Assembly (NCBI RefSeq): GCF_024169515.1
Contig: NZ_JAMKCQ010000001.1
Coordinates: 4,030,001 to 4,094,000, forward strand
DNA from: Erwinia aphidicola
GTDB taxonomy: Bacteria; Pseudomonadota; Gammaproteobacteria; Enterobacterales; Enterobacteriaceae
DNA: 64,000 nucleotides
Direction of reading: 5' to 3'
The translations under genes were made by a program, and so were the position numbers. Every line of letters starts with the position of its first letter. The first letter of the stretch is position 1. Shown here piece by piece: positions 1 to 64,000 of this stretch. The notes beneath the pieces were generated by a model, which was not told where the DNA came from, ran no database searches, and worked only from the letters and a program-made list of their open reading frames with translations.

Positions 1-1
1 A

Positions 2-1069
2 AACCTGTCGCAGGGCGCACCAAACTTCCCTTGCGACCCGCTGCTGGTTGATGGTGTCACCCGCGCCATGCAGCAGGGGCATAACCAGTATGCACCGATG
101 ACGGGGTTGGGCGCGCTGAGAGACGTGCTGGCGGAAAAAGTCCACACGCTTTACGGCCAGCAGTATGACGCGGGCAGTGAAGTGCTGATCACCGCCAGCG
201 CCAGCGAGGCGCTCTACTCAGCGATTGCCGGGCTGGTGCATGCGGGCGATGAGGTGATCTTCTTTGAACCCGCGTTCGACAGCTATGCGCCGATTGTGCG
301 CCTGCAGGGGGCGAAAGCCATTGGCCTGAAGTTACAGGTGCCGGAGTTTGCGATTAACTGGGAGGAAGTCAGCGCCGCGATCACCTCGCGCACGCGGATG
401 ATCATCATCAACACACCGCACAACCCCAGTTCACAGGTGCTGAGCCGCGAAGATCTCGACCGGCTGGCAGCGCTGACGCGCAACACCGATATCGTGGTGC
501 TGTCCGATGAAGTGTATGAGCACATCCTGTTTGACGGCCGCAAGCATCACGGCATGGCAACCCACCCGGAGCTGGCGCAGCGCAGCGTGATTGTCTCGTC
601 CTTCGGTAAAACTTTCCACGTGACCGGCTGGCGCGTCGGCTATCTGTTAGCCCCGGCGCAGCTGATGGAGGAGGTGGTTAAAGTGCATCAGTTTATGATG
701 TTCTCCGCCGATACCCCCATGCAGGTAGCGTTTGCCGACTATCTGCGCCAGCCAGCTAACTATCTGGCACTGGGCGAATTCTATCAGCGCAAGCGCGACA
801 CCTTAGCCGCGCTGCTGCAGGATTCGCCGTTCAGGCTGCTGCCATCTGCGGGATCGTTCTTTATGTTGGCCAGCTATGCTGATTTCAGTGACGAGACGGA
901 CAGCGAAATGGTAAAACGTCTGATTGTTGATCATGGTGTGGCGACCATTCCGCTGTCGGCATTTTATACCGATGGCACCGACAATAAATTAATCCGTCTC
1001 TCTTTCGCAAAAGACGAAGCCACTTTGCAGGCGGGCGCACGCGCACTCTGCCAGGTCAAGCCTCGCTAA
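2..1069 (+). CDS. ybdL: PLP-dependent methionine aminotransferase, YbdL type (5' end outside window)
   Basis: The reading frame is open from the first complete codon at base 2, so the start lies upstream of the window; the first in-frame ATG (68) is internal. The visible product begins NLSQGAPNFPCDP, the conserved region near the N-terminus of fold-type I aminotransferases. NTPHNPSSQ, SDEVYEHILF and SSFGKTFHVTGWRVGY follow; the Lys of SFGK should form the Schiff base with pyridoxal phosphate. The sequence resembles E. coli YbdL, which transaminates methionine and some aromatic amino acids with 2-oxo acids in the cytoplasm. The amino-acid binding protein 25 nt downstream probably shares its transcript, suggesting a scavenging or salvage role. 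Exact substrate is not visible. Confidence 0.9.
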   Translation, partial: NLSQGAPNFPCDPLLVDGVTRAMQQGHNQYAPMTGLGALRDVLAEKVHTLYGQQYDAGSEVLITASASEALYSAIAGLVHAGDEVIFFEPAFDSYAPIVRLQGAKAIGLKLQVPEFAINWEEVSAAITSRTRMIIINTPHNPSSQVLSREDLDRLAALTRNTDIVVLSDEVYEHILFDGRKHHGMATHPELAQRSVIVSSFGKTFHVTGWRVGYLLAPAQLMEEVVKVHQFMMFSADTPMQVAFADYLRQPANYLALGEFYQRKRDTLAALLQDSPFRLLPSAGSFFMLASYADFSDETDSEMVKRLIVDHGVATIPLSAFYTDGTDNKLIRLSFAKDEATLQAGARALCQVKPR

Positions 1070-1094
1070 CTTAATCACACTTGAGGGGAAGTAC

Positions 1095-1871
1095 ATGAAG
1101 AAGCTGAACGCGTTGTTGGTGGCGGTAGGCCTGTTGAGTTCTTTGTCCGCGCTGGCGCAGGAGACGCTGCGCTACGGGCTGGAATCGCAGTATCCACCTT
1201 TTGAAAGCCGCAATGCCTCCGGGGAGCTGGAAGGGTTTGATATTGAGCTGGGCAAAGCCATTTGCCAGGCGGGTAACTTCAAGTGCAGCTGGGTTGAGAG
1301 CAGCTTTGACGCCTTAATCCCGGCACTGGCGGCGAAGAAGTTTGATGCCATTAACTCGGCGATGAACATCACCGAAGCACGCATGAAAAGCATCGGCTTC
1401 ACCAAGCCTATTTACCGTATTCCCAGCATGCTAATCGTGAAAACCGGTTCTGGCCTGCAGCCAACCGTGGAGAGCCTGAAAGGTAAGAGCGTGGGCGTGC
1501 TGCAAGGGTCCGTACAGGAAACCTTCGCTAAGAAGCACTGGGAGCCGCAGGGGGTGACCGTAACCTCCTATCAGGACCAGAACCAGGTGTACAACGACAT
1601 GGATGCTGGCCGCCTCGACGGTACGCTGGTGATGTCTGCTGCCGGTCAGTCCGGCTTCCTCGACAAGCCGCAGGGCAAGGGTTACAGCTTCGCCGGTAAA
1701 GCGGTAGAGGATGAGCAGGTGCTGGGCGTGGGAATCGGTTTTGGCCTGCGTAAAGACGACGCTAAGCTGAAGCAGGATCTCGATGCGGCGATTGCTAAAG
1801 TACAGGCTGACGGCACCGTCACCAAGCTGGCTGCCAAGTTCTTCCCCGGCATTGATGTGTCAGTAAAATAA
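1095..1871 (+). CDS. Periplasmic amino-acid ABC transporter substrate-binding protein (ArtJ/HisJ-like)
   Basis: 258 residues with a Sec signal peptide ending near ALAQE, then the SBP_bac_3 fold: LRYGLESQYPPFESRNASGELEGFDIE matches the lysine/arginine/ornithine/histidine binding-protein signature, and FDAINSAMNIT contributes the ligand-site region. An AGGGGAA ribosome binding site precedes the ATG at 1095. No permease or ATPase gene is adjacent, so it either uses a transporter encoded elsewhere or is an orphan binding protein. Basic amino acids are the likely ligands by family resemblance; the ligand cannot be read from sequence. A strong hairpin follows the stop. Confidence 0.88.
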   Translation: MKKLNALLVAVGLLSSLSALAQETLRYGLESQYPPFESRNASGELEGFDIELGKAICQAGNFKCSWVESSFDALIPALAAKKFDAINSAMNITEARMKSIGFTKPIYRIPSMLIVKTGSGLQPTVESLKGKSVGVLQGSVQETFAKKHWEPQGVTVTSYQDQNQVYNDMDAGRLDGTLVMSAAGQSGFLDKPQGKGYSFAGKAVEDEQVLGVGIGFGLRKDDAKLKQDLDAAIAKVQADGTVTKLAAKFFPGIDVSVK

Positions 1872-1886
1872 TACTTTCCCGGTACA

Positions 1887-1914
1887 GCGAAGCGACGGCA
1901 AGATGTCGCTTCGC
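1887..1914 (+). terminator. Hairpin after the binding-protein gene
   Basis: A perfect 10-bp stem (GCGAAGCGAC / GTCGCTTCGC) with an 8-nt loop lies 15 nt after the stop codon. There is no clear T-run, so it may be an mRNA-stabilising hairpin or a weak terminator. Confidence 0.6.
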
Positions 1915-2281
1915 CACTGACTTCTCCTCAATATTTTCAATCTAATTATCCCGTTAGAAATTTAAGCCTTAATGTGTTTATTAAGTAAAAATTCGCTGGG
2001 CAAGACTTTTTCAAAAAAACTCAGAAAACGCACGAATGGAACTACACTTCCGATTCAAGTATATTATATTTCTCCGTTTTCTATTAAATCTAAAAAATTT
2101 ATTTTTTTGCTCACTCTTTGTAATTTATATGAAAATTTAAATGCCAATGCTATTAACCATCAAAGCATGATCTCCAGCACATTTCTAAATAAAAATATTC
2201 AGTATTATTGTTTTGTCCCTGTTGGTTTTAGTGTTCGTTAAAGTCAGTTTCGATTTTTAAAAACATGGAAGGATAAAATAA
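1915..2281. other. AT-rich gap at the left edge of the low-GC insert
   Basis: Composition changes abruptly here from GC-rich to strongly AT-rich. An 89-codon open frame (1972-2241) has no convincing ribosome binding site and no recognisable domain, so I do not call it a gene. The gap probably holds the promoter of the glycosyltransferase-like gene at 2282. I see no tRNA, integrase or flanking direct repeat that would mark a classical integration site. Confidence 0.5.
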
Positions 2282-3142
2282 ATGGATATATCTATAAGGT
2301 TGGCGAATTCTTTAGGCTGTTCTGTAGCAGGAACGGCTGTTGTTCATAGTATTTATGAAAAATTTAAAGGCGAGAATATCTCCGTTTATACAAAGTTTCC
2401 TAGCCTTTTATCTGGCATTGAAGGTATCGATGTTGTAACTGCAGTAACAGAACTCGATGATTTCTTTGACGTCGACTTGCGTAAGTATACTGAACGGCGC
2501 CCCCACAATTCCTTCCCTTATCGACCAAGTTTTTATCATATGCTAGAGATGGCCGAGGAACAACTCAAATGTACACTCCCTATCTGTAATCCTAAGATAA
2601 TTATCCAGCCAGAGGAAATTAAAATTGCACGTGAGAAAGTGGCGCGATACACAAAGCCTGTTGTTTGGTTACAAACCATATCAAAAAGTTTCAACCGAAA
2701 TTGGCCAGCTGAAAATTGGTCTCAACTAACTGAATTTTTCAAATCAAAATGCATATTTATTGATCTCTCAAAGGCAGAATATTCTCTGCGAGAGTATCTT
2801 GCTGTAACAACACAATGTTATGCTGGGATTTGCCTTGATAGTTTTTTAATACATGGTTCTGCAGCGGTAGGTGCACAAAATGTGATAACGATTTTGGGAA
2901 GTTCAAGACCCCAAGTTGTGACCTATCCGGGTCAATCGCTTTGCTATTCATCCAGTTCATGCGAAGCTCAGCCATGCGGTATGCATGGTTATTATAGAGG
3001 ATGTTCAGCTGTATTTGATAATCACTTCAATAATAACCTATGCATTCATCAAAGTCCCATTTGCATGGAGGGTGTTTCTTTTCAACAAGTTGTAGGGAAA
3101 CTTAAAAAAATACTCTCTGGCTTTAAAGTGAAGACTACTTAA
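2282..3142 (+). CDS. GT9-like (ADP-heptose:LPS heptosyltransferase family) glycosyltransferase, AT-rich
   Basis: 286 residues; the start is supported by GGAAGGA 8 nt before the ATG. The N-terminus IRLANSLGCSVAGTAVVHSI parallels the RxGNSLGDxxxxTP loop of heptosyltransferases. The second half has WPAENWSQL, a Leu/Arg/Glu segment (SLREYLAV) and DSFLIHGSAAVGAQNVITILG, which align with the nucleotide-sugar-binding C-domain (usually [22 protein letters not shown]). A cysteine-rich tail (SCEAQPCG...GC) resembles the C-terminal Cys pattern of some GT9 enzymes. It is shorter than usual (about 320-350). Codon use is far more AT-rich than the flanks, indicating horizontal acquisition. Acceptor and donor are unknown; surface polysaccharide modification is an inference. 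Confidence 0.7.
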   Translation: MDISIRLANSLGCSVAGTAVVHSIYEKFKGENISVYTKFPSLLSGIEGIDVVTAVTELDDFFDVDLRKYTERRPHNSFPYRPSFYHMLEMAEEQLKCTLPICNPKIIIQPEEIKIAREKVARYTKPVVWLQTISKSFNRNWPAENWSQLTEFFKSKCIFIDLSKAEYSLREYLAVTTQCYAGICLDSFLIHGSAAVGAQNVITILGSSRPQVVTYPGQSLCYSSSSCEAQPCGMHGYYRGCSAVFDNHFNNNLCIHQSPICMEGVSFQQVVGKLKKILSGFKVKTT

Positions 3143-3233
3143 TTCAACGAGTCGTGTTTATAATTTCGATTAAATTTAATGAAATTAATTAGTTAGTAGT
3201 TGTTTTGTTCATTTTAATTCTCAGGTGATATTA

Positions 3234-3839
3234 ATGAGGAAAAATAAAAAGAATGTAATACTTCAAGATGTAGCTAAAAAAATAGGCGTTTCATCTATGA
3301 CTGTATCTAGATTTTTAAATTGTCCAAATCTGGTTTCGGAAGAAACAAGAGAAAAAATTGAGAGGGCAATTTCCGATTTAAATTATGTGCAATGTGGTTT
3401 GAAGTCGGAAAATATAAAAATTTGCGATATTGCTAATGAAGCCGGTTTATCACCTATGACTGTATCGAGGGCTGTAAGTAAGCCTCAGCTCGTGTCTGAG
3501 AAAACTAGGTTCTATATAGAACAGACTATCTCTCGAATGAGCAGCAGGAAAAAAGAATCACAAAACTCTCTAGCATTGTCTGAAAATGATTTTTTATTTA
3601 TGTTTTTTTGTATGAATCTTGATATGGCACTCGTTATTAACTATATAAAAAATGTATATGAACGTGGAGTGATACCATGTGTGCTGCCTTACGAAACAAA
3701 AACTGAACTTCTATCTAATATCTCAAGAGTAAGGTGTATATGTCATTGTGAATTGGTTGTTTTATCTGATAATGACGATGTTGATTTTAGTGATCTTACA
3801 TCTATAGTTAATGTTATAAATATTGCAAGAGAAATTTAA
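3234..3839 (+). CDS. Small protein with two tandem LacI-type DNA-binding domains and a vestigial effector region
   Basis: 201 residues from the ATG at 3234, chosen because AGGTG at 3223-3227 sits 6 nt upstream; an alternative GTG at 3225 overlaps that site. Residues about 7-53 (VILQDVAKKIGVSSMTVSRF...SEETREKIERAISDLNY) form a complete LacI headpiece with its hinge-like end. Residues about 60-105 (IKICDIANEAGLSPMTVSRA...SEKTRFYIEQTISRM) are a second, clearly homologous copy. Only about 95 residues follow, far too few for the usual 270-residue periplasmic-binding-like sensor domain. LacI proteins normally dimerise through that domain, so this protein may bind DNA as a monomeric pseudo-dimer. 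Low GC and the neighbouring glycosyltransferase suggest it regulates the insert. Confidence 0.75.
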   Translation: MRKNKKNVILQDVAKKIGVSSMTVSRFLNCPNLVSEETREKIERAISDLNYVQCGLKSENIKICDIANEAGLSPMTVSRAVSKPQLVSEKTRFYIEQTISRMSSRKKESQNSLALSENDFLFMFFCMNLDMALVINYIKNVYERGVIPCVLPYETKTELLSNISRVRCICHCELVVLSDNDDVDFSDLTSIVNVINIAREI

Positions 3840-3993
3840 TTTTTAGAGATTTAACTTATCTATTATGCTTAAATGACTTTAAACTCCAGATTATTCGGTT
3901 GAAAACAGTTTGACTAACTTGAGATTAGTTTAACTAATCAATGATGTTTTTTAATTACTTAGTTTCTTTCTGATTATTTGTTAAGGAGATATA

Positions 3994-4887
3994 ATGTCCG
4001 TTAATAAAACTAACGATCTTGATTCTGTTGAATATCCATTCCCACCTTTTCCTGAACAGACTCAGCTAGCTCCAGGGCTGGCCAACAAAATGATACCTTT
4101 ACCTGATCATGGTGAATTAAGCTATAAGGGTAGTGGGCGTTTAGTTGGCCGTAAAGCTCTGATTACAGGAGGGGACTCCGGTATCGGTCGTGCGGTCGCC
4201 ATCGCTTATGCTCGCGAGGGAGCTGATGTGGCAATCAATTATCTTCCTGAAGAAGAATCTGATGCTGTTGAAGTGATCCGCCTGATTGAAGCGGAGGGAA
4301 GGGTAGCTGTCGCTCTTCCAGGAGATATTTGCGATGAAGCGTTCTGCAAAAGGTTAGTCAAAGAAGCCGCCTCCAGACTTGGAGGTATTGATATTTTAGT
4401 TAACAATGCAGGGCGTCAGCAATACAATGAATCTATTCGGAATTTAAAGACTGAAGATTTTGATGCAACGTTCAAAATAAACGTTTATGCGATGTTTTGG
4501 ATAACTAAAGAAGCTGTAAATCACCTTCCCAGAGGGGCTTCAATTATTAATACCAGTTCAATTCAGGCGTTTGATCCTAACGAGATCCTGCTTGACTATG
4601 CTCAAACTAAAGCTTGTATTGTTGCCTTTACCAAATCACTGGCAAAGCAGTTGGCCAAAGAAGGTATTCGAGTCAATGCAGTTGCACCTGGGCCATACTG
4701 GACCGCTTTGCAACCTAGCGGTGGACAGCCAACGAATAAGGTAAGTACTTTTGGCGCTTCTACGCCGCTAGGGAGACCTGGACAACCAGCAGAAATTGCA
4801 TCGCTTTATGTGACAATGGCCTCGACTGAAAATAGTTACAGTTCCGGACAAGTCTGGTGTTCTGACGGTGGAACTGGAACAATATGA
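3994..4887 (+). CDS. SDR family oxidoreductase, YghA-like long form
   Basis: 297 residues with an AAGGAGAT ribosome binding site. A 45-residue N-terminal extension (EYPFPPFPEQTQLAPGLANKM) is typical of YghA-type dehydrogenases. The Rossmann motif TGGDSGIGR binds NAD(P), NNAGRQQ is the usual NNAG element, and the catalytic residues appear as Ser in INTSSIQAF and YAQTK. The C-terminus SGQVWCSDGGTGTI is complete. Its GC content lies between the AT-rich insert upstream and the GC-rich backbone downstream, so it may have arrived with the insert or be an older acquisition. These enzymes reduce or oxidise small carbonyls/alcohols in the cytoplasm; the substrate is unknown. Confidence 0.88.
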   Translation: MSVNKTNDLDSVEYPFPPFPEQTQLAPGLANKMIPLPDHGELSYKGSGRLVGRKALITGGDSGIGRAVAIAYAREGADVAINYLPEEESDAVEVIRLIEAEGRVAVALPGDICDEAFCKRLVKEAASRLGGIDILVNNAGRQQYNESIRNLKTEDFDATFKINVYAMFWITKEAVNHLPRGASIINTSSIQAFDPNEILLDYAQTKACIVAFTKSLAKQLAKEGIRVNAVAPGPYWTALQPSGGQPTNKVSTFGASTPLGRPGQPAEIASLYVTMASTENSYSSGQVWCSDGGTGTI

Positions 4888-4944
4888 CTTTTTTATGAAC
4901 CTATCCGCCTCATTCTATTACTTTCCTTTCTTCCAATGTCCCAT

Positions 4945-5012
4945 GGGTCGGGCATGCCCGATCCCCGACGAAAATGTTGCTGGAGATCGTAGGGTCGAGG
5001 CATGCCTCGACC
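4945..5012. repeat. Two adjacent palindromes of the GGTC(G/A)..GCATGC class
   Basis: TCGGGCATGCCCGA (4948-4961, flanked by GGG/TCC) and the perfect 20-nt palindrome GGTCGAGGCATGCCTCGACC (4993-5012) lie between the convergent SDR and pepT genes. Related palindromes occur at 39154, 41591, 54872 and 59681, always at gene ends. They may act as bidirectional terminators or mRNA-end stabilisers. Confidence 0.7.
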
Positions 5013-5032
5013 GTATTTCTTTCCGCCGACTA

Positions 5033-6265
5033 TCACTCCGCTGCCAGCAGGCAAATTTTCTCTGCCAGCAGGTAAGATTTCACAAACGACGGGATCGGCA
5101 GGAACTCAAATTTCGAGTGGAAGTTATGCGCCCCGGTAAAGAAGTTCGGCGTTAACAGACCCTTGGCCGACAGTGCTGCGCCATCGGTGCCGCCGCGCAT
5201 TGGGATCACCTTCGGTTCAATCTCTAACTGCTTCATCGCCTCAAAGATCAGTTCGATCGGGCGGCGATCGTCGCCAATAGCATTGCTGATATTGCTGTAG
5301 GTATCGCTGATGCTGACTTCAACTTTTCCGGTTGGGTAGGCCTGACGGATTTTCTCCGCCACGTCATGCATCTGCTGTTTGCGTGCGGCAAAACTGACGA
5401 GGTCAAAATCACGAATTGAAGCCTTCAGACGCGTCTCGCTGGCGTTGGCCTGCATGTCGTTAAACCAGGTGTAGCCTTCGCGCCCCTCGGTATGCTCCGG
5501 CGTCTGCTGACGGTCGAAGTGGCTGATAAAGTCCCACGCCATCAGCAGCGGATTGACCAGCACCCCTTTGCCCGACATCGGGTGTGCTGTTACACCGGTC
5601 AGGCGGATTTCAGCGGCAGCGGCGTTAAAGTTCTCATAAACCACTTCGCCCAGCTCGCAGCAGTCGATAGTGTAGGCAAAATCGACGTCAAAACGGGCTT
5701 TTAAATCCAGCGCCTTCGCACCGCGCAGGCCGATCTCTTCATCCGGCACAAACGCCACCACGATATCGCCGTGGGCGTGCTGCGCATTCAGGTTTTCCAT
5801 CAGCGTCATCACCACTGTGACCGCCGCTTTATTGTCGGCGCCGAGCACGCTGGTGCCGTCGCTGAAGATGATTTCCTGGCCGTGATAGGCGCGGATCTCC
5901 GGGTGTTCCGCGCTGCGCAGCCAGATATCCTGCGTTTGGTTCAGGCACAGATCCTCACCCTCATAGCGCAGCGTCTGCGGATGAATATGCGGTGACAGCC
6001 CGACGTCGACGGTATCGATATGGGTGATAAAGCCAATGCGCGGCGCATCAGGGCGGTTGCCGGGCTTAACGGCGGTAACGGTAGCAAACTCATCAATCAC
6101 CACCTTTTCCAGCCCGAGCTGGCGCAGCTCGTCAGCCAGCATTTGCGCCATCTGATGCTGTTCCGGCGTGCTCGGCAGCACGGTTGCTGCGGCATCACTC
6201 TGGCTGGTAACGGCCAGATAACGATAAAAACGCTGAGTCAGCTGGCTCGCCAGGTTGTCGGTCAT
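5033..6265 (-). CDS. pepT: Peptidase T (tripeptide aminopeptidase)
   Basis: 410 residues, close to the 408 of E. coli PepT. It removes N-terminal residues from tripeptides in the cytoplasm using two zinc ions. The M20B metal and catalytic motifs are all present: HIDTVD, LGADNKAAV, PDEEIGLRG, YTIDCCELGE and the C-terminal GAHNFHSKFE. It is transcribed convergently with the SDR gene. Its start at 6265 is separated by about 130 nt from the divergent DppA-like binding-protein gene, a pairing that fits peptide uptake and hydrolysis. Confidence 0.97.
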   Translation of the reverse strand: MTDNLASQLTQRFYRYLAVTSQSDAAATVLPSTPEQHQMAQMLADELRQLGLEKVVIDEFATVTAVKPGNRPDAPRIGFITHIDTVDVGLSPHIHPQTLRYEGEDLCLNQTQDIWLRSAEHPEIRAYHGQEIIFSDGTSVLGADNKAAVTVVMTLMENLNAQHAHGDIVVAFVPDEEIGLRGAKALDLKARFDVDFAYTIDCCELGEVVYENFNAAAAEIRLTGVTAHPMSGKGVLVNPLLMAWDFISHFDRQQTPEHTEGREGYTWFNDMQANASETRLKASIRDFDLVSFAARKQQMHDVAEKIRQAYPTGKVEVSISDTYSNISNAIGDDRRPIELIFEAMKQLEIEPKVIPMRGGTDGAALSAKGLLTPNFFTGAHNFHSKFEFLPIPSFVKSYLLAEKICLLAAE

Positions 6266-6393
6266 AACGTTTCCTTATTTGTCGCGAACTATAAAGGTTC
6301 TGTAGAGTTGCCAATCGTGTTATTTATTAAACAGATATCTTTTTGTTTTACGCATCACCCCCTGACAAAGTCAAATAAAAAGCGAGGATGGAG

Positions 6394-7986
6394 ATGAAGA
6401 AAGTGGTATTACGCACGGTACTGGCGGCTCTGGCGCTCACCGTGGCCTCTGGGGCAGCCGCAAAAACGCTGGTGTTCTGTTCGGAAGGGTCGCCGGAAAA
6501 CTTTAACCCTCAGCTGTACACCTCCGGCACCAGCGTGGATGCCAGCGCGGTGCCGATTTATAACCGCCTGGTGGATTTCACACCGGGTACCACCGACCTG
6601 ATCCCGAGCCTCGCCGAGAGCTGGGATATCAGCCCGGACGGCAAGGTTTATACCTTCCACCTGCGCAAAGGCGTTAAGTTCCACAGCAGTAAAAGCTATA
6701 AGCCGACGCGCGATTTCAACGCCGACGACGTTATCTTCTCGTTTATGCGGCAGAAAGATCCGGCTAACCCGTATCACAACGTCTCTAACGGCAGCTACAC
6801 CAACTTTGAAAGCCTGGAGTTTGGCACGCTGCTGCAAAAAATTGAGAAGGTGGACGACCACACCGTGCGCTTTACGCTGGCCCATGCCGAGGCGCCATTC
6901 CTCGCCGATCTCGGCTGGTATTTTGCATCGATCCTCTCCGCCGAATATGCCGATGCGATGCTAAAGGCCGGCACGCCGGAGAAAGTGGACCGCGACCCTA
7001 TCGGCACCGGGCCATTTGAGCTGGTGCAGTACCAGAAGGACGCGCGCATTCTGTACCGTGCCTTCCCGGACTACTGGCAGGGCAAAGCGAAACTGGATCG
7101 TCTGGTATTCAGCATCACCCCTGATGCCTCGGTACGTGCTGCCAAGCTGGAGAAAAACGAATGCCAGGTGATGCCATTCCCAAACCCTGCCGACCTTAAG
7201 CGCCTGGGCGAAGACAAAAATATCACCCTGATGCAGAAGGCCGGGCTCAACACCGGTTTCCTCGCGTTTAACACCCAGAAAGCCCCGCTGGATAACGTCA
7301 AAGTGCGCCAGGCGCTGAGTATGGCGATCAACAAACCGGCGATTATCGAAGCGGTATTCCAGGGCACCGGCACCGCAGCGAAAAATCTGCTGCCGCCGGG
7401 GGTGTGGAGCGCTGACCAGGACCTGAAGGATTACGATTACGACGTAGAAAAAGCCAAGGCATTGCTGAAAGAAGCCGGAATAGCCCCTGGCACCAGCATT
7501 GACCTGTGGGCGATGCCGGTGCAGCGCCCTTATAACCCAAACGCGCGACGCATGGCCGAAATGATCCAGGCTGACTGGGCGAAAGTGGGCATCAAAGCGA
7601 ATATCGTCAGCTTCGAATGGGGGGAGTACCTCAAACGGGTGAAAAACGGCGAACACCAGGCCGCGCTGATGGGCTGGACCACCGCAACCGGGGATCCGGA
7701 TAACTTCTTCGGTCCGCTATTCAGCTGTACTTCGGCCAACGGTGGGTCAAACTCGTCGAAGTGGTGCTACCAGCCCTTTGACCAGCTGATTACCAAAGCG
7801 CGCGCCGAGCAGGATCACGACAAGCGCGTGGCGATGTACCGGGAGGCGCAGCAGATCATGCACGACCAGGCCCCAGCGGTGATGATTGCGCACTCAACCA
7901 TTTTCGAACCGGTGCGCAAAGAGGTGAGCGGTTACGAAGTCGATCCCTTCGGTAAGCATATTTTTTATCAGGTAGAGATGAAATAA
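6394..7986 (+). CDS. Periplasmic dipeptide/peptide ABC transporter substrate-binding protein (DppA-like)
   Basis: 530 residues from the ATG at 6394, preferred over 6388 because AGG at 6385-6387 is then correctly spaced. A signal peptide (VVLRTVLAALALTVASGAAAK) is followed by KTLVFCSEGSPENFNPQLYTSG, the characteristic start of DppA. SBP_bac_5 motifs follow (ESWDISPDGKVYTFHLRKGVKF; RDPIGTGPFE). E. coli DppA is about 535 residues and also binds heme. Here no permease or ATPase genes follow, so it may be a second, stand-alone DppA paralogue that feeds a Dpp transporter encoded elsewhere. Divergence from pepT fits peptide nutrition. Confidence 0.9.
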   Translation: MKKVVLRTVLAALALTVASGAAAKTLVFCSEGSPENFNPQLYTSGTSVDASAVPIYNRLVDFTPGTTDLIPSLAESWDISPDGKVYTFHLRKGVKFHSSKSYKPTRDFNADDVIFSFMRQKDPANPYHNVSNGSYTNFESLEFGTLLQKIEKVDDHTVRFTLAHAEAPFLADLGWYFASILSAEYADAMLKAGTPEKVDRDPIGTGPFELVQYQKDARILYRAFPDYWQGKAKLDRLVFSITPDASVRAAKLEKNECQVMPFPNPADLKRLGEDKNITLMQKAGLNTGFLAFNTQKAPLDNVKVRQALSMAINKPAIIEAVFQGTGTAAKNLLPPGVWSADQDLKDYDYDVEKAKALLKEAGIAPGTSIDLWAMPVQRPYNPNARRMAEMIQADWAKVGIKANIVSFEWGEYLKRVKNGEHQAALMGWTTATGDPDNFFGPLFSCTSANGGSNSSKWCYQPFDQLITKARAEQDHDKRVAMYREAQQIMHDQAPAVMIAHSTIFEPVRKEVSGYEVDPFGKHIFYQVEMK

Positions 7987-8003
7987 AACAGCGGCTTGAA
8001 TGT

Positions 8004-8036
8004 CGTAGGGGGCGACCTTCTTTTTCGGTCGCCCCA
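8004..8036. terminator. Palindromic repeat/terminator (GTAGGGG-CGACC class)
   Basis: GGGGCGACC and GGTCGCCCC pair around a T-rich loop 18 nt after the DppA-like stop, between convergent genes. It is one of about ten dispersed copies in the window. Confidence 0.75.
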
Positions 8037-8055
8037 CCAACGGCACGCAGCCATA

Positions 8056-8979
8056 TCACAGACCAAACTGCGCTCTGATCTCCATATCCTGCTGCTTTAA
8101 CTCCATTCGCACAAAATCCACAAACAGCGACAGCGCTGCCGACGGCTGGCGCCCAATTGCCGTCTGCATCTGCAGCGAACGCTGGCTCAACTGGTCCGGT
8201 CCCACCGATTTCAGCACCAGCCCGTGCTCCAGCGCCTGATACATCACGGTGAAGTGGCTACTGATGGTGATCGCCTGCGGTGTATGTAGCAGGAAGGTGT
8301 AAAGCGAGCTGAAGTTATTGCAGGTCAGTACCGGCTCGATAAAGGTGCCGCTCATACGGCAGGAGAGGTCGAACAGCTGGCGCACGGTGAAGTTGGCATT
8401 GGGCAGCGCCAGCGGGTACGCCAGCAGGTCACTCAGCTTCATCTCCTGCTGCGCCAGCGGGTGGCTGCTATGCAGCACCAGCAGAACCGGAGCAGGCCAG
8501 GATGCCGCCACCTCCACACCGCGCTCCGGGTGCAGGCTGAACTGGAACGCCACATCACACTCGCCGCGCCGCAGGATCTCCGCCACTTCCAGCGAGCTGG
8601 CTACCGTGAGTTGGAAACTGACCCCGGGGTGCAGCAGGCGAAACTGGGTAAACAGCATTGGCAGCAGGCTGAAAGCCATTCCGTCGGTGCAGGCTACCCG
8701 CAGCGCAGTGCGCCTGACGGCTTTTAGCCCTTTAATCTCTGCAATCGCGTGCTCCATATCCATCATGCTTTTTCGCACGTGGTTTTCAAAAATCTGCCCG
8801 GCATCGTTCAGCACCATGCCGCGCGCGTGGCGCTCAAACAGCGGGGCGCCAACGCGCTCTTCCAGCCGCTGGATCTGGCGGCTGATCGCCGATACCGCCA
8901 CAAACAGCTGCTGGCTGGCGGCGCTGAGTGAGCCGCAGTTCACCACCGCCAGAAAATAGCGGATTTCACTGCTGTGCAT
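8056..8979 (-). CDS. LysR family transcriptional regulator
   Basis: 307 residues starting at 8979, where GGAGG precedes the ATG; the frame stays open far upstream but that part overlaps the divergent hydrolase gene and is not coding. The N-terminal winged HTH is MHSSEIRYFLAVVNCGSLSAASQQLFVAVSAISRQIQRLE, followed by a type-2 periplasmic-binding-like effector domain. It is divergent from, and separated by 159 nt from, the M20 hydrolase/MFS pair, so by the usual LysR arrangement it most likely controls that operon in response to the transported compound or its hydrolysis product. No ligand can be assigned. Confidence 0.93.
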   Translation of the reverse strand: MHSSEIRYFLAVVNCGSLSAASQQLFVAVSAISRQIQRLEERVGAPLFERHARGMVLNDAGQIFENHVRKSMMDMEHAIAEIKGLKAVRRTALRVACTDGMAFSLLPMLFTQFRLLHPGVSFQLTVASSLEVAEILRRGECDVAFQFSLHPERGVEVAASWPAPVLLVLHSSHPLAQQEMKLSDLLAYPLALPNANFTVRQLFDLSCRMSGTFIEPVLTCNNFSSLYTFLLHTPQAITISSHFTVMYQALEHGLVLKSVGPDQLSQRSLQMQTAIGRQPSAALSLFVDFVRMELKQQDMEIRAQFGL

Positions 8980-9138
8980 GGTAGTGCCTCCTGCTGGTGC
9001 ATGTGCTTTTAAGGTGCAGCGCATCGTTGCTTTAAAAGCAAAGCCCGTTTGATATTTTGATGATTGTAGCAAAGCCCGATTGTCGCTTAAAACTAAACGG
9101 CAAACACAAAAAATAAACAGATAAAACGGACAACTATC

Positions 9139-10563
9139 ATGACAGGTGAACAGGCAGTCGCGCAGGCTACGGCGTATTTTGACAGTGGGGAATTTAAAAC
9201 GGTGCTGGCACGGCGCGTGGCGCTGCGCACTGAAAGCCAGCGCGACGACCGTGATGCGCTGATCCAGAGCTATCTTGATGATGAGATGGTCCCCGCCATG
9301 CAGGCGCTGGGCTTCAGCACGCAGCAGCTGGCGAACCCGCAGGCGCCGCAGCGCCCCTTCCTGCTGGCGACCCGCGTTGAAGACCCGCAGCTCCCCACGC
9401 TGCTGTGCTACGGCCACGGCGATGTGGTGTTTGGTGACGATGAAAACTGGCGCAGTGGGCTGAACCCGTGGCAGCTGCTGGAAGAGGGCGACCGCTGGTA
9501 CGGGCGCGGCAGCGCCGACAACAAAGGGCAACACTCGGTGAACATTGCCGCGCTGGAGCAGGTAGTAGCCGCGCGCGGCGGTCGTCTTGGCTTTAACTGC
9601 AAGTTTCTGTTTGAGATGGGGGAAGAGATCAGCTCCCCGGGCCTGAAGGAAGTGTGTCAGCGCCATGCCGATCTGATGAAAGCCGATATCTTTATCGCCT
9701 CCGATGGCCCGCGCCTCAGCGCGGAGCGGCCAACGCTATTCCTCGGTTCGCGCGGTGCGGTGAACTTCCGCCTCAGCATCCACGCGCGCGATCGTGATTA
9801 TCACTCCGGCAACTGGGGCGGTCTGTTGAGCAACCCGGGTACCCAACTGGCCAACGCGCTGGCCTGCCTGGTCAATCAGCACGGCCAGCTGCAGGTTGCC
9901 GCCCTGAAGCCGCCGGCGATTAGCGCCGCAGTAAAAGCGATCCTCAGCGATATTGATGTCGGCGAAGGCGACGGCCCGGCCATCGATCCCCGCTGGGGCG
10001 AATGCGGCCTGACGCCAACCGAGCGCCTGTACGGCTGGAACACGCTTGAAGTGCTCTCTTTCCTCACCGGCAATCCGGCGCGGCCGATGAACGCCATTCC
10101 CGGCAGCGCGACGGCGGTCTGCCAGCTGCGTTTTGTCGTCGATACCGACTGGGAAAATATCGCCAGCCACCTGCGCACACATCTGGATGCGCACGGCTTC
10201 CAGCAGGTTGAGGTCGAGGTGCTGCGCGGCTCTCCGGCCACGCGCCTTGACCCGACCGATCCGCTGGTGGGCTGGGCGCTCGGAGTGATGGCGCAGACCA
10301 GCGGTAAAAAACCGGCGCTGCTGCCCAACCTCGGTGGTTCACTGCCGAATGATGTCTTTGCGCAGACGCTCGGCCTGCCGACGCTGTGGGTGCCGCACTC
10401 TTATCCCGCCTGCGGTCAGCACGCGGTGGATGAACATATGCTGAAATCGATCGCCCGCGAGGGGTTACAGATGATGACGCGCTTATTCTGGGATTTAGGC
10501 GAGCAGGGCAGCGATCTGCTGGCGCGCCATCGTGCGCACCGTGCACAGGGGGCAGGCCAGTGA
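9139..10563 (+). CDS. M20 family metallopeptidase/amidohydrolase
   Basis: 474 residues. Zinc-binding and catalytic residues of the M20 family are visible: the His/Asp pair in CYGHGDVV, GRGSADNKGQ, the Glu pair in EMGEEISSPG, ASDGPR, and a late His in SYPACGQHAVDEH. A lid/dimerisation domain lies between about residues 200 and 330 (RDYHSGNWGG). Members hydrolyse N-acyl amino acids, dipeptides or carbamoyl compounds. Its stop overlaps the start of the MFS gene (GTGA at 10560), so uptake and hydrolysis are translationally coupled. The divergent LysR gene is the probable regulator. Substrate unknown. Confidence 0.9.
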   Translation: MTGEQAVAQATAYFDSGEFKTVLARRVALRTESQRDDRDALIQSYLDDEMVPAMQALGFSTQQLANPQAPQRPFLLATRVEDPQLPTLLCYGHGDVVFGDDENWRSGLNPWQLLEEGDRWYGRGSADNKGQHSVNIAALEQVVAARGGRLGFNCKFLFEMGEEISSPGLKEVCQRHADLMKADIFIASDGPRLSAERPTLFLGSRGAVNFRLSIHARDRDYHSGNWGGLLSNPGTQLANALACLVNQHGQLQVAALKPPAISAAVKAILSDIDVGEGDGPAIDPRWGECGLTPTERLYGWNTLEVLSFLTGNPARPMNAIPGSATAVCQLRFVVDTDWENIASHLRTHLDAHGFQQVEVEVLRGSPATRLDPTDPLVGWALGVMAQTSGKKPALLPNLGGSLPNDVFAQTLGLPTLWVPHSYPACGQHAVDEHMLKSIAREGLQMMTRLFWDLGEQGSDLLARHRAHRAQGAGQ

Positions 10564-11831
10564 GCAGCTTAATTCAGCCTCAGGCGGCGGCGCAGCCGAA
10601 CCTGTATAAAACGCTGTTCGCGACCTGCGTCGGCAATGCGCTGGAGTGGTTTGATATTGCGGTGTACGGCTTTTTCGCCAGCTATATCGCCCACGCGTTT
10701 TTCCCTACTGAGGATCCGTCAGTCTCCATGCTGCTGACTTTCGGCAGCTTTGGCGTATCGTTTCTGATCCGTCCGCTGGGGGCAATTGTTCTCGGTGCCT
10801 ATGCAGACCGCGTCGGGCGTAAAAAAGCGCTGCTGATGTCGATCATGTTGATGATGGTCGGTGGGTTAATCATCACTGTGATGCCGTCTTATCAGAGCAT
10901 TGGCCTGCTGGCACCGCTGATGATTTTGCTGGCGCGCCTGATTCAGGGCTTCTCGGCGGGCGGCGAATTCGGCAGCTCTACCGCCTTTCTGGTGGAGCAC
11001 TTTCCCAAGCGTCGCGCCTTTATCGCCAGCTGGCAGTTTGCTACCCAGGGGGCAAGTACGCTGATGGCCTCGGCGTTTGGCTTAGGGCTGACCTCGTGGC
11101 TGACTGAAACGCAGATTCAGGACTGGGGGTGGCGCATTCCGTTTGCTTTCGGCCTGATTATCGGCCCGGTTGGCCTGTATATTCGCCGCCACGTGCATGA
11201 GCCGGCCAGCTTTGTCGCGCAGGAGAAGTCCCACGCGCCGCTGAAAGACCTGATGAGCCGCCAGAAAACGCTGCTGCTGCTGGCAATGGGGCTGATGGTG
11301 ATCTCCACCGGGGTCAACTATATGCTCAACTATGTGCCGACGTATGCCACCAAAACGCTGCATCTGCCGGGTTCTGCGGCCTTTACCGCAACGCTGGTTG
11401 CCGGAATTATTCTGACGGTGGTGACCCCGCTGATGGGGCTGTGGGCGGAGAAAGTCGGGCGCGTACCGCTGATGTGGGGGTCATTAATCCTGCTGGCGCT
11501 GACCATCTATCCGGCTTTCCGCATGGTGGTGAATAACACCACGCCGACCACCTTGATCCTGCTGGTTGGTTGGATGGCGCTGCTGAAATCGGTCTACTTC
11601 TCTACCGTGCCGTCGATGATGGCCGATCTGTTCCCGATTACCACCCGCGCCAGCGGCATGGCAATCAGCTATAACGTGGCGGTCACGGTGTTCGGAGGTT
11701 TTGCGCCGCTAATCTGTACGCTGTTGATCAGCGCAACCGGCAGCAGCCTGGCGCCGAGCTACTATCTGATCCTGCTGGCGTTATTCAGCGCGGTGGCGCT
11801 GGTCAACAGCCAGCGCCGGGTAGGGCGCTAA
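10560..11831 (+). CDS. MFS transporter, metabolite:H+ symporter (MHS) family
   Basis: 423 residues with about twelve predicted membrane helices; GTG start overlapping the hydrolase stop by 4 nt. The N-terminal GNALEWFDIAVYGFFASYIAHAFFP is diagnostic of the MHS group (citrate, shikimate, proline/betaine and dicarboxylate symporters), and GAYADRVGRKKAL is the MFS loop 2-3 motif. It probably imports the substrate of the coupled M20 hydrolase across the inner membrane with protons. The exact substrate is not inferable. Confidence 0.9.
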   Translation: MSSLIQPQAAAQPNLYKTLFATCVGNALEWFDIAVYGFFASYIAHAFFPTEDPSVSMLLTFGSFGVSFLIRPLGAIVLGAYADRVGRKKALLMSIMLMMVGGLIITVMPSYQSIGLLAPLMILLARLIQGFSAGGEFGSSTAFLVEHFPKRRAFIASWQFATQGASTLMASAFGLGLTSWLTETQIQDWGWRIPFAFGLIIGPVGLYIRRHVHEPASFVAQEKSHAPLKDLMSRQKTLLLLAMGLMVISTGVNYMLNYVPTYATKTLHLPGSAAFTATLVAGIILTVVTPLMGLWAEKVGRVPLMWGSLILLALTIYPAFRMVVNNTTPTTLILLVGWMALLKSVYFSTVPSMMADLFPITTRASGMAISYNVAVTVFGGFAPLICTLLISATGSSLAPSYYLILLALFSAVALVNSQRRVGR

Positions 11832-11836
11832 AACAG

Positions 11837-11911
11837 CAGGGGCGACTGAAATGCTCGCCCCTGTCACAAACCCTAAACCTGTAGGGGGTGACCCTTTTTT
11901 TCGGTCAACCC
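11837..11911. terminator. Tandem hairpins at the convergent MFS/acyltransferase ends
   Basis: CAGGGGCGA/TCGCCCCTG (11837-11863, perfect 9-bp stem) is followed by a GTAGGGG-class element (11880-11911, GGGGTGACC ... GGTCAACCC around a T-run). Together they separate two convergent genes. Confidence 0.75.
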
Positions 11912-11924
11912 ACAGTGCAGATAC

Positions 11925-12971
11925 CTAAGAGGTTTTCACTCTGAACACCATGGTGGCACGCTTCTCAATCAGCCAGTAGATCATATAACCGACCACCGCT
12001 GAGGCCACGCTGAGGATCACCATCGCCAGATACATCGTGGCGGTGCTGGCCGCGGGCATAAACACATGCAGTACCTTCTCCAGCGCCCCCATAAACAGAC
12101 GGTGGCACAGATAGATAGAGTACGAAGCCAGACCCACGGCACTCACCACTTTGGTCATGGTGGTTTGGCGAACCGTATTAAACTCCAGTCCGGTCAGCAG
12201 GAAGAAGCTCAGCGTCAGCACCAGCAGCTGAAGCACGCCCTGCAGCCACAACGTAGAGAAAGTCAGCAGGGCGACAATCAGCACCAGCGACAGTGCGCTA
12301 TGGGCATAACGCTCCGGCATACGCTTTTGCAGCATAAAGCATACAATCCCGCTCAGGAAATAGAGCATGATATCGTTGGTATAAAACAGGAAGTAGCTCT
12401 GTTGAGAACTGCCCAAATATCCCATCAGCATCAATAAAGCAATGGAGACAAAAATAAAGATCAGGCCGGTACTGCGGCGGAATAATAGCCCGATGGCAAA
12501 CACCAGATAAAACAGCATTTCGTAGCACAGCGTCCAGCCAACGGATAATACCGGCGTGAGCGTATCGAGTTCTTTAATGTAAACCGAAGGAATAAATAAC
12601 AGAGAAAGAATATCATCCAGCGGCGTTAATACAGTTGATGGGAACCAGCCGGGGTTAATTACCCATGCGATAATCGTCAGCAGGGTAAACAGATAATACA
12701 TCGGCAGAATACGCACCAGCCTTTTCTTGACAAACAGCGCCATCTTACCGCGGCCAAAGTCCTCCCAGTGCACGCACGCCATCAGGTAGCCGCTGATCAT
12801 AAAGAACAGCAGTACGCCAAGCTTGCCTACCGCGCCGCCATAGCCAAACAGCCCGGAAAAATAGCCCGGACTTAATTTGGCCGCAAAGCTTTCTGCATGA
12901 CAGACGACCACCAGCATACAGGCCACGGCCCGTAGATAAGTAATCGACAGGATATTAGTTTTCACAGCCAT
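11925..12971 (-). CDS. Acyltransferase 3 family membrane protein (OafA/YrhL-like, no SGNH domain)
   Basis: 348 residues with about ten hydrophobic segments. The N-terminus ITYLRAVACMLVVVCHAESF carries the family's conserved R-x10-H arrangement (FLRaxAxxxVxxxH) implicated in acyl transfer. Such proteins O-acetylate or succinylate polysaccharides, lipid A or antibiotics in the inner membrane. It is monocistronic, with no sugar-biosynthesis genes nearby, so the target is unknown. The AAGGGGGA ribosome binding site is directly preceded by a strong hairpin that could mask it (see the hairpin entry). Confidence 0.88.
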   Translation of the reverse strand: MAVKTNILSITYLRAVACMLVVVCHAESFAAKLSPGYFSGLFGYGGAVGKLGVLLFFMISGYLMACVHWEDFGRGKMALFVKKRLVRILPMYYLFTLLTIIAWVINPGWFPSTVLTPLDDILSLLFIPSVYIKELDTLTPVLSVGWTLCYEMLFYLVFAIGLLFRRSTGLIFIFVSIALLMLMGYLGSSQQSYFLFYTNDIMLYFLSGIVCFMLQKRMPERYAHSALSLVLIVALLTFSTLWLQGVLQLLVLTLSFFLLTGLEFNTVRQTTMTKVVSAVGLASYSIYLCHRLFMGALEKVLHVFMPAASTATMYLAMVILSVASAVVGYMIYWLIEKRATMVFRVKTS

Positions 12972-12983
12972 TCCCCCTTGGGA

Positions 12984-13022
12984 TTTAATCCCCCCTGCAT
13001 AAATGATGCAAGGGGGATTAAA
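12984..13022 (-). promoter_or_regulatory. Leader hairpin with an alternative pairing to the acyltransferase ribosome binding site
   Basis: Two 17-nt arms (one mismatch) beginning TTTAATCCCCC flank a 5-nt loop just upstream of the ribosome binding site at 12973-12980. In the minus-strand mRNA the upstream arm contains UCCCCCUU, exactly complementary to the ribosome binding site AAGGGGGA, so the RNA could fold in two mutually exclusive ways. A regulatory role is inferred from complementarity only. Confidence 0.5.
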
Positions 13023-13418
13023 GTAACGATAGAAAAATAAAGAAGAAAATCGAAAGGGTATTAATATTTCAGGTCTTATAAGGAAATAATTTCCCTGGTG
13101 TTGTAATCGCTCGTACGACAGTTAGCGTGCTGTTGTGTAGTGTCTTGCGACGATGAAACATTACCCAATATTGAGGTAAACACCTAACATAAATTAATCA
13201 ATTCCTCATCTTTAGGAATTTCCTTTTTTTGTAAAAATAATAACATTAGCGTAGCTGACGCGATGTTCAGTTAAACTTAATAAACGATAAAGCGCTAACC
13301 GGCGTTTACGCCAGGTAATCTGTGGTCTCTTCATTTAGCGGCATGAAAATTTGATTAGCGCGGCAGGAGTGGCAGTTGCAGAAATGTCAGCAAAGCGTCA
13401 GCAAACGTAAAGGTTACA
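13023..13418. other. AT-rich intergenic region between acyltransferase and regulator genes
   Basis: No open frame of note. It should contain the acyltransferase promoter (leftward) and the 3' end region of the sigma-54 regulator gene. A small dyad GGAAATAATTTCC lies near 13081. I see no RNA gene. Confidence 0.5.
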
Positions 13419-15311
13419 TTAATCCTGCCACACGGCATCACGCACATTGATAGCGCGCGGCAGTAATCCCAGCGCATAGAAGCGGTCGGCAATGGTTTGC
13501 TGCGCACGGATCACGCTCAGGTCCATGCGCTGCGTCTGGTGGCTGCGGCGCAGCAGAGCGTGCGATAGCGCCTCAGGTCCCAGCCCCAGTTCGGCGGCCA
13601 GCAGGGCGGTGGCCTCTGCGTGGTTAGCATCAATGAAGCGCCCGGTCTGCTCCAGCGCCCGTATCACGCTGTGCAGCAGGTCCGCCGAGTGTGCGGCAAA
13701 GTCACGATGCGCGAGGTAAAACTGATGATTGCTCACCCGGCCGCACCCGTCAGCAATCACTCTTAAGCAACCGCTCTGCTCGGCGTCGCTCAGCAGCGGG
13801 TCCCACATCATCCAGGCATCGACCGCGTGATAATCGCTGGGCGTCAGCGGATATTTTGGCGGTGCATAGAGCACGCGCACGTCGTTCAGCGTCATTCCGG
13901 CTTCATCCAGCATCTGCACCAGCAGATAGTGCACGTTAGATCCCTTATTCACTGCGATACGTTTGCCGCGCAGGTCGGCAAGCGTTTGAATCGGGCTGTC
14001 CTGCGCCACCAGCAGCGCCACGCTCTGAGGCGCGGCGGGTTCCCAGGCAACGTACAGCAGGGGATTGTTCTCGGCCTGGGCAAAGACCGGCGGCACTTCC
14101 CCGGTGGTGCCGAAATCAATCTCACGGCTGCTGAGTGCGTGCAGCAGCTGTGGTCCGGCGGGGAACTCGCTCCACAGCACGCTGATGCCCGTTCCGGCAA
14201 AGCTCGCCTCCAGGCTCTGCCGCGCTTTAAGAATGCCGAGGTTGCCAAATTTCTGGTAGCCAATGCGCAGTTCGCGATCGCCCGCAGGGCGCTGGGCAGT
14301 CTGGCGCGCATCGCCGCTCGCCAGACTGCGGCGCGCCTTGATCAGTCCAAGATGGCCAAGATGAGTGCGCAGCGTATTGCGGCTGACGCCCAGCAGCGTG
14401 GCGGCCTGGAGCTGATTTTCACCGCTCAGCTCAAAAGCATTGCGCACTAAAGCGTCGATCACCCGCTGGTAGATTGGTCCGCTCTCCTGCTGCAGCTGCT
14501 GGCGCAGAAACTGGTCCAGCGCCTGCTCACCCGCCGCGAAAGCTGGCCCTGGCGCGACCGGGTTGAGGCGCAGCTGCTGCGGAGCGATCAGCGGCTCGCG
14601 GCTCAGCAGCACCGCATTGTGCAGGGTATTTTCCAGCTCACGCACGTTGCCCGGCCACGCATACTCCATCAGCGCCGCAAGGCTGTCGTCGGTTAAACGC
14701 AGCTGCGGGCGCCCCAGGCGGCGGGCGTACAGCGTGAGAAAATGCTCGGCTAGCAGCGGGATATCTTCGCGGCGCTGGCGCAGCGGCGGCAGGGTGACCG
14801 CCGCCACATTGAGGCGATAAAACAGATCTTCGCGAAAGCGGCGTTCACGGATTGCCACCGCGAGATCCACGTGGGTGGCAGCGATCACTCGTACGTTGAC
14901 CTTTACCGGGCGGCGCGACCCGACTCGCGTCACTTCGCGCTCCTGCAGCACGCGCAGCAGCTTAACCTGCAGCGGCAGGCTCAGCTCGCCGATCTCATCC
15001 AGCAGCAGCGTGCCGCCCTCCGCCGCTTCAAACCAGCCCTGATGGCGTTCACCCGCGCCGGTAAACGCGCCTTTCTCATGGCCGAACAGCTCGGATTCCG
15101 CCAGGCTTTCGGTTAGCGCACCGCAGTTCACCGCAACAAAGGGCTGCGTCCGGCGCGGGCTGTGATGATGCAGATAGCGCGCCACCACCTCTTTGCCGGT
15201 GCCGGTCTCACCGACAATCAGCACGGTAGCATCGGTTGGCGCAAGGCGGTCCAGCACGCTCTGAAAAGCGAGGGAGGCAGGGTCAATCAGTAACGGGCCG
15301 GAATGCTGCAT
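13419..15311 (-). CDS. Sigma-54-dependent activator fused to an SsuA-like ligand-binding domain
   Basis: 630 residues starting at an ATG preceded by GGAGCA. Residues about 10-250 are an AAA+ enhancer-binding-protein module: Walker A GETGTGKE (34-41), the sigma-54 contact loop GAFTGA (81-86), Walker B TLLLDE (101-106) and the AWPGNVREL motif near 218. A Fis-type HTH follows ([19 protein letters not shown], about 301-319). From about 347 on ([16 protein letters not shown]) the protein is an aliphatic-sulfonate-binding protein fold like SsuA, lacking a signal peptide and thus cytoplasmic. There is no N-terminal sensor, so the C-terminal domain presumably senses a sulfonate or sulfur metabolite. 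It is divergent from the sulfur operon it probably activates; SfnR is the functional analogue in Pseudomonas. Confidence 0.9.
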
Positions 15312-15385
15312 AGTGTGCTCCTTATACTCAGAGCAGGCAGATTACCCTGGCGTACGCCAGCTAACGACCCGCTGGGGAGCCGCTT

Positions 15386-15402
15386 TGCTGCAAATGAAGC
15401 AG
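15386..15402. promoter_or_regulatory. Candidate activator site 1 (upstream activating sequence)
   Basis: TGCTGCAAATGAAGCAG matches site 2 in 16 of 17 positions. The two sites start 32 bp apart, about three helical turns, so a Fis-type dimer would sit on the same DNA face at both. They lie upstream of the -24/-12 promoter, as expected for a sigma-54 activator. Confidence 0.7.
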
Positions 15403-15417
15403 CCTGTGGTCAGTGAC

Positions 15418-15434
15418 TGCTGCAAATGCAGCAG
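15418..15434. promoter_or_regulatory. Candidate activator site 2 (upstream activating sequence)
   Basis: TGCTGCAAATGCAGCAG; with the preceding C it makes a perfect dyad CTGCTGC-AAAT-GCAGCAG. Its centre is about 74 bp upstream of the -24 element. Confidence 0.75.
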
Positions 15435-15497
15435 AAAAAGCGGCTGGCATTACTTTTCAACGTCATGAAAAATAAGGTTTTTAACAGAATTACACTC

Positions 15498-15513
15498 TGG
15501 CACGTTTCCTGCT
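15498..15513 (+). promoter_or_regulatory. Sigma-54 (-24/-12) promoter of the organosulfur operon
   Basis: TGGCACGTTTCCTGCT has the invariant GG (15499-15500) and GC (15511-15512) separated by exactly 10 nt and the consensus TGGCAC half. It lies about 70 nt before the SsuD start and directly opposite the gene for a sigma-54 activator. Confidence 0.88.
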
Positions 15514-15582
15514 AACTGGTTTATAACCAAAGCGTAACTTTCTATCGAATAAATTCAGATATAGTTATATAGGAAACGAATA

Positions 15583-16761
15583 ATGAGCGACTCAGCGCAG
15601 AAAAATATCAACGTATTCTGGTTTCTCCCGACCCACGGCGACGGGCGCTATCTTGGCACCACCGAGGGCGGGCGCGCCGTCGACCTGCCGTATCTACAGC
15701 AGGTCGCGCTGGCCGCTGATAACCTCGGCTATTACGGGGTGCTGATCCCGACGGGTAAAAGCTGCGAGGACTCCTGGCTGGTGGCTGCGGCGCTGGCACC
15801 GATCACCAAACGCCTGCGCTACCTGGTGGCGGTGCGCCCCGGACTGCAGCCGCCAAGCCTTGCGGCGCGCATGGCCGCCACGCTTGACCGTTTGTCAGAA
15901 GGGCGACTGCTGATCAATGTGGTGACCGGTGGCGACCCGGTGGAGAACAAAGGCGACGGTATTTTCCTCAGCCACGCCGAGCGCTATCAGGTGACCCGTG
16001 AGTTTCTCGAAGTCTATTCACGCCTGCTGGCGGGGGATAAGGTCGATTTTCACGGTGAACATATTCACGTTGAGGGGGCAGAAATTCTGTTCCCTCCGGT
16101 GCAGGAAAACGGCCCACCGCTCTATTTTGGCGGTTCATCCGATGAGGCGATAGACGTGGCCGCCAATCAGGTCGATACCTATCTCACCTGGGGTGAGCCG
16201 GTGGCTCAGGTCGCGGAAAAACTGGCGGTAGTGCGTGAACGCGCCGCGGCGCGCGGGCGCACGCTCGACTACGGTATTCGCCTGCATGTCATCGTGCGCG
16301 AAACCGAAGAGGAAGCCTGGGCCGCCGCCGACCGCCTGATCGCCCACGTTGACGATGACACTATCGCCGCCGCACAGAAGATTTTCTCGCGCATGGATTC
16401 CGCAGGCCAGGCGCGGATGAGCGCGCTGCACAGCGGTTCACGCGACGGGCTGCGCATCGGGCCAAACCTGTGGGCCGGTGTCGGGCTGGTGCGCGGGGGC
16501 GCGGGCACCGCGCTGGTTGGCAGCCCGCAGCAGGTGGCGGACCGCATTCGCGAATATCAGGAGCTGGGCATCCAGAACTTTATCCTGTCCGGCTACCCGC
16601 ATCTGGAAGAGGCGCACCGCTTTGCCGAGCTGGTGATGCCGCTGCTACCGCTGGCGAGCAATGGCGATAAAAAACAGCGCACGGTAAACACCGGGCCGTT
16701 TGGCGAAACCATCGGTGGCGATCTGCGCCCGAAAGCGCAAAAGCAAACCAGCGCAAGTTAA
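15583..16761 (+). CDS. ssuD: FMNH2-dependent alkanesulfonate monooxygenase
   Basis: 392 residues (E. coli SsuD 381). It desulfonates alkanesulfonates to aldehyde and sulfite in the cytoplasm using reduced FMN. The bacterial luciferase-like fold is evident from [39 protein letters not shown] and NVVTGGDP. The Cys of GKSCEDSW and the Arg/His pair of [11 protein letters not shown] correspond to SsuD active-site residues Cys54, Arg226 and His228. It is the first gene after the sigma-54 promoter. No flavin reductase (SsuE) is encoded nearby. A roughly 20-residue C-terminal extension is additional to the family length. Confidence 0.95.
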
Positions 16762-16774
16762 AGGGGGATTTTCC

Positions 16775-17869
16775 ATGAGTCAGTCAACGCCGATTAAATT
16801 TGCCTACTGGGTACCGAATGTTTCAGGTGGCCTGGTCATCAGTCATATCGCACAGCGCACCAGCTGGGATTTTGACTATAACCGCAAGCTCGCGCAGATT
16901 GCCGAGCAGGCTGGTTTCGAGTATGCGCTGACGCAGATCCGCTTTACCGCCGGATACGGCGCTGATAATCAGCATGAGTCGGTCAGTTTTTCCCAGGGCC
17001 TGTTGGGGGCCACCGAGAAGCTGAAGGTGATCGCCGCGCTGCTGCCAGGCCCCTGGAATCCAACGCTGGCGGCGAAACAGATCGCCACCATCAGCCACCT
17101 GTCGAATGCGCGCATCGCGGTGAATATCGTCAGTGGATGGTTTCGCGGCGAGTTCAAAGCGATTGGCGAGCCGTGGCTCGATCATGAAGAGCGCTATCTG
17201 CGATCCGAAGAGTTTATTCGCTGCCTGAAGGGCATCTGGCGCGAACCGACCTTTAACTTTGCCGGCGATTTCTACCGCTACCGCGACTACTCGCTGAAGC
17301 CAAAGCCACTGGACCCACAGCCGGAGATTTTCCAGGGCGGCAGCTCGCGTGCAGCGCGTGATATGGCCGCACGCGTCTCCGACTGGTACTTCACCAATGG
17401 CAATACCGTGGAAGGTATTCGCCAGCAGGTTGAAGATATCCGTCACAAAGCAGCAGCCAATCAGCATCAGGTAAAAATTGGCGTTAACGGTTTTGTTATC
17501 GCGCGTGACAGCGAGCAGGAAGCGCAACAGGTGCTACAGCAGATCCTCGACCACGCCAACCCTGATGCGGTAAAAGGCTTCCAGCATGAGGTTAAAAATG
17601 CCGGCAGCGCCTCGCCGGAAGGGGAAGGTAACTGGGCAAAATCCACGCTCGAGGATCTGGTGCAGTACAATGATGGTTTTAAAACTAACCTGATCGGTAC
17701 TCCGCAGCAGATTGCCGAACGTATTATGGCGCTAAAACAGGCCGGAGTGAGCCTGATGCTGCTGGGCTTCCTGCATTTCCAGGAAGAGGTCGAATTCTTT
17801 GGCCGTGAAGTGATCCCGCGGGTGCGCGAGCTGGAGCGGCAACAACAGCTGGAGTTGAGTCATGGCTGA
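16775..17869 (+). CDS. sfnG: FMNH2-dependent dimethylsulfone monooxygenase, SfnG family
   Basis: 364 residues from the ATG at 16775 (AAGGGGG ribosome binding site, 13 nt after the ssuD stop); the frame extends upstream into ssuD but that part is not needed. The N-terminus IKFAYWVPNVSGGLVISHIAQRT and the motifs ALTQIRFTAGYGA, LPGPWNPTLAAKQIATI, NIVSGWFRGEF, FQGGSSRAARDMAARVSDW closely follow Pseudomonas SfnG, which converts dimethylsulfone to methanesulfinate. Methanesulfonate arising from that product is an SsuD-type substrate, so the two genes form a logical pathway. Confidence 0.93.
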   Translation: MSQSTPIKFAYWVPNVSGGLVISHIAQRTSWDFDYNRKLAQIAEQAGFEYALTQIRFTAGYGADNQHESVSFSQGLLGATEKLKVIAALLPGPWNPTLAAKQIATISHLSNARIAVNIVSGWFRGEFKAIGEPWLDHEERYLRSEEFIRCLKGIWREPTFNFAGDFYRYRDYSLKPKPLDPQPEIFQGGSSRAARDMAARVSDWYFTNGNTVEGIRQQVEDIRHKAAANQHQVKIGVNGFVIARDSEQEAQQVLQQILDHANPDAVKGFQHEVKNAGSASPEGEGNWAKSTLEDLVQYNDGFKTNLIGTPQQIAERIMALKQAGVSLMLLGFLHFQEEVEFFGREVIPRVRELERQQQLELSHG

Positions 17870-19244
17870 GCGTCATATCGTTATCGTCGGCGGCGGGTTT
17901 ACCGGCACCGCCACGGCCATCCATCTGGCCGGGCTCGGTGACGCCGGGCTGACGGTAACGGTGATTGAGCCACGGCCGCAGCTGGCCTGCGGAGTGGCTT
18001 ACGGCACGCGCGACCCTGCACACCGCATCAACGTTCCGGCCGACCGCATGCAGCTCTCGGCGGCGCAACAGGGCGATTTTGACCGCTGGTTCCGCGCCTC
18101 GCAAGCGTTTGCGCAGGATGCCGATGCGCAGTGGCACGACGGTAAAGTTTACCCGCAGCGCGGGCAGTTTGCCGCCTGGGTTGCTGAGCAGTTCACCCAG
18201 GCACAGCAGAGCTCGGCGGTGACATTACGCCATATTTGCGGCCGGGCGGTGGCGCTGGAAGCGGGAAGCATTGTGACGGACGCGGGGCAGCGCGTGGCCG
18301 CCGATGACGTGGTGCTGGCGATCAGCCATCCACCGCCCGCGCTGCCGCGCCAGATTGCCGCAGCGCTGGAGGGGCACCCCGGCCTGATTGCTAACCCGTG
18401 GCGTGAGGGGGCGCTGAGCGCTATTGCGGCGGATGAGCGCATCGCGATTATCGGCAGCGGGCTGAGCATGTCGGATGTCGTGGCAACGTTACACCGTCAC
18501 GGGCATCGCGGCCCGGTCAGCGCCTTTTCACGCCGTGGCCTGCTGCCACGCCCAAATCTCAGCGGTGCTTATCAACCCACGCCGCTGGATTACCAGCAGC
18601 CGCAGGCCAGCACGGTGCTGGCGTGGCTGCGGCGTATTCGCCGCGAGATTGCGGCCAGCGGGCTGCCGTGGCAGCTGGTGCTCGACGATATTCGCCTGAA
18701 CGGCCAGCGCATCTGGCAGCAGCTGTCTCTTGACGAACAGCGCCGCTTCCTGCGCCATCTGCGCCCGTGGTGGGATGTGCACCGCTACCGCATCGCTCCT
18801 CAGGTCAGCCAGGTGCTGGAGCAGTGGCTGACTAGCGGGCAGCTGACGGTGAGTGCCGCCAGGCTGGGCGCGGTGCGGGCCGCCGGGCAGCAGATTGAGT
18901 TGACGCTCCAGCCGCGCAGAGCGCCGGCGCGGCAACTTACCGTTGACCGCGTAATTATTACCACCGGCCCGGCGCACGGCAGCCTGTTGAGCAGCGACGC
19001 GCTGCTGCATCAGTTAACTATCGCTGGCATCATCCAGCCCGATCCGCTGGCGCTGGGTATTGCGGTGAATGCCCTGTCGCAGACCCTTAACCGCAGCGGG
19101 CAAGCCAACCCGCATCTGTATGTCGCCGGGCCGGCTGCCCGTGGCCGCTTTGGCGAACTTATGGGGCTGCCGCAGGTGGCGGAGCATGCCGAAAGCGTGG
19201 CGCGCCAGCTGCTCGGCCTCGATGCGGAGCGATGTCCCGCCTGA
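17862..19244 (+). CDS. FAD/NAD(P)-binding oxidoreductase (NAD_binding_9 family)
   Basis: 460 residues; starts 8 nt inside the sfnG gene, implying translational coupling. The dinucleotide motif IVIVGGGFTGTATAIHLA binds FAD, EPRPQLACGVAYGTRDPAHRINVPA is the typical second element of this family, and IAIIGSGLSMSDVVATLHRHG is a second Rossmann motif. The family is poorly characterised. In this operon it could supply reducing equivalents or oxidise a sulfur intermediate, but that is an inference; it is not a classical FMN reductase of the SsuE or Fre type. Confidence 0.85.
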   Translation: MAERHIVIVGGGFTGTATAIHLAGLGDAGLTVTVIEPRPQLACGVAYGTRDPAHRINVPADRMQLSAAQQGDFDRWFRASQAFAQDADAQWHDGKVYPQRGQFAAWVAEQFTQAQQSSAVTLRHICGRAVALEAGSIVTDAGQRVAADDVVLAISHPPPALPRQIAAALEGHPGLIANPWREGALSAIAADERIAIIGSGLSMSDVVATLHRHGHRGPVSAFSRRGLLPRPNLSGAYQPTPLDYQQPQASTVLAWLRRIRREIAASGLPWQLVLDDIRLNGQRIWQQLSLDEQRRFLRHLRPWWDVHRYRIAPQVSQVLEQWLTSGQLTVSAARLGAVRAAGQQIELTLQPRRAPARQLTVDRVIITTGPAHGSLLSSDALLHQLTIAGIIQPDPLALGIAVNALSQTLNRSGQANPHLYVAGPAARGRFGELMGLPQVAEHAESVARQLLGLDAERCPA

Positions 19245-19331
19245 CGCCGTAACTCACCGTTGATTCACCCTTAAAAACTATCACCTGCAGCGGGCGGGCT
19301 GGATCCGGCCGTGTAAAATTCGGAGTGTGCT

Positions 19332-20741
19332 ATGTCTTCACAACGTGAAATTCGTCTTAACGCCTTTGATATGAACTGCGTGGGCCACCAGTCTCCGGGC
19401 CTGTGGGCGCATCCGCGCGACCGCTCCTGGCAGTATAAGGATCTGAGCTACTGGACCGAGCTGGCACGTCTGCTGGAGCGCGGCAAGTTCGACGGCCTGT
19501 TTATTGCCGATGTCCTTGGCGTCTACGACGTGCTGAACGGCGATAATGCCGCCGCCATCCGCAACGCTACCCAGGTGCCGGTTAACGATCCGCTGGCGCT
19601 GATCACCCCGATGGCGCTGGTGACCGAGCATCTCGGCTTTGGCCTTACCGCATCGCTGTCGTTTGAGCATCCTTACCCGTTTGCCCGCCGCATCTCCACC
19701 CTGGATCATCTGACCAAAGGGCGCATCGGCTGGAATATTGTCACCTCCTATCTGGAGAGCGGTGCGCGCAATATCGGCCACCAGGCGCAGACCGATCACG
19801 ATGCACGCTACGACTACGCCGATGAATATTTGCAGGTGGTGTACAAACTGCTGGAAGGCAGCTGGGAGGAGGGAGCCATCCTGCGCGATCGCCAGCGCCG
19901 CATCTTCAGCGACCCAACGAAAATCCATCCGATCAATCACCAGGGCACCTTCTTCCAGGTGCCGGGCATTCACCTGTGTGAACCGTCGCCGCAGCGCACG
20001 CCGGTGCTGTATCAGGCTGGAGCATCCAGCCGCGGCAAGCAGTTCGCCGCCGAGCACGCCGAGTGCGTATTTGTGGCCGCGCCGTCGAAAGTGCTGCTGA
20101 AGAAGACGGTCGCCGATATCCGCCGCCGCGCCGCAGAGGCCGGGCGCGATCCGCGCAGCATTCTGATCTTCAACCTGCAAACGGTAATCGTTGACGAAAC
20201 CGATAAAGCGGCGCAGGCGAAATGGCAGGAGTACAAAAGCTACGTCAGCTACGAAGGCGCGCTGGCGCTGATCTCCGGCTGGACCGGCATCGACTTCGGC
20301 CAGTATCAGCCGGACCAGGTGCTGAAACATCTGCACACCAACGCTATCCAGTCAGCGGTGGAAACTTTCTCCACCGCCGATCCAAATCGTCAGTGGACGG
20401 TGCAGGGGCTGGCGGACTGGGTGGGGATTGGCGGCTTTGGACCGCTGCTGGTCGGCAGTGCGCAGACCGTTGCAGACGAGCTGCAAAGCTGGGTCGAAGA
20501 GACGGATGTTGACGGCTTCAACCTCGCCTACGCGGTAACGCATGAAACCTTTAGCGACGTGGTGGAGCACCTGGTCCCGGAGCTGCAAAAGCGCGGGGTC
20601 TACAAACAGGATTATCAGGCGGGTACGCTGCGCGAGAAGCTGTTTAAGCAGGGGCCGCGCCTGCAGTATCCGCATCCGGGGGCCGGATACCGCCGCGCGG
20701 CCACCGCTGGGGTGCCCCATGCCGATGAGGTCACGCCATGA
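19332..20741 (+). CDS. NtaA/SnaA/DszA-type flavin-dependent monooxygenase
   Basis: 469 residues of the luciferase-like superfamily, matching the nitrilotriacetate monooxygenase A / DszA branch: NAFDMNCVGHQSPGLWAHP, GKFDGLFIADVLGVYD, TEHLGFGLTASLSFEHPYPFARRISTLDHLTKGRIGWNIVTSYL, and VLYQAGASSRGKQFAAEHAE. DszA oxidises dibenzothiophene sulfone and related enzymes act on other sulfones, so a sulfone or sulfonate substrate fits the operon. It needs FMNH2. An 87-nt gap separates it from the upstream gene; its stop overlaps the ABC ATPase start. Confidence 0.92.
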   Translation: MSSQREIRLNAFDMNCVGHQSPGLWAHPRDRSWQYKDLSYWTELARLLERGKFDGLFIADVLGVYDVLNGDNAAAIRNATQVPVNDPLALITPMALVTEHLGFGLTASLSFEHPYPFARRISTLDHLTKGRIGWNIVTSYLESGARNIGHQAQTDHDARYDYADEYLQVVYKLLEGSWEEGAILRDRQRRIFSDPTKIHPINHQGTFFQVPGIHLCEPSPQRTPVLYQAGASSRGKQFAAEHAECVFVAAPSKVLLKKTVADIRRRAAEAGRDPRSILIFNLQTVIVDETDKAAQAKWQEYKSYVSYEGALALISGWTGIDFGQYQPDQVLKHLHTNAIQSAVETFSTADPNRQWTVQGLADWVGIGGFGPLLVGSAQTVADELQSWVEETDVDGFNLAYAVTHETFSDVVEHLVPELQKRGVYKQDYQAGTLREKLFKQGPRLQYPHPGAGYRRAATAGVPHADEVTP

Positions 20742-21751
20742 TTGAAATTGACAGCCTGCGTAAACACTACCCGACGGCGGGCGGAAAGACGGTGGAGGTG
20801 CTGAAAGGCCTCTCTCTCACCGTGCCCGCAGGGTCGATTACCGCCGTAGTGGGGCCAAGCGGTGCCGGGAAATCGACGCTGGCGAAATGCATCAGCCTGC
20901 TGGAACGCCCCAGCTCCGGCAGCATCCGCGTTAACGGGGAAGATCTGTCGCGCCTGTCGGGAGAGGCACTGCGCCGTGAGCGACGCGCAATCGGCACGGT
21001 CTTTCAGTCTTCGGCGCTGCTGGCGCGTAAAACCGCCTGGGAAAATATCGCGCTACCGCTGCAGTGGCTGGGCGTGGTGCCGGGGCAGGTTAAGCAGCAC
21101 GTTGACCAGCTGCTCGACAGCGTTGGCCTGAGCGACAAAGCGGGCTATTACCCGGCGCAGCTCTCCGGCGGTCAGCGCCAGCGCGTCGGGATTGCCCGGG
21201 CGCTGGCGCTGAAGCCCTCGGTGCTGCTGGCGGACGAAGCCACCTCCGGGCTGGACCCGCAGGCGACGGCCTCCATCCTGCTGCTGTTGCAACAGCTACG
21301 GCAGCAGTTTGGCCTGGCGATTGTCCTGATCACCCATGAGATGGACGTGGTGCGCAGCACGGCGGATGCGGTGGCAGAGATCCGCGACGGTCAGCTGGTA
21401 CAGCAGGGCACGCTGCGCGACTTGCTCAGCACGCCAGGCTCGGCGCTGGGAGAGCAGCTGTTTCCACTGCGCCCACTTTCAGCGTCAGCCGACCTGCTGC
21501 TGCAGCTGACCTACGCCACGCCGCTGGCCACTGACTGGATCGGGCGGATCGGCCAGCAGTGTCACTGCCAGATTGATCTGCTGGCCGCGCATGTGGAAGA
21601 GGTTGGCGGGCAGCTGGCCGGGCGTATGCAGATTGGCGTGCGTTTCAATCAGCGCCCGCTGGAAGCCAGGGCGCTGATCGCGCAAATGGCCGAGCTGGGA
21701 ATTATTGCCCAGCTGATTGAGGCGCGTCCGCGCCTGCAGGAGGCCGGATGA
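20738..21751 (+). CDS. ABC transporter ATP-binding protein, MetN-like with NIL domain
   Basis: 337 residues, ATGA overlap with the upstream monooxygenase gene. Walker A GPSGAGKST, the Q-loop around VFQSSALL, signature LSGGQRQRVGIARAL, Walker B VLLADEATSGLDP and the H-loop LITHEMDVV are complete. The C-terminal segment after about 250 (LLQLTYATPLATDWIGRI...RMQIGVRF) resembles the NIL regulatory domain of MetN. Together with the next two genes it makes a MetNIQ-type importer. In this operon the cargo is more likely an organosulfur compound than methionine itself. Confidence 0.92.
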   Translation: MIEIDSLRKHYPTAGGKTVEVLKGLSLTVPAGSITAVVGPSGAGKSTLAKCISLLERPSSGSIRVNGEDLSRLSGEALRRERRAIGTVFQSSALLARKTAWENIALPLQWLGVVPGQVKQHVDQLLDSVGLSDKAGYYPAQLSGGQRQRVGIARALALKPSVLLADEATSGLDPQATASILLLLQQLRQQFGLAIVLITHEMDVVRSTADAVAEIRDGQLVQQGTLRDLLSTPGSALGEQLFPLRPLSASADLLLQLTYATPLATDWIGRIGQQCHCQIDLLAAHVEEVGGQLAGRMQIGVRFNQRPLEARALIAQMAELGIIAQLIEARPRLQEAG

Positions 21752-22452
21752 AAGCGCAGGATGTGATAAGCCAGGACACGCCATGGAGCCAGATACACCG
21801 GCTGATGCTGCCTGCTTACGGTGAAACCTGGCTGATGGTCGGTATTGTGATGCTGTTTGTGGTGTCGCTCGGCGGGCTGCTCGGCGTGGTGCTGTTTAAT
21901 ACCTCAGCGCGCGGGCTGTTTTCCCACCCGGCGGCCCATCGCAGCCTGAGCTGGCTGGTGAACATTGGGCGCTCGCTGCCGTTTCTGGTGCTGATGGCGG
22001 CGATTATCCCCTTCACCTTCTGGCTGACCGGCACCACCATTGGTATTCCGGCGGCGGTGATCCCGATGATCGTCGCCGGAACGCCATTTTTTGCCCGGCT
22101 GGTGGAGAACGCGCTGCGCGAGCTGCCGGCGGAAGTGACGGCGGTCGGGCTGGTGTCCGGCGGTTCGCGCTGGCAAATCATCTGCGGCGCGCAGCTCAGT
22201 GAGGCACTGCCGGCGATTGTAGCCGCCATCACGCTGAACCTGATTTCAATGATCGAATATTCGGCTATCGCCGGCACCATCGGCGCGGGCGGCATTGGTT
22301 ATCTGGCGGTGGTGTATGGCTATCAGCGTTTTGATAATCACATCATGATCGCCACCATTGTCGTGCTGATCGCCACTATTCAACTGATTCAACTGATTGG
22401 CGACCGCGTGGTTGCCAGACTTCAACACTCTCAGGGAACGCACACATCATGA
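21748..22452 (+). CDS. ABC transporter permease, MetI-like
   Basis: 234 residues, ATGA overlap with the ATPase gene. About five membrane helices; the segment RELPAEVTAVGLVSGGSRWQIICGAQLSEALPAI is the EAA loop that docks on the ATPase, and NLISMIEYSAIAGTIGAGGIGYLAVVYGYQRF is the conserved C-terminal region of MetI. It forms the inner-membrane channel of the MetNIQ-like importer. Confidence 0.93.
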   Translation: MKAQDVISQDTPWSQIHRLMLPAYGETWLMVGIVMLFVVSLGGLLGVVLFNTSARGLFSHPAAHRSLSWLVNIGRSLPFLVLMAAIIPFTFWLTGTTIGIPAAVIPMIVAGTPFFARLVENALRELPAEVTAVGLVSGGSRWQIICGAQLSEALPAIVAAITLNLISMIEYSAIAGTIGAGGIGYLAVVYGYQRFDNHIMIATIVVLIATIQLIQLIGDRVVARLQHSQGTHTS

Positions 22453-23324
22453 CGCAGCAAACTTTTGAACTGAAAAAGAAGAAAACCTGGCCGTGGCTGG
22501 TGGCCGTGGTGCTGATTGCGCTGATTGCGCTACTCGGCTGGCACTTCAGCCGCCAGCAGCAACATAGCGTGACCTTTGGCACCACGCTGAAGGTGCACTT
22601 CGAGCCGGCCATGGCGGGTGAACAGAAGCTGATCGAGTACGTGGCGCAGCATATTGCCCCGGACTACGGTATTCAGCTGGAAGCGGTGGGGTTGCAGGAT
22701 CCGGTGCAGGCCGACCGCGCCGTGGCGGAGGGGCAATATGCGGCCACGGTGTATCAACACCAGTGGTGGCTAAAGCAGGTGGTGGATGCCAATAAATTCG
22801 AACTCAGCTCCACGCTGCCGCTGTTCCAGTGGGCGTTTGGTATCTACTCGGACCGCTATAAGGCGATTGCCGATCTGCCCAACGGCGCAGAAATCGTGGT
22901 GCCAAACGACGGGGCGAACCAGGGGCAGGCGCTGTGGCTGCTGCAGCGCATTGGTCTGATTGGCCTCGATCCTAACGTTGAGCCGCGCACCGCCAAAATT
23001 AAAGATATTGTGAAAAACCCACATAACTTTAATTTTAAAGAGCTGGATTTATTAACCATGCCGCGTGCCTTAAATTCTGTCGATGCCGCAATCGGTTATG
23101 TTTCACAGTTTGATGCCGGTAAAGTCGGGCGTGATAAAGGCATATTATTCCCACCCGCGCCGCGTACCTTCGCCTCACAGTTAGTCATTGGTACTCCCTA
23201 TTTAAATGATGAGAATATTATCAAGTTAAAAAAAGCATTTGCCGATCCACGCGTGCAGAAGTGGCTTAAAGAGACTCAGGATCCGCAGGTGCAGGGCGTA
23301 TTAGTGCCGGTATCGGCAGATTAA
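22449..23324 (+). CDS. MetQ/NlpA-family substrate-binding protein with an N-terminal membrane anchor
   Basis: 291 residues, ATGA overlap with the permease gene. The mature part (VTFGTTLKVHFEPAMAGEQKLIEYVAQHIAPDYGIQLE) aligns with the MetQ family, which normally carries a lipobox cysteine. Here the N-terminus is KKKKTWPW followed by a hydrophobic stretch (about 12-32) with no cysteine and no clear signal-peptidase site, so the protein should stay tethered by a transmembrane helix. The ligand is presumably a sulfur compound. A strong terminator follows. Confidence 0.9.
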   Translation: MTQQTFELKKKKTWPWLVAVVLIALIALLGWHFSRQQQHSVTFGTTLKVHFEPAMAGEQKLIEYVAQHIAPDYGIQLEAVGLQDPVQADRAVAEGQYAATVYQHQWWLKQVVDANKFELSSTLPLFQWAFGIYSDRYKAIADLPNGAEIVVPNDGANQGQALWLLQRIGLIGLDPNVEPRTAKIKDIVKNPHNFNFKELDLLTMPRALNSVDAAIGYVSQFDAGKVGRDKGILFPPAPRTFASQLVIGTPYLNDENIIKLKKAFADPRVQKWLKETQDPQVQGVLVPVSAD

Positions 23325-23342
23325 ATTAACACGCATCAACAG

Positions 23343-23366
23343 GCCGGGCATATTGCCCGGCTTTTT
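23343..23366 (+). terminator. Rho-independent terminator of the ssuD-metQ-like operon
   Basis: GCCGGGCA/TGCCCGGC stem with a TAT loop followed by TTTTT, 19 nt after the stop codon. It separates the first sulfur operon from the MFS/oxidoreductase unit. Confidence 0.92.
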
Positions 23367-23490
23367 GCGTTGGAAAAATATATCCAATTGATTTTAAAGC
23401 ATAATAAAATCATTTTTCCTTGTTTGTTATTACAGCGCTTCCTCTTTATAAATGCAGTGTTACCTGCTAATAAAATAATATGAGGATACT

Positions 23491-24954
23491 ATGAGTACAT
23501 TAAATATTGACGATGGTGTTATTTCACCCCCCTCGTCCTCAACACCGGTGCGTTCCGTCAGTGATGTGGCGCAGTTAATTAACACCAGTACCAGCAAAAA
23601 CAGTTACGCCCGCTGGATTGTCTTTCTGGCACTCGGCGGGGTGTTTTTAGATGCCTACGATCTCACCACACTCTCATACGGTATTGATGATGTGGTTAAA
23701 GAGTTCGGCTTAACCCCGGCAATCACCGGGCTGGTCACCTCATCGATTATGATCGGCACCATCGTTGGCAACCTGCTGGGCGGCTGGCTGACCGATAAAT
23801 ATGGCCGCTATTCGGTATTTATGGCCGATATGCTGTTCTTTGTGGTCTCGGCGCTCGCCGCCGGACTGGCGCCAAACGTCTGGGTGCTGATCGGTGCGCG
23901 TTTCCTGATGGGGATCGGCGTGGGGATCGACCTGCCGGTGGCGATGGCTTATCTGGCTGAGTTCTCCAAATTTACCGGCAAGGGCAATAAAGCCGCACGT
24001 TTAGCCGCGTGGTGCCCGATGTGGTACGCGGCGTCGTCGGCCTGCTTCTTTATTATTTTCGCGCTGTATTTCCTGCTGCCGAAAGAGCACGCCGACTGGC
24101 TGTGGCGTGCCTCGCTGCTATTTGGCGCGGTGCCAGCCCTGCTGATTATTGCGGTGCGCAGCAAATTTATGAATGAGTCCCCGCTGTGGGCGGCGAACCA
24201 GGGCGATCTGGAAGGGGCGGCACGTATCCTGCGCGACTCTTACGGTATCAGCGCCCACGCGGCGGAAGCCCACGAACGCGAGCCGGTAAAAAAAGCGCCG
24301 CCGAAAGTCAGCTTCCGCGTGCTTTTTCATAAGCCGTATCGTGAACGTACTATTGTCACGGCGGTGATGAATATCTGTATCTCCTTCGAATACACCGCCA
24401 TCGCCTTCTTCCTGCCGTCGATCCTCGCGCAGTTCCTCGGCGCTGGCGTATTTGAAACTATCTCCGCTTCGCTGGGGCTTAATGCGCTGTTCGCCTTTAC
24501 CGGTGGACTGCTGGGGATGCGCCTGGCATGGAAATTCCCGTCGCGCCACGTGGCGATTGCCGGGTTCGCGCTGCAGTTTATTGCGCTAATCTCGCTGGCG
24601 CTGATTGGCCACCCAACCGCCACGCCTGGCGTGGTGTTTGCCATTCTGATGCTCGGTCTGTGGCTGTTTGCCGAAGGCTTCGGTCCCGGCGCGCAGATGA
24701 TGATCTACCCGGCGCTCTCTTATCCCACTCATATTCGTGCAACCGGCGTCGGTTTTGGCCGCTCGCTGTCGGGGGTTGGCAGCGCGCTGGCGCTGTTTAT
24801 CCTGCCAATTTTGCAGGCTGCCTACGGCACCAATATGTTCTGGATCGTCTCGCTGGCCGCGATTATCCCGATTATTTTCCTGCTGATTATCCGCTTTGAA
24901 CCGACCCGGCAGGATATTGACGACCAATCTGAAACCGGAGGATCCCATGTCTGA
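23491..24954 (+). CDS. MFS transporter (sugar/aromatic-acid porter type) in the sulfur cluster
   Basis: 487 residues, twelve predicted helices. Motifs: FLDAYDLTTLSYGIDDV in helix 1, GGWLTDKYGRYSVF as the loop 2-3 signature, and IGVGIDLPVAMAYLAEFS in helix 4. A hydrophilic N-terminal tail of about 40 residues precedes the first helix. It overlaps the next gene by 8 nt, so importer and oxidoreductase are probably co-translated. An organosulfur compound is the likely cargo from context only. Confidence 0.9.
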   Translation: MSTLNIDDGVISPPSSSTPVRSVSDVAQLINTSTSKNSYARWIVFLALGGVFLDAYDLTTLSYGIDDVVKEFGLTPAITGLVTSSIMIGTIVGNLLGGWLTDKYGRYSVFMADMLFFVVSALAAGLAPNVWVLIGARFLMGIGVGIDLPVAMAYLAEFSKFTGKGNKAARLAAWCPMWYAASSACFFIIFALYFLLPKEHADWLWRASLLFGAVPALLIIAVRSKFMNESPLWAANQGDLEGAARILRDSYGISAHAAEAHEREPVKKAPPKVSFRVLFHKPYRERTIVTAVMNICISFEYTAIAFFLPSILAQFLGAGVFETISASLGLNALFAFTGGLLGMRLAWKFPSRHVAIAGFALQFIALISLALIGHPTATPGVVFAILMLGLWLFAEGFGPGAQMMIYPALSYPTHIRATGVGFGRSLSGVGSALALFILPILQAAYGTNMFWIVSLAAIIPIIFLLIIRFEPTRQDIDDQSETGGSHV

Positions 24955-26152
24955 TATTCACCCTGACTATGCCGCGCTGGCGGCAGCCTTTCGCCCCATT
25001 TTCGCGCGTATTGCCGAGGGCGCCGTAGAGCGTGAAACCACGCGCACGCTGCCCACGGAACCGATCCGCTGGCTGAAAGAGGCCGGATTTGGCACCCTGC
25101 GCATTCCGCAACAGCAGGGCGGATTCGGCGCCACGCTGCCGCAGCTGTTCCAGCTGCTGACGGAGCTGGCCGAAGCCGACTCAAATCTGCCGCAGGCGCT
25201 GCGCGCGCATTTTGCCTTTGTCGAAGACCGCCTGAATCAGCCAGATAGCGCGCAGCGGCAGAGCTGGTTCCGCCGTTTTGCCGATGGCGAACTGGTGGGC
25301 AGCGGCTGGACTGAAATCGGCACTGTTAAGCTGGGCGAGGTGATCACCAAAGTCAGCCCAGTGGAAAACGGCTGGCAGCTCGACGGGGAGAAGTTCTACA
25401 GCACCGGATCACTGTATGCCGACTGGATCGATGTCTACGCTCAGCGCAGCGATAACGGCCGTGATGTGATTGCGCTGGTGAATACCCATCAGGCGGGAGT
25501 GGAGCGTGATGATGACTGGGATGGCTTCGGGCAGCGTCTGACCGGCAGCGGCAGCACGCGCTTCCGTCAGGCGCGGGTGGAGCAGGCGCACGTATTTGAT
25601 TTCAGCGAGCGCTTCCGCTATCAGACCGCGTTCTACCAGCACGTGTTACTGGCAACGCTGGCCGGTATCGGCAGGGCGGTGAAGCGTGATGCCGCGGCGG
25701 GAGTGGCAAACCGCACGCGCACCTACAGCCACGGCAATGCCGGACGGGTCAAAAATGATGCGCAGGTGTTGCAGGTGGTGGGGCAGATATCCAGCTGGGC
25801 GTGGGCGGTGGAAGCCACGGTACAGCGCGCCGCCCACTCGCTGCAGCTGGCTTATGAGCTGCACAACAGCGGGGATGAAGCGCGCATTCAGCAGGCGAAC
25901 GTCCTGGCCGAGCTGGAATCGGCGCAGGCGCAGGTGGTGGCGAGCGAGCTGGTGCCGCGTGCTGCCAGCGAGTTGTTTAATGCGCTCGGCGCATCGGATA
26001 CCCGCGTCAGCAAGGCGCTGGATCGCCACTGGCGCAATGCCCGCACGGTAGCCTCACATAATCCGGTGATTTATAAGATCCGCAATGTCGGGGACTGGGA
26101 AGTCAACGGCAAAGAGCCGACGTTTATCTGGCAGATTGGTAACGGGGAATAA
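24947..26152 (+). CDS. Acyl-CoA-dehydrogenase-fold flavin monooxygenase (DszC/SfnB-like)
   Basis: 401 residues from the ATG at 24947 with GGAGG upstream, inside the end of the MFS gene; the earlier in-frame ATG would put most of the extension in the transporter gene. Domains follow the acyl-CoA dehydrogenase plan: an N-terminal helical domain (RWLKEAGFGTLRIPQQQGGFGATLPQL), a beta domain (GSGWTEIG, GEKFYSTGSLYADWI) and a C-terminal helical bundle. The catalytic Glu of true acyl-CoA dehydrogenases is not evident. DszC (dibenzothiophene monooxygenase) and the sulfur-acquisition protein SfnB belong to this group, so oxidation of a thioether or sulfoxide is plausible. Confidence 0.88.
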   Translation: MSDIHPDYAALAAAFRPIFARIAEGAVERETTRTLPTEPIRWLKEAGFGTLRIPQQQGGFGATLPQLFQLLTELAEADSNLPQALRAHFAFVEDRLNQPDSAQRQSWFRRFADGELVGSGWTEIGTVKLGEVITKVSPVENGWQLDGEKFYSTGSLYADWIDVYAQRSDNGRDVIALVNTHQAGVERDDDWDGFGQRLTGSGSTRFRQARVEQAHVFDFSERFRYQTAFYQHVLLATLAGIGRAVKRDAAAGVANRTRTYSHGNAGRVKNDAQVLQVVGQISSWAWAVEATVQRAAHSLQLAYELHNSGDEARIQQANVLAELESAQAQVVASELVPRAASELFNALGASDTRVSKALDRHWRNARTVASHNPVIYKIRNVGDWEVNGKEPTFIWQIGNGE

Positions 26153-26166
26153 CAAGGTATGGATTA

Positions 26167-26196
26167 AGGGTCGATCGAAGAAGATGATCGACCCCT
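26167..26196. terminator. Palindromic repeat between convergent oxidoreductase and ssuA-like genes
   Basis: GGGTCGATC (26168-26176) and GATCGACCC (26186-26194) flank a purine-rich loop. It is a variant of the dispersed GTAGGGGTCGACC-class element, here inverted. Confidence 0.7.
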
Positions 26197-26222
26197 ACCG
26201 TTTTGAACGGCCCAGATTTACA

Positions 26223-27170
26223 CTATTTATCCAGCGACCAGGTCGCGGAGCTGACGTTCACTTTGACCGGCAGCAGGCCGATTTGGCTGAATTTATCCGC
26301 CAGTGCCTGCTGCTCTTTAAACACCGCCGGGGTCATTCGCTCGGCGCCATAAGGCATTCTCGCCAGCGCCCGCTGCCAGATAGGCTGCGGCAGGCCGGTC
26401 GAAGTAGCGAGAATTTTCGCCGCATCCTCAGGATGTTTATTCGCCCAGTCGCTCAACGTTCCCAGCTCATCCACGACCTGCTTCGCCGTCTGCGGGTAGG
26501 TATCAGCAAACTTGCGGCTGGCGAGATAGAAGGTGTAGTGCGGCACCAGCCCTTCGGCATTTTTCACCAGCCGCGCTTTGGCGTTGGTTTCCACTTCCGC
26601 GTAGTACGGGTCCCATATCACCCATGCATCGACCGCACCGCGCTGGAAGGCGGCTCGCGCATCGGCGGGCGGCAGGTAAACCGGCGTAATGTCTTTGTAG
26701 CTCAGCCCGGCATTCTCCAGCGCGCTGACCAGCAGATAGTTCACGTCAGAGCCTTTGTTCAGCGCGACGCGCTTGCCTTTCAGATCGGCGACGGTTTTGA
26801 TGGTGGAATTTTCAGGCACCACAATGGCTTCGGTTTTTGGGTTAGCCGGAGAGTGGGCCAGGTAGACCAGATCGGCCTGCGCCGCCTGGGCGAAAGTCGG
26901 TGGCGCATCGCCCGTTGCCGCCAGGTCGATACTGCCGACGTTCAGCCCTTCCAGCATTTGTGGCCCGGCGGGAAACTCGACCCAGCGCACGGCGATACCC
27001 TGCTTTTTGAACTGCTCATCCAGCGTGCCGCGATACTTCAGCAGCGCAAAAATATTGGCTTTCTGATAGCCGATATTGACGGTTTTCGGTGTGTTTTCGG
27101 CGGCATTGCCAGCAAAGGTGCTGCCGATGGTCATTGCGCCCAGCAGTGCGCTGAATAGCGTTTTTTTCAT
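26223..27170 (-). CDS. ssuA: Periplasmic aliphatic-sulfonate binding protein (SsuA-like), orphan
   Basis: 315 residues from the ATG at 27170 with GGGGATA upstream; a longer frame reaches 27311 but lacks a good start. A signal peptide ends near TFAGNAAE. The mature part TVNIGYQKANIFALLKYRGTLDEQF, EFPAGPQMLEGLNVGSIDLAATGDAPPTFAQA and DLKGKRVALNKGSDVNYLLV follows SsuA. It is clearly homologous to the C-terminal half of the sigma-54 regulator 12 kb away. No SsuB or SsuC gene is in the window, so partner membrane components must lie elsewhere or it works with another transporter. Confidence 0.92.
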   Translation of the reverse strand: MKKTLFSALLGAMTIGSTFAGNAAENTPKTVNIGYQKANIFALLKYRGTLDEQFKKQGIAVRWVEFPAGPQMLEGLNVGSIDLAATGDAPPTFAQAAQADLVYLAHSPANPKTEAIVVPENSTIKTVADLKGKRVALNKGSDVNYLLVSALENAGLSYKDITPVYLPPADARAAFQRGAVDAWVIWDPYYAEVETNAKARLVKNAEGLVPHYTFYLASRKFADTYPQTAKQVVDELGTLSDWANKHPEDAAKILATSTGLPQPIWQRALARMPYGAERMTPAVFKEQQALADKFSQIGLLPVKVNVSSATWSLDK

Positions 27171-27282
27171 GTTATATCCCCTGGTAATTAATCCGCTGGG
27201 AAAAACATAACAAAATGGCAGAAGGGGGCTTAACGAGTTGATCTGATAACGATATGCACAGAATGGATAACGCCTCAGCGCT

Positions 27283-27361
27283 GTGGCTGACCTTCTGTTC
27301 CGGTCAGCCATGAGTTCAGTTCGGCCCTCGTAGTGGCTGACCCTCTGTTCCGGTCAGCCAT
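27283..27361. repeat. Direct pair of TGGCTGACC palindromes
   Basis: Two copies of TGGCTGACC-N9-GGTCAGCCA (27284-27310 and 27334-27360) spaced 50 bp apart lie between the divergent-tail ssuA and aldA genes. The loops contain CTTCTGTTCC-like sequence. They belong to the same structural class as the other gene-end palindromes. Confidence 0.75.
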
Positions 27362-27375
27362 TTATCTATATCCGC

Positions 27376-28815
27376 CTACTGATATTGCAGATAGGCAACG
27401 TGCGTTTGCAGATACTCTTCCAGCCCGTGACGACCGTCCGCGCCGCCGATGCCGGATTTACGCCAGCCCGCATGGAAGCCCTGCATCGCTTCAAAGTTCT
27501 CGCGGTTAATATAGGTTTCGCCGAACTTCAGCTTCTTCAGCGCCAGCATCGCGGTGTTGATATTCTGCGTGAAGATCGACGAGGTCAGGCCATATTCGCT
27601 GTCGTTGGCCAGCGCGATCGCCTCATCCAGCGTACTGAACTTCATCACCGGCAGCACCGGGCCAAAGGTCTCCTCCTGCATGATATTCATTTTCTGCTCA
27701 ACGTTAGTCAGCAGAGTCGGTTCGAAGAAGAAGCCGGTGCTGCCCGCGCGGTTGCCGCCGGTAACCACTTTCGCCCCGGCGGCAACCGCATCCGCCACCT
27801 TCTGCTCAACGCGCTGCAGCGCCGCAGCGGTGATCAGCGGCCCCATATCCAGCCCTTTCTGCGTCGCCGGGTCGCCGAAGGTAACCTGGTTAAATGCGGC
27901 GCTCAGGCGCTCCACCACCTGGTCGTAAACCCCTTCCTGCACGTAGAGGCGCTCCGCGCAGTTACACACCTGCCCGCTGTTGATCATGCGCGAGGCGACA
28001 ATCGCTTTTACCGCCAGATCGAGGTCGGCATCATTCATTACGATAGCCGGGGCTTTGCCGCCCAGCTCCAGTGACACTTTGGTGACGTTTTTCGCCGCTG
28101 CCTGCATCGTGGCAATCCCGGCGCCGACGCTGCCGGTCAGGCTTACCATGCCCACTTTCGGGTTGGCGGCCAGCTCCTGGCCAATCACCGGGCCATAGCC
28201 GGTGACCAGATTAAACACGCCCGCAGGCAGGCCGATCTCATGCACGATTTGGGCAAAGATAATCGCATTGTTTGGCGTCAGCTCGCTCGGTTTCACCACA
28301 ATGGTGTTGCCGGTCAGCAGTGCCGGGGCGGCTTTACGCGCAATCAGAAAGAACGGGAAGTTCCACGGCAGGATGCCGGTGGTCACGCCAATGGCTTTCT
28401 TGAACACCAGAATGTTCTCCTGCGGGCGGTCGCTCTGCACAATTTCGCCCTCGTAGCGGCGCGCCCACTCGGCCATATAGTCGAGGTAGTCTGCGGTGAA
28501 CAGCACCTCGGTTTCTGCCAGCTCCTGAGTTTTGCCGCCTTCGGCCACTATCGTCGCGGTTAACTCTGCCGCCCGGCTGCGCACGCCGGCGGCAATCTTA
28601 TGCAGCCAGGCCCCACGCTCCACCGCGGGTAAGGCTTCCCAGCCCGGCTGCGCGGCCTCTGCCGCATCAATCGCGCGCTGCGCGTCTTCCACGCTGCCTT
28701 CAGGAATACGCGACAGCAGCGCCTCAGTTGCCGGATTGATCACCTCGATCCAGCGGTCAGCGCGATTCTCGACAAACTCGCCGTTGATATACATTTGTTG
28801 CTGTTCAGGCTTCAT
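27376..28815 (-). CDS. aldA: Lactaldehyde/glycolaldehyde dehydrogenase
   Basis: 479 residues, the same length as E. coli AldA, from the ATG at 28815 with GGAGAAG upstream. NAD-dependent oxidation of L-lactaldehyde to L-lactate in the cytoplasm. Catalytic elements: GILPWNFPF, the Glu of LELGGKAPAIVM, the nucleophile Cys in NSGQVCNCAER and the C-terminal NRENFEAMQGFHAGWRKSGIGG, an AldA hallmark. It sits divergent from rhaT, so the final aerobic step of rhamnose catabolism is physically linked with uptake; in E. coli aldA lies elsewhere on the chromosome. Confidence 0.96.
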   Translation of the reverse strand: MKPEQQQMYINGEFVENRADRWIEVINPATEALLSRIPEGSVEDAQRAIDAAEAAQPGWEALPAVERGAWLHKIAAGVRSRAAELTATIVAEGGKTQELAETEVLFTADYLDYMAEWARRYEGEIVQSDRPQENILVFKKAIGVTTGILPWNFPFFLIARKAAPALLTGNTIVVKPSELTPNNAIIFAQIVHEIGLPAGVFNLVTGYGPVIGQELAANPKVGMVSLTGSVGAGIATMQAAAKNVTKVSLELGGKAPAIVMNDADLDLAVKAIVASRMINSGQVCNCAERLYVQEGVYDQVVERLSAAFNQVTFGDPATQKGLDMGPLITAAALQRVEQKVADAVAAGAKVVTGGNRAGSTGFFFEPTLLTNVEQKMNIMQEETFGPVLPVMKFSTLDEAIALANDSEYGLTSSIFTQNINTAMLALKKLKFGETYINRENFEAMQGFHAGWRKSGIGGADGRHGLEEYLQTHVAYLQYQ

Positions 28816-29196
28816 GGACGCTTCTCCGTGACACATTTGATAGGGGATTGTTAACCAACAGCGGGTTTGCTGTTACAGGCCCTTGACGGTGCATCAGCGC
28901 GCGTTGAATCACCTTGATCTGATTGCCACCCATGAGAGCAGGCTGGCAAAAATCGCAAGAAGCCGCTGCTGGCGCTGGCATTTTCGCGATTTAGTGAAGA
29001 ATATGAGTGGCTTAGTAAAGACCAGGCTTTTCACCCTGTGGGATCGTCGAGATGTATGATTTGTGATCCTGCAAAGGCAAAGGCGCTGAATTTTGCCAGA
29101 TTGCTGCCAGGCCCGGCAGCCAGCGTAAGGTTGAACCGGATGGCTTGTCCGTAGACTCAAACCACACAGGGCAAACAACAACCAAGGTAAATAACA
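28816..29196. promoter_or_regulatory. Divergent aldA-rhaT control region
   Basis: 381 nt with no gene. A segment near 29093-29120 (TTTTGCCAGATTGCTGCCAG) resembles the RhaS half-site upstream of rhaB (CTTTGCCTTGCTGCCAG). A similar motif on the other strand near 28930-28975 (TTTTTGCCAGCCTGC) could serve aldA. These are pattern matches by eye, weaker than the rhaB case. Confidence 0.4.
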
Positions 29197-30231
29197 ATGA
29201 GTGAAGCCATCCTCTCAGGCATTCTCTGGCATCTGGTCGGTGCCGCCAGCGCCGCCTGCTTCTATGCTCCGTTTAAAAAAGTGCGTCACTGGTCATGGGA
29301 AACCATGTGGTCGGTCGGCGGCATGATGTCGTGGATCGTGCTGCCGTGGGCGGTGAGCGCGGTGCTGCTGCCGCATTTCTGGGCTTACTACAGTTCATTT
29401 TCGCTCTCCCAGCTGCTGCCGGTGTTCCTGTTCGGCGCGATGTGGGGCGTGGGCAACATTAACTATGGCCTGACCATGCGCTACCTCGGGATGTCGATGG
29501 GTATCGGCATCGCGATCGGCATCACGCTGGTGGTCGGTACGCTGATGACGCCGCTGATCCAGGGGCGTTTTGTTGAGCTGTTCAGCTCCGCCGGTGGCCG
29601 GATGACGCTGCTGGGCGTGCTGGTGGCCCTGATTGGCGTGGCTATTGTTTCACGTGCGGGTCTGTTAAAAGAGCGCGCCATGGGCATTACCGCCGAAGAG
29701 TTCAACCTGAAGAAAGGGCTGGTGCTGGCGGTGATGTGCGGCATCTTCTCCGCCGGCATGTCGTTTGCGATGGACGCCGCCAAACCGATGCATGAAGCCG
29801 CCGCCGCGCTGGGCATCGACCCGCTGTACGTGGCGCTGCCCAGCTATGTGGTGATCATGGGGGGCGGGGCGCTGGTTAACCTTGGCTTCTGCTTCTTCCG
29901 CCTGGCGACAAAGTCGAACCTGTCGGTGAAAGCGGACTTCTCGGTGGTCAAGCCGATGCTGATTGCCAATATTGGCCTCTCGCTGCTGGGCGGCACCATG
30001 TGGTATCTGCAGTTCTTCTTCTACGCCTGGGGCCACGCGCGCATTCCGGCACAGTACGACTTTATCAGCTGGATGCTGCACATGAGCTTCTACGTGCTGT
30101 GCGGCGGCCTGGTCGGTCTGATATTGAAAGAGTGGAATAACGTAGGGCGCACGCCGGTGCGCGTACTCAGCGTCGGTTGCTTTGTGATTATCCTCGCGGC
30201 AAATATCGTGGGGATGGGGATGGTGTCCTAG
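29197..30231 (+). CDS. rhaT: L-rhamnose:H+ symporter
   Basis: 344 residues, ten hydrophobic segments, length as in E. coli RhaT. Conserved stretches such as [31 protein letters not shown] and [30 protein letters not shown] identify it. It imports L-rhamnose across the inner membrane. It lies divergent from aldA and convergent with rhaR, with a perfect hairpin in between. Confidence 0.97.
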
Positions 30232-30248
30232 CACTTCTGCGCAGGGTA

Positions 30249-30275
30249 AAAGGGCTGACCCGTGGTCAGCCCTTT
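30249..30275. terminator. Bidirectional terminator between rhaT and rhaR
   Basis: AAAGGGCTGACC / GGTCAGCCCTTT is a perfect 12-bp stem with a CGT loop; A- and T-tracts at the ends suit termination in both directions. It touches the rhaR stop codon. Confidence 0.9.
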
Positions 30276-31137
30276 ATACTTTTACCGTCGGGGCAGCAAT
30301 CGGGCCGCGGGGAATAAAGCGCTGGCGCCACGCGCTGGGCGTCAGGCCGGTATCGCGGGTAAACACCACGGAAAAATAGTTGCTGTCATCAAAACCGCAG
30401 CGGGCGGCCACTTCACTAATCAGGCACTCGCTGGTACGCAGCAGATACTTGGCACGGCACAGCTGGAGCTGGCGCACGTAGTGGCTAATGGTCATGCCGG
30501 TCTGCTGGCGAAACAGCTGCTTCAGCGCCCGTTCAGACAGCTGGTGTTGATGGCAGAACAGCGCCAGATCGAAGGAGGTGGCAATCTGCCCCTGAATAGC
30601 GGCCATCAGCAGGTCGAGCTGCTCCCCTTCAGGCTGCTGATAAGCGCGATCCGAGGCGTAGCGGTGGCGTTGCAGGATCAGCGCCAGCTGCAGGAACAGC
30701 GCTTCGGTTAGCTGGCGTGACAGCAGGTCGCTTTTGCGGCTCTCCTGCTCCAGCTGCTGGATCACCCCGCGCGCCAGCGCCATGCCGCGCGTGGTTAAGC
30801 GCCACGATCCCGCATCCTGCGAGGGCAGCAGCTGTTGCCAGTCCAGCGCCAGCTGAAAACGTTCCGGGCAGTAGATAATGTTGTCGAGCGCCAGATCGTG
30901 TACCGACTCATAGCTGTGACAGTCGTCGGCGCTGACGTAAAAGAGGTCACCGCAGGTCACCAGCCACGGCCGGTCATTCATCACGTGCAGGCCGTTGCCG
31001 CGCCACACCAGCACGATCTCATTGAACTCGTGCACGTGCGGCGGGAAGGAGGGTTGCGAGCTGCGCTCGGCCACCGCCACGGGCATCTGTTCAGACGGGA
31101 AATAGTCAGCTTTTGCCAGGCGCAGGGGAGCGGTCAT
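30274..31137 (-). CDS. rhaR: AraC-family activator RhaR
   Basis: 287 residues; ATG preceded by GAGGTGAACC. The N-terminal cupin (about 30-110: [28 protein letters not shown]) binds L-rhamnose; the C-terminal double HTH is [21 protein letters not shown] and [25 protein letters not shown]. In E. coli RhaR responds to rhamnose by activating rhaSR. It is the second gene of the leftward rhaSR operon, 11 nt after rhaS. Confidence 0.95.
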
Positions 31138-31148
31138 GGTTCACCTCA

Positions 31149-31973
31149 TCAGTTATTTTGTCGCAGTGTACGCGGCGAGCAGCCAAATTCCCGCTTGAAC
31201 AGGGTAGAAAAGTGATTGCTGTCACCAAATCCGCACTGAAAAGCGATATCCGTCACGCGCATTTCGCTGTGGCGCAGCAGATGACGCGCCTCCAGCAGGC
31301 GCAGGCGGTTGAGATAGCGCTGCGGCGTGCTGCCGGTTTGCTGTTTCAGCTGGCGGTGCAGAGTGCGCAGCGATAAGGAGAAGCGGTCGGCTAAACCTTC
31401 CCAGTCAACATCTTCACTATAGTGGTCGGCCAGCCAGTCGAGCAGGGCGCGCAGACGGCTGTCCTGATCGTCACTCTGCGCCGCGCTGCACCCCTGGCGC
31501 AGCAGCACCAGCAGCTGCATAAAGTGCATCTCCTGCTCCGCCTGGCTTGCCAGAGAATCGTTGGCGGGGCGCTGCTCCAGCTGGCCGATAAGCTGCCGCG
31601 CCTGCGCCAGCACTTTATTACCGATGCGCCAGTGCGACGGATAGTGGCCATCCTGCTCCTGCGGCAGCAGATGCTGTAAGCCGGAGAGAAAACGGAATGA
31701 CTCCGGCCCGCGGTACAGCACGTTGGTCAGGCAGAGATTATCGGTCTGCTCATACATATGGCGGTCGTGATCGCGTACGAAGCAGACACAGCCACTGCAC
31801 AGCGGCTGCGACTGGCCGTTAAATACGTGGATACCGGAACCCTGTTCAACAATCACGATCTCATGAAAATCGTCATGATAATGCTCGGGGAAGGCGCCCT
31901 GCGGCGCACGCGGTTCGATTGCTACCGGGAAATGCCCGCTCGAGAAGAAATCAACGCTGTGTAACACGGTCAT
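31149..31973 (-). CDS. rhaS: AraC-family activator RhaS
   Basis: 274 residues from the ATG at 31973, giving the N-terminus [21 protein letters not shown] as in E. coli RhaS; an ATG 18 nt upstream would add six residues. Cupin residues [26 protein letters not shown] bind rhamnose; the C-terminal HTH pair is [21 protein letters not shown] and [25 protein letters not shown]. It activates rhaBAD and rhaT. The cognate site upstream of rhaB is clearly preserved. Confidence 0.96.
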
Positions 31974-32150
31974 GATAACCCCACTCTTCATTTACATATT
32001 GGTAACAGAGTCTACCCAGCGCCGCGCTGTGCCACCTTGAATTTTCGACAGCGGAATATCACTACCCCGGTGATTTTTTTAAGAAATGTGCGACTAACGG
32101 TGAGATTTGCGGGCAGGGTCACATCGCGTGAATAAACCCGCAAGCTGCCG

Positions 32151-32254
32151 AACTGTGAGCTGCTTCACGTTCATCTTTGCCTTGCTGCCAGCGCGCTAAT
32201 TTCGCTGGCAGTGGCGAGAAGGTAGCGGAATCAGGCTCTTTTACACTGGTGACA
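32151..32254 (+). promoter_or_regulatory. rhaBADM promoter: CRP site, RhaS site and -10
   Basis: TGTGAGCTGCTTCACG (32154-32169) is a near-consensus CRP site centred at 32161.5. The adjoining segment 32173-32222 closely follows the E. coli RhaS site, with half-sites such as ATCTTTGCCTTGCTGCC. TACACT (32242-32247) is the -10. Placing the transcript start at 32254 puts CRP at -92.5 and RhaS at -81 to -32, the geometry known from E. coli rhaBAD. Confidence 0.9.
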
Positions 32255-32277
32255 TTGAATCATCAGGAAGCTATTTC

Positions 32278-33750
32278 ATGAGCCAACGTCATTATGTCGC
32301 CGTCGATCTCGGTGCCTCCAGCGGCCGCGTGATGCTGGCCAGCCATCATCCGCACACCGGGGCGATAACGCTGGAAGAAGTCAGCCGCTGCGTGAATCAA
32401 CTGGTGACGATTAACCATCGTCAGTGCTGGGATCTCGACGCGCTGGAAGCCTTTATTATTGCCGCCTTAGAGAAGATCGATCGGCGCGGCATCGTGCCGC
32501 AGAGCATCGGTATCGACACCTGGGGCGTGGACTACGTGCTGCTGAATGCGCAGGGCGAGCGCGTCGGGTTGCCGGTGGCCTATCGTGACCATCGCACCGA
32601 CGGCGTGATGGCTGCCGCCTGCCGTGAGCTGGGGCGCGAGGGGATTTATCAGCGTACCGGCATCCAGTTTTTACCCTTTAACACCCTCTACCAGCTGCGC
32701 GCTCTGTGCCGCGACAATCAGCCCGAACTGGACCAGGTGGCCCATGCGCTGCTGATCCCGGACTATCTGCACTATCGGCTGACCGGGGGGCTGAACTGGG
32801 AGTACACCAACGCCACCACCACCCAGCTGCTCAATATTGCCAGCGGTGAGTGGGATAGCGAACTGCTGCGCTGGAGCGGTGCCGATCCCGCCTGGTTTGG
32901 CGCACCGTCGCAGCCGGGTAAGCGCGTAGGGAGTTGGACGGCGCCATCGGGTCAGTCGATTGCGGTGGTGGCCGTCGCCACCCACGATACCGCCAGCGCG
33001 GTGCTGGCCACGCCACTTCACGGCGATAACGCCGCCTACCTCAGTTCCGGCACCTGGTCGCTGATGGGCTTTGAGAGCCGCCAGCCGTTTACCAGCAGTG
33101 CGGCGCAGCAGGCCAACATCACCAATGAAGGTGGGGCCGAAGGGCGTTTTCGCGTGCTGAAAAACATCATGGGCTTATGGCTGCTGCAGCGCGTGTGCGA
33201 TGAGCTGGCGATTCAGGATCTCTGTCAGCTGATTGCCGACGCACAGCAGCAGAAGGCGGCGGCGTGGCTGATCAATCCCAACGATGAGCGCTTTATTAAT
33301 CCCGCCAGCATGGTGCGCGAAATTCAGGACGCCTGCGCTGAACAGAATGCCCCGGTGCCCGGCAGCCCGGCCGAGCTGGCGCGCTGCATCTTTGACAGCC
33401 TGGCGCTCTACTACCGCCAGGTGCTGCAGGAGCTGGAGCAGCTGCGCGGTAAGCCCTTCAGCCAGCTGCATATTGTGGGCGGCGGCTGCCAGAACCAGTT
33501 TTTAAACCAGCTGTGCGCCGATGCCTGCGGTATTCCGGTGTATGCCGGACCGGTGGAAGCCTCCACGCTCGGCAATATCGGCTGCCAGCTGATCGCCGCT
33601 GGCGCGGTAAAAGATGTGACCCACTTCCGCCAGCAGATCGCCCAGCACTTCCCACTTATCCGTTTTGACTCTCACGGCAGTGACGCGTTTCGCCGCAGTC
33701 TGGCGCGCTTTCAGTTACTGACCCAAACAGCGAAGGAGCTTTGTATATGA
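32278..33750 (+). CDS. rhaB: L-rhamnulokinase
   Basis: 490 residues, FGGY sugar-kinase family; phosphorylates L-rhamnulose at O-1 with ATP. The N-terminal ATPase element [41 protein letters not shown], the adenosine loop [12 protein letters not shown] and C-terminal [21 protein letters not shown] with [11 protein letters not shown] are all present. First gene of the rhaBADM operon; its stop overlaps the rhaA start as ATGA. Confidence 0.97.
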
Positions 33751-35003
33751 CTCAGGCTATCGAACAGGCCTATGCCCTGGCAAAACAGCGTTTTGCCGAT
33801 ATCGGCGTCGATGTGGAAGCCGCACTGAAGCAGCTTGATCGGCTGCCGGTTTCCATGCACTGCTGGCAGGGGGATGACGTGCGCGGCTTCGAAAACCCGC
33901 AGGGCGCGTTGACCGGCGGTATCCAGGCAACCGGTAACTATCCGGGGCGGGCGCGCAATGTCGAAGAGCTGCGTTCGGACCTCGACCGGGCGATGGCGCT
34001 GATCCCTGGCCCGAAACGCCTCAACCTGCATGCTATTTATCTGGAAAGCGAGCAGCCGGTGGCACGCAATGAAATTAAGCCGCAGCACTTTGCCGGCTGG
34101 GTCGACTGGGCGAAGCAGCGCGGTTTAGGGCTGGATTTTAACCCGAGCTGCTTCTCGCACGAGCTGAGCGCCGAGGGGTTTACCCTGGCACACGGTAACG
34201 CAGAGATCCGCCAGTTCTGGATCGAACACTGCCAGGCCAGCCGCAAAGTCTCGGCCTATTTCGGTGCGCAGCTGGGCACGCCGTCGGTGATGAACATCTG
34301 GGTGCCGGACGGCATGAAAGATCTCACCGTGGACCGCCTGGCACCGCGCCAGCGCCTGATGAATTCGCTGGATGCCATCATCAGCGAGAAGCTCGACCCG
34401 GCGCACCATATTGACGCCGTGGAAAGCAAGCTGTTCGGCATCGGGGCGGAGAGCTACACCGTCGGTTCCAACGAATTCTGCCTCGGCTATGCCGCCAGCC
34501 GTCAGACCGCGCTGACGCTCGACGCCGGGCACTTCCATCCGACCGAAGTGATCTCTGACAAAATTTCTACCGCCATGCTGTACGTGCCGCGCCTGCTGCT
34601 GCACGTCAGCCGCCCGGTGCGCTGGGACAGCGACCATGTGGTACTGCTGGATGATGAAACTCAGGCAATCGCCAGCGAAATCGTGCGTCAGCAGCTGTTC
34701 GATAAGGTGCATATCGGTCTCGACTTCTTTGATGCTTCCATCAACCGTATTGCCGCCTGGGTCATCGGCACGCGTAATGCGAAAAAAGCGCTGCTGCGCG
34801 CGCTGCTGGAGCCGGTAGAAACGCTGAAAAAGCTGGAAAACAGCGGGGACTACACGGCACGCCTGGCGCTGCTGGAGGAGCAGAAATCCCTGCCGTGGCA
34901 GGCGGTATGGGAAGCGTGGTGCCTGCGTCACGATGTGCCCGCCGGGGCCAGCTGGTTAGGCGATGTGCGCCATTACGAACAACAGATTCTCAGCCAACGT
35001 TAA
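33747..35003 (+). CDS. rhaA: L-rhamnose isomerase
   Basis: 418 residues (E. coli 419) from the ATG at 33747, preceded by AAGGAGCT; a TTG two codons earlier is in frame but overlaps the spacing region. Converts L-rhamnose to L-rhamnulose with Mn2+. Family stretches [49 protein letters not shown] and [20 protein letters not shown] contain the metal ligands. Overlaps rhaB by 4 nt. Confidence 0.97.
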
Positions 35004-35013
35004 GGGTAATCAG

Positions 35014-35856
35014 ATGCAACAGATTCTCAACTCCTGGTTTGTCCAGGGCATGGTGAAAGCCACCACCGATATGTGGCTGAAGGGCTGGGATGAACGCAAC
35101 GGCGGCAACGTGTCGCTGCGCCTGCTGGATGAAGAAGTGCAGCCCTTTGCCGCTGATTTCTACCGCGAGCCACGCACCCTGGAACTGAGCCAGCCCGCGC
35201 CTCAGCTGGCGAATGACTGGTTCCTCGTCACCGGCTCCGGCAAGTTTTTCCGCAATGTGCAGCTTGACCCGGCCGACTGCCTGGTGCTGCTGCGCGTCAG
35301 CGCCGACGGTCGGGCCTTTACCATTCACTGGGGCCTGAGCAACGGTGGCGTGCCGACCTCTGAGCTGGCTTCCCACTTCCAGTCGCACAGCGTGCGCAAA
35401 ACCGTCACTCACGGCGCCGACCGCGTGATAATGCACTGTCACGCGACTCACTTTATGGCGCTGAGCTACGTCGTCGATCTCGACTCCGCCAGCTTTACCC
35501 GTCTGCTGTGGGAAGGCAGTACCGAATGTCTGGTGGTGTTCCCGGACGGCGTCGGCATCGTGCCGTGGATGGTGCCGGGCACCGACGGTATCGGCACGGC
35601 TACCGCCAACAAGATGGAGTCACATACGCTGGTGATGTGGCCTTTCCACGGCATTTTCGGCGCGGGGCCAACCCTTGATGAGACCTTTGGCCTGATCGAT
35701 ACCGCCGAGAAGTCATCCGAAGTGGTGGTTAAAGTGCTGTCGATGGGCGGGATGAAGCAGAGTATTACCACTGAAGAACTGGTGGCACTGGGCGAACGCT
35801 TTGGTGTGAAACCCTGGCGCGCAGCGCTGGAAGCGAAGCATAACCATGTTGCGTAA
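35014..35856 (+). CDS. rhaD: Rhamnulose-1-phosphate aldolase
   Basis: 280 residues from the ATG at 35014 (AAGGG upstream, 10 nt after rhaA); E. coli RhaD has 274. Class II zinc aldolase cleaving L-rhamnulose-1-phosphate to dihydroxyacetone phosphate and L-lactaldehyde. GGNVSLRL and [11 protein letters not shown] form the phosphate site, and [13 protein letters not shown] supplies two zinc histidines. Its lactaldehyde product is the AldA substrate. Confidence 0.97.
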
Positions 35857-36160
35857 AGCCTTTGTCATGCAGGTACACCCGGATAAGCACCGGGAGTATC
35901 AGCAGCGGCATAATCCCATCTGGCCAGAGCTGGCGCAGACGCTGAAGGCGCACGGGGCGCATCACTACAGTATTTTTCTGGATGCACCGCGCAACCTGCT
36001 GTTTGCCACGGTGGAGATAGAGTCGGAGGAGCGCTGGAACGCGGTGGCACAAACCGAGGTGTGCCAGCGCTGGTGGCAGTCGATGAGTGAACTGATGCCG
36101 TCCAATGCCGACCACAGCCCCGTGAGTGCAGAGTTAAAATCCGTGTTTTATCTCGATTGA
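35846..36160 (+). CDS. rhaM: L-rhamnose mutarotase
   Basis: 104 residues, exactly the family length, starting 11 nt before the rhaD stop. Interconverts alpha and beta L-rhamnopyranose so that the isomerase gets the right anomer. [27 protein letters not shown] and a C-terminal WWQSM tract match the family, including the His/Tyr active-site region. Last gene of the operon, followed by a tandem repeat array. Confidence 0.95.
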
Positions 36161-36163
36161 ACC

Positions 36164-36300
36164 TGTAGGGGGCGACCTTTTTTTCCGGTCGCCCCGTGCC
36201 AATGATTTCCACTGAACGTAATGAAGACCTTTTTTTCCGGTCGCCCCGTGCCAATGATTTCCACTGAACGTGATGAAGACCTTTTTTTCCGGTCGCCCCT
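36164..36300. repeat. 52-bp tandem repeat of terminator-like palindromes (about 2.4 copies)
   Basis: Each unit starts GACCTTTTTTTCCGGTCGCC and continues with a GTGCCAATGATTTCCACTGA spacer. Units begin at 36174, 36226 and 36278, an exact 52-bp period with only one or two base differences. Only the first has the complete left arm (GTAGGGGGCGACC), so the later units form a shorter GACC/GGTC stem. The array lies between convergent rhaM and sotB. Confidence 0.92.
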
Positions 36301-36322
36301 TTTTTATTTATTACGCCCGGCT

Positions 36323-37507
36323 TTACCCATTCAACCGCAGCTGCGGATAACGCTTCATACTCCATGCACACCACAGCAGTGATACCAGGCCAATGGCGCC
36401 ACCCACATAGCCTACGCTGGCCATATTCAGATGCAGACTCACCTGGTTACCCAGCAGCGCACCGCCGCCGATACCGATATTGTAAATCCCTGACAGCAGC
36501 GACATCGCCACGTCGGTAGCATCCGGTGCCAGCGCCAGCACGCGTACCTGCACCGCCAGCCCGATAATCATCATCGCCATGCCCCAGATAATACACAGGG
36601 TGGAGATTGCCAGCATATGCGTCGCCGCAAGGTAGAGCGACAGCATGCACAGCGTGATTAACGCGATGGCACCCAGCAGGAAAGTCGCCGGATATTTATT
36701 GCCAAACATGCTGAACAGCACGCTGCCGACAATGCCCGCCGCGCCAAAAATCAGCAGCAGGAAGGTGGTAAACCCGGCGCTCAGCGCGGCGACGCCCTGA
36801 ATAAACGGTTCGATATAGCTGTAAGCGGTGTAGTGCGCCGTCACCGTGACCGCAATCAGGATATACAGCGAAACCAGCGCCGGGCGGCGGAACAGCATCG
36901 GCACGCTTTTCAGCGACCCGGTATGTTCACTTGGCAGCTTAGGCAGCAGCTTCATCAGGAGCAGCATGGTAACCAGCGCCACCGCACCAATCACCGCAAA
37001 GGTAATGCGCCAGCCCAGCAGCTGACCAATCATGCGGCCAATGGGCAGGCCGAGCACCATCGCCAGCGCGGTGCCGGTTGCCAGCATGCTCAGCGCCTGA
37101 GTTTTCTTGCCCGGCGGCGCTACGCGGATCGCCAGCGACGCGGTAATCGACCAGAAAATGGCGTGCGAGAAGGCGATGCCGATACGTGAGATCACCAGCG
37201 TATTGAAATCCCAGGCAACGGAAGAGAGCCCGTGGCTGGCAACAAACAGCACAAAAATCACAATCAACAGCAGGCGGCGCTCGACATTACGCGTCAGCAG
37301 CATCATTGGCAGCGACATCAGGGCGACCACCCAGGCGTAGATGGTCAGCATCAGCCCGACCTGCGCCGTTTGCATGGAAAAACTGGCGCCAATGTCCGAC
37401 AGCAGCCCCACCGGCACAAATTCAGTAGTGTTAAAAATAAACGCAGCAATGGCGAGCATCACCACGCGCAGCCATGCGGTCTTGCGGGAAACAGTAGTTG
37501 ATTGCAT
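36323..37507 (-). CDS. sotB: MFS sugar efflux transporter
   Basis: 394 residues (E. coli SotB/YdeA 396), twelve helices. Near-identical stretches include [59 protein letters not shown] and [25 protein letters not shown]. It exports L-arabinose and other sugars, limiting intracellular sugar accumulation. Its position beside the rhamnose operon is suggestive, but both genes have their own promoters. Confidence 0.95.
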
Positions 37508-37751
37508 TGAGATTAACGCTGTGGTTGAGGAAAGATTACCCGTTACGCCGGGCCACAGAACAAGTCGGGATATTGTCTTTTATTTAGTCGTCAGATGAAA
37601 TAGAAAACTCAAAATAATTGTAAAGCAGATTATTCAAACAATGTGATCCAGAAGCAATTTTTTTTCGCCTGCGGATATTTGACCTGCGTGCTGTCAGGCG
37701 GCAAAATCGCGCGATAATTCAGCCCGTAATAGCGACAGCAGGGGAAGGGTA

Positions 37752-38678
37752 GTGGAAAGCGTTCTGAATAATGAGTTACTGGCAGACATTGTGCAGCAGG
37801 TGCGGCCGTTAATTGGCCAGGGCAAGGTCGCCAGCTATATCCCTGCACTGGCAGAGGTGCCCGCCGACCGGCTTGGCATTGCCGTCTGCATGCTGGACGG
37901 CACGGTTTATCAGGCCGGTGACGCGCAGGAGCGTTTCTCCATCCAGTCGATCTCTAAAGTTCTGTCGCTGACGCTGGCCCTGACGCGCTATCAGGACAGC
38001 GAAATCTGGCAGCGCGTGGGCAAAGAACCCTCCGGCCAGCCGTTTAATTCGCTGCTGCAGCTGGAGCTGGAGCAGGGCAAACCGCGCAACCCGTTTATCA
38101 ATGCCGGGGCGTTGGTGGTGTGCGATATGCTGGAAACGCGCCTGACCGCCCCGCGTCAGCGCATGCTGGAAGTGGTGCGCAGCCTGACGCAGGAAGCGGA
38201 AATCAGCTATGACCGCCATGTGGCACGCTCTGAATATGAGCATTCGGCGCGCAACGCGGCCATTGCCTGGCTGATGAAGTCGTTTAATAATTTTGCCAAC
38301 GACGTACCCACCGTGCTGCAAACCTATTTCCACTACTGCTCCATGACCCTGAGCTGCGTTGAGCTGGCGCGCTGCTTCCTCTATCTGGCCAATCACGGGC
38401 GCGGATTGGGGCAGGGGGAGGCGCTGCTCACGCCGAAACAGACCCGCCAGATCAATGCGCTGATGGTGACCAGCGGGATGTATGACGGAGCGGGGGAGTT
38501 TGCCTGGCGCGTCGGAATGCCGGGGAAATCGGGCGTCGGCGGTGGGATTATCGCGATAGTGCCGGGCGAAATGAGCATCGCCGTCTGGTCGCCAGAGCTG
38601 GACAACCAGGGCAACTCGCTGGCCGGTACGGCGATGCTGGAATTACTCTCCGAGCGCATCGGTCGCTCAATTTTCTGA
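37752..38678 (+). CDS. glsB: Glutaminase
   Basis: 308 residues, GTG start with AGGGGAAGGGTAGTG context; E. coli GlsB is also 308. Hydrolyses L-glutamine to glutamate and ammonia in the cytoplasm. The serine-lactamase-like fold shows [13 protein letters not shown] (Ser-x-x-Lys nucleophile), [29 protein letters not shown] (catalytic Tyr region) and the C-terminal [24 protein letters not shown]. Confidence 0.96.
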
Positions 38679-38692
38679 CTTTCAGTCACACG

Positions 38693-38716
38693 GCAGGTCA
38701 GTTTACTGGCCTGCCA
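38693..38716 (+). terminator. Hairpin after glutaminase gene
   Basis: GGCAGG/CCTGCC stem (inner TCAGTTTACTGG can extend the pairing) 15 nt after the stop. No long T-run. Confidence 0.55.
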
Positions 38717-38853
38717 GAACGCCCCATCAATCAATCACCGCAACTAATTATTGATCCACGTCATTCCCTGTCAGTACACCACCTGGTAATATTTCGCGTA
38801 GAAAATTAAATTTACATTTCACGCAGTGATACCTAACCCACCGAGGGTAAATC

Positions 38854-39030
38854 ATGACTATTCAGGCAAAACAGTTAACCCTTAACCATCAGCTGCGTCA
38901 GTTTGGCGGGTTGGTCAAACTGGCAATGATCCGCACATCTCCACAACTTATTGAAGTCTGGACCATGAGCGGCAACCGCCTGCGCTTTACACCCACTCAG
39001 CGCGTCGAGGCCCAGGTCATCCTATGCTAA
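38854..39030 (+). CDS. Small hypothetical protein, 58 residues
   Basis: ATG preceded by GAGGG at good spacing. The product starts MTIQAKQLTLNHQLRQFGG and ends RVEAQVILC; it is basic, with no membrane segment, and GC-rich codon use like its neighbours. Its last codons overlap the start of the next small gene (ATGCTAA), which argues that both are translated. I do not recognise the family. Confidence 0.6.
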   Translation: MTIQAKQLTLNHQLRQFGGLVKLAMIRTSPQLIEVWTMSGNRLRFTPTQRVEAQVILC

Positions 39031-39146
39031 ACGTTCGCCTGCTGTTGATCGCCACGCTGGTGATGCTGTTAGTGACGGTGTTTTGCGTGCTTAGCCAGCC
39101 GTCGGTGACGGTGCATCTTCGCCAGGATATTCGGAAACTGTTGTAA
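39024..39146 (+). CDS. Small membrane protein, 40 residues
   Basis: Overlaps the 58-residue gene by 7 nt, indicating translational coupling. The product begins MLNVRLLLIATLVMLLVTVF, a single hydrophobic helix (about 4-24), followed by a short polar tail ending RQDIRKLL. It fits the class of single-pass enterobacterial small proteins that modulate a membrane partner. No partner or family is identified. Confidence 0.6.
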   Translation: MLNVRLLLIATLVMLLVTVFCVLSQPSVTVHLRQDIRKLL

Positions 39147-39153
39147 AGATGAT

Positions 39154-39173
39154 GGGTCAGGCGCGCCTGACCC
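39154..39173. terminator. Palindromic element between convergent genes
   Basis: GGGTCAGGCGCGCCTGACCC, a perfect 20-nt palindrome followed by TTT, 8 nt after the small membrane protein gene and 15 nt from the end of the opposite MFS gene. Confidence 0.75.
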
Positions 39174-39188
39174 TTTAGCGCGGGCAAA

Positions 39189-40607
39189 TTACCCCGCCTG
39201 AACCGCCATCCTGCGCCGGGACATCAGCGCCCGTACCACCAGAGCCAGCATAATCAGCCACTCGGCACCCAGCGCAGCCAGTACCGCATGCTGGTAGTTG
39301 CCGTGAGGTTGCAGCACCTGGCTGAACACCGTTCCCAGCACCATCGGACCCAGGCCCAATGCCGCCTGCTGTACCGTGGAGAGCATCGCACTGCCTGAGC
39401 CAGCGTGGTCTTTCGGCACTTGCGCCAGACCAATACGGAAGAAGCAGCTGACGATAAACGACTGCCCAAAGCCAATCAGCGCCGTAGCCGGCGCCAGGCT
39501 CAGTATGCCCATCTGCTGCCAGCTGCTGTTGAAGGTGATCATCAGCCCGATCAGCCCGGCCATCTGGATCGCGCAGCCGGTCAGCAGCGTCGGCAGTTTA
39601 CCTATGCGTTCCACCACGCGGGCGGACAGCAGCGAGCCGATAAAGTAGGCCACGCCCAGCGCAATAAAAGTATTGCCCGACTGGAAGGCGCTCATGCCGA
39701 GGCCCGACTGCAGCGTCAGCGCCACGACAAACATAAAGCCACTCCAGCAGGAGAAGAACAGCACGGCGATCGACAGACCGAAGCGCACGCCGTGCAGCTG
39801 CATCAGCGAGGGCGGTAATAGAGGGGCACCGCCCTGTTGCTCGATGCGTTTTTCCACCTGCCACAGGCGCTTAAGCAGCAGTGGAAAGGCGGCGAGCAGG
39901 GCGATGCACGGCCACGACCAGTGGAACAGCGGCCCTAACGCCAGTGCAACCAGCAGGCAGCCAATGGCTCCGGCGAGATAAAAGGTTCCTGCCCAGTCGA
40001 TGGGGACGCGCTGCTGCTTTTTCGTTTCCGGAATGGTGCGCGGCGCCAGCAGCAGGACCAGCAGGCAGAGCGGGATATTAATCAGGAACACGCTGCGCCA
40101 GCCGTAGCCGCCGGGATTAGCATTAATCAGGAAACCGCCCAGTACCTGGCCGATAATAAACGCCATTCCACCGATACCACCGTACAGGCCCAGCGCCCGC
40201 GAATGTTCACGACCGTGTAGCGAGACATGCAGCGTGGCGAGGATCTGTGGCACCACCAGCGCCGCGCCAACGCCCTGTAAGGCACGCGCCAGCAGCAGCG
40301 TCCAGACGCCGGGGGTGATACCGCACAGCAGGGAGGCAATGCCAAACAGCAGCACGCCGATGCTGAAAATGCGGCGGCGGCCGAAGTTATCCCCCAGGCG
40401 GCTGCCCATCGCCAGGCTGACGGCGAAGGCGATACCGTAAATGGCGACAATCAGCTCCAGCTGGATCGGGGTTGCATGTAAGGTGGCGGACATGGCATCC
40501 AAAGCCACATTCACGATAGAAAAATCAATCATCGGCAACAGCTGACCCGCTAACAGCACTGTCAGACCGCTGCGGCCGAGAGTGGTGCAATCATAACCGC
40601 TTTTCAT
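39189..40607 (-). CDS. MFS drug-exporter-type transporter, DHA2 (14-TMS) family
   Basis: 472 residues with about fourteen hydrophobic segments. Motifs: FSIVNVALDAMSATLH in helix 1 (DHA2 usually LDxTIVNVAL), GSRLGDNFGRRRIFSIGV loop 2-3, and GVGAALVVPQILATLH for motif C region. It probably exports a toxic or signalling compound. It is divergent from the XRE-type regulator, with a perfect dyad between the two starts that should be the shared operator. Confidence 0.9.
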   Translation of the reverse strand: MKSGYDCTTLGRSGLTVLLAGQLLPMIDFSIVNVALDAMSATLHATPIQLELIVAIYGIAFAVSLAMGSRLGDNFGRRRIFSIGVLLFGIASLLCGITPGVWTLLLARALQGVGAALVVPQILATLHVSLHGREHSRALGLYGGIGGMAFIIGQVLGGFLINANPGGYGWRSVFLINIPLCLLVLLLAPRTIPETKKQQRVPIDWAGTFYLAGAIGCLLVALALGPLFHWSWPCIALLAAFPLLLKRLWQVEKRIEQQGGAPLLPPSLMQLHGVRFGLSIAVLFFSCWSGFMFVVALTLQSGLGMSAFQSGNTFIALGVAYFIGSLLSARVVERIGKLPTLLTGCAIQMAGLIGLMITFNSSWQQMGILSLAPATALIGFGQSFIVSCFFRIGLAQVPKDHAGSGSAMLSTVQQAALGLGPMVLGTVFSQVLQPHGNYQHAVLAALGAEWLIMLALVVRALMSRRRMAVQAG

Positions 40608-40663
40608 GGTGTGTAACCCTTGTGTTTAACCGTAACCGGGCATAGCATCAGTGAAATCCGAAA

Positions 40664-40695
40664 CGGGTACCAGTTCTTGATTATACTGGTACCCG
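40664..40695. promoter_or_regulatory. Perfect operator dyad between exporter and regulator genes
   Basis: CGGGTACCAGT (40664-40674) and ACTGGTACCCG (40685-40695) are exact inverted repeats with a 10-nt spacer (TCTTGATTAT). Centre-to-centre arm spacing of 21 bp, two helical turns, suits a dimeric HTH protein. It lies 56 bp from the exporter start and 29 bp from the regulator start. Confidence 0.88.
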
Positions 40696-40724
40696 CACTA
40701 CCTGCCTGACTGGAGTCACCCCCG

Positions 40725-41579
40725 ATGAGCGAGACGCCGCTGCCGCTGAGCATCAGCGAAAAAAACCGCCAGCTGCTGGCGACATTTTTACGCAGCCGCC
40801 GTGAGAGCATTGATCCGTCGCGACTGGGCATGCCGCATCACCGCTCGCGGCGCACGCCGGGTTTGCGGCGGGAAGAGGTGGCTCAGCTGGCGGATGTTGG
40901 CGTGACCTGGTACACCTGGCTGGAGCAGGGGCGCGAGATTAAAGCGTCGCCAAAAACGCTGGCTTCGATTGCGACAGCGTTACAGTGTAACGAAGCGGAA
41001 ACGCAGCACCTGTTTCGGCTGGCGGGCCATCCCACCCCGGTGATGGCAGCGGCCAAAGCCTGTGCCAAAGTGTCGGCGCACGGGCAGATCCTGCTCGACA
41101 GCCTTAACCCGCTGCCGGCTATTATCCAGACGCCGCGCTTCGATATTCTCGGATATAACCCGGCGTGGTGCCGCCTGATGAATGTCGACCTGGAGACTAT
41201 TCCCGCGGAGGATCGCAACTGTATTCTGCTGGCATTCACCCATCCGCAATGGCGGCAGGCGGTGGCCGATCAGGAACAGCTGATGCCGCATATGGTGGCG
41301 CTGTTTCGCACCCAGATGGGAGAGCATCTTGACGATCCGCGCTGGCAGGAGCTGCTGGAACGGTTATTGTCGGAGTCAGATGAGTTTCGCGCCATGTGGC
41401 AGCGTTACGAGATCCGCGCCATCGACAACCACGTTAAACGCTTCTATCACCCTGAAGTCGGCATCATCACCCTGCGCCAGAATAACTGGTGGTCCGCACC
41501 GCGCAACGGGGATCGCCTGCTGGTGTATATCCCTGATGATGAACAGAGCGCTGCGGCCCTAAAGCGCATTACCGATTGA
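40725..41579 (+). CDS. XRE-type HTH regulator with MmyB-like ligand-binding domain
   Basis: 284 residues. The N-terminal HTH (about 15-95) includes LATFLRSRRESIDPSRLGMP, RRTPGLRREEVAQLADVGVTWYTWLEQGREIKAS, the hallmark of the MmyB-like family. The C-terminal part (about 110-280; DILGYNPAWCRLM, FYHPEVGIITLRQNNW) is a PAS-like domain thought to bind fatty acids or other small ligands. Divergent from the DHA2 exporter, it is the probable local regulator through the operator at 40664-40695. Confidence 0.92.
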   Translation: MSETPLPLSISEKNRQLLATFLRSRRESIDPSRLGMPHHRSRRTPGLRREEVAQLADVGVTWYTWLEQGREIKASPKTLASIATALQCNEAETQHLFRLAGHPTPVMAAAKACAKVSAHGQILLDSLNPLPAIIQTPRFDILGYNPAWCRLMNVDLETIPAEDRNCILLAFTHPQWRQAVADQEQLMPHMVALFRTQMGEHLDDPRWQELLERLLSESDEFRAMWQRYEIRAIDNHVKRFYHPEVGIITLRQNNWWSAPRNGDRLLVYIPDDEQSAAALKRITD

Positions 41580-41590
41580 ACTTGTCGGGC

Positions 41591-41604
41591 TCAGGCGTGC
41601 CTGA
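41591..41604. repeat. Short TCAGGC-GT-GCCTGA palindrome
   Basis: Lies 12 nt after the XRE-type gene and 37 nt before the next gene; same family as 39154, 54872 and 59681. Confidence 0.6.
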
Positions 41605-41640
41605 ATCTATCTGAATCGTTAAAAAACAAGGGATCACGCT

Positions 41641-42519
41641 ATGAATCAACTGCCAACGGTTGCGGTACTCGGTCTGGGTGCGATGGGCCATGCCTTCGCT
41701 GCCAACCTGTTAAAAAATTCTTTCAGCGTCAGTGCCTGGAACCGCACGCGCTCGCGCGGAGAAGATCTCGAATCCGCCGGGCTAACACTGTGCGACAGCC
41801 CGCAGGAAGCGGTGGCCAATGCGGACGTGGTGCTGGTGATGCTGTCCGACGGCGCCACTACGCTGGCGGCCTGCAAACTTATCCTGCCGGCGCTGAAAAA
41901 TGGCGCGGTGCTGTGTCAGATGGGCACTATCGGCATTGAGGCAACTGAACAGCTGCTGCAAAACATCCAGGCGCAGCGTCCGGATGTGGTCCCGGTCGAT
42001 GCCCCGGTTTCCGGGACTAAAGCTCCGGCAGAGCAGGGAAAAATTCTGGTACTCGCCAGCGGCGATCGTGGGCGTGCTGCCGCAGTTGAACCGGTGTTTG
42101 CTGCCATTTCGAAAGGGGCGAAATGGCTGGGTGAAGCAGGAGCCGGTTCCAGAATGAAGCTGGTGGCTAACGCCTGGCTGGTGTCTATGGTGCAGGGGCT
42201 GGCAGAAAGTACGCGTCTGGCCGAGCAGTTAGGTTTCTCGCCGGACGATTTCTGGCAGGTGCTGGATGGCGGCCCGCTGGCTGCGCCCTACGTTAAGGGC
42301 AAGCTGGCGATGATTGCAGAAGGGGAGTACCCGGCGCAAATGCAGCTGACGTGGGCGTTAAAGGATGCTCGCCTGGCGCTTGATGCTGCTGGAAACCAGC
42401 CGCTGCCGGGCCTCAAGGCGATTGCCACCCAGTGGCAGGGCGCGGTGGATGCCGGTTACGGGGATAAAGACCTGTCGGTGGTGTATCGCTATTTGCAGGA
42501 CGGCGCTAAAAAAGCCTGA
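41641..42519 (+). CDS. NAD(P)-dependent beta-hydroxyacid dehydrogenase family oxidoreductase
   Basis: 292 residues. The Rossmann motif VAVLGLGAMGHAFAANLLKN binds NAD(P); the substrate motif DAPVSGTKAPAEQGKI is the DxxVSGG-type signature and GAGSRMKLVANAW carries the catalytic Lys (usually GxGxxxKxxxN). Members reduce or oxidise 3-hydroxyisobutyrate, tartronate semialdehyde or succinic semialdehyde, or act as imine reductases. It follows the XRE-type gene in the same direction and may be co-transcribed. Substrate unassigned. Confidence 0.9.
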   Translation: MNQLPTVAVLGLGAMGHAFAANLLKNSFSVSAWNRTRSRGEDLESAGLTLCDSPQEAVANADVVLVMLSDGATTLAACKLILPALKNGAVLCQMGTIGIEATEQLLQNIQAQRPDVVPVDAPVSGTKAPAEQGKILVLASGDRGRAAAVEPVFAAISKGAKWLGEAGAGSRMKLVANAWLVSMVQGLAESTRLAEQLGFSPDDFWQVLDGGPLAAPYVKGKLAMIAEGEYPAQMQLTWALKDARLALDAAGNQPLPGLKAIATQWQGAVDAGYGDKDLSVVYRYLQDGAKKA

Positions 42520-42729
42520 GCAGACTTAAGGCACTTGCGGGTGCCTGTTAATAAAGCCCCGTAAATCATCATGATATCGCCAATAGCCCATATCGCTTAG
42601 TGGGTGGCTTCAAAAATGCAACAATGTTTGTTATATTATCGAAATAGTGTTTTTATATTTGACTGATTTTTAATGCTTTTATTACCGTTATTCATCCGCA
42701 GATGAACAGCAAAAAGCAAGGATCACATC

Positions 42730-43191
42730 ATGCTTGATATTCGTTTTCCTACCGCCCTGCAGATGGTGTTATGCATTGCCAAGGCGGATCGCGAAGGGCT
42801 TCGCTGCACCAGCAAAATTCTGGCTGATGGTCTTAAGGCCAACCCGAGTTTTGTGCGCAAAATGATGGTGCCGCTGACCCGCGACGGTATTATTGTCTCT
42901 ACGCTGGGGCGCTGTGGCACCACGCGGCTGGGCCGCCCGGCAGAAGAGATCACCCTGTGTGATATCTACACTTCGGTGATTGAAGATAAGCCGCTGATGG
43001 CGGGGCGCCCGGAAGTGGAGCCATGCTGTGTGGTGAGCGCCAATGCCTGCTGGTACTTTAAACAGCTGGCGAAAGAGGCTGAACAGGCCTCGCTGGACGT
43101 GCTGGCTAAACGCACCGTAGCCGATGCTCTGCATGACATTCTGCAACGCAGCGAAGTGAGCGAACCAGAACCGCAGCGCTGCGCCTCCTGA
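42730..43191 (+). CDS. Rrf2 family transcriptional regulator
   Basis: 153 residues. Winged HTH at the N-terminus (FPTALQMVLCIAKADREGLRCTSKILADGLKANPSFVRKMMVPLTRDGIIVS) followed by a GRCGTTRLGRPAEEITLCDIY wing region typical of Rrf2 proteins. Cysteines (EPCCVVSANAC) are present but do not match the three-Cys Fe-S ligand pattern of IscR/NsrR; they could sense redox or electrophiles. Monocistronic, with its own AT-rich upstream region. Confidence 0.88.
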   Translation: MLDIRFPTALQMVLCIAKADREGLRCTSKILADGLKANPSFVRKMMVPLTRDGIIVSTLGRCGTTRLGRPAEEITLCDIYTSVIEDKPLMAGRPEVEPCCVVSANACWYFKQLAKEAEQASLDVLAKRTVADALHDILQRSEVSEPEPQRCAS

Positions 43192-43226
43192 TTTAACTCC
43201 CTGACTCATCCTTCCCGAATCCTGTT

Positions 43227-43252
43227 GGGGTGACCCGTTTACTGGTCGCCCC
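43227..43252 (+). terminator. GTAGGGG-class palindrome after the Rrf2 gene
   Basis: GGGGTGACC/GGTCGCCCC with an 8-nt loop, 35 nt after the stop. Confidence 0.65.
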
Positions 43253-43265
43253 TGAGTTCTGCCAG

Positions 43266-43284
43266 ATCGCACTTATTCCTAAAT
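43266..43284. promoter_or_regulatory. Candidate marbox
   Basis: ATCGCACTTATTCCTAAAT matches the MarA/SoxS/Rob consensus AYnGCACnnWnnRYYAAAY at all but one defined position. It is 160 bp upstream of a MarA/SoxS/RamA-type gene, consistent with autoactivation. Confidence 0.65.
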
Positions 43285-43285
43285 T

Positions 43286-43310
43286 TAATGCAACAATAAA
43301 ACTTGCATTA
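43286..43310. promoter_or_regulatory. Inverted repeat next to the marbox, candidate repressor operator
   Basis: TAATGCAA (43286-43293) and TTGCATTA (43303-43310) are perfect 8-nt arms with a 9-nt spacer, overlapping the likely promoter of the RamA-like gene. A dimeric repressor such as a RamR/MarR-type protein could bind, but none is encoded next to it. Confidence 0.5.
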
Positions 43311-43442
43311 TAGCCGTTCCTGTCTTAACTTTATTAAGTGCATTCGTCAAAGTTACCTTTTACACCTGACAGTGAGACAGGTCAAGGCAACGCAAAGATC
43401 GATAAAAAAACCGCGTCAAAAAACAGAATCAGGGGAACACCG

Positions 43443-43784
43443 ATGAGCCATGATGATTTTATTAGCGATCTGGTTAAGTGGATCGACACTCACATTGAAG
43501 GGAAGATGGATTTAGACACCGTGGCCACGCGCGCCGGCTACTCGAAATGGCACCTGCAGCGCATGTTCAAACAGCATACTGGCTATGCCCTTGGTGAATA
43601 TATCCGTGAACGCCGTCTGAAAAAATCCGCTGAACGCCTCGCACGGGGCGGTGAGCCGATTCTGGATGTGGCGATCAGTTTTGGTTTTGACTCCCAGCAG
43701 TCCTTTAACCGCAGCTTCAAGCGCCAGTTCGGCCAGTCGCCGGGCGCATGGCGCCGCCAGGTGCAGATTGCTGCACATGCCTGA
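43443..43784 (+). CDS. MarA/SoxS/RamA-type AraC-family transcriptional activator
   Basis: 113 residues, the length of RamA, from the ATG at 43443; an upstream in-frame ATG at 43338 would add an unlikely 35-residue tail. It consists only of the two-HTH DNA-binding domain: VATRAGYSKWHLQRMFKQHTG and ILDVAISFGFDSQQSFNRSFKRQFGQSPGAWR. Such stand-alone activators switch on efflux, porin and redox-defence genes. It is equally close by eye to RamA and SoxS, so I give no symbol. The upstream marbox suggests self-activation. Confidence 0.9.
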   Translation: MSHDDFISDLVKWIDTHIEGKMDLDTVATRAGYSKWHLQRMFKQHTGYALGEYIRERRLKKSAERLARGGEPILDVAISFGFDSQQSFNRSFKRQFGQSPGAWRRQVQIAAHA

Positions 43785-43936
43785 CAGATTGGGCCGTGGG
43801 AAAACCCCTTCGGCCCTGTGTTTTTGTTGCCACAATTCCTCTTCGCTTTAACTCCCGTTTATTCAGCCCAACCTTAGCAGGGCATAGTATACTGTCTGAA
43901 TTCGCTTCATTTTTTTCCTTTAAGACAGGACTTGTC

Positions 43937-44956
43937 ATGGAAATACGGAATGTTAATCGGTCGCAGCTCTGTCAGGCCGCCAGTTATGGCCTGATTTTTA
44001 TCGCGCTGTTCGCCATCTTCCCCCTGCGTTTACTGCCCTGTTTTCTCGCCGGGTTTATCGTCTATGAAACTATCCTGGCCCTGACTCCGCTGGTTGAGCG
44101 GCTAGTGAAAGGGCAGATAGCCCGCTGGATCAGCATCCTGTTCCTCAGCGTGGTGGTTATCCTCGCGCTGGTGACCGGCATCACCAAACTGATTGGCTTC
44201 CTGCTGCACGATTTCCAGAACCCCGCCGCTTTCCACGCTACCGCCACCAAGCTGCTTGAAGATGCCCAGCGCACGCTGTCCCCGGTGATCGTGCGCTATC
44301 TGCCCTCGGACATCGACGAGCTGCAAAATCAGGTCGTCACCTGGCTGCGTGAGCATCTGGTGGTGGTGCAAACCTTTGGCCGCACGGCGGCGCATACCTT
44401 TGCCACCATGCTGATCGGCATGCTGCTGGGGGCGATTATCTCGCTGCGTAACAGTAGCGGCCAGCGCCCGGAAGCGCCGCTGAAGCAGGCGATGCTTGAC
44501 CGCCTGACTACGCTGGCTGCCGCCTTCCACAACGTGGTGTTTGCGCAGATCAAAGTCTCGCTGGTGAATACCGTGCTGACCTGCGGTTTCCTGTTTGGCA
44601 TCCTGCCGCTGTTCGGGCTGCATTTCCCGTTTGCCAAAACCGTGGTAGTGCTGACCTTTATCGCCGGGCTGCTGCCGATTATTGGTAACCTGATTTCCAA
44701 TACGGTGATTGTGCTGATCGGTCTCTCGATTTCGCTGGAAGCGGCGCTGATCGCCCTGATTTACCTGATCCTGATCCACAAGCTGGAATACTTCATTAAT
44801 GCGCGCATCTTTGGCAGCCGCATCAGCGCCAAGACCTGGGAGATCCTGCTGGCGATGCTGGTGTTTGAATCCGCTTTTGGGCTGGCTGGCGTGGTGGCTG
44901 CGCCGGTTTATTACGCCTATCTGAAAGCTGAACTGCGTATCGCTCATCTGATTTAA
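43937..44956 (+). CDS. AI-2E transporter (UPF0118) family membrane protein
   Basis: 339 residues from the ATG at 43937 with AGGA upstream. About seven to eight hydrophobic helices with a soluble region (about 100-150) between them. The C-terminal FIAGLLPIIGNLISNTVIVLIGLS and LIHKLEYFINARIFGSRISAKTWEIL follow the family's PxxGxxxs and LExxxxxPxxxg-type motifs. Members include TqsA and Na+/H+ or Na+/Li+ exchangers; function here is unassigned. Confidence 0.9.
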   Translation: MEIRNVNRSQLCQAASYGLIFIALFAIFPLRLLPCFLAGFIVYETILALTPLVERLVKGQIARWISILFLSVVVILALVTGITKLIGFLLHDFQNPAAFHATATKLLEDAQRTLSPVIVRYLPSDIDELQNQVVTWLREHLVVVQTFGRTAAHTFATMLIGMLLGAIISLRNSSGQRPEAPLKQAMLDRLTTLAAAFHNVVFAQIKVSLVNTVLTCGFLFGILPLFGLHFPFAKTVVVLTFIAGLLPIIGNLISNTVIVLIGLSISLEAALIALIYLILIHKLEYFINARIFGSRISAKTWEILLAMLVFESAFGLAGVVAAPVYYAYLKAELRIAHLI

Positions 44957-44969
44957 TCCTGAACCATTT

Positions 44970-44989
44970 CGGCCGGATGCTTCCGGCCG
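44970..44989 (+). terminator. Hairpin after the AI-2E family gene
   Basis: CGGCCGGA/TCCGGCCG stem with a TGCT loop, in the 48-nt gap before the AEC gene; no T-run, so readthrough is likely. Confidence 0.5.
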
Positions 44990-45004
44990 CGAGACGGAGT
45001 TTTC

Positions 45005-45970
45005 ATGCCGCTGATAGCCACGCTGCTGCACCAGATACTGATTGCCATGCCGCTGTTTGTCCTGATTGCACTGGGCTGGCTGCTGGTGCGCTGGCGTCAC
45101 TGGCCGGAAAGCATTACCGAAGCAATTAACCGCCTGGTGTTTCGCGTCGCGCTTCCGGCGATGCTGTTCCGCCTGATGTGCGACTTCAGTAAGGGCCCGC
45201 CGGTTGATGGCCGCCTGCTGATTGCCTTTTTCGGCGGCTGCCTGCTGGTGTTCGCACTGGGTAGGGTAGTTGCTTCACGCCTGTTTAAGCTTGATGGCAT
45301 TGCCGGTTCAGTATTCGCGCTGGGCGGAATTTTTTCCAATAATGTGCTGCTCGGCTTGCCCATTGCCCGCGTCATGCTGGGGGATGCGGCTATCCCATCG
45401 GTTGCGCTGGTGCTGGTGTTCAACGGCCTGATCCTGTGGACGCTGGCAACGGTTTCGGTAGAGTGGTTTAAGCACGGCGCGCTGAATCTCAAAGGCTTTG
45501 GTAATACCGCGAAAAGCGTGCTTAAAAATCCGCTGATTATCGGCATCCTTTCCGGCACCGCGTTTAGCCTGAGCGGGCTGCCGCTGCCGCAAATGGTTGA
45601 CCAGCCTGTCACCATGCTCGGCCAGATCGCCGTGCCGCTGGCGCTGGTCGCGCTGGGGATGAGCCTGGCCGGCTACCGCATCAAAGAAGGGCTGGCCATC
45701 AGCTACGCGCTAAGCACCATCAAGCTGATTGTCCAGCCGCTGGTAGTCTGGGGGCTGGCATGGGCGATCGGGCTGCCGCCGCTGGAGAGCAAAGTGGTGG
45801 TGCTGCTGGCTTCGATGTCGGTCGGGGTCAATGTCTACCTGATGTCGCAGCAGTTCAACGCGCTGACCGGCCCGGCGGCTACCAGCATGCTGCTCACCAC
45901 GCTGTTTTCCGCGCTGACCACGCCGCTGTTTATGCTGTTGATGGAGCTGGCCTATCACGGCAAAGCGTGA
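45005..45970 (+). CDS. AEC family transporter (auxin efflux carrier-like)
   Basis: 321 residues, ten predicted helices in two five-helix repeats. Characteristic stretches: LVFRVALPAMLFRLMCDF, GGIFSNNVLLGLPIARVMLGDAA with the family's N-N-xxxG-P element, and LALVALGMSLAGYRIK. Prokaryotic members move malonate, malate or other carboxylates. An AGACGGAG ribosome binding site precedes the ATG. Substrate unknown. Confidence 0.9.
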   Translation: MPLIATLLHQILIAMPLFVLIALGWLLVRWRHWPESITEAINRLVFRVALPAMLFRLMCDFSKGPPVDGRLLIAFFGGCLLVFALGRVVASRLFKLDGIAGSVFALGGIFSNNVLLGLPIARVMLGDAAIPSVALVLVFNGLILWTLATVSVEWFKHGALNLKGFGNTAKSVLKNPLIIGILSGTAFSLSGLPLPQMVDQPVTMLGQIAVPLALVALGMSLAGYRIKEGLAISYALSTIKLIVQPLVVWGLAWAIGLPPLESKVVVLLASMSVGVNVYLMSQQFNALTGPAATSMLLTTLFSALTTPLFMLLMELAYHGKA

Positions 45971-46091
45971 TGGATGTTACGGAATCGTTAAAATCAGATT
46001 GCATTCAAACCGTTCATTTCATTAACCTCCAAATGCGGTTGTGATGTTTCATTTTATCCACCGCAGTCACCTTTGCCTCTGGAGAATAATA

Positions 46092-47009
46092 ATGAAACAT
46101 TTTAAAAAACTGCTGCTGGTGGCCGCGTTAAGCTGCTCCGCTTCCTCACTGGCCGAAACCATTGGCGTGTCGATGGCCTATTTCGACCAGAACTTTCTTA
46201 CCATTATCCGCCAGGCGATTGATAAAGAGGCCAAAGAGCGCGGCATCAAGGTGCAGTTTGAGGACGCGCGCGGCGATGTCGGGCGCCAGACCGACCAGGT
46301 GCAGAGTTTTATCAGCGCCGGGGTGGATGCGATCATTGTTGATCCGGTCAATTCAGCCGGAACTCCCGTTATGACCCGGCTGGTTACCCAGGCTAAAATC
46401 CCGCTGGTCTATGTTAACCGTACGCCGGGCGACCCGAAACTGCCACCGGGCGTGGTGTTTGTCGGCTCCGATGAGAAGCAGTCGGGTACTTTGCAGATGG
46501 AACAGCTGGCAAAACTCGCCAACTATCAGGGCAAAGTTGGCATTATGATCGGTAACCTGACCGATGCCGGGGCACTGCAGCGCACCAAAGACGTTGAGCA
46601 GGTGGTCGCAAAGTACCCGAAAATGAAAGTTGTGCAGAAGCAGACGGCGAACTATTCACGTAGCGAGGGCATGGACCTGATGCTCAGCTGGCTGAGCAAC
46701 GGCGAAGAGATTGATATCGTCGCCGCCAACAATGATGAAATGGCGATTGGCGCTGCGATGGCGCTGCAGCAGTCAGGCATTAAACAGAATAAAGTGCTGG
46801 TTGGCGGCATTGATGCCACGCCGGATGGTCTGAAAGCGCTGGCCAGCGGCAAGATGCAGGTCACCGTATTTCAGGACGCTGTTGGCCAGGGCAAAGCCTC
46901 GGTAGATGTCGCCCAGCGTATGATCAAAGGCGAAAAGCTGGATTCTTACCACTGGATCCCCTTCGAGCTGGTGACGCCGGAAAACATGAAGCAGTACGAG
47001 AATAAATAG
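46092..47009 (+). CDS. Periplasmic sugar-binding protein, RbsB-like (orphan)
   Basis: 305 residues from the ATG at 46092 with GGAGAATAATA upstream. Signal peptide KHFKKLLLVAALSCSASSLAE, then the Peripla_BP_4 fold: IGVSMAYFDQNFLTIIRQAID, SFISAGVDAIIVDPVN, PLVYVNRTPGD, VAANNDEMAIGAAMALQQSGI and LVGGIDATPDGLKALASGKM. Ribose, xylose, inositol or similar sugars are the usual ligands. No CUT2 permease or ATPase gene is adjacent, so it either serves a distant transporter or a chemoreceptor. Confidence 0.92.
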   Translation: MKHFKKLLLVAALSCSASSLAETIGVSMAYFDQNFLTIIRQAIDKEAKERGIKVQFEDARGDVGRQTDQVQSFISAGVDAIIVDPVNSAGTPVMTRLVTQAKIPLVYVNRTPGDPKLPPGVVFVGSDEKQSGTLQMEQLAKLANYQGKVGIMIGNLTDAGALQRTKDVEQVVAKYPKMKVVQKQTANYSRSEGMDLMLSWLSNGEEIDIVAANNDEMAIGAAMALQQSGIKQNKVLVGGIDATPDGLKALASGKMQVTVFQDAVGQGKASVDVAQRMIKGEKLDSYHWIPFELVTPENMKQYENK

Positions 47010-47105
47010 CCATAACGGCAAAATCTGGCGGGAATAGCGCAGCTGCTGGCTTTCTCGCCACGCTTTTCTCTACGCCCCACATCCTGGCTTTGCTAAACTA
47101 CGCCC

Positions 47106-47567
47106 ATGAACAAAAAACTTCTTATTGCCGCGATCTTCGCGATTGCCGCCGCGGCGGCCGGGCTGCATCATCCGGCGAAACCGCCGACTTCATCAACACA
47201 ATCCACTCCGACTGCGCGTCAGGGTGCCAACGATATCAGTACGCTTACCGCTCAGCAGCGAGTGGCGGACTATCTGCAACAGCATCAGCGGCTGCCGGAC
47301 TACTACCTGCGCAAAGGTGAGGCGCGTAAACTGGGCTGGGACCCGTCAAAAGGTAACCTGTGCAACGTGCTGCCGGGGCGGGCCATCGGTGGCGATCGCT
47401 TCAGCAACCGCGAAGGGGGGCTGCCAGATAAAGCAGGGCGCCGCTGGTTCGAAGCCGACGTCAATTATCAGTGCGGGCGGCGCGGCAGCGATCGCATGCT
47501 CTACTCGAGCGATGGCCTGATTTACGTGACGAGCGACCATTACCGCCATTTTCAGCAGGTAAATTAA
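47106..47567 (+). CDS. Secreted barnase-type guanyl-specific ribonuclease
   Basis: 153 residues: signal peptide (about 1-19), a Thr/Ser-rich linker to about 45, then a full barnase domain. It aligns with Bacillus barnase through GVADYL..LP.NY.TK.EA..LGW and SKGNL..V.PG..IGGD.FSNREG.LP.K.GR.W.EAD.NY. The catalytic Glu, Arg and His correspond to E116, R130 and H145; K70, R102 and R126 match barnase Lys27, Arg59 and Arg83. Expected to cleave RNA after G. The immediately following gene encodes its probable inhibitor. Confidence 0.95.
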   Translation: MNKKLLIAAIFAIAAAAAGLHHPAKPPTSSTQSTPTARQGANDISTLTAQQRVADYLQQHQRLPDYYLRKGEARKLGWDPSKGNLCNVLPGRAIGGDRFSNREGGLPDKAGRRWFEADVNYQCGRRGSDRMLYSSDGLIYVTSDHYRHFQQVN

Positions 47568-47568
47568 T

Positions 47569-47835
47569 ATGCAACTGGTGAGTTTTGACTTACAGCAGGT
47601 GGAAGATCGCGCCGACTTTTATCGTCAGTTCGCCGCCCGATTTGCGTTGAGCGAGTTCGGCAGTAATCTCGATGCCTTATGGGATGTGCTGACCGCTGGC
47701 GTGGCGCTGCCGTTGAGGATCACTCTGCGGCATCTGCACAGGCATCCTCAGCAGGCGGAACTGCAGGGCATCATTGAGGTGATGCAGGAAGCCGAACAGG
47801 AAACGGGCGGCGCATTTAGCGTACGGGTTTATTGA
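47569..47835 (+). CDS. Barstar-family ribonuclease inhibitor (YhcO-like)
   Basis: 88 residues, starting 1 nt after the RNase stop. The motif NLDALWDVLTAG places W38 and D39 at the barstar positions that plug the barnase active site, and acidic residues in VMQEAEQETG correspond to the Glu76 region. It lacks a signal peptide, so it protects the cytoplasm before the RNase is exported. Tight linkage makes a classical enzyme-immunity pair. Confidence 0.95.
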   Translation: MQLVSFDLQQVEDRADFYRQFAARFALSEFGSNLDALWDVLTAGVALPLRITLRHLHRHPQQAELQGIIEVMQEAEQETGGAFSVRVY

Positions 47836-47843
47836 GCTTCTCC

Positions 47844-47874
47844 GGGTCGACCGAAAAAAAAGGTCGACCCCTAC
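47844..47874. terminator. Palindromic terminator between barstar and srfC genes
   Basis: GGGTCGACC / GGTCGACCC around an A-tract (inverted relative to other copies), between convergent genes and within 13 nt of both stops. Confidence 0.8.
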
Positions 47875-47883
47875 GCGAAATCA

Positions 47884-50274
47884 TTATCGGCGGATCACGC
47901 TCAAAATCTTCGCCAGCCTTTCACGCTCTTCGCCGCTGATTTCGCGCGATGCCGCATACCCGGCATTCTGCACTATCATCTCATTCAGCCCCACCAGCCA
48001 GTCGTAGATATAAAACGCGGCGTGGTTATTTGGCTTCAGCGCCAGACGCGTCAGGCGCTGACCGGGCCCCAAATTAACCGTCTGTGCTTCCGGCTTGGCG
48101 AAAATCTTCTGCCCGCGATTGATGCGGCTGTCCGGGCGCTGCGCTTCCGGCAACTGCTGGAACCCCAGCCAGGCGACGAAATCACCCAGCACGCTCAGCG
48201 CACGCGACACCTGACGATCGGCGATCTGCTCAGCGGGCAGGCCCGCCGCATCGCTGTCGGCCAGAATGCGCAGCAGCGCCGCTTCAATCTCCTGGCGTAC
48301 GCTGGCGGTGATCAGCTCTTCGGTCAGCATCTCCAGCGTCGGTTTGGTCACGCCAAGCAGCTCCAGCAGCGGGCCGTTATCCGGCAGCAGGCGTAGCTGA
48401 TTGATCCAGTGGCGATAGACGTTCTGGGAAAATTCGGCTTCCTGATCCACCACCGGCGCGCTGTGATAGCTGGTCTGTACCGCCGTCAGCGGCTCATCGC
48501 TCAGCAGATCGATAGTCATACCAATGCCAAACGGATCGTCCTCGGAGATGCTGTACTCGTCAGCGGCAGTTCGCTCACTGCGCTGATACTGGCGCTGCAG
48601 GAACAGGTGACGCAGGGTATCGCGCACCGGCACCAGGCGCTCCAGCAGTTCGCCGTGCACGCCGGTGCGGGTCTGAAGCGCTTTCAGCAGCGTTTCGGCG
48701 GTGCGCAGGCGCTCGGCCGGATCTTCACCTTCCGCCGCCTGATACCAGCGCCCGAGCAGGTTTTCACTCAGCTCGCGCTGGATCTCGGCGCGGCAGGCGG
48801 CAATGCGCTCCAGCTTGCTGTCACGACGCACTTCATTGACCAGGTACCCGGCCATACGCTGCACGCCTTTTTCATCCATCGCCAGCATGGCACCCCAGGC
48901 ATCGCCCGGATTGCCCACGTAGCGCTGCACTGCCGCATCGTGGTTGTGGCCGTGGGTAATGCGTTGATCAAACGGCGTCATCGCCCAGATCAGCCCAGGC
49001 TTGCGGCCGCTGCGCTGCACGCTGGTTTCGCCCTGAGTTTGCTTCACCCAGAAGTCGAGCAGGCGGCCAACGTGGCGCGTTTCATTACGGTGTGCCGACG
49101 CGCTGCACACCAGCAGATGAGTGACATCCTGCTGTACCGCCGCACGCTGCAGCAGGAATGGGCGCCGCGCCTGCAGGAAGCTCAGCGCCAGCGCATGCTG
49201 ATCGTCGTCCGGCAGCACCGGCAGGCTGACAAAACCAGGGTAATCGAGCAGGTCGACTTCGCTAAACAGCTCCTCGCGCGGCGCGCTGTAGAGCGGCAGC
49301 AGTACTTCGCGGCTTAGCAGCGTCAGTTCTGCCAGCGCCACGCTGACCGGGGCCAGAGAACGGCCACCGTGGCGCGGTACCACCTGCAGCGTCAAATCGA
49401 CGGTGGCATTAAACTGGCTGACGCCGGAGCTGTTAAGCAGGCTGTACGAGGGTTCGTCCAGCACGCTGAGCGGGGCCAGAACGTCGCCCACGCAGGAGAG
49501 GTGGTGCAGCACGTGCGCCAGCTGGCGATACAGTGCCGTCAGCTGGCGATCCTCGCCCCACAACAGGGAGAACAGGCGGGCGCGGTCGTCCACGCCGAGG
49601 AACGGAGCCTGCTCCACCGCCTGCGGCCAGAAATGGCTCTCCAGCGCGCTGTTGCGCGCCAGGCTGAAATGCAGGGCATCCCACAGTGCCACCATCTGAT
49701 GACGGTTGATGCCGTCAACCGCTTCCGGCTGGCGGTACATCGCCACGTTCTGCATTTTCTCGCCAAGCTGCGATTCATCAAAGGTGACAGTGTCACCCAC
49801 GCGCTGCGCATACTGGAGCGCCAGCACCGCAACCAGCTCGCTTTCACTGAGCAGAGTGAGCTGCACCGGCCAGCTGCTGTCGCTGCTCTGCTGCTGACCG
49901 CTGAAGCGTAATACCAGATTACTGGTGTGCTGCTGCGGGTTAAGCTGGCCGGCATAATCCAGCACGCTATTGCCAAATGCGCACTCCAGGCGGCCCTTGT
50001 CGCTGGCAGCCAGGGCGCCAATCAGATAAGACTTGCCCGCCTGCGCCAGACCGAACAGGCCTATTGCCGGGTTGATCGGCGTGTTGCGGGCCAGTACGCT
50101 GGCCTTGTTGTGCTGGCGCAGCAGTTTGACCGCCAGGCGATCTGCTTCCATATTCAGGCGCGGCGCCTGCTGGCGGTTATCCTCCAGCCACTCCAGCGCC
50201 TGCTCAATACCCTGCGTCAGAGCATCACGTTTTTTGTTCGCCTGGGCGGTGAGGATCTTATTTAACGATTTCAT
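47884..50274 (-). CDS. srfC: SrfC family protein (P-loop GTPase-like)
   Basis: 796 residues. A Walker A loop GLAQAGKSYLI (75-85) follows a helical N-terminus, and LLDYPGFVSLP resembles a GTPase G3 (DxxG) element around residue 343; a possible G4-like MTPFDQ follows. These suggest a large GTPase or dynamin-like protein acting on membranes or polymers. Its start overlaps the srfB stop by 4 nt. Srf proteins were named from Salmonella as SsrB-regulated factors; their biochemical role is poorly understood. Confidence 0.9.
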   Translation of the reverse strand: MKSLNKILTAQANKKRDALTQGIEQALEWLEDNRQQAPRLNMEADRLAVKLLRQHNKASVLARNTPINPAIGLFGLAQAGKSYLIGALAASDKGRLECAFGNSVLDYAGQLNPQQHTSNLVLRFSGQQQSSDSSWPVQLTLLSESELVAVLALQYAQRVGDTVTFDESQLGEKMQNVAMYRQPEAVDGINRHQMVALWDALHFSLARNSALESHFWPQAVEQAPFLGVDDRARLFSLLWGEDRQLTALYRQLAHVLHHLSCVGDVLAPLSVLDEPSYSLLNSSGVSQFNATVDLTLQVVPRHGGRSLAPVSVALAELTLLSREVLLPLYSAPREELFSEVDLLDYPGFVSLPVLPDDDQHALALSFLQARRPFLLQRAAVQQDVTHLLVCSASAHRNETRHVGRLLDFWVKQTQGETSVQRSGRKPGLIWAMTPFDQRITHGHNHDAAVQRYVGNPGDAWGAMLAMDEKGVQRMAGYLVNEVRRDSKLERIAACRAEIQRELSENLLGRWYQAAEGEDPAERLRTAETLLKALQTRTGVHGELLERLVPVRDTLRHLFLQRQYQRSERTAADEYSISEDDPFGIGMTIDLLSDEPLTAVQTSYHSAPVVDQEAEFSQNVYRHWINQLRLLPDNGPLLELLGVTKPTLEMLTEELITASVRQEIEAALLRILADSDAAGLPAEQIADRQVSRALSVLGDFVAWLGFQQLPEAQRPDSRINRGQKIFAKPEAQTVNLGPGQRLTRLALKPNNHAAFYIYDWLVGLNEMIVQNAGYAASREISGEERERLAKILSVIRR

Positions 50275-53258
50275 TTCTTGTAGACGCTCCCGCTGTCAAT
50301 CCAGTAATGCGCCATGCCCGATCCGCTGCTGGCAAGGGTGTTGAGGCGCAGACGCAGATGTTCAAGCGGCACCTGGCTGCCGTCATCAAGCGTCGCATCG
50401 GCAATATCAAAACGCTCCGGTCCGAACTCGCCAAACGGGCGGCTGACCGCCAGCTTAATGCGCAGCACTTTATCCCCGGCTACGCTGCGCGCCAGCTGCG
50501 AATCGACAATCGTCAGGGTATACAGCGGTGACGCAGGCCAGCGGTCATTGTCCAGCTGGCGGAACCCTAAGGTTAACGCGCCGCGCACCTGGAATCGGCT
50601 ACGCACTTCCAGATTAAAGTTCTGCTGGTCGAGGTCAATATCGCTGTACCAGACGTTATCCGCCGTCAGCGCGCCGGTGCCGTCGAGCATCCCGAGATAG
50701 CGAATGGTCGAGTACGGCTGGAAGTCCCCGGCCTTGAACCAGAAGTTCGCCAGGCGCAGGTCCAGCGACAGCAGGCACAGCATCGCGCCGACCGCGGCGG
50801 TAGATTTCGGGTTCTCGATTTTTCCCTGCTTGTTGAACGGATACCAGTCATTGGTGTGATAGCCGTCCAGTGAAACAATGCGGCTCACCGGCAGCGGTTG
50901 CAGGTGGCGGAACAGCGCCTGCACGCCGGGGAAGCGTGAAGGGCGGCCGGTCAGCAGCAGCACATCGCAGTCGTATACCGCCACCACTTCCGACATTGAG
51001 CGCAGGCTGTGGGTAATGTTCATGCGCGGCGAGAGGAACTCAGCGTGCAGCTTGCTGAGGCGCACAATCAGCGCCACATCGAGAATATCGAAGGCAGCCG
51101 CATCGCCCGGCAGCTCGCGCTGGATCTCGCGGTTAATATAGTCCAGCAGTTTGCTGGTCGGCGCCTGCGCCAGCAGCTCACCAAAGCGGGCATCAATCTC
51201 TGCCGTCAGGTCAAGCGGGTCGAAGGTTTCATAGGCTTCCAGCACCGCCTGGCCCAGCGGGATAAACAGCTGCAGCGTCACCTGCTGGCGCAGGGTTGAG
51301 TGCCCGTCAAGGCGGCCTTCATGACCGAACAGGCGCGTCATGACCGCTTCAGGGTTGACCATGCCAGCCTGCTTAAAGGCCGCCTGCAGCGCGGGCAGTA
51401 CGTACAGCTGAATGACGTCGAGCAGGATATCGTCGCCCGCCAGCTTAAAGCCCTCGCGGAACAGCAGGCGCGGCATAATTTTTACGTTATTCCCTACGCC
51501 GTCATCGAGGCGATATTGAGTAATTGCCAGGTCGGTGGTGCCGCCGCCAATGTCGATGGAGGCGATGCGCAGCGTCTTGCCCGCCGGTTCATCGGCAGCA
51601 CGGGCGCGGTCGGGGCGTACCATGCTGGCGAAGAAGGCTTCAGCACGGCCACCAAAGTTGACCTGGGTTTCGTTATAGAGATAAACCATCTGGCCGCAGG
51701 TGGCTTCATCCCACTCCATCTGCACCTCCGGCACCGGCACGCTGCTTTTGGCTTTATCCTCGGCGCGGGTGAAATCGTCATCCGCCGGGTGCCAGCCCAT
51801 GGCTTTCCACACCAGCGCAATGGCCTCCAGCATGCGGCGGCGGAAGATCTCACGCTCCGGCTTCGGCATGGCGGAAGGCAGGGTGAGAATGATATTACGC
51901 AGCTGGCGCGGGGCGCTGCTGTGCAGCATTTTCTGGCGCTGCATCGGGCTGTTCATCTGCAACAGCGCCTGCGCCAGAAGCTCGGACAGCATCAGGCTCA
52001 TCACCGAGCTGCGGCTGTAGTGCGGGGAGAACACCGGCAGGCGCTCATCCAGCGGTATGCTGTACAGCGGCTGGCCTTCATCATTAATCAGGTAGGTCAG
52101 CGGCAGCGCGGTCGCCAGCGGTTCCTGCTGCTGATTGCCCGGGGTACGGCTGAAGCGCCAGCCCGGCGTGTAGCTCTCTTCATCCCACAGGTAGCGGCGC
52201 GGGCTGGAGAGCCCGGTAGCACCCTCGGTGCCGAGGCGCTGCAGCGCCAGATTGCCGGCTTCGCGCCCGACGCGGACGATCGAAGGCCAGGTAAACGCCT
52301 CATCGCGGCCGCTTTCCAGCGAGAAATTCTGCTTGCCGAAGCTGGCCTGGGCGAACTCGACGCGGCTTTCAAACAGTTCGTTATACAGCGCATGGGGATG
52401 GCTGAGATTACGCATCTGTAGTTCGTAGGTGTGCTTCAGGCCCTGGTGATCGTCAACGTGATCTTCCACCATAATGCCGCAGGTGTGAGAGTTACCGACG
52501 TCGAGGATCAGATCCACGGCAATAGCCGGCTCCTGCAGCGTCGCTGCGCTGATTTTCAGCTCCGGCACTGACAGCTGCTCGCCGAGCATATGCAGGACGT
52601 TGAGATAGTGCGCCTGATACTCAAACTCGCGCAGGGCGGCTTTAATATTGACCTGCGGGCGCTGTTCAAGGGTGGAGGCGCTGTCGCTAAATACTTCGCG
52701 CAGCCAGCCGTCAATCCAGGTGTGGTCAAGGAACTCGCCCAGCTCGTCGCTGCGGTGGGCCAGCGCGAAATTGACGCCGTTCTTCACATCATTTTCATTC
52801 AGCGCCAGCGACTCATCTTCGCCATCGGCCCAGACTTTGGTGTCAAACGCCAGCACGATGCGGTGGGTATGGCCGCTGGCATCCGGTTTATCCAGCGCCA
52901 CCACCTGGACGCGCGCCCAGTTATCCGGGCCGCCGATAAAGGTGCGCGGCGGGTTGAAGCGGAAGAACGGCAGCGGCAGCCACTGGCCGCACAGCAGGCT
53001 GAGCGACTGCGCCAGCGGGAAACTGAACTCCGGCTTGACCACTTCGGCTGGGGTGCCCGCCGCCTGCGGCAGCAGGTACTTGGCGCTGGGCGCGTGATAG
53101 TTCAGGCGCAGCAGCGGGCCATTCGCGGTCTGGCGGACAAATTTACCCGGCCAGTCGTTGTTCAGGTCCGGCGTCAGCGCAAAGTCGAGGAACTGGATAC
53201 CACTGTTCTGGACCAGCGTCATATTGGGTTTGAAATCAGCAATCGTCGCCAGCATCAT
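50271..53258 (-). CDS. srfB: SrfB family protein with actin/Hsp70-like ATPase motifs
   Basis: 995 residues. Two glycine-rich phosphate loops of the actin/Hsp70 fold are visible: VDLILDVGNSHTCGIMV (about 249-263) and IASIDIGGGTTDLAI (about 565-579); LLLTGRPSRFPGVQALF later resembles the adenosine motif. It is coupled by a 1-nt overlap to srfA and a 4-nt overlap to srfC, implying a stoichiometric complex. No signal peptide or membrane segment, so it should be cytoplasmic. Confidence 0.92.
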   Translation of the reverse strand: MMLATIADFKPNMTLVQNSGIQFLDFALTPDLNNDWPGKFVRQTANGPLLRLNYHAPSAKYLLPQAAGTPAEVVKPEFSFPLAQSLSLLCGQWLPLPFFRFNPPRTFIGGPDNWARVQVVALDKPDASGHTHRIVLAFDTKVWADGEDESLALNENDVKNGVNFALAHRSDELGEFLDHTWIDGWLREVFSDSASTLEQRPQVNIKAALREFEYQAHYLNVLHMLGEQLSVPELKISAATLQEPAIAVDLILDVGNSHTCGIMVEDHVDDHQGLKHTYELQMRNLSHPHALYNELFESRVEFAQASFGKQNFSLESGRDEAFTWPSIVRVGREAGNLALQRLGTEGATGLSSPRRYLWDEESYTPGWRFSRTPGNQQQEPLATALPLTYLINDEGQPLYSIPLDERLPVFSPHYSRSSVMSLMLSELLAQALLQMNSPMQRQKMLHSSAPRQLRNIILTLPSAMPKPEREIFRRRMLEAIALVWKAMGWHPADDDFTRAEDKAKSSVPVPEVQMEWDEATCGQMVYLYNETQVNFGGRAEAFFASMVRPDRARAADEPAGKTLRIASIDIGGGTTDLAITQYRLDDGVGNNVKIMPRLLFREGFKLAGDDILLDVIQLYVLPALQAAFKQAGMVNPEAVMTRLFGHEGRLDGHSTLRQQVTLQLFIPLGQAVLEAYETFDPLDLTAEIDARFGELLAQAPTSKLLDYINREIQRELPGDAAAFDILDVALIVRLSKLHAEFLSPRMNITHSLRSMSEVVAVYDCDVLLLTGRPSRFPGVQALFRHLQPLPVSRIVSLDGYHTNDWYPFNKQGKIENPKSTAAVGAMLCLLSLDLRLANFWFKAGDFQPYSTIRYLGMLDGTGALTADNVWYSDIDLDQQNFNLEVRSRFQVRGALTLGFRQLDNDRWPASPLYTLTIVDSQLARSVAGDKVLRIKLAVSRPFGEFGPERFDIADATLDDGSQVPLEHLRLRLNTLASSGSGMAHYWIDSGSVYKK

Positions 53259-54664
53259 TATTTACTCTCACGCTTCATGGTCATCGGCAGCACCGTGTCG
53301 GCATTGTAGCTGCCGCTGCACTCGGCAGGCCCGCTCAGGCCCTGTTTACACACCAGTTCCGGCATCTGATAGCGCGAACCATCGCTGCATCGCGCTTTCG
53401 TGCGGCTGTTAATCACCAGGTTGCCGGAGGACATCAGCCCGGCGAATACCTCGACCTTACAGCTAACGCCGTCGCCCTGGGTGATCCGCGCCGTCCCTTT
53501 GCCATTTTTCAGCTGATATTTCAGCATCGGCGGGGTGCCGGTCGGCAGATTTTTCTGCACCAGTACGCGCCAGTTACCGTTAAGGAATTTGGTCGAGCCA
53601 ATTTTGACCGCATCGGCAGGCAGCACCAGATCGTCTTTCGCCACCGGGCGCGCGTCTGCGACAGCTTCCACCGCCGGTTCAGCCGCGGTCGCTGCTGCCG
53701 GGGCCGCAGCGGGTGTAACGGCAGCCGGGGCGATAATCGCCGGTGCCAGTGGCAGAGTAGGTGCAGCAGCCGGAGCGACCGGTGCGGCTGGCGCATTCGC
53801 AGCTTGCGGTGCGGCAGGCTCGGGCTGTGCGGCGGGTTCAGGCGCTTTCACCTCTTCAGGCGCTTTATCGCTACAGCTTTTCAGCTGCACGCCAAAGGCA
53901 ATCAGCAGCACCACGGCCGGAACAACCCAGCTGTAGCGCAGCCAGGCTTTCATCGGTGGTTTTGCCGCAGGCGTAGCGGGGACCGCCGGGGCCGGCTCAG
54001 GTGCGATTGCCTCCGGCTCGTCAATAATTTCCAACGGCGGAATAGTGGGCATCACTCGCGGCGCGGCGGCGGGTTCAGGGGTAATCAGCGGAGCAATCAC
54101 CGGCGAGACCGTAGCCGCAGCGGGTGCAGGGGCTGCCGCGACGGGCGCAAGGCGCGACAGGCCGAGCTGCGGCTCATCATCTTCCACTGCGCGCAGGCAG
54201 TCGAAAGCGTCCTGGCGGGATTTTTTATCCAGGCTGACAAAGCCCCAGAAGGTGATCACCGGCTTGCCGCCCACCAGGTAGACATAGTTCTGGTCGGGGA
54301 ACTGTAACGCCTTGCTCAGCAGGGCGCCGAACAGCTTCTGGCTCGGCTTATCGGACTGCTGGGCGCGGTCGCTAATCTCTGCCAGCGTGCTCTGGCAGGC
54401 GAGCAGGTCATTCAGCGCTGCCTTGCGTGCGCTGTTGCTGGCGGCGGCCCACGAACTGACTTTGCCATTCACCGGCGAGTACCAGTCCAGGCGGTCGCCC
54501 GCGTCGTTAGGCTGCGGGATCGCCAGGCAGTCGGCCAGCGCAGACTGTTTTCTCAGGCGCAGGGTTTCGCGCAGTTGCAGAGCGGAGAGATAGACCGGTT
54601 GCCCGTTCTCCCCCAGAGCGAGCACAGCATCAAGATTGCCACTGCGTAAGAAGATTTTTGCCAC
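53258..54664 (-). CDS. srfA: SrfA family protein, single-pass membrane component
   Basis: 468 residues; GTG start with AAGG upstream. An N-terminal soluble domain (about 1-170) is followed by a long Ala/Pro-rich stretch, one transmembrane helix (about 241-261: WLRYSWVVPAVVLLIAFGVQL), a second Ala/Pro-rich linker (about 268-345) and a C-terminal domain with several cysteines (GDGVSCKVEVF, ARCSDGSRYQMPELVCKQG, AECSG) that is probably periplasmic and disulfide-bonded. First gene of srfABC. It may transmit a signal between the periplasm and the SrfB/SrfC ATPase-GTPase pair. Confidence 0.9.
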   Translation of the reverse strand: MAKIFLRSGNLDAVLALGENGQPVYLSALQLRETLRLRKQSALADCLAIPQPNDAGDRLDWYSPVNGKVSSWAAASNSARKAALNDLLACQSTLAEISDRAQQSDKPSQKLFGALLSKALQFPDQNYVYLVGGKPVITFWGFVSLDKKSRQDAFDCLRAVEDDEPQLGLSRLAPVAAAPAPAAATVSPVIAPLITPEPAAAPRVMPTIPPLEIIDEPEAIAPEPAPAVPATPAAKPPMKAWLRYSWVVPAVVLLIAFGVQLKSCSDKAPEEVKAPEPAAQPEPAAPQAANAPAAPVAPAAAPTLPLAPAIIAPAAVTPAAAPAAATAAEPAVEAVADARPVAKDDLVLPADAVKIGSTKFLNGNWRVLVQKNLPTGTPPMLKYQLKNGKGTARITQGDGVSCKVEVFAGLMSSGNLVINSRTKARCSDGSRYQMPELVCKQGLSGPAECSGSYNADTVLPMTMKRESK

Positions 54665-54871
54665 GCAAAAGACCTTATAGTCAGAGTTCGGAAGAAAAAA
54701 GCGTGTGTAATCAGAATATTTTAACGCTTTGCGACTTAAATCAAATGCGCAAATAAGCGGTGAAACGCAACAGTACTCAGGCTATAGCCGGGCAGGAGCT
54801 TGATATCCGGGAGAATGAAATGGCGAAATGTGACACGGGTAGTGACAGTGTCACATCAGATAATTGCTAAT

Positions 54872-54892
54872 GGGTCAGGCAGGCCTGAGCCT
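54872..54892. repeat. GGGTCAGGC-AG-GCCTGAGCC palindrome
   Basis: Imperfect palindrome at the 3' end of the XAT acetyltransferase gene, touching its stop codon; same class as 39154 and 59681. Confidence 0.65.
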
Positions 54893-55517
54893 AACCTTTA
54901 AGCGCTGCAATATCACCCGCCGTAATTCCAGCAAGATGGGCAGTAATCTTCTCCACTGGCCAGTCCCACCAGGCTAGCGCTTCCAGTTCGGCAATCACCT
55001 CATCACTAAAGCGTTTGCGGATCGCTTGCGCCGGGTTACCGCCCACTATGCTGTACGCCGGGACATCGGAAACCACTACGGAGCGTGAAGAGACGATCGC
55101 GCCGTTGCCGATGCTCACGCCCGGCATAATCAGGCAGTCATAGCCAATCCAGACATCGTTGCCGATGCAGGTATCGCCTTTATAAGGCAGGTCGCCGGGT
55201 TGCGGAGCTGCGCTTTCCCAGCCGTTGCCGAAAATAAAAAAGGGAAAGGTCGATATACCAGAGGTCTTATGGTTAGCGCCGTTCATAATGAACTTCACGC
55301 CGCGAGCCAGCGCACAGAATTTGCCAATAACCAGCTTATCGCCGATAAACGGATAGTGATAAAGGACGTTGCGCTCGAAGTTCTCCGCGTCATCAGGATC
55401 GTCGTAGTAGGTATAGTCGCCGATGATGATATTGGGGTTGGTCACGCAATTTTTGATAAAGCAGACCTGGGGAAAGCCAGGGAGTGGATGTTTCTCGCTG
55501 GGGTCGGGTCCGTGCAT
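54891..55517 (-). CDS. Xenobiotic acyltransferase (CatB/VatD-like, left-handed beta helix)
   Basis: 208 residues. Hexapeptide repeats form a left-handed beta helix (IIIGDYTYYDDP, LVIGKFCALARGVKFIMNGANHKTSGISTFPF, TCIGNDVWIGYDCLIMPGVSIGNGAIVSSRSVV). The NGANHKTSG loop contains the catalytic His of the XAT family, and WWDWP near residue 180 is typical of CatB and Vat proteins. Members acetylate chloramphenicol, streptogramins or other hydroxyls with acetyl-CoA. Many chromosomal copies have housekeeping substrates, so antibiotic resistance should not be assumed. Confidence 0.92.
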   Translation of the reverse strand: MHGPDPSEKHPLPGFPQVCFIKNCVTNPNIIIGDYTYYDDPDDAENFERNVLYHYPFIGDKLVIGKFCALARGVKFIMNGANHKTSGISTFPFFIFGNGWESAAPQPGDLPYKGDTCIGNDVWIGYDCLIMPGVSIGNGAIVSSRSVVVSDVPAYSIVGGNPAQAIRKRFSDEVIAELEALAWWDWPVEKITAHLAGITAGDIAALKG

Positions 55518-55647
55518 ATATCCTCCTGAAGCAGTAGCGTAAAGAGAGTGTAATTCAGAGGAAACCGAAGCGCCTCACGCTGTATTCAAACGGGCAGTGA
55601 CGCTATGATAGCAGCGCGCCAAATTCGGCAGAGGAGAATTCGCCATA

Positions 55648-56379
55648 ATGTTTTATCGTTTTACGCTGGCAGCGGTTGTTGCCGCCACCACATTGACAGG
55701 TTGCGCTGCCTTTAAATCTAATACTGCCGTGGCGCCCGTTAGCCAGGCGACGCAGACCGCTGATGCCCCCGCTGCAACAGCCCAGCCCGAACAGCCGGTG
55801 CAAACAGAGCAAACAGAGCAAACCGCGCCAGCCGAACAGCCGGTGCAGACTACGCCTATCACTGCGCCCGGTGCCGTCACCGAAGGCAGCCCTGAGGCGA
55901 CGACAGCTGAGGCAGCAACCGCTCCGGCAGCGACCGCACCTGACGCGCAAGTAGAAACGGCCAGCGCTCCGGCCCCGGCCGAAACGGCCACGCCTGCTGC
56001 ACCTGCCGAACCGGCTAAAGAAGAAAAGGTCACGGCGGCGCAGGGGACAGCAGCAGTAGCACCGTTCAGCAGCGGCCCAACGCAGATTGATGTTTCGCAT
56101 ATCGTCACCCGCGCGGATGATGGCTCCTCCATCACGCTGACCATCGACGGTACTGAAGCGGGCATTCTTAAGCGCGGCGAAAAGCGTGCGCTGTTTGTCG
56201 AGCCGGGCAAACACAAGGTGGGCGGCTACGTCCAGACGCTGTTCGGCTTAGGGCGCGTAACCATTCCGGCGGTGGAGATCACCACGGTACCGGGCAAAGT
56301 GAAACATGTGGCCTACTCGGTTACCCGAACCAAGCCTGCATTTGCTGAAGCGCCAGACACCACCAAAACCCCAGGCTGA
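55648..56379 (+). CDS. Ala/Pro/Thr-rich lipoprotein
   Basis: 243 residues. A lipoprotein signal peptide ends at LTGCAAF (Cys19 lipidated; the following Ala suggests outer-membrane sorting). Residues about 28-135 are low-complexity, rich in A, P, T, Q and E with short repeats such as QTEQTEQT and AEQPVQT. The C-terminal globular domain (IDVSHIVTRADDGSSITLTIDGTEAGILKRGEKRALFVEPGKHKVGG) looks like a small beta sandwich of the kind found in enterobacterial outer-membrane lipoproteins. The linker could span toward peptidoglycan. Function unknown. Confidence 0.85.
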   Translation: MFYRFTLAAVVAATTLTGCAAFKSNTAVAPVSQATQTADAPAATAQPEQPVQTEQTEQTAPAEQPVQTTPITAPGAVTEGSPEATTAEAATAPAATAPDAQVETASAPAPAETATPAAPAEPAKEEKVTAAQGTAAVAPFSSGPTQIDVSHIVTRADDGSSITLTIDGTEAGILKRGEKRALFVEPGKHKVGGYVQTLFGLGRVTIPAVEITTVPGKVKHVAYSVTRTKPAFAEAPDTTKTPG

Positions 56380-56404
56380 TATTACTCTCAGCGGAGTGAA
56401 CAGC

Positions 56405-56439
56405 AAAAAAAAAGGCCGATCCTCAGGATCGGCCTTTTT
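56405..56439. terminator. Bidirectional Rho-independent terminator
   Basis: GGCCGATCC-TCA-GGATCGGCC with nine A before and five T after, between the convergent lipoprotein and mqo genes. Confidence 0.95.
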
Positions 56440-56453
56440 GGTTGGCGGGGAAC

Positions 56454-58106
56454 TTACAGCGCCATATCGTGCTGCGGGCTCTCTGCGCGTTTCTCAGCGG
56501 GAGCAGCAGGGGCGTTCTGCTCGCCGTTCATGTTGATCACCGGCGGCTTCACCAGCTGCAGGGTGGCTGCGGTGTCATCCCACACTTGCTGGGTCAGCGG
56601 CGTGTTGCCGTTCAGCTGCTGGCCATAGCTCGGCACGATAGTGCGGATTTTGCTCTGCCACTCAGGAGAGTTGAACTGCTCCGGGAACAGCTTTTTGATC
56701 ACGTTGAGCGCGATAGGGGCCGCAGTAGACGCGCCCGGTGAAGCGCCCAGCAGGGCCGCGACGGTTTTCTGCTGATCGGTCACAATTTCCGTACCCAGCT
56801 TCAGCACGCCACCTTTATCGGCATCCTTCTTGATGATCTGCACGCGCTGACCTGCCTGGATCAGTTTCCAGTCCTCTTTACGCGCGTCCGGGTAGTACTC
56901 TTTCAGCGCGGCGAAGCGGTCGTCGTCATTCAGCATCACCTGACCAATCAGGTATTTCACCAGGTCAAAGTTATCCAGGCCGACGTGCGTCATTGGCATG
57001 AAGTTGCTGGTGGTGGTGGTGCCCAGCAGATCGAAGATCGAACCATTTTTCAGGAACTTGGTAGAGAAGGTGGCAAATGGCCCGAACAGCACCACGCGCT
57101 TACCGTCAAGGTAGCGGGCATCCAGGTGTGGAACGGACATCGGTGGTGCGCCCACTGAAGCCTGACCGTATACTTTTTCCTGATGCTGTTTAGTAATTTC
57201 CGGGTTTTCAGTGACCAGGAAGGAGCCGCCCACCGGGAAGCCTGCATAGTTATCCGCTTCCGGAATACCGGTTTTCTGCAGCAGCTTCAGCGCGCCGCCG
57301 CCGGCACCGATAAACACATATTTCGCATCGATGCTGTGCTCTTCACCGCTGTTAACGTCTTTAACCGTCACATGCCAGGAGTTATCGGCATTGCGCTTAA
57401 ATTCGGTAGCCTCGGTCGAGGTTTCAAGGGTGAAGTTTTTATCTTTCTTCAGGCTGCCGATCAGCTGACGGGTGATCTCGCCATAGTTGACATCGGTACC
57501 CACCGGGGTCCAGGTGGCGGCCACTTTCTGCTGTGGGTCGCGACCGGCAATCACCAGCGGTGCCCACTGCTTGATCTGGTTCTGGTCAGTAGAGAACTTC
57601 ATGCCCTGGAACAGGGTAGTCTGCTGCAGTGCCTGGTAGCGCTTGGTCAGGTACTCCACGTTCTTATCACCCCAGACGAAGCTCATATGCGGCGTCGAGT
57701 TGATGAAAGAGTGCGGGTCGTTGAGCACGCCGCGTTTCACCTGAGCGGTCCAGAACTGGCGCGAGATCATAAACTGTTCGTTGATATCCAGCGCTTTGCT
57801 GACATCAATTGAACCATCAGCACGTTCCGGCGTGTAGTTCAGCTCCATGTTCGCAGAGTGGCCGGTCCCGGCGTTGTTCCAGCCGTTCGATGATTCGAGT
57901 GCGACACCATCCAGCTTCTCTACCATCAGCTGTTTCCAGCCTGGCTGAAGTTCCTGTAACCAGGTTCCTAAGGAAGCGCTCATGATACCGCCGCCAATCA
58001 ACAGCACGTCGGTTTTCTGTGGAGCAGGGGTTTCAGCATGCAGTGCAGTAGATACCAGCAGAGCAGACAGAGAAAGCAGGGGAATTGTTTTTCTAAATTT
58101 AGACAT
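56454..58106 (-). CDS. mqo: Malate:quinone oxidoreductase
   Basis: 550 residues (E. coli 548). FAD-dependent oxidation of malate to oxaloacetate with transfer of electrons to quinone at the inner membrane. [21 protein letters not shown] is the FAD Rossmann motif; [47 protein letters not shown] and [16 protein letters not shown] are family hallmarks. A hydrophobic N-terminal segment ([16 protein letters not shown]) precedes the domain, as in E. coli. AT-rich upstream DNA contains GTTAA repeats that could bind ArcA. Confidence 0.96.
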
Positions 58107-58697
58107 AGCAGTGAGAGATATCTATATAGGTTTCAAAATTGAGGCGATATTTTAACGAACTTAGATGAAAAGTTAAGAATTATTTGCAGCTTTTAGTTTA
58201 AACACGATTAATAGGGTTAAATTTAACAATTAAATTATTTAGTTAAATTTTAAAAAAGCGTCAATTATCAATGACATGTCTCGATTTTAAATAGGCATGC
58301 TATCGTTATTGCCATCTGCAGGCTTTAGCTGAATGGATGGTTACTCTAATTACATAACGCTGACTATAATTAATAAACCACGCCACTTTTATAACTAAGC
58401 CATTAATTGGTCGACTAATTACCCGCTTGAGAAAATCGCTTCAGTCAGCATAATTATCATTAAGTGCCATATCTCGGCATTTAATTTCCTCCGGCCAGAC
58501 CCGGTGTCGCGATTTTCCCGCCGCCGTTTGATGCCGAAGGTGTTTATAATTTGAGTTAACTCAGTAGCGTGACTCACGATAAATTTCACTGGGTCAGGGT
58601 TAAGCGCAGAAACAGCGAAATTTTTTTTAAAAATTTACGAATAAAAAGTGGCGATGGCGCGTTAACCGATCAACATCCACAAACGGAAACCTACTGT
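58107..58697. other. AT-rich intergenic region upstream of mqo and the decayed cytochrome gene
   Basis: 591 nt with no supported gene. GTTAAATTTAAC (58216-58227, palindrome) and a second GTTAAATTT (58242-58250) with an intervening ATTAA at 58229 resemble the degenerate ArcA-P recognition sequence, which would fit aerobic control of mqo; spacing is 13 bp rather than the usual 11. No remnant of a further gene is recognisable before the cytochrome fragment. Confidence 0.4.
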
Positions 58698-58996
58698 ATG
58701 TCTGCCATTGCCACTTCCCGCGCGCGTCAGCGCTATGATGCTTTCACCCTGACGCTGCACTGGCTGACCGCTGCCTGCGTGATCTTCCTGTTAGTTTCTT
58801 CGGCCTGTTTGATATTCCGGGCTGGATTACCGTCGATCCCGCGCTGCGCCCTACTCTTGCGGGGCTGCACAATAATGTCGCCTGGGCGCTGATTGTTTTG
58901 GCGTTGGCCCATGCGATAGCGGCGCTGTTTCACCACTATTTACTGCGCGATAACGTGCTGCGCCGTATGCTGCCTCAAGCTGCCCGGAGGGCGTGA
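58698..58996 (+). pseudogene. Cytochrome b561 family gene with internal deletion
   Basis: The first part reads SRARQRYDAFTLTLHWLTAACVIFLLVSS, the start of a di-haem cytochrome b561 (helix 1 with a haem His). Around 58795-58801 the frame jumps from phase 0 to phase 2, and the rest reads FGLFDIPGWITVDPAL...LAGLHNNVAWALIVLALAHAIAALFHHYLLRDNVLRRMLP, the family's last helix and tail. The middle, about 90 residues including helices 2 and 3, is missing. The product cannot be functional. The stop overlaps the next decayed gene as GTGA. Confidence 0.88.
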
Positions 58997-59679
58997 AAAT
59001 TACCCACAGTGAAGTAAGGCAACAGCTGGCCGCCCATCTGTCGCGCCTGTGGCGTTACGGCATGGTGCTGTCGCGCAATCGCGACGTCGCCGAGGAGCTG
59101 GTGCAGTCCACCTGCGTGCGGGCGCCGCCCGCGCGTGCGCAGCACAGGGGACAGGTCAGCCGCCGCGGGCTGATCGCCGCCTCACTCAGCTTTCTGTTTA
59201 TCGGTTCCGGTATCGGTTATTTCGCCCGTCCGGAAAGCGCCTCGCGCCGCGAAAGCGGCAGGATCCGCGACCTCGAAGCGCAATATATGTCCTTGTACAG
59301 CACTCAGACGCTGGCGGATGTCGATAATTCGCCGCCGGTGATTGCGCGCTCGCTGGAGAGAACCGCCCGCGAGATGGGCCTGCGGCTCAGCGCACAGCAG
59401 CTGGCGTTACCCGATGCTGAGCTAAAAAGCATACGCCTGCTGCGCTATGACGACGCTTCAATCGCGCAGATCGTCTGGGATCGCGCCAGCGAGGGTCCGA
59501 TGGCGCTGTGTATTTCCCGCGAGCAGCATCAAAATCTAACCCCGGTGCAGGGTGAAAAGCGCCACGGTATGAGTCTCGCCTGGTGGCATGCCCGGGGTTA
59601 CCAGTATGTCCTGATAGGCCGCAGCCCGACGCAGCAGATGCAGCAGCGGGCAGGGCAGCTGCGGCAGAGTCTCTCGTAG
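58993..59679 (+). pseudogene. Deletion-created fusion of an ECF sigma factor N-terminus to an anti-sigma factor C-terminus
   Basis: 228-codon open frame. Residues about 1-44 (HLSRLWRYGMVLSRNRDVAEELVQSTCVRA) are the start of ECF sigma region 2. After about 59122 the sequence switches to SRRGLIAASLSFLFIGSGIGYFARP, a transmembrane segment, and a periplasmic domain (LKSIRLLRYDDASIAQIVWDRASEGPMALCI) typical of anti-sigma factors of the same operons. Sigma regions 2.3 to 4 and the anti-sigma N-terminal sigma-binding domain are missing. The frame is intact by chance, so a chimeric membrane protein could still be made. Confidence 0.82.
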
Positions 59680-59680
59680 C

Positions 59681-59698
59681 GGTCAGGCATGCCTGACC
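59681..59698. repeat. Perfect GGTCAGGCATGCCTGACC palindrome
   Basis: 18-nt perfect palindrome 1 nt after the fusion-ORF stop; same class as the gene-end elements at 4993, 39154 and 54872. Confidence 0.75.
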
Positions 59699-59846
59699 CG
59701 ACGCGTAGCGTGGGTAGCAATCCCAGGATAATGCCAACCTTATTGCTTTCCGCCTGCCGTGAACTACGCTTTTCAGGTAGGACACGGCTGCGCTTGTTAG
59801 CCGACTAATTAAAAACATAATATTCGATAACTCTGAGGATTTAACC

Positions 59847-60122
59847 ATGATGCTTAAGACTAAGCTGGCCACTGCTGCTGTTTTATTATTCTCGCTTAAT
59901 GCGTATTCAGCGGAGCTGATGTCGAAAGTCGACTTCGACAAAGTTTCTCTTCAGTATGAAAAAGTGGGTGATATCTCTGTTTCGGATGAGTCTGCACCCA
60001 TGGATGCGCGAGAAGCGCTTAAGGCAGAAGCGGATAAGCTGGGTGCCGATATTTACGTCGTGACCTCAGGTGAGATCGATAAAAAAGTGCGCGCGACTGC
60101 GGTCGCTTACAAGAAAAAATAA
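59847..60122 (+). CDS. DUF1471 (YdgH/BhsA/McbA-like) periplasmic stress protein
   Basis: 91 residues. Signal peptide (KTKLATAAVLLFSLNAYSAE) followed by one YdgH-type domain: VSLQYEKVGDISVSDESAPMDAREALKAEADKLGADIYVVTSGEIDKKVRATAVAYKKK. Single-domain members respond to metals, peroxide or envelope stress and affect biofilm. ATG at 59847 or 59850 both follow a GAGGA ribosome binding site; the difference is one residue. Confidence 0.9.
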   Translation: MMLKTKLATAAVLLFSLNAYSAELMSKVDFDKVSLQYEKVGDISVSDESAPMDAREALKAEADKLGADIYVVTSGEIDKKVRATAVAYKKK

Positions 60123-60130
60123 TGGGTCAC

Positions 60131-60167
60131 GTAGGGGTCGACCTTTTTTCCGGTCGACCCGTTTTTT
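60131..60167. terminator. GTAGGGGTCGACC-class terminator
   Basis: GGGTCGACC (60135-60143) and GGTCGACCC (60152-60160) with T-tracts in the loop and after the stem, between convergent DUF1471 and ampC genes. Confidence 0.85.
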
Positions 60168-60168
60168 A

Positions 60169-61317
60169 TTAGTGTTGAGTCAGCGCTGTTATGATCTTAT
60201 TCGCCGCTTCCACTCTTGCCGGGTTCGGATAACTTTTATTTGCCAGCATCACAATCCCAACTTTCTGCTGCGGAACAAAGGCAATATAGCTGCCAAAGCC
60301 GTTGGTGCTGCCGGTTTTATGCACCCAGGATTGCGCTTCAGCCTTTCCGGCTGGCGTTAACACCTCGACGGCGTGCGGCTTGAGCGCCACCCCATTGTCG
60401 CTGGCAGCAATCACTTCTTTGGCATCCACCGGCCAGTGATAGATTTCCCACCCTAAGCCCTGATACCCGTTGCCCACGCGCAGATAGCGCGCCTGGCTGG
60501 TGAGGATTGCCTGCTTCACGGCGGGCGTGCTGTTCGGGTCGATATTCGCCTGCAGATATTTCGCCATATCCTGCACGCTGGTTTTCACTCCGTAGGCTTC
60601 TGCATCCAGCATGCCCGCTGAAACGCGCACCGGCTTACCGTCGCGATATCCCCACGCGTAATTTTTCTGCTGCGCCGCAGGCACATCAATATAGGTGTGC
60701 GTCATCATTAGCGGTTGCAGCACCTTGTTGTGCAGATAGTCGGTAAAGCTCAGCCCGCTGTTTTTCACCGCCAGTAAACCAAACAGCCCGATGCTGGCAT
60801 TGGAGTAGCTGCGCATCGTGCCGGGCTGCCATTCAGGCTGCCACTGCTGATAGTAGTGCCACAGCGCCTGCTGGTCGCTCACCGCATCCGGCACCTGCAG
60901 CGGCAGCCCGCCCGCGGTGTAGGTGGCGAGGTTTAGCATAGTGATGTGCTGCCACTGCGGCGTGTTGAGCTGCGGCGCATACTTCACCGCCGGGTCGGTG
61001 AGCTTCACCAGACCGCTGTTAATCGCTGCGCCTGCGGCGATACCGGTAAAGGTCTTGCTGACGGAACCCAGCTCGAACAGGGTGTCCGCCGTGACCGGGC
61101 GCTTAGCCTCGATGTCGGCTTCGCCGTAGCTGTAGAGATGGCTTTTGCCCTGATACACCACGGCGACGGCCATGCCGGGGATCGCCTGCTGGGCCATTAA
61201 GGGTTTGATGGTGTCATTGACGATCTGGTCGAGCTGCGCGTTATTCAGCGGGGCCGCTAACAGCGAAAAGCTGGAAAGGGTGCCAGCAATCAAGATCGGG
61301 AGAAGGTTTTTTTTCAT
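60169..61317 (-). CDS. ampC: Class C beta-lactamase
   Basis: 382 residues from the ATG at 61317; the longer frame to 61428 overlaps the control region. Signal peptide ends near LLAAPLNN. Catalytic motifs are complete: S85-V-S-K88 (Ser64/Lys67 in standard numbering), Y171-S-N173 (Tyr150) and K334-T-G336. It should hydrolyse cephalosporins in the periplasm. Divergent ampR next door indicates inducible expression through cell-wall muropeptides. Confidence 0.97.
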   Translation of the reverse strand: MKKNLLPILIAGTLSSFSLLAAPLNNAQLDQIVNDTIKPLMAQQAIPGMAVAVVYQGKSHLYSYGEADIEAKRPVTADTLFELGSVSKTFTGIAAGAAINSGLVKLTDPAVKYAPQLNTPQWQHITMLNLATYTAGGLPLQVPDAVSDQQALWHYYQQWQPEWQPGTMRSYSNASIGLFGLLAVKNSGLSFTDYLHNKVLQPLMMTHTYIDVPAAQQKNYAWGYRDGKPVRVSAGMLDAEAYGVKTSVQDMAKYLQANIDPNSTPAVKQAILTSQARYLRVGNGYQGLGWEIYHWPVDAKEVIAASDNGVALKPHAVEVLTPAGKAEAQSWVHKTGSTNGFGSYIAFVPQQKVGIVMLANKSYPNPARVEAANKIITALTQH

Positions 61318-61452
61318 GCTTAATAGTTCCATAGGCTGATTGATGCAAACAGTGTTGCTCCTTTTGACCTGGAATAGTCTGAAGAGATTGCACGGATCTG
61401 ACAAACGATTATATTTAGCATCTGACAATAGAAAATCTTACACGAGAGCACC
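61318..61452. promoter_or_regulatory. ampC-ampR divergent control region
   Basis: 135 nt between the two starts. Two TCTGACAA copies (61397-61404 and 61421-61428) 24 nt apart in the middle of the region are candidates for the AmpR (LysR-type) operator. Confidence 0.6.
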
Positions 61453-62376
61453 ATGAGCCGCAGTTATCTGCCGTTAAATTCGCTGCGTGCCTTTGAAGCC
61501 GCGGCCAGACAGTTAAGTTTTACTAAGGCTGCTATCGAACTCAATGTGACCCATGCCGCCATCAGCCAGCAGGTTAAAGCGCTGGAGCAGCATCTGAACT
61601 GCCAGCTATTTATCCGCATCTCGCGGGGGCTGGTGCTGACGCCAGAAGGGGAGATCCTGCTGCCCACGCTGAGTGACGCCTTCGATCGCATCGCCGATTC
61701 GCTGGACCGTTTTTCTGCTGGCCGCGTCAGGGAGAAGGTGAAAGTTGGCGTGGTCGGAACCTTTGCCACCGGTTATCTGCTGCCGCGGCTGGCGGCATTT
61801 CGCCTGCGCTATCCGCATATCGATCTGCTGCTCTCCACCCACAATAATCGCGTCGACAGCGTGGCCGAGGGGCTGGATTACGCCATTCGCTACGGCAACG
61901 GCGCCTGGCACGGTACGGAGTCACAGTTTCTGTGCGATGCCCCGCTGGCGCCGCTGTGCACGCCGGAGCTGGCGCAGCAGATCCAGCAGCCTGCCGATCT
62001 GAACAACTTTACGCTGCTGCGATCCTTCCGCCGCGATGAGTGGACAACGTGGTTTGCGGCAGTGGGGGAGCCGGCGCCTTCGCCCGCGCAGCATATTATG
62101 GTGTTTGATTCGTCGGTGAATATGCTGGAGGCGGCACAGGCCGGGGCGGGCATTGCGCTGGCGCCGCCGGTGATGTTCAGCCATCTGCTGCAAAGTGGTA
62201 AGATCGTGCAGCCATTTGCCGCCAGTATCAGCTTAGGGGGTTACTGGCTGACGCGGCTGCAGTCGCGCCCGGAAAGCGCGGGGATGCGTGATTTTGCTGA
62301 ATGGCTGCTGGGGGAAGCGGGTGCGCCCGGCCATCCCGGGCCGACCAGAAAAGCGGTCGGCCCCTACAACAGATGA
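61453..62376 (+). CDS. ampR: LysR-type regulator of ampC
   Basis: 307 residues (family about 291). The N-terminus MSRSYLPLNSLRAFEAAARQLSF and HTH (KAAIELNVTHAAISQQVKALEQHLNCQLF) are near-identical to Enterobacter AmpR; VVGTFATGYLLPRL, LSTHNNRVDSVAEGLDYAIRYG and VMVFDSSVNMLEAAQAGAGIALAP-like stretches follow. AmpR represses ampC when bound to UDP-MurNAc-pentapeptide and activates it with anhydro-muropeptides. The last dozen or so codons (from about 62338, GPTRKAVGPYNR) lie within a palindromic repeat, so the C-terminus has been extended by the repeat. Confidence 0.96.
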   Translation: MSRSYLPLNSLRAFEAAARQLSFTKAAIELNVTHAAISQQVKALEQHLNCQLFIRISRGLVLTPEGEILLPTLSDAFDRIADSLDRFSAGRVREKVKVGVVGTFATGYLLPRLAAFRLRYPHIDLLLSTHNNRVDSVAEGLDYAIRYGNGAWHGTESQFLCDAPLAPLCTPELAQQIQQPADLNNFTLLRSFRRDEWTTWFAAVGEPAPSPAQHIMVFDSSVNMLEAAQAGAGIALAPPVMFSHLLQSGKIVQPFAASISLGGYWLTRLQSRPESAGMRDFAEWLLGEAGAPGHPGPTRKAVGPYNR

Positions 62377-62612
62377 TGCGCCATTCATTCCTGATGATGC
62401 CCCGGTTCTTCCTGCAGGGGCCGACCCTTTTTTCGGTCGGCCCGAAGCCCCTTGATGATGCGCCATTCATTCCTGATGATGCCCCGATTCTTCCTGTAGG
62501 GGCCGACCCTTTTTTTCGGTCGGCCCGAAGCCCCTTGATGATGCGCCATTCACTCCTGATGATGCCCCGGTTCTTCCTGTAGGGGCCGACCCTTTTTTTC
62601 GGTCGGCCCGGA
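62338..62612. repeat. 82/83-bp tandem repeat array with palindromic terminators
   Basis: An inverted element (62338-62366, GGGCCGACC ... GGTCGGCCCC) ends ampR. Units starting GATGATGCGCCATTCA at 62372, 62454 and 62537 then follow with periods of 82 and 83 bp; each carries GGGGCCGACCC-T-run-CGGTCGGCCC. The third is incomplete. A 93-codon open frame across the array is a by-product of the repeat. Confidence 0.93.
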
Positions 62613-62617
62613 ATCCA

Positions 62618-63418
62618 TCATCCGTTATCCTGAAAACCCGGATAAAGCGTCATGCCGCCATCGACAAACAGCGTGGTGCCGTGCACATAATCGGACAGAT
62701 CGCTGGCCAGCCAGACGACCGCGTTGCCAATATCCCGCGCTTCGCCAATGCGGCCATAGGGGATCAGCTCCAGCAGCTTGCGCCCCGCGTCACCCTCGGT
62801 GCTCTCTTTGTTGATCGCGGTGGCGATGGCGCCGGGCGCGATGGAATTGACGCGTATACGCTCGGCGCCAATCTCCTGGGCAAGCGAGCGCATCAGCAGG
62901 TCGACACCGCCTTTGGAGGCCGCATAGTTCACATGCCCGGCCCACGGGATCACCTGGTGTACCGAGCTCATATGGATAATTTTCCCCAGCGCGCGGCTGA
63001 CCTCCGGCCGCGCACCCTGCTGGCGAAACTGGCGCAGCGCCGCACGGGCGCAGAGGAACTGCCCGGTCAGGTTGACATCCAGCACTTTGTTCCAGTCGGC
63101 CAGCGACATCTCGCCAATCGGCGCGTCTTTTTGCAGCCCGGAGTTCGCCACCAGAATATCCAGTGCGCCAAAAGCGTCGATGGTGCGGGCAAACAGGTTG
63201 TCGACGTCGTCCTCTTTTGACACATCGCCGCCGACGGCAATGGCTTTGCCGCCTTGCTGACAAATTTTTGCCGCCAGCTCTTCAGCGGGCTGCGCCTGGC
63301 TGTTGTAATTGATCACCACGCTGGCCCCGGCTTCCGCCAGCGCCTCTGCGCAGGCATAGCCAATTCCTGAACTGGCGCCCGTCACCAGCGCAACCTGATT
63401 TTTTAATGAAATCATCAT
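62618..63418 (-). CDS. SDR family oxidoreductase (glucose 1-dehydrogenase-like)
   Basis: 266 residues. TGASSGIGYACAEALAEAG is the NAD(P) site, VANSGLQ stands for NNAG, the catalytic Ser is in IIHMSSVHQ, and YAASKGG supplies Tyr and Lys. The C-terminus GTTLFVDGGMTLYPGFQDNG matches glucose/ribitol dehydrogenase-type proteins ending near YPxF. Two in-frame ATGs (63418, 63415) are equally possible starts. Substrate uncertain. Confidence 0.92.
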   Translation of the reverse strand: MMISLKNQVALVTGASSGIGYACAEALAEAGASVVINYNSQAQPAEELAAKICQQGGKAIAVGGDVSKEDDVDNLFARTIDAFGALDILVANSGLQKDAPIGEMSLADWNKVLDVNLTGQFLCARAALRQFRQQGARPEVSRALGKIIHMSSVHQVIPWAGHVNYAASKGGVDLLMRSLAQEIGAERIRVNSIAPGAIATAINKESTEGDAGRKLLELIPYGRIGEARDIGNAVVWLASDLSDYVHGTTLFVDGGMTLYPGFQDNG

Positions 63419-63514
63419 AACTTTGACCTTCTTGTCGTGAACACGGGTGTCCTATAGTCTTGTTGAGGATCATGAACTCAGCAAATCATGCGGCAATTTT
63501 ATCAGGAGAGAGCT

Positions 63515-63940
63515 ATGCCAGAGATTAAGTCTGCCCAGTGCCACTGTGGGGCGGTCACCTTTAACGTCACGCTGCTGGACGGCTTCAACACCGTGCGCCG
63601 CTGCAACTGTTCTTTTTGCCGCATGCGCGGCGCGGTGGTGGCGTTTGCCAGTGAAATTAACATCACCCAGGGCGAGGATAAGCTGACCGAGTACCGCTTC
63701 AACAGCAAATCGGTGGCACACTATTTCTGCTCCGTCTGCGGGATTTACACCTTTCATCAGCCCCGCTCTAATCCGCAGCAGCGTGCCGTCAACGTGGCCT
63801 GCATCGACGGCATCTCGCCGTTTGATTTCTCGCCGCTGAACGTTACGGATGGTATACATCATCCGAAAGATGGCGGCAAAGGCGGCGTGGCGGGAACGCT
63901 GAGCTATCAGCCTTCTGCCGATGGCTGCGCGCCTGACTGA
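63515..63940 (+). CDS. GFA family (glutathione-dependent formaldehyde-activating/CENP-V) protein
   Basis: 141 residues from the ATG at 63515 (AGGAGAGAG upstream). Zinc-binding cysteines occur as SAQCHCGAVTF, RRCNCSFCRMRGAV and YFCSVCGIYTFHQPR, the full pattern of the family. GFA proteins bind glutathione or glutathione-S adducts and may help detoxify aldehydes. The 3' end overlaps a probable converging gene. Confidence 0.92.
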   Translation: MPEIKSAQCHCGAVTFNVTLLDGFNTVRRCNCSFCRMRGAVVAFASEINITQGEDKLTEYRFNSKSVAHYFCSVCGIYTFHQPRSNPQQRAVNVACIDGISPFDFSPLNVTDGIHHPKDGGKGGVAGTLSYQPSADGCAPD

Positions 63941-64000
63941 ATATCCACGCGGTGTTCGCGCCCGTCATCGATCAGCTCAATATCGCCGTACGGCTGCGGC
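63907..64000 (-). CDS. 3' fragment of an unidentified gene running off the window
   Basis: On the minus strand the frame is open from the window edge to a TGA at 63907-63909 and reads PQPYGDIELIDDGREHRVDI...QPSAEG. Codon use looks coding, but the fragment is only about 30 residues and overlaps the GFA gene by 34 nt, so the call is tentative. Confidence 0.35.
   Translation of the reverse strand, partial: PQPYGDIELIDDGREHRVDIQSGAQPSAEG

Follow-up and report, generated by a model that had tools for sequence, protein, structure and literature searches.

The usual control element of a sigma-54 activator is a domain in front of its AAA+ module. SfnR is the sigma-54 activator of the dimethylsulfone genes in Pseudomonas and is reportedly CysB-regulated, to go by the title of Endoh's 2003 paper. 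It consists of an AAA+ module and a Fis-type helix-turn-helix (HTH) without an N-terminal sensor. The protein described here has the same organization but, unlike SfnR, runs on for about 300 residues past the HTH, into a substrate-binding protein (SBP) domain of the SsuA type. Among the fold matches of the predicted model of this domain are the structures 9uai, 9uak and 8wm7, which by their entry titles are NrtC/CmpC, with a regulatory C-terminal domain. NrtC/CmpC likewise carry an SBP-like domain C-terminal to a cytoplasmic ATPase, but theirs is the ATPase of an ABC transporter and not an AAA+ transcription activator.

A second parallel is NasS, an NrtA-like SBP without a signal sequence and predicted to be cytoplasmic, which holds the RNA-binding regulator NasT and has nitrate as its signal (PMC3795266). 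NasS resembles the fused domain in being a transport-type SBP that lacks a signal sequence, and it senses an anion for an assimilation operon; it differs in being a separate protein that acts on an ANTAR-type RNA-binding regulator with nitrate or nitrite as ligand, whereas the domain studied here is on the same chain as the AAA+ module. The idea of a cytoplasmic SBP sensor thus has precedents in NasS and in the C-terminal domain of NrtC/CmpC, neither of which is a sigma-54 activator. SsuA itself has in common with the fused domain the whole SBP fold, a TIGR01728 score above the cut-off and four contact residues; the fused domain differs in lacking a signal peptide, in standing behind an HTH and in a changed LxPADARAAF stretch. 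In open-licence PMC, a scope that leaves out most subscription journals, no title or beginning of an abstract among the matches listed describes the fusion, and in the main text of the sigma-54 survey PMC3162934 a term search found none of the words sulfonate, SfnR, substrate-binding and SBP.

Architecture and distribution of the fusion gene

The gene lies in a 64 kb stretch of DNA (hereafter the window). It opens with an ATG at 15311 and reads on the minus strand to 13419 with zero internal stops. The coordinates of all features are collected in Table 1.

Table 1. Positions of the fusion gene, its domains and the neighbouring features in the 64 kb window.
Feature	Position	Strand	Basis
Fusion gene, 630 aa: AAA+ sigma-54 activator, Fis-type HTH, linker, SsuA-type SBP	13419..15311	-	Domain models and orthologues
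AAA+ sigma-54 activator module, residues 1-248, Walker motif	14568..15311	-	Pfam, predicted model, fold match
Fis-type HTH, about residues 258-325	14337..14540	-	NtrC-type models, motif in 52/52
Variable linker, HTH to SBP	14277..14336	-	Alignment of fused genes
SsuA-type sulfonate-binding domain, residues 346-629, no signal peptide	13425..14276	-	TIGR01728, PDB matches, fold, contacts
Upstream palindrome 1 (TTGCTGCAAATGAAGCAG), probable activator site	15385..15402	.	Conserved
Upstream palindrome 2 (CTGCTGCAAATGCAGCAG), probable activator site	15417..15434	.	Conserved
Putative sigma-54 -24/-12 promoter TGGCACGTTTCCTGCT facing ssuD	15498..15513	+	Pattern match, sequence only
Conserved ssuD leader, boxes TTATAACC and GTTATATAGGAAA	15520..15576	+	Both boxes in 53/53 loci
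ssuD, FMNH2-dependent alkanesulfonate monooxygenase, first gene of divergent operon	15583..16761	+	TIGR03565, 611 bits (cut-off 518)
sfnG, dimethylsulfone monooxygenase	16775..17869	+	TIGR04021, 596 bits (cut-off 383)
FAD/NAD(P)-binding protein, in most loci of the operon	17862..19244	+	PF13454
NtaA/DmoA-family FMN monooxygenase	19332..20741	+	TIGR03860, 570 bits (cut-off 280)
MetNIQ-like ABC transporter genes (MetN/MetI/MetQ-like)	20738..23324	+	Domain models; in part of the loci
MFS transporter and SfnB-like flavin oxidoreductase	23491..26152	+	Domain models
SsuA-like protein, signal-peptide-like N-terminus	26223..27173	-	Homology to fused domain

An initial sequence-only reading had described an AAA+ sigma-54 activator with an intact GAFTGA loop, a Fis HTH and, behind the HTH and not before the AAA+ module, a complete SsuA-like domain lacking a signal peptide. 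This architecture is borne out, and the three Pfam models named in that reading (Sigma54_activat, HTH_8 and NMT1) are all recovered, HTH_8 below its cut-off. Sigma54_activat (PF00158) matches residues 17-172 with E 1.8e-69 and 233 bits against a cut-off of 20.2, followed by AAA_lid_14 at residues 178-248. The GAFTGA loop is unaltered in 49 of the 52 fusions, the window protein among them, and reads GSFTGA or GAFSGA in the other three. Neither a receiver nor a GAF domain precedes the AAA+ module, the best fold match of which is the AAA+ domain of FlrC (PDB entry 6luf). The HTH_8 match is weak (E 0.02, 15.1 bits, cut-off 22); the HTH is supported by NtrC-type NCBIfam models that extend through it to residue 317-323, by confident helices in the full-length predicted model and by a motif, written from these same sequences, that is present in 52/52 orthologues. 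From the end of this motif to the first SBP strand the linker spans 22-31 residues, most commonly 29.

For the C-terminal half, NMT1 matches residues 372-560 (E 1.8e-9) and the NCBIfam model TIGR01728 (SsuA_fam) covers residues 348-629 with 181.7 bits, above its cut-off of 163.5, while the narrower aliphatic-sulfonate model NF008588 gives 243.8 bits, under its cut-off of 299. Sequence matches in the PDB are 3e4r and 2x26. The homology to the SsuA-like protein at 26223-27170 noticed at the outset is confirmed by 39% identity over residues 346-629 (E 5.5e-64). The open reading frame of that protein (26223-27311) opens at 27311, with a likely start methionine at 27173, close to the end first given. 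Chance similarity of the C-terminal half is ruled out by the SsuA_fam score, the PDB sequence matches and the fold match.

Because the chain begins directly with the AAA+ module, both a signal peptide and an N-terminal sensor are absent. The SBP domain is not placed for periplasmic export as SsuA is, since it begins at residue 346, after the AAA+ module and the HTH, all in one open frame. No long hydrophobic stretch is found in the protein, the peak 19-residue hydropathy being 1.36.

We looked for a frameshift, an assembly error or an artefact unique to this genome and found none. The window genome (4.93 Mb in three contigs) shows no sign of an assembly error at the fusion gene, and an artefact is ruled out because the same open frame recurs, at full length, in dozens of genomes. 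Within the genus 18 of 35 genomes carry a full-length fusion (74-88% identity), a count from which G001, where the contig ends within the gene, and G022, where the gene is broken, were kept out. The family survey covered 392 genomes including that of the window and gave 50 matches at E 1e-90 or better; 46 of these are full length, from 20 genera, and the remainder comprise two partial matches (G022 and G372, the latter covering residues 4-262 only and counted outside the full-length set) and two genomes with an unfused activator (G168 and G404). The sole full-length copy in a class sample of 369 genomes is the window's own, and the three in a phylum sample of 398 genomes all fall within the same family, so that the survey of this architecture, which the sequence-only reading had proposed, finds it at full length nowhere outside the family in these wider samples. 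In E. coli, blastn gave 0/5426 genomes with a place covering 80% of the gene.

Named carriers include Pantoea plasmids, Raoultella, Klebsiella and Chimaeribacter, and a record labelled Pseudomonas was counted among them by record name alone. The gene is easily overlooked because public records name it either a sigma-54-dependent Fis family regulator or an aliphatic sulfonate ABC transporter substrate-binding protein. Across the genus and family surveys 62 genomes have the full-length gene (window included), 49 of which were examined in detail. The 52 fused genes analysed below are those of the window and of 48 other genomes together with three loci (L038, L040 and L041) that may be from the same strains as genomes already in the set.

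The putative ligand pocket, surface and ancestry of the fused domain

In SsuA from X. citri Gln36 holds the sulfonate together with the main chain of Gly68, Gly86 and Ser141 and the hydroxyl of Ser141, and Trp185 closely contacts the ligand (PMC3839906). These five residues align to Gln353, Gly386, Gly404, Asn459 and Trp500 of the fusion protein. The alignment consists of 52 fused, 30 ssuA2-type and 30 other rows, the genome's own ssuA and seven distant SBPs. Gln353, Gly386, Gly404 and Trp500 are invariant in 52/52 fusions. Position 459, equivalent to Ser141, is Asn in 52/52 fusions and also in 12 of the 30 other SsuA-like rows.

A total of 38 columns are conserved across both the fused and the transport-type sets. 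The latter comprises 61 rows, labelled by similarity and with the seven distant SBPs left out, among which six loci are doubled (L236/L256, and L254, L257, L258, L268 and L269 repeating ssuA2 rows). The LxPADARAAF stretch of these 61 rows is altered in the fusions (residues 483-492): Arg is replaced by Leu at 489 and Ala by Pro at 488 in 52/52, and Ala491 stays in ten. Glu391 and Glu431 are likewise altered positions. Conversely, Arg346, Met501, Glu574, His591 and Arg610 are invariant or nearly so in the fusions only. The altered positions we read as the loss of what would be the transporter-facing surface, with the pocket kept.

In seven comparisons dN/dS is 0.055-0.113 for the SBP part and 0.040-0.113 for the AAA+ part, values that are rough because synonymous change (0.8-2.1) is near saturation; one comparison for the HTH has no defined value. 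By these ratios purifying selection acts on the SBP half. Five models of the isolated domain have a mean pLDDT of 77.8, 77.2, 64.0, 50.2 and 49.1, and the isolated SBP model superposes on 3ksj, an SsuA with bound sulfonate buffer, with a TM score of 0.86. In the full-length model the AAA+ module (pLDDT mostly >90) and the HTH are confident and the SBP domain is of low confidence; the best 50 matches of a fold search with this model include AAA+ activators and no SBP. From its sequence and the isolated models, the SBP domain looks functional.

In a tree built with identical rows dropped, 21 fused SBPs form one clade (100/100) inside the SsuA family. This tree supports no particular sister group for the clade, and the neighbouring ssuA-like gene is at most a possible source of the fused domain. 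The fused activator parts and one unfused protein (L215, genome G168) also form one clade (100/100), apart from nine unfused homologues that share 47-55% identity over about residues 7-338. Several of these nine sit near ssuD, sfnG or sfnB homologues, and they are called SfnR-type by similarity and by neighbours, the characterized SfnR lying outside the comparison. The claim that SfnR-type regulators lack the SBP domain holds for these nine, whose chains end 2-50 residues past the aligned HTH and which a 100/100 branch separates from the fusions. The unfused clade member in G168 keeps the sigma-54 site (one mismatch); searches of that genome for ssuD at E 1e-60 and for SsuA at E 1e-35 gave no match. 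G168 is at most a possible pre-fusion state, with the fused rows forming one group without it in 8% of bootstrap trees.

The ssuD promoter and the divergent operon

The divergent neighbour of the fusion gene is ssuD in 52/52 loci, with a gap of roughly 270-350 bp. Within this gap, TGGCACGTTTCCTGCT is the sole site in the 64 kb window within one mismatch of TGGCACN5TTGCW (GG and GC held fixed). A candidate -24/-12 site directed towards ssuD is present in 52/52 fused loci, with one mismatch in 33 and two in 19. Upstream of it lie two palindromes of the form YTGYTGCAWWTGCARCAR, which start about 112 bp (palindrome 1) and 80 bp (palindrome 2) before the -24 element. At each position 49/52 loci are within three mismatches of the consensus; 3/52 exceed this, the worst with five and ten. 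Shifted control positions have 5 to 14 mismatches. The spacing and this control carry more weight than the counts because the consensus was written from these same loci. Going by what is known of the family, the palindromes are probable binding sites of the fusion regulator.

Three places in the whole window genome are within one mismatch of TGCTGCAWWTGCAGCA, against none for the reversed-pattern control. Two of the three are at this locus, palindrome 2 being the only perfect match, and on this count the regulator looks dedicated to the ssuD promoter alone. Putative control of the operon by the fusion protein is well supported by this anatomy, and from knowledge of the family we infer that activation at the ssuD promoter would be ATP-driven.

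Both leader boxes are conserved in all 53 leader loci (the fused loci and unfused L215); the expected start site is close to TTATAACC, and GTTATATAGGAAA covers the likely ribosome site. They are possibly the site of a second regulator or a weak hairpin: folded as RNA, the inverted repeat of the leader has a consensus energy of only -0.22, which 0/100 column shuffles reached. The box pair occurs once in the genome, a count that is uninformative because the reversed-pattern control also occurs once. No RNA family reached its gathering score in window positions 8000-29500.

Beyond ssuD the operon continues with sfnG (in part of the fused loci and missing from many), the FAD/NAD(P)-binding protein, the NtaA/DmoA-type monooxygenase, often the metNIQ-like genes, the MFS transporter and the SfnB-like protein; a few fused loci retain little past ssuD. 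Because the SfnB-like protein (24896-26152) scores 266 bits on the SfnB model, under the cut-off of 431, it may be a different acyl-CoA-dehydrogenase-like monooxygenase. The FAD/NAD(P)-binding protein is 49-79% identical to its orthologues among fused loci, the corresponding ranges being 76-92% for ssuD and 84-94% for the LLM monooxygenase. The MetNIQ-like ABC genes sit inside a sulfur operon, and only in part of the loci. Some 650 kb away in the window genome is a separate cluster of SsuA, an SsuD-like protein, a permease and an ATPase, of which SsuA is a search match and the other three are named from order and sequence likeness.

Near the fusion gene on plasmid pPag1 of Pantoea vagans C9-1 (L283) is a gene with the annotation glutathione-independent formaldehyde dehydrogenase; PMC8234197 presumes that the methyl groups from dimethylsulfone cleavage end as formaldehyde. 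A scan of viral contigs, used only to deepen an alignment, gave one ssuA-like locus (L282, IMGVR_UViG_3300012095_000013) with a gene 81% identical to that of the window, perhaps host sequence in a viral bin.

Three genomes, each a single case, depart from the common arrangement. One is G168, described above. G022 has a broken fusion gene and no ssuD beside it. G027 (L281, contig 6) has no fusion, and an ssuA-like gene is the direct divergent neighbour of its ssuD (87% identical); no -24/-12 site came up at this ssuD locus in a pattern scan. Among the 15 same-genus genomes without the fusion, an ssuD-like match at E 1e-60 is present in 12; that of G027 alone is of the cluster type, the other matches being at most 67% identical. 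G026, G007 and G029 have no ssuD-like match at E 1e-60.

Proposed function and its alternatives

We consider it probable that the protein senses sulfonate in the cytoplasm as a one-component system and, as a sigma-54 activator, drives the divergent ssuD operon. The suggestion in the sequence-only reading that a transport receptor was recruited as a cytoplasmic sensor, here a candidate one, gains support from the missing export signal, the four contacts kept in 52/52, the low dN/dS and the SsuA-like model, and further from the changed LxPADARAAF stretch and the linkage to ssuD and a sigma-54 promoter. G168, where the activator is unfused and both ssuD and SsuA are missing, also speaks for a sensor. 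Against it stand the replacement of Ser141 by Asn459, the presence of ssuD without the regulator in G027 and the low confidence of the SBP domain in the full-length model.

A sulfonate would enter the cytoplasm through an SsuABC-type or other transporter, and the C-terminal SsuA-type domain would bind alkanesulfonate there and close around it. The closed SBP would free the AAA+/HTH part for assembly or for contact with sigma-54. With the Fis-type HTH bound to the two palindromes, whose starts precede the -24 element by about 80 and 112 bp, the AAA+ ring would open the sigma-54 promoter complex at ssuD, and the ssuD-(sfnG)-FAD-LLM-(metNIQ)-MFS-sfnB operon would be made only with sulfonate present. 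The identity of the ligand, and that its binding activates rather than represses, we infer indirectly.

The opposite sign is conceivable: the ligand of the SBP domain could be a preferred sulfur source or an oxyanion product, such as sulfite, sulfate or a related anion, and its binding would shut the activator off when sulfur is plentiful, with sulfonate not the signal. Pathways of this type in pseudomonads answer to sulfate starvation, and the Asn at position 459 could alter the ligand. Such a negative sensor is nevertheless unlikely, as all 52 fusions keep the four contacts, the Trp near the organic part of the ligand among them, and the fused domain accompanies ssuD, which encodes a sulfonate enzyme. 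Moreover, X. citri SsuA was not stabilized by sulfate, thiosulfate or taurine (PMC3839906).

A further alternative keeps the mechanism and changes the signal to another organosulfur compound of the pathway, such as methanesulfinate, dimethylsulfone or a plant sulfonate. The sfnG gene in part of the loci and the NtaA/DmoA-type monooxygenase in the operon would fit, but with ssuD in 52/52 and sfnG missing from many fused loci it is the SsuD substrate that is indicated as the signal. Other compounds are highly improbable. Very unlikely, too, is a purely structural or docking role, in which the SBP domain would serve oligomerization or hold a partner such as the monooxygenase, having been fused from a tandem ebp-ssuA order and having lost ligand binding. 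A read-through fusion is easy to picture because several loci (e.g. L170, L176, L177, L180 and L185 to L189) have an ssuA-like gene immediately following the fusion gene and on its strand, and the fusion-specific residues Arg346, Met501, Glu574, His591 and Arg610 could form a new interface. The contact residues, however, stay invariant in 52/52 while other stretches change, and the dN/dS of the SBP part is low.

Returning to the sulfonate sensor, we lean towards the fuller picture in which the sensor behind the HTH is a complete receptor of transport origin that closes on sulfonate in the cytoplasm and thereby switches the AAA+ ring. The fusion gene would then amount to a sulfonate-responsive system of one gene and one promoter, present in about 20 genera of a single enterobacterial family under two unrelated database names. 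If this is correct, it would represent a new mode of control for sigma-54 activators, with the sensor located behind the DNA-binding domain, and the switching between domains could be studied with a good template because the SBP family has solved ligand-bound structures. It would also offer a ready sulfonate biosensor, acting on one promoter as far as the palindromes tell, and would explain how these bacteria sense organosulfonates directly.
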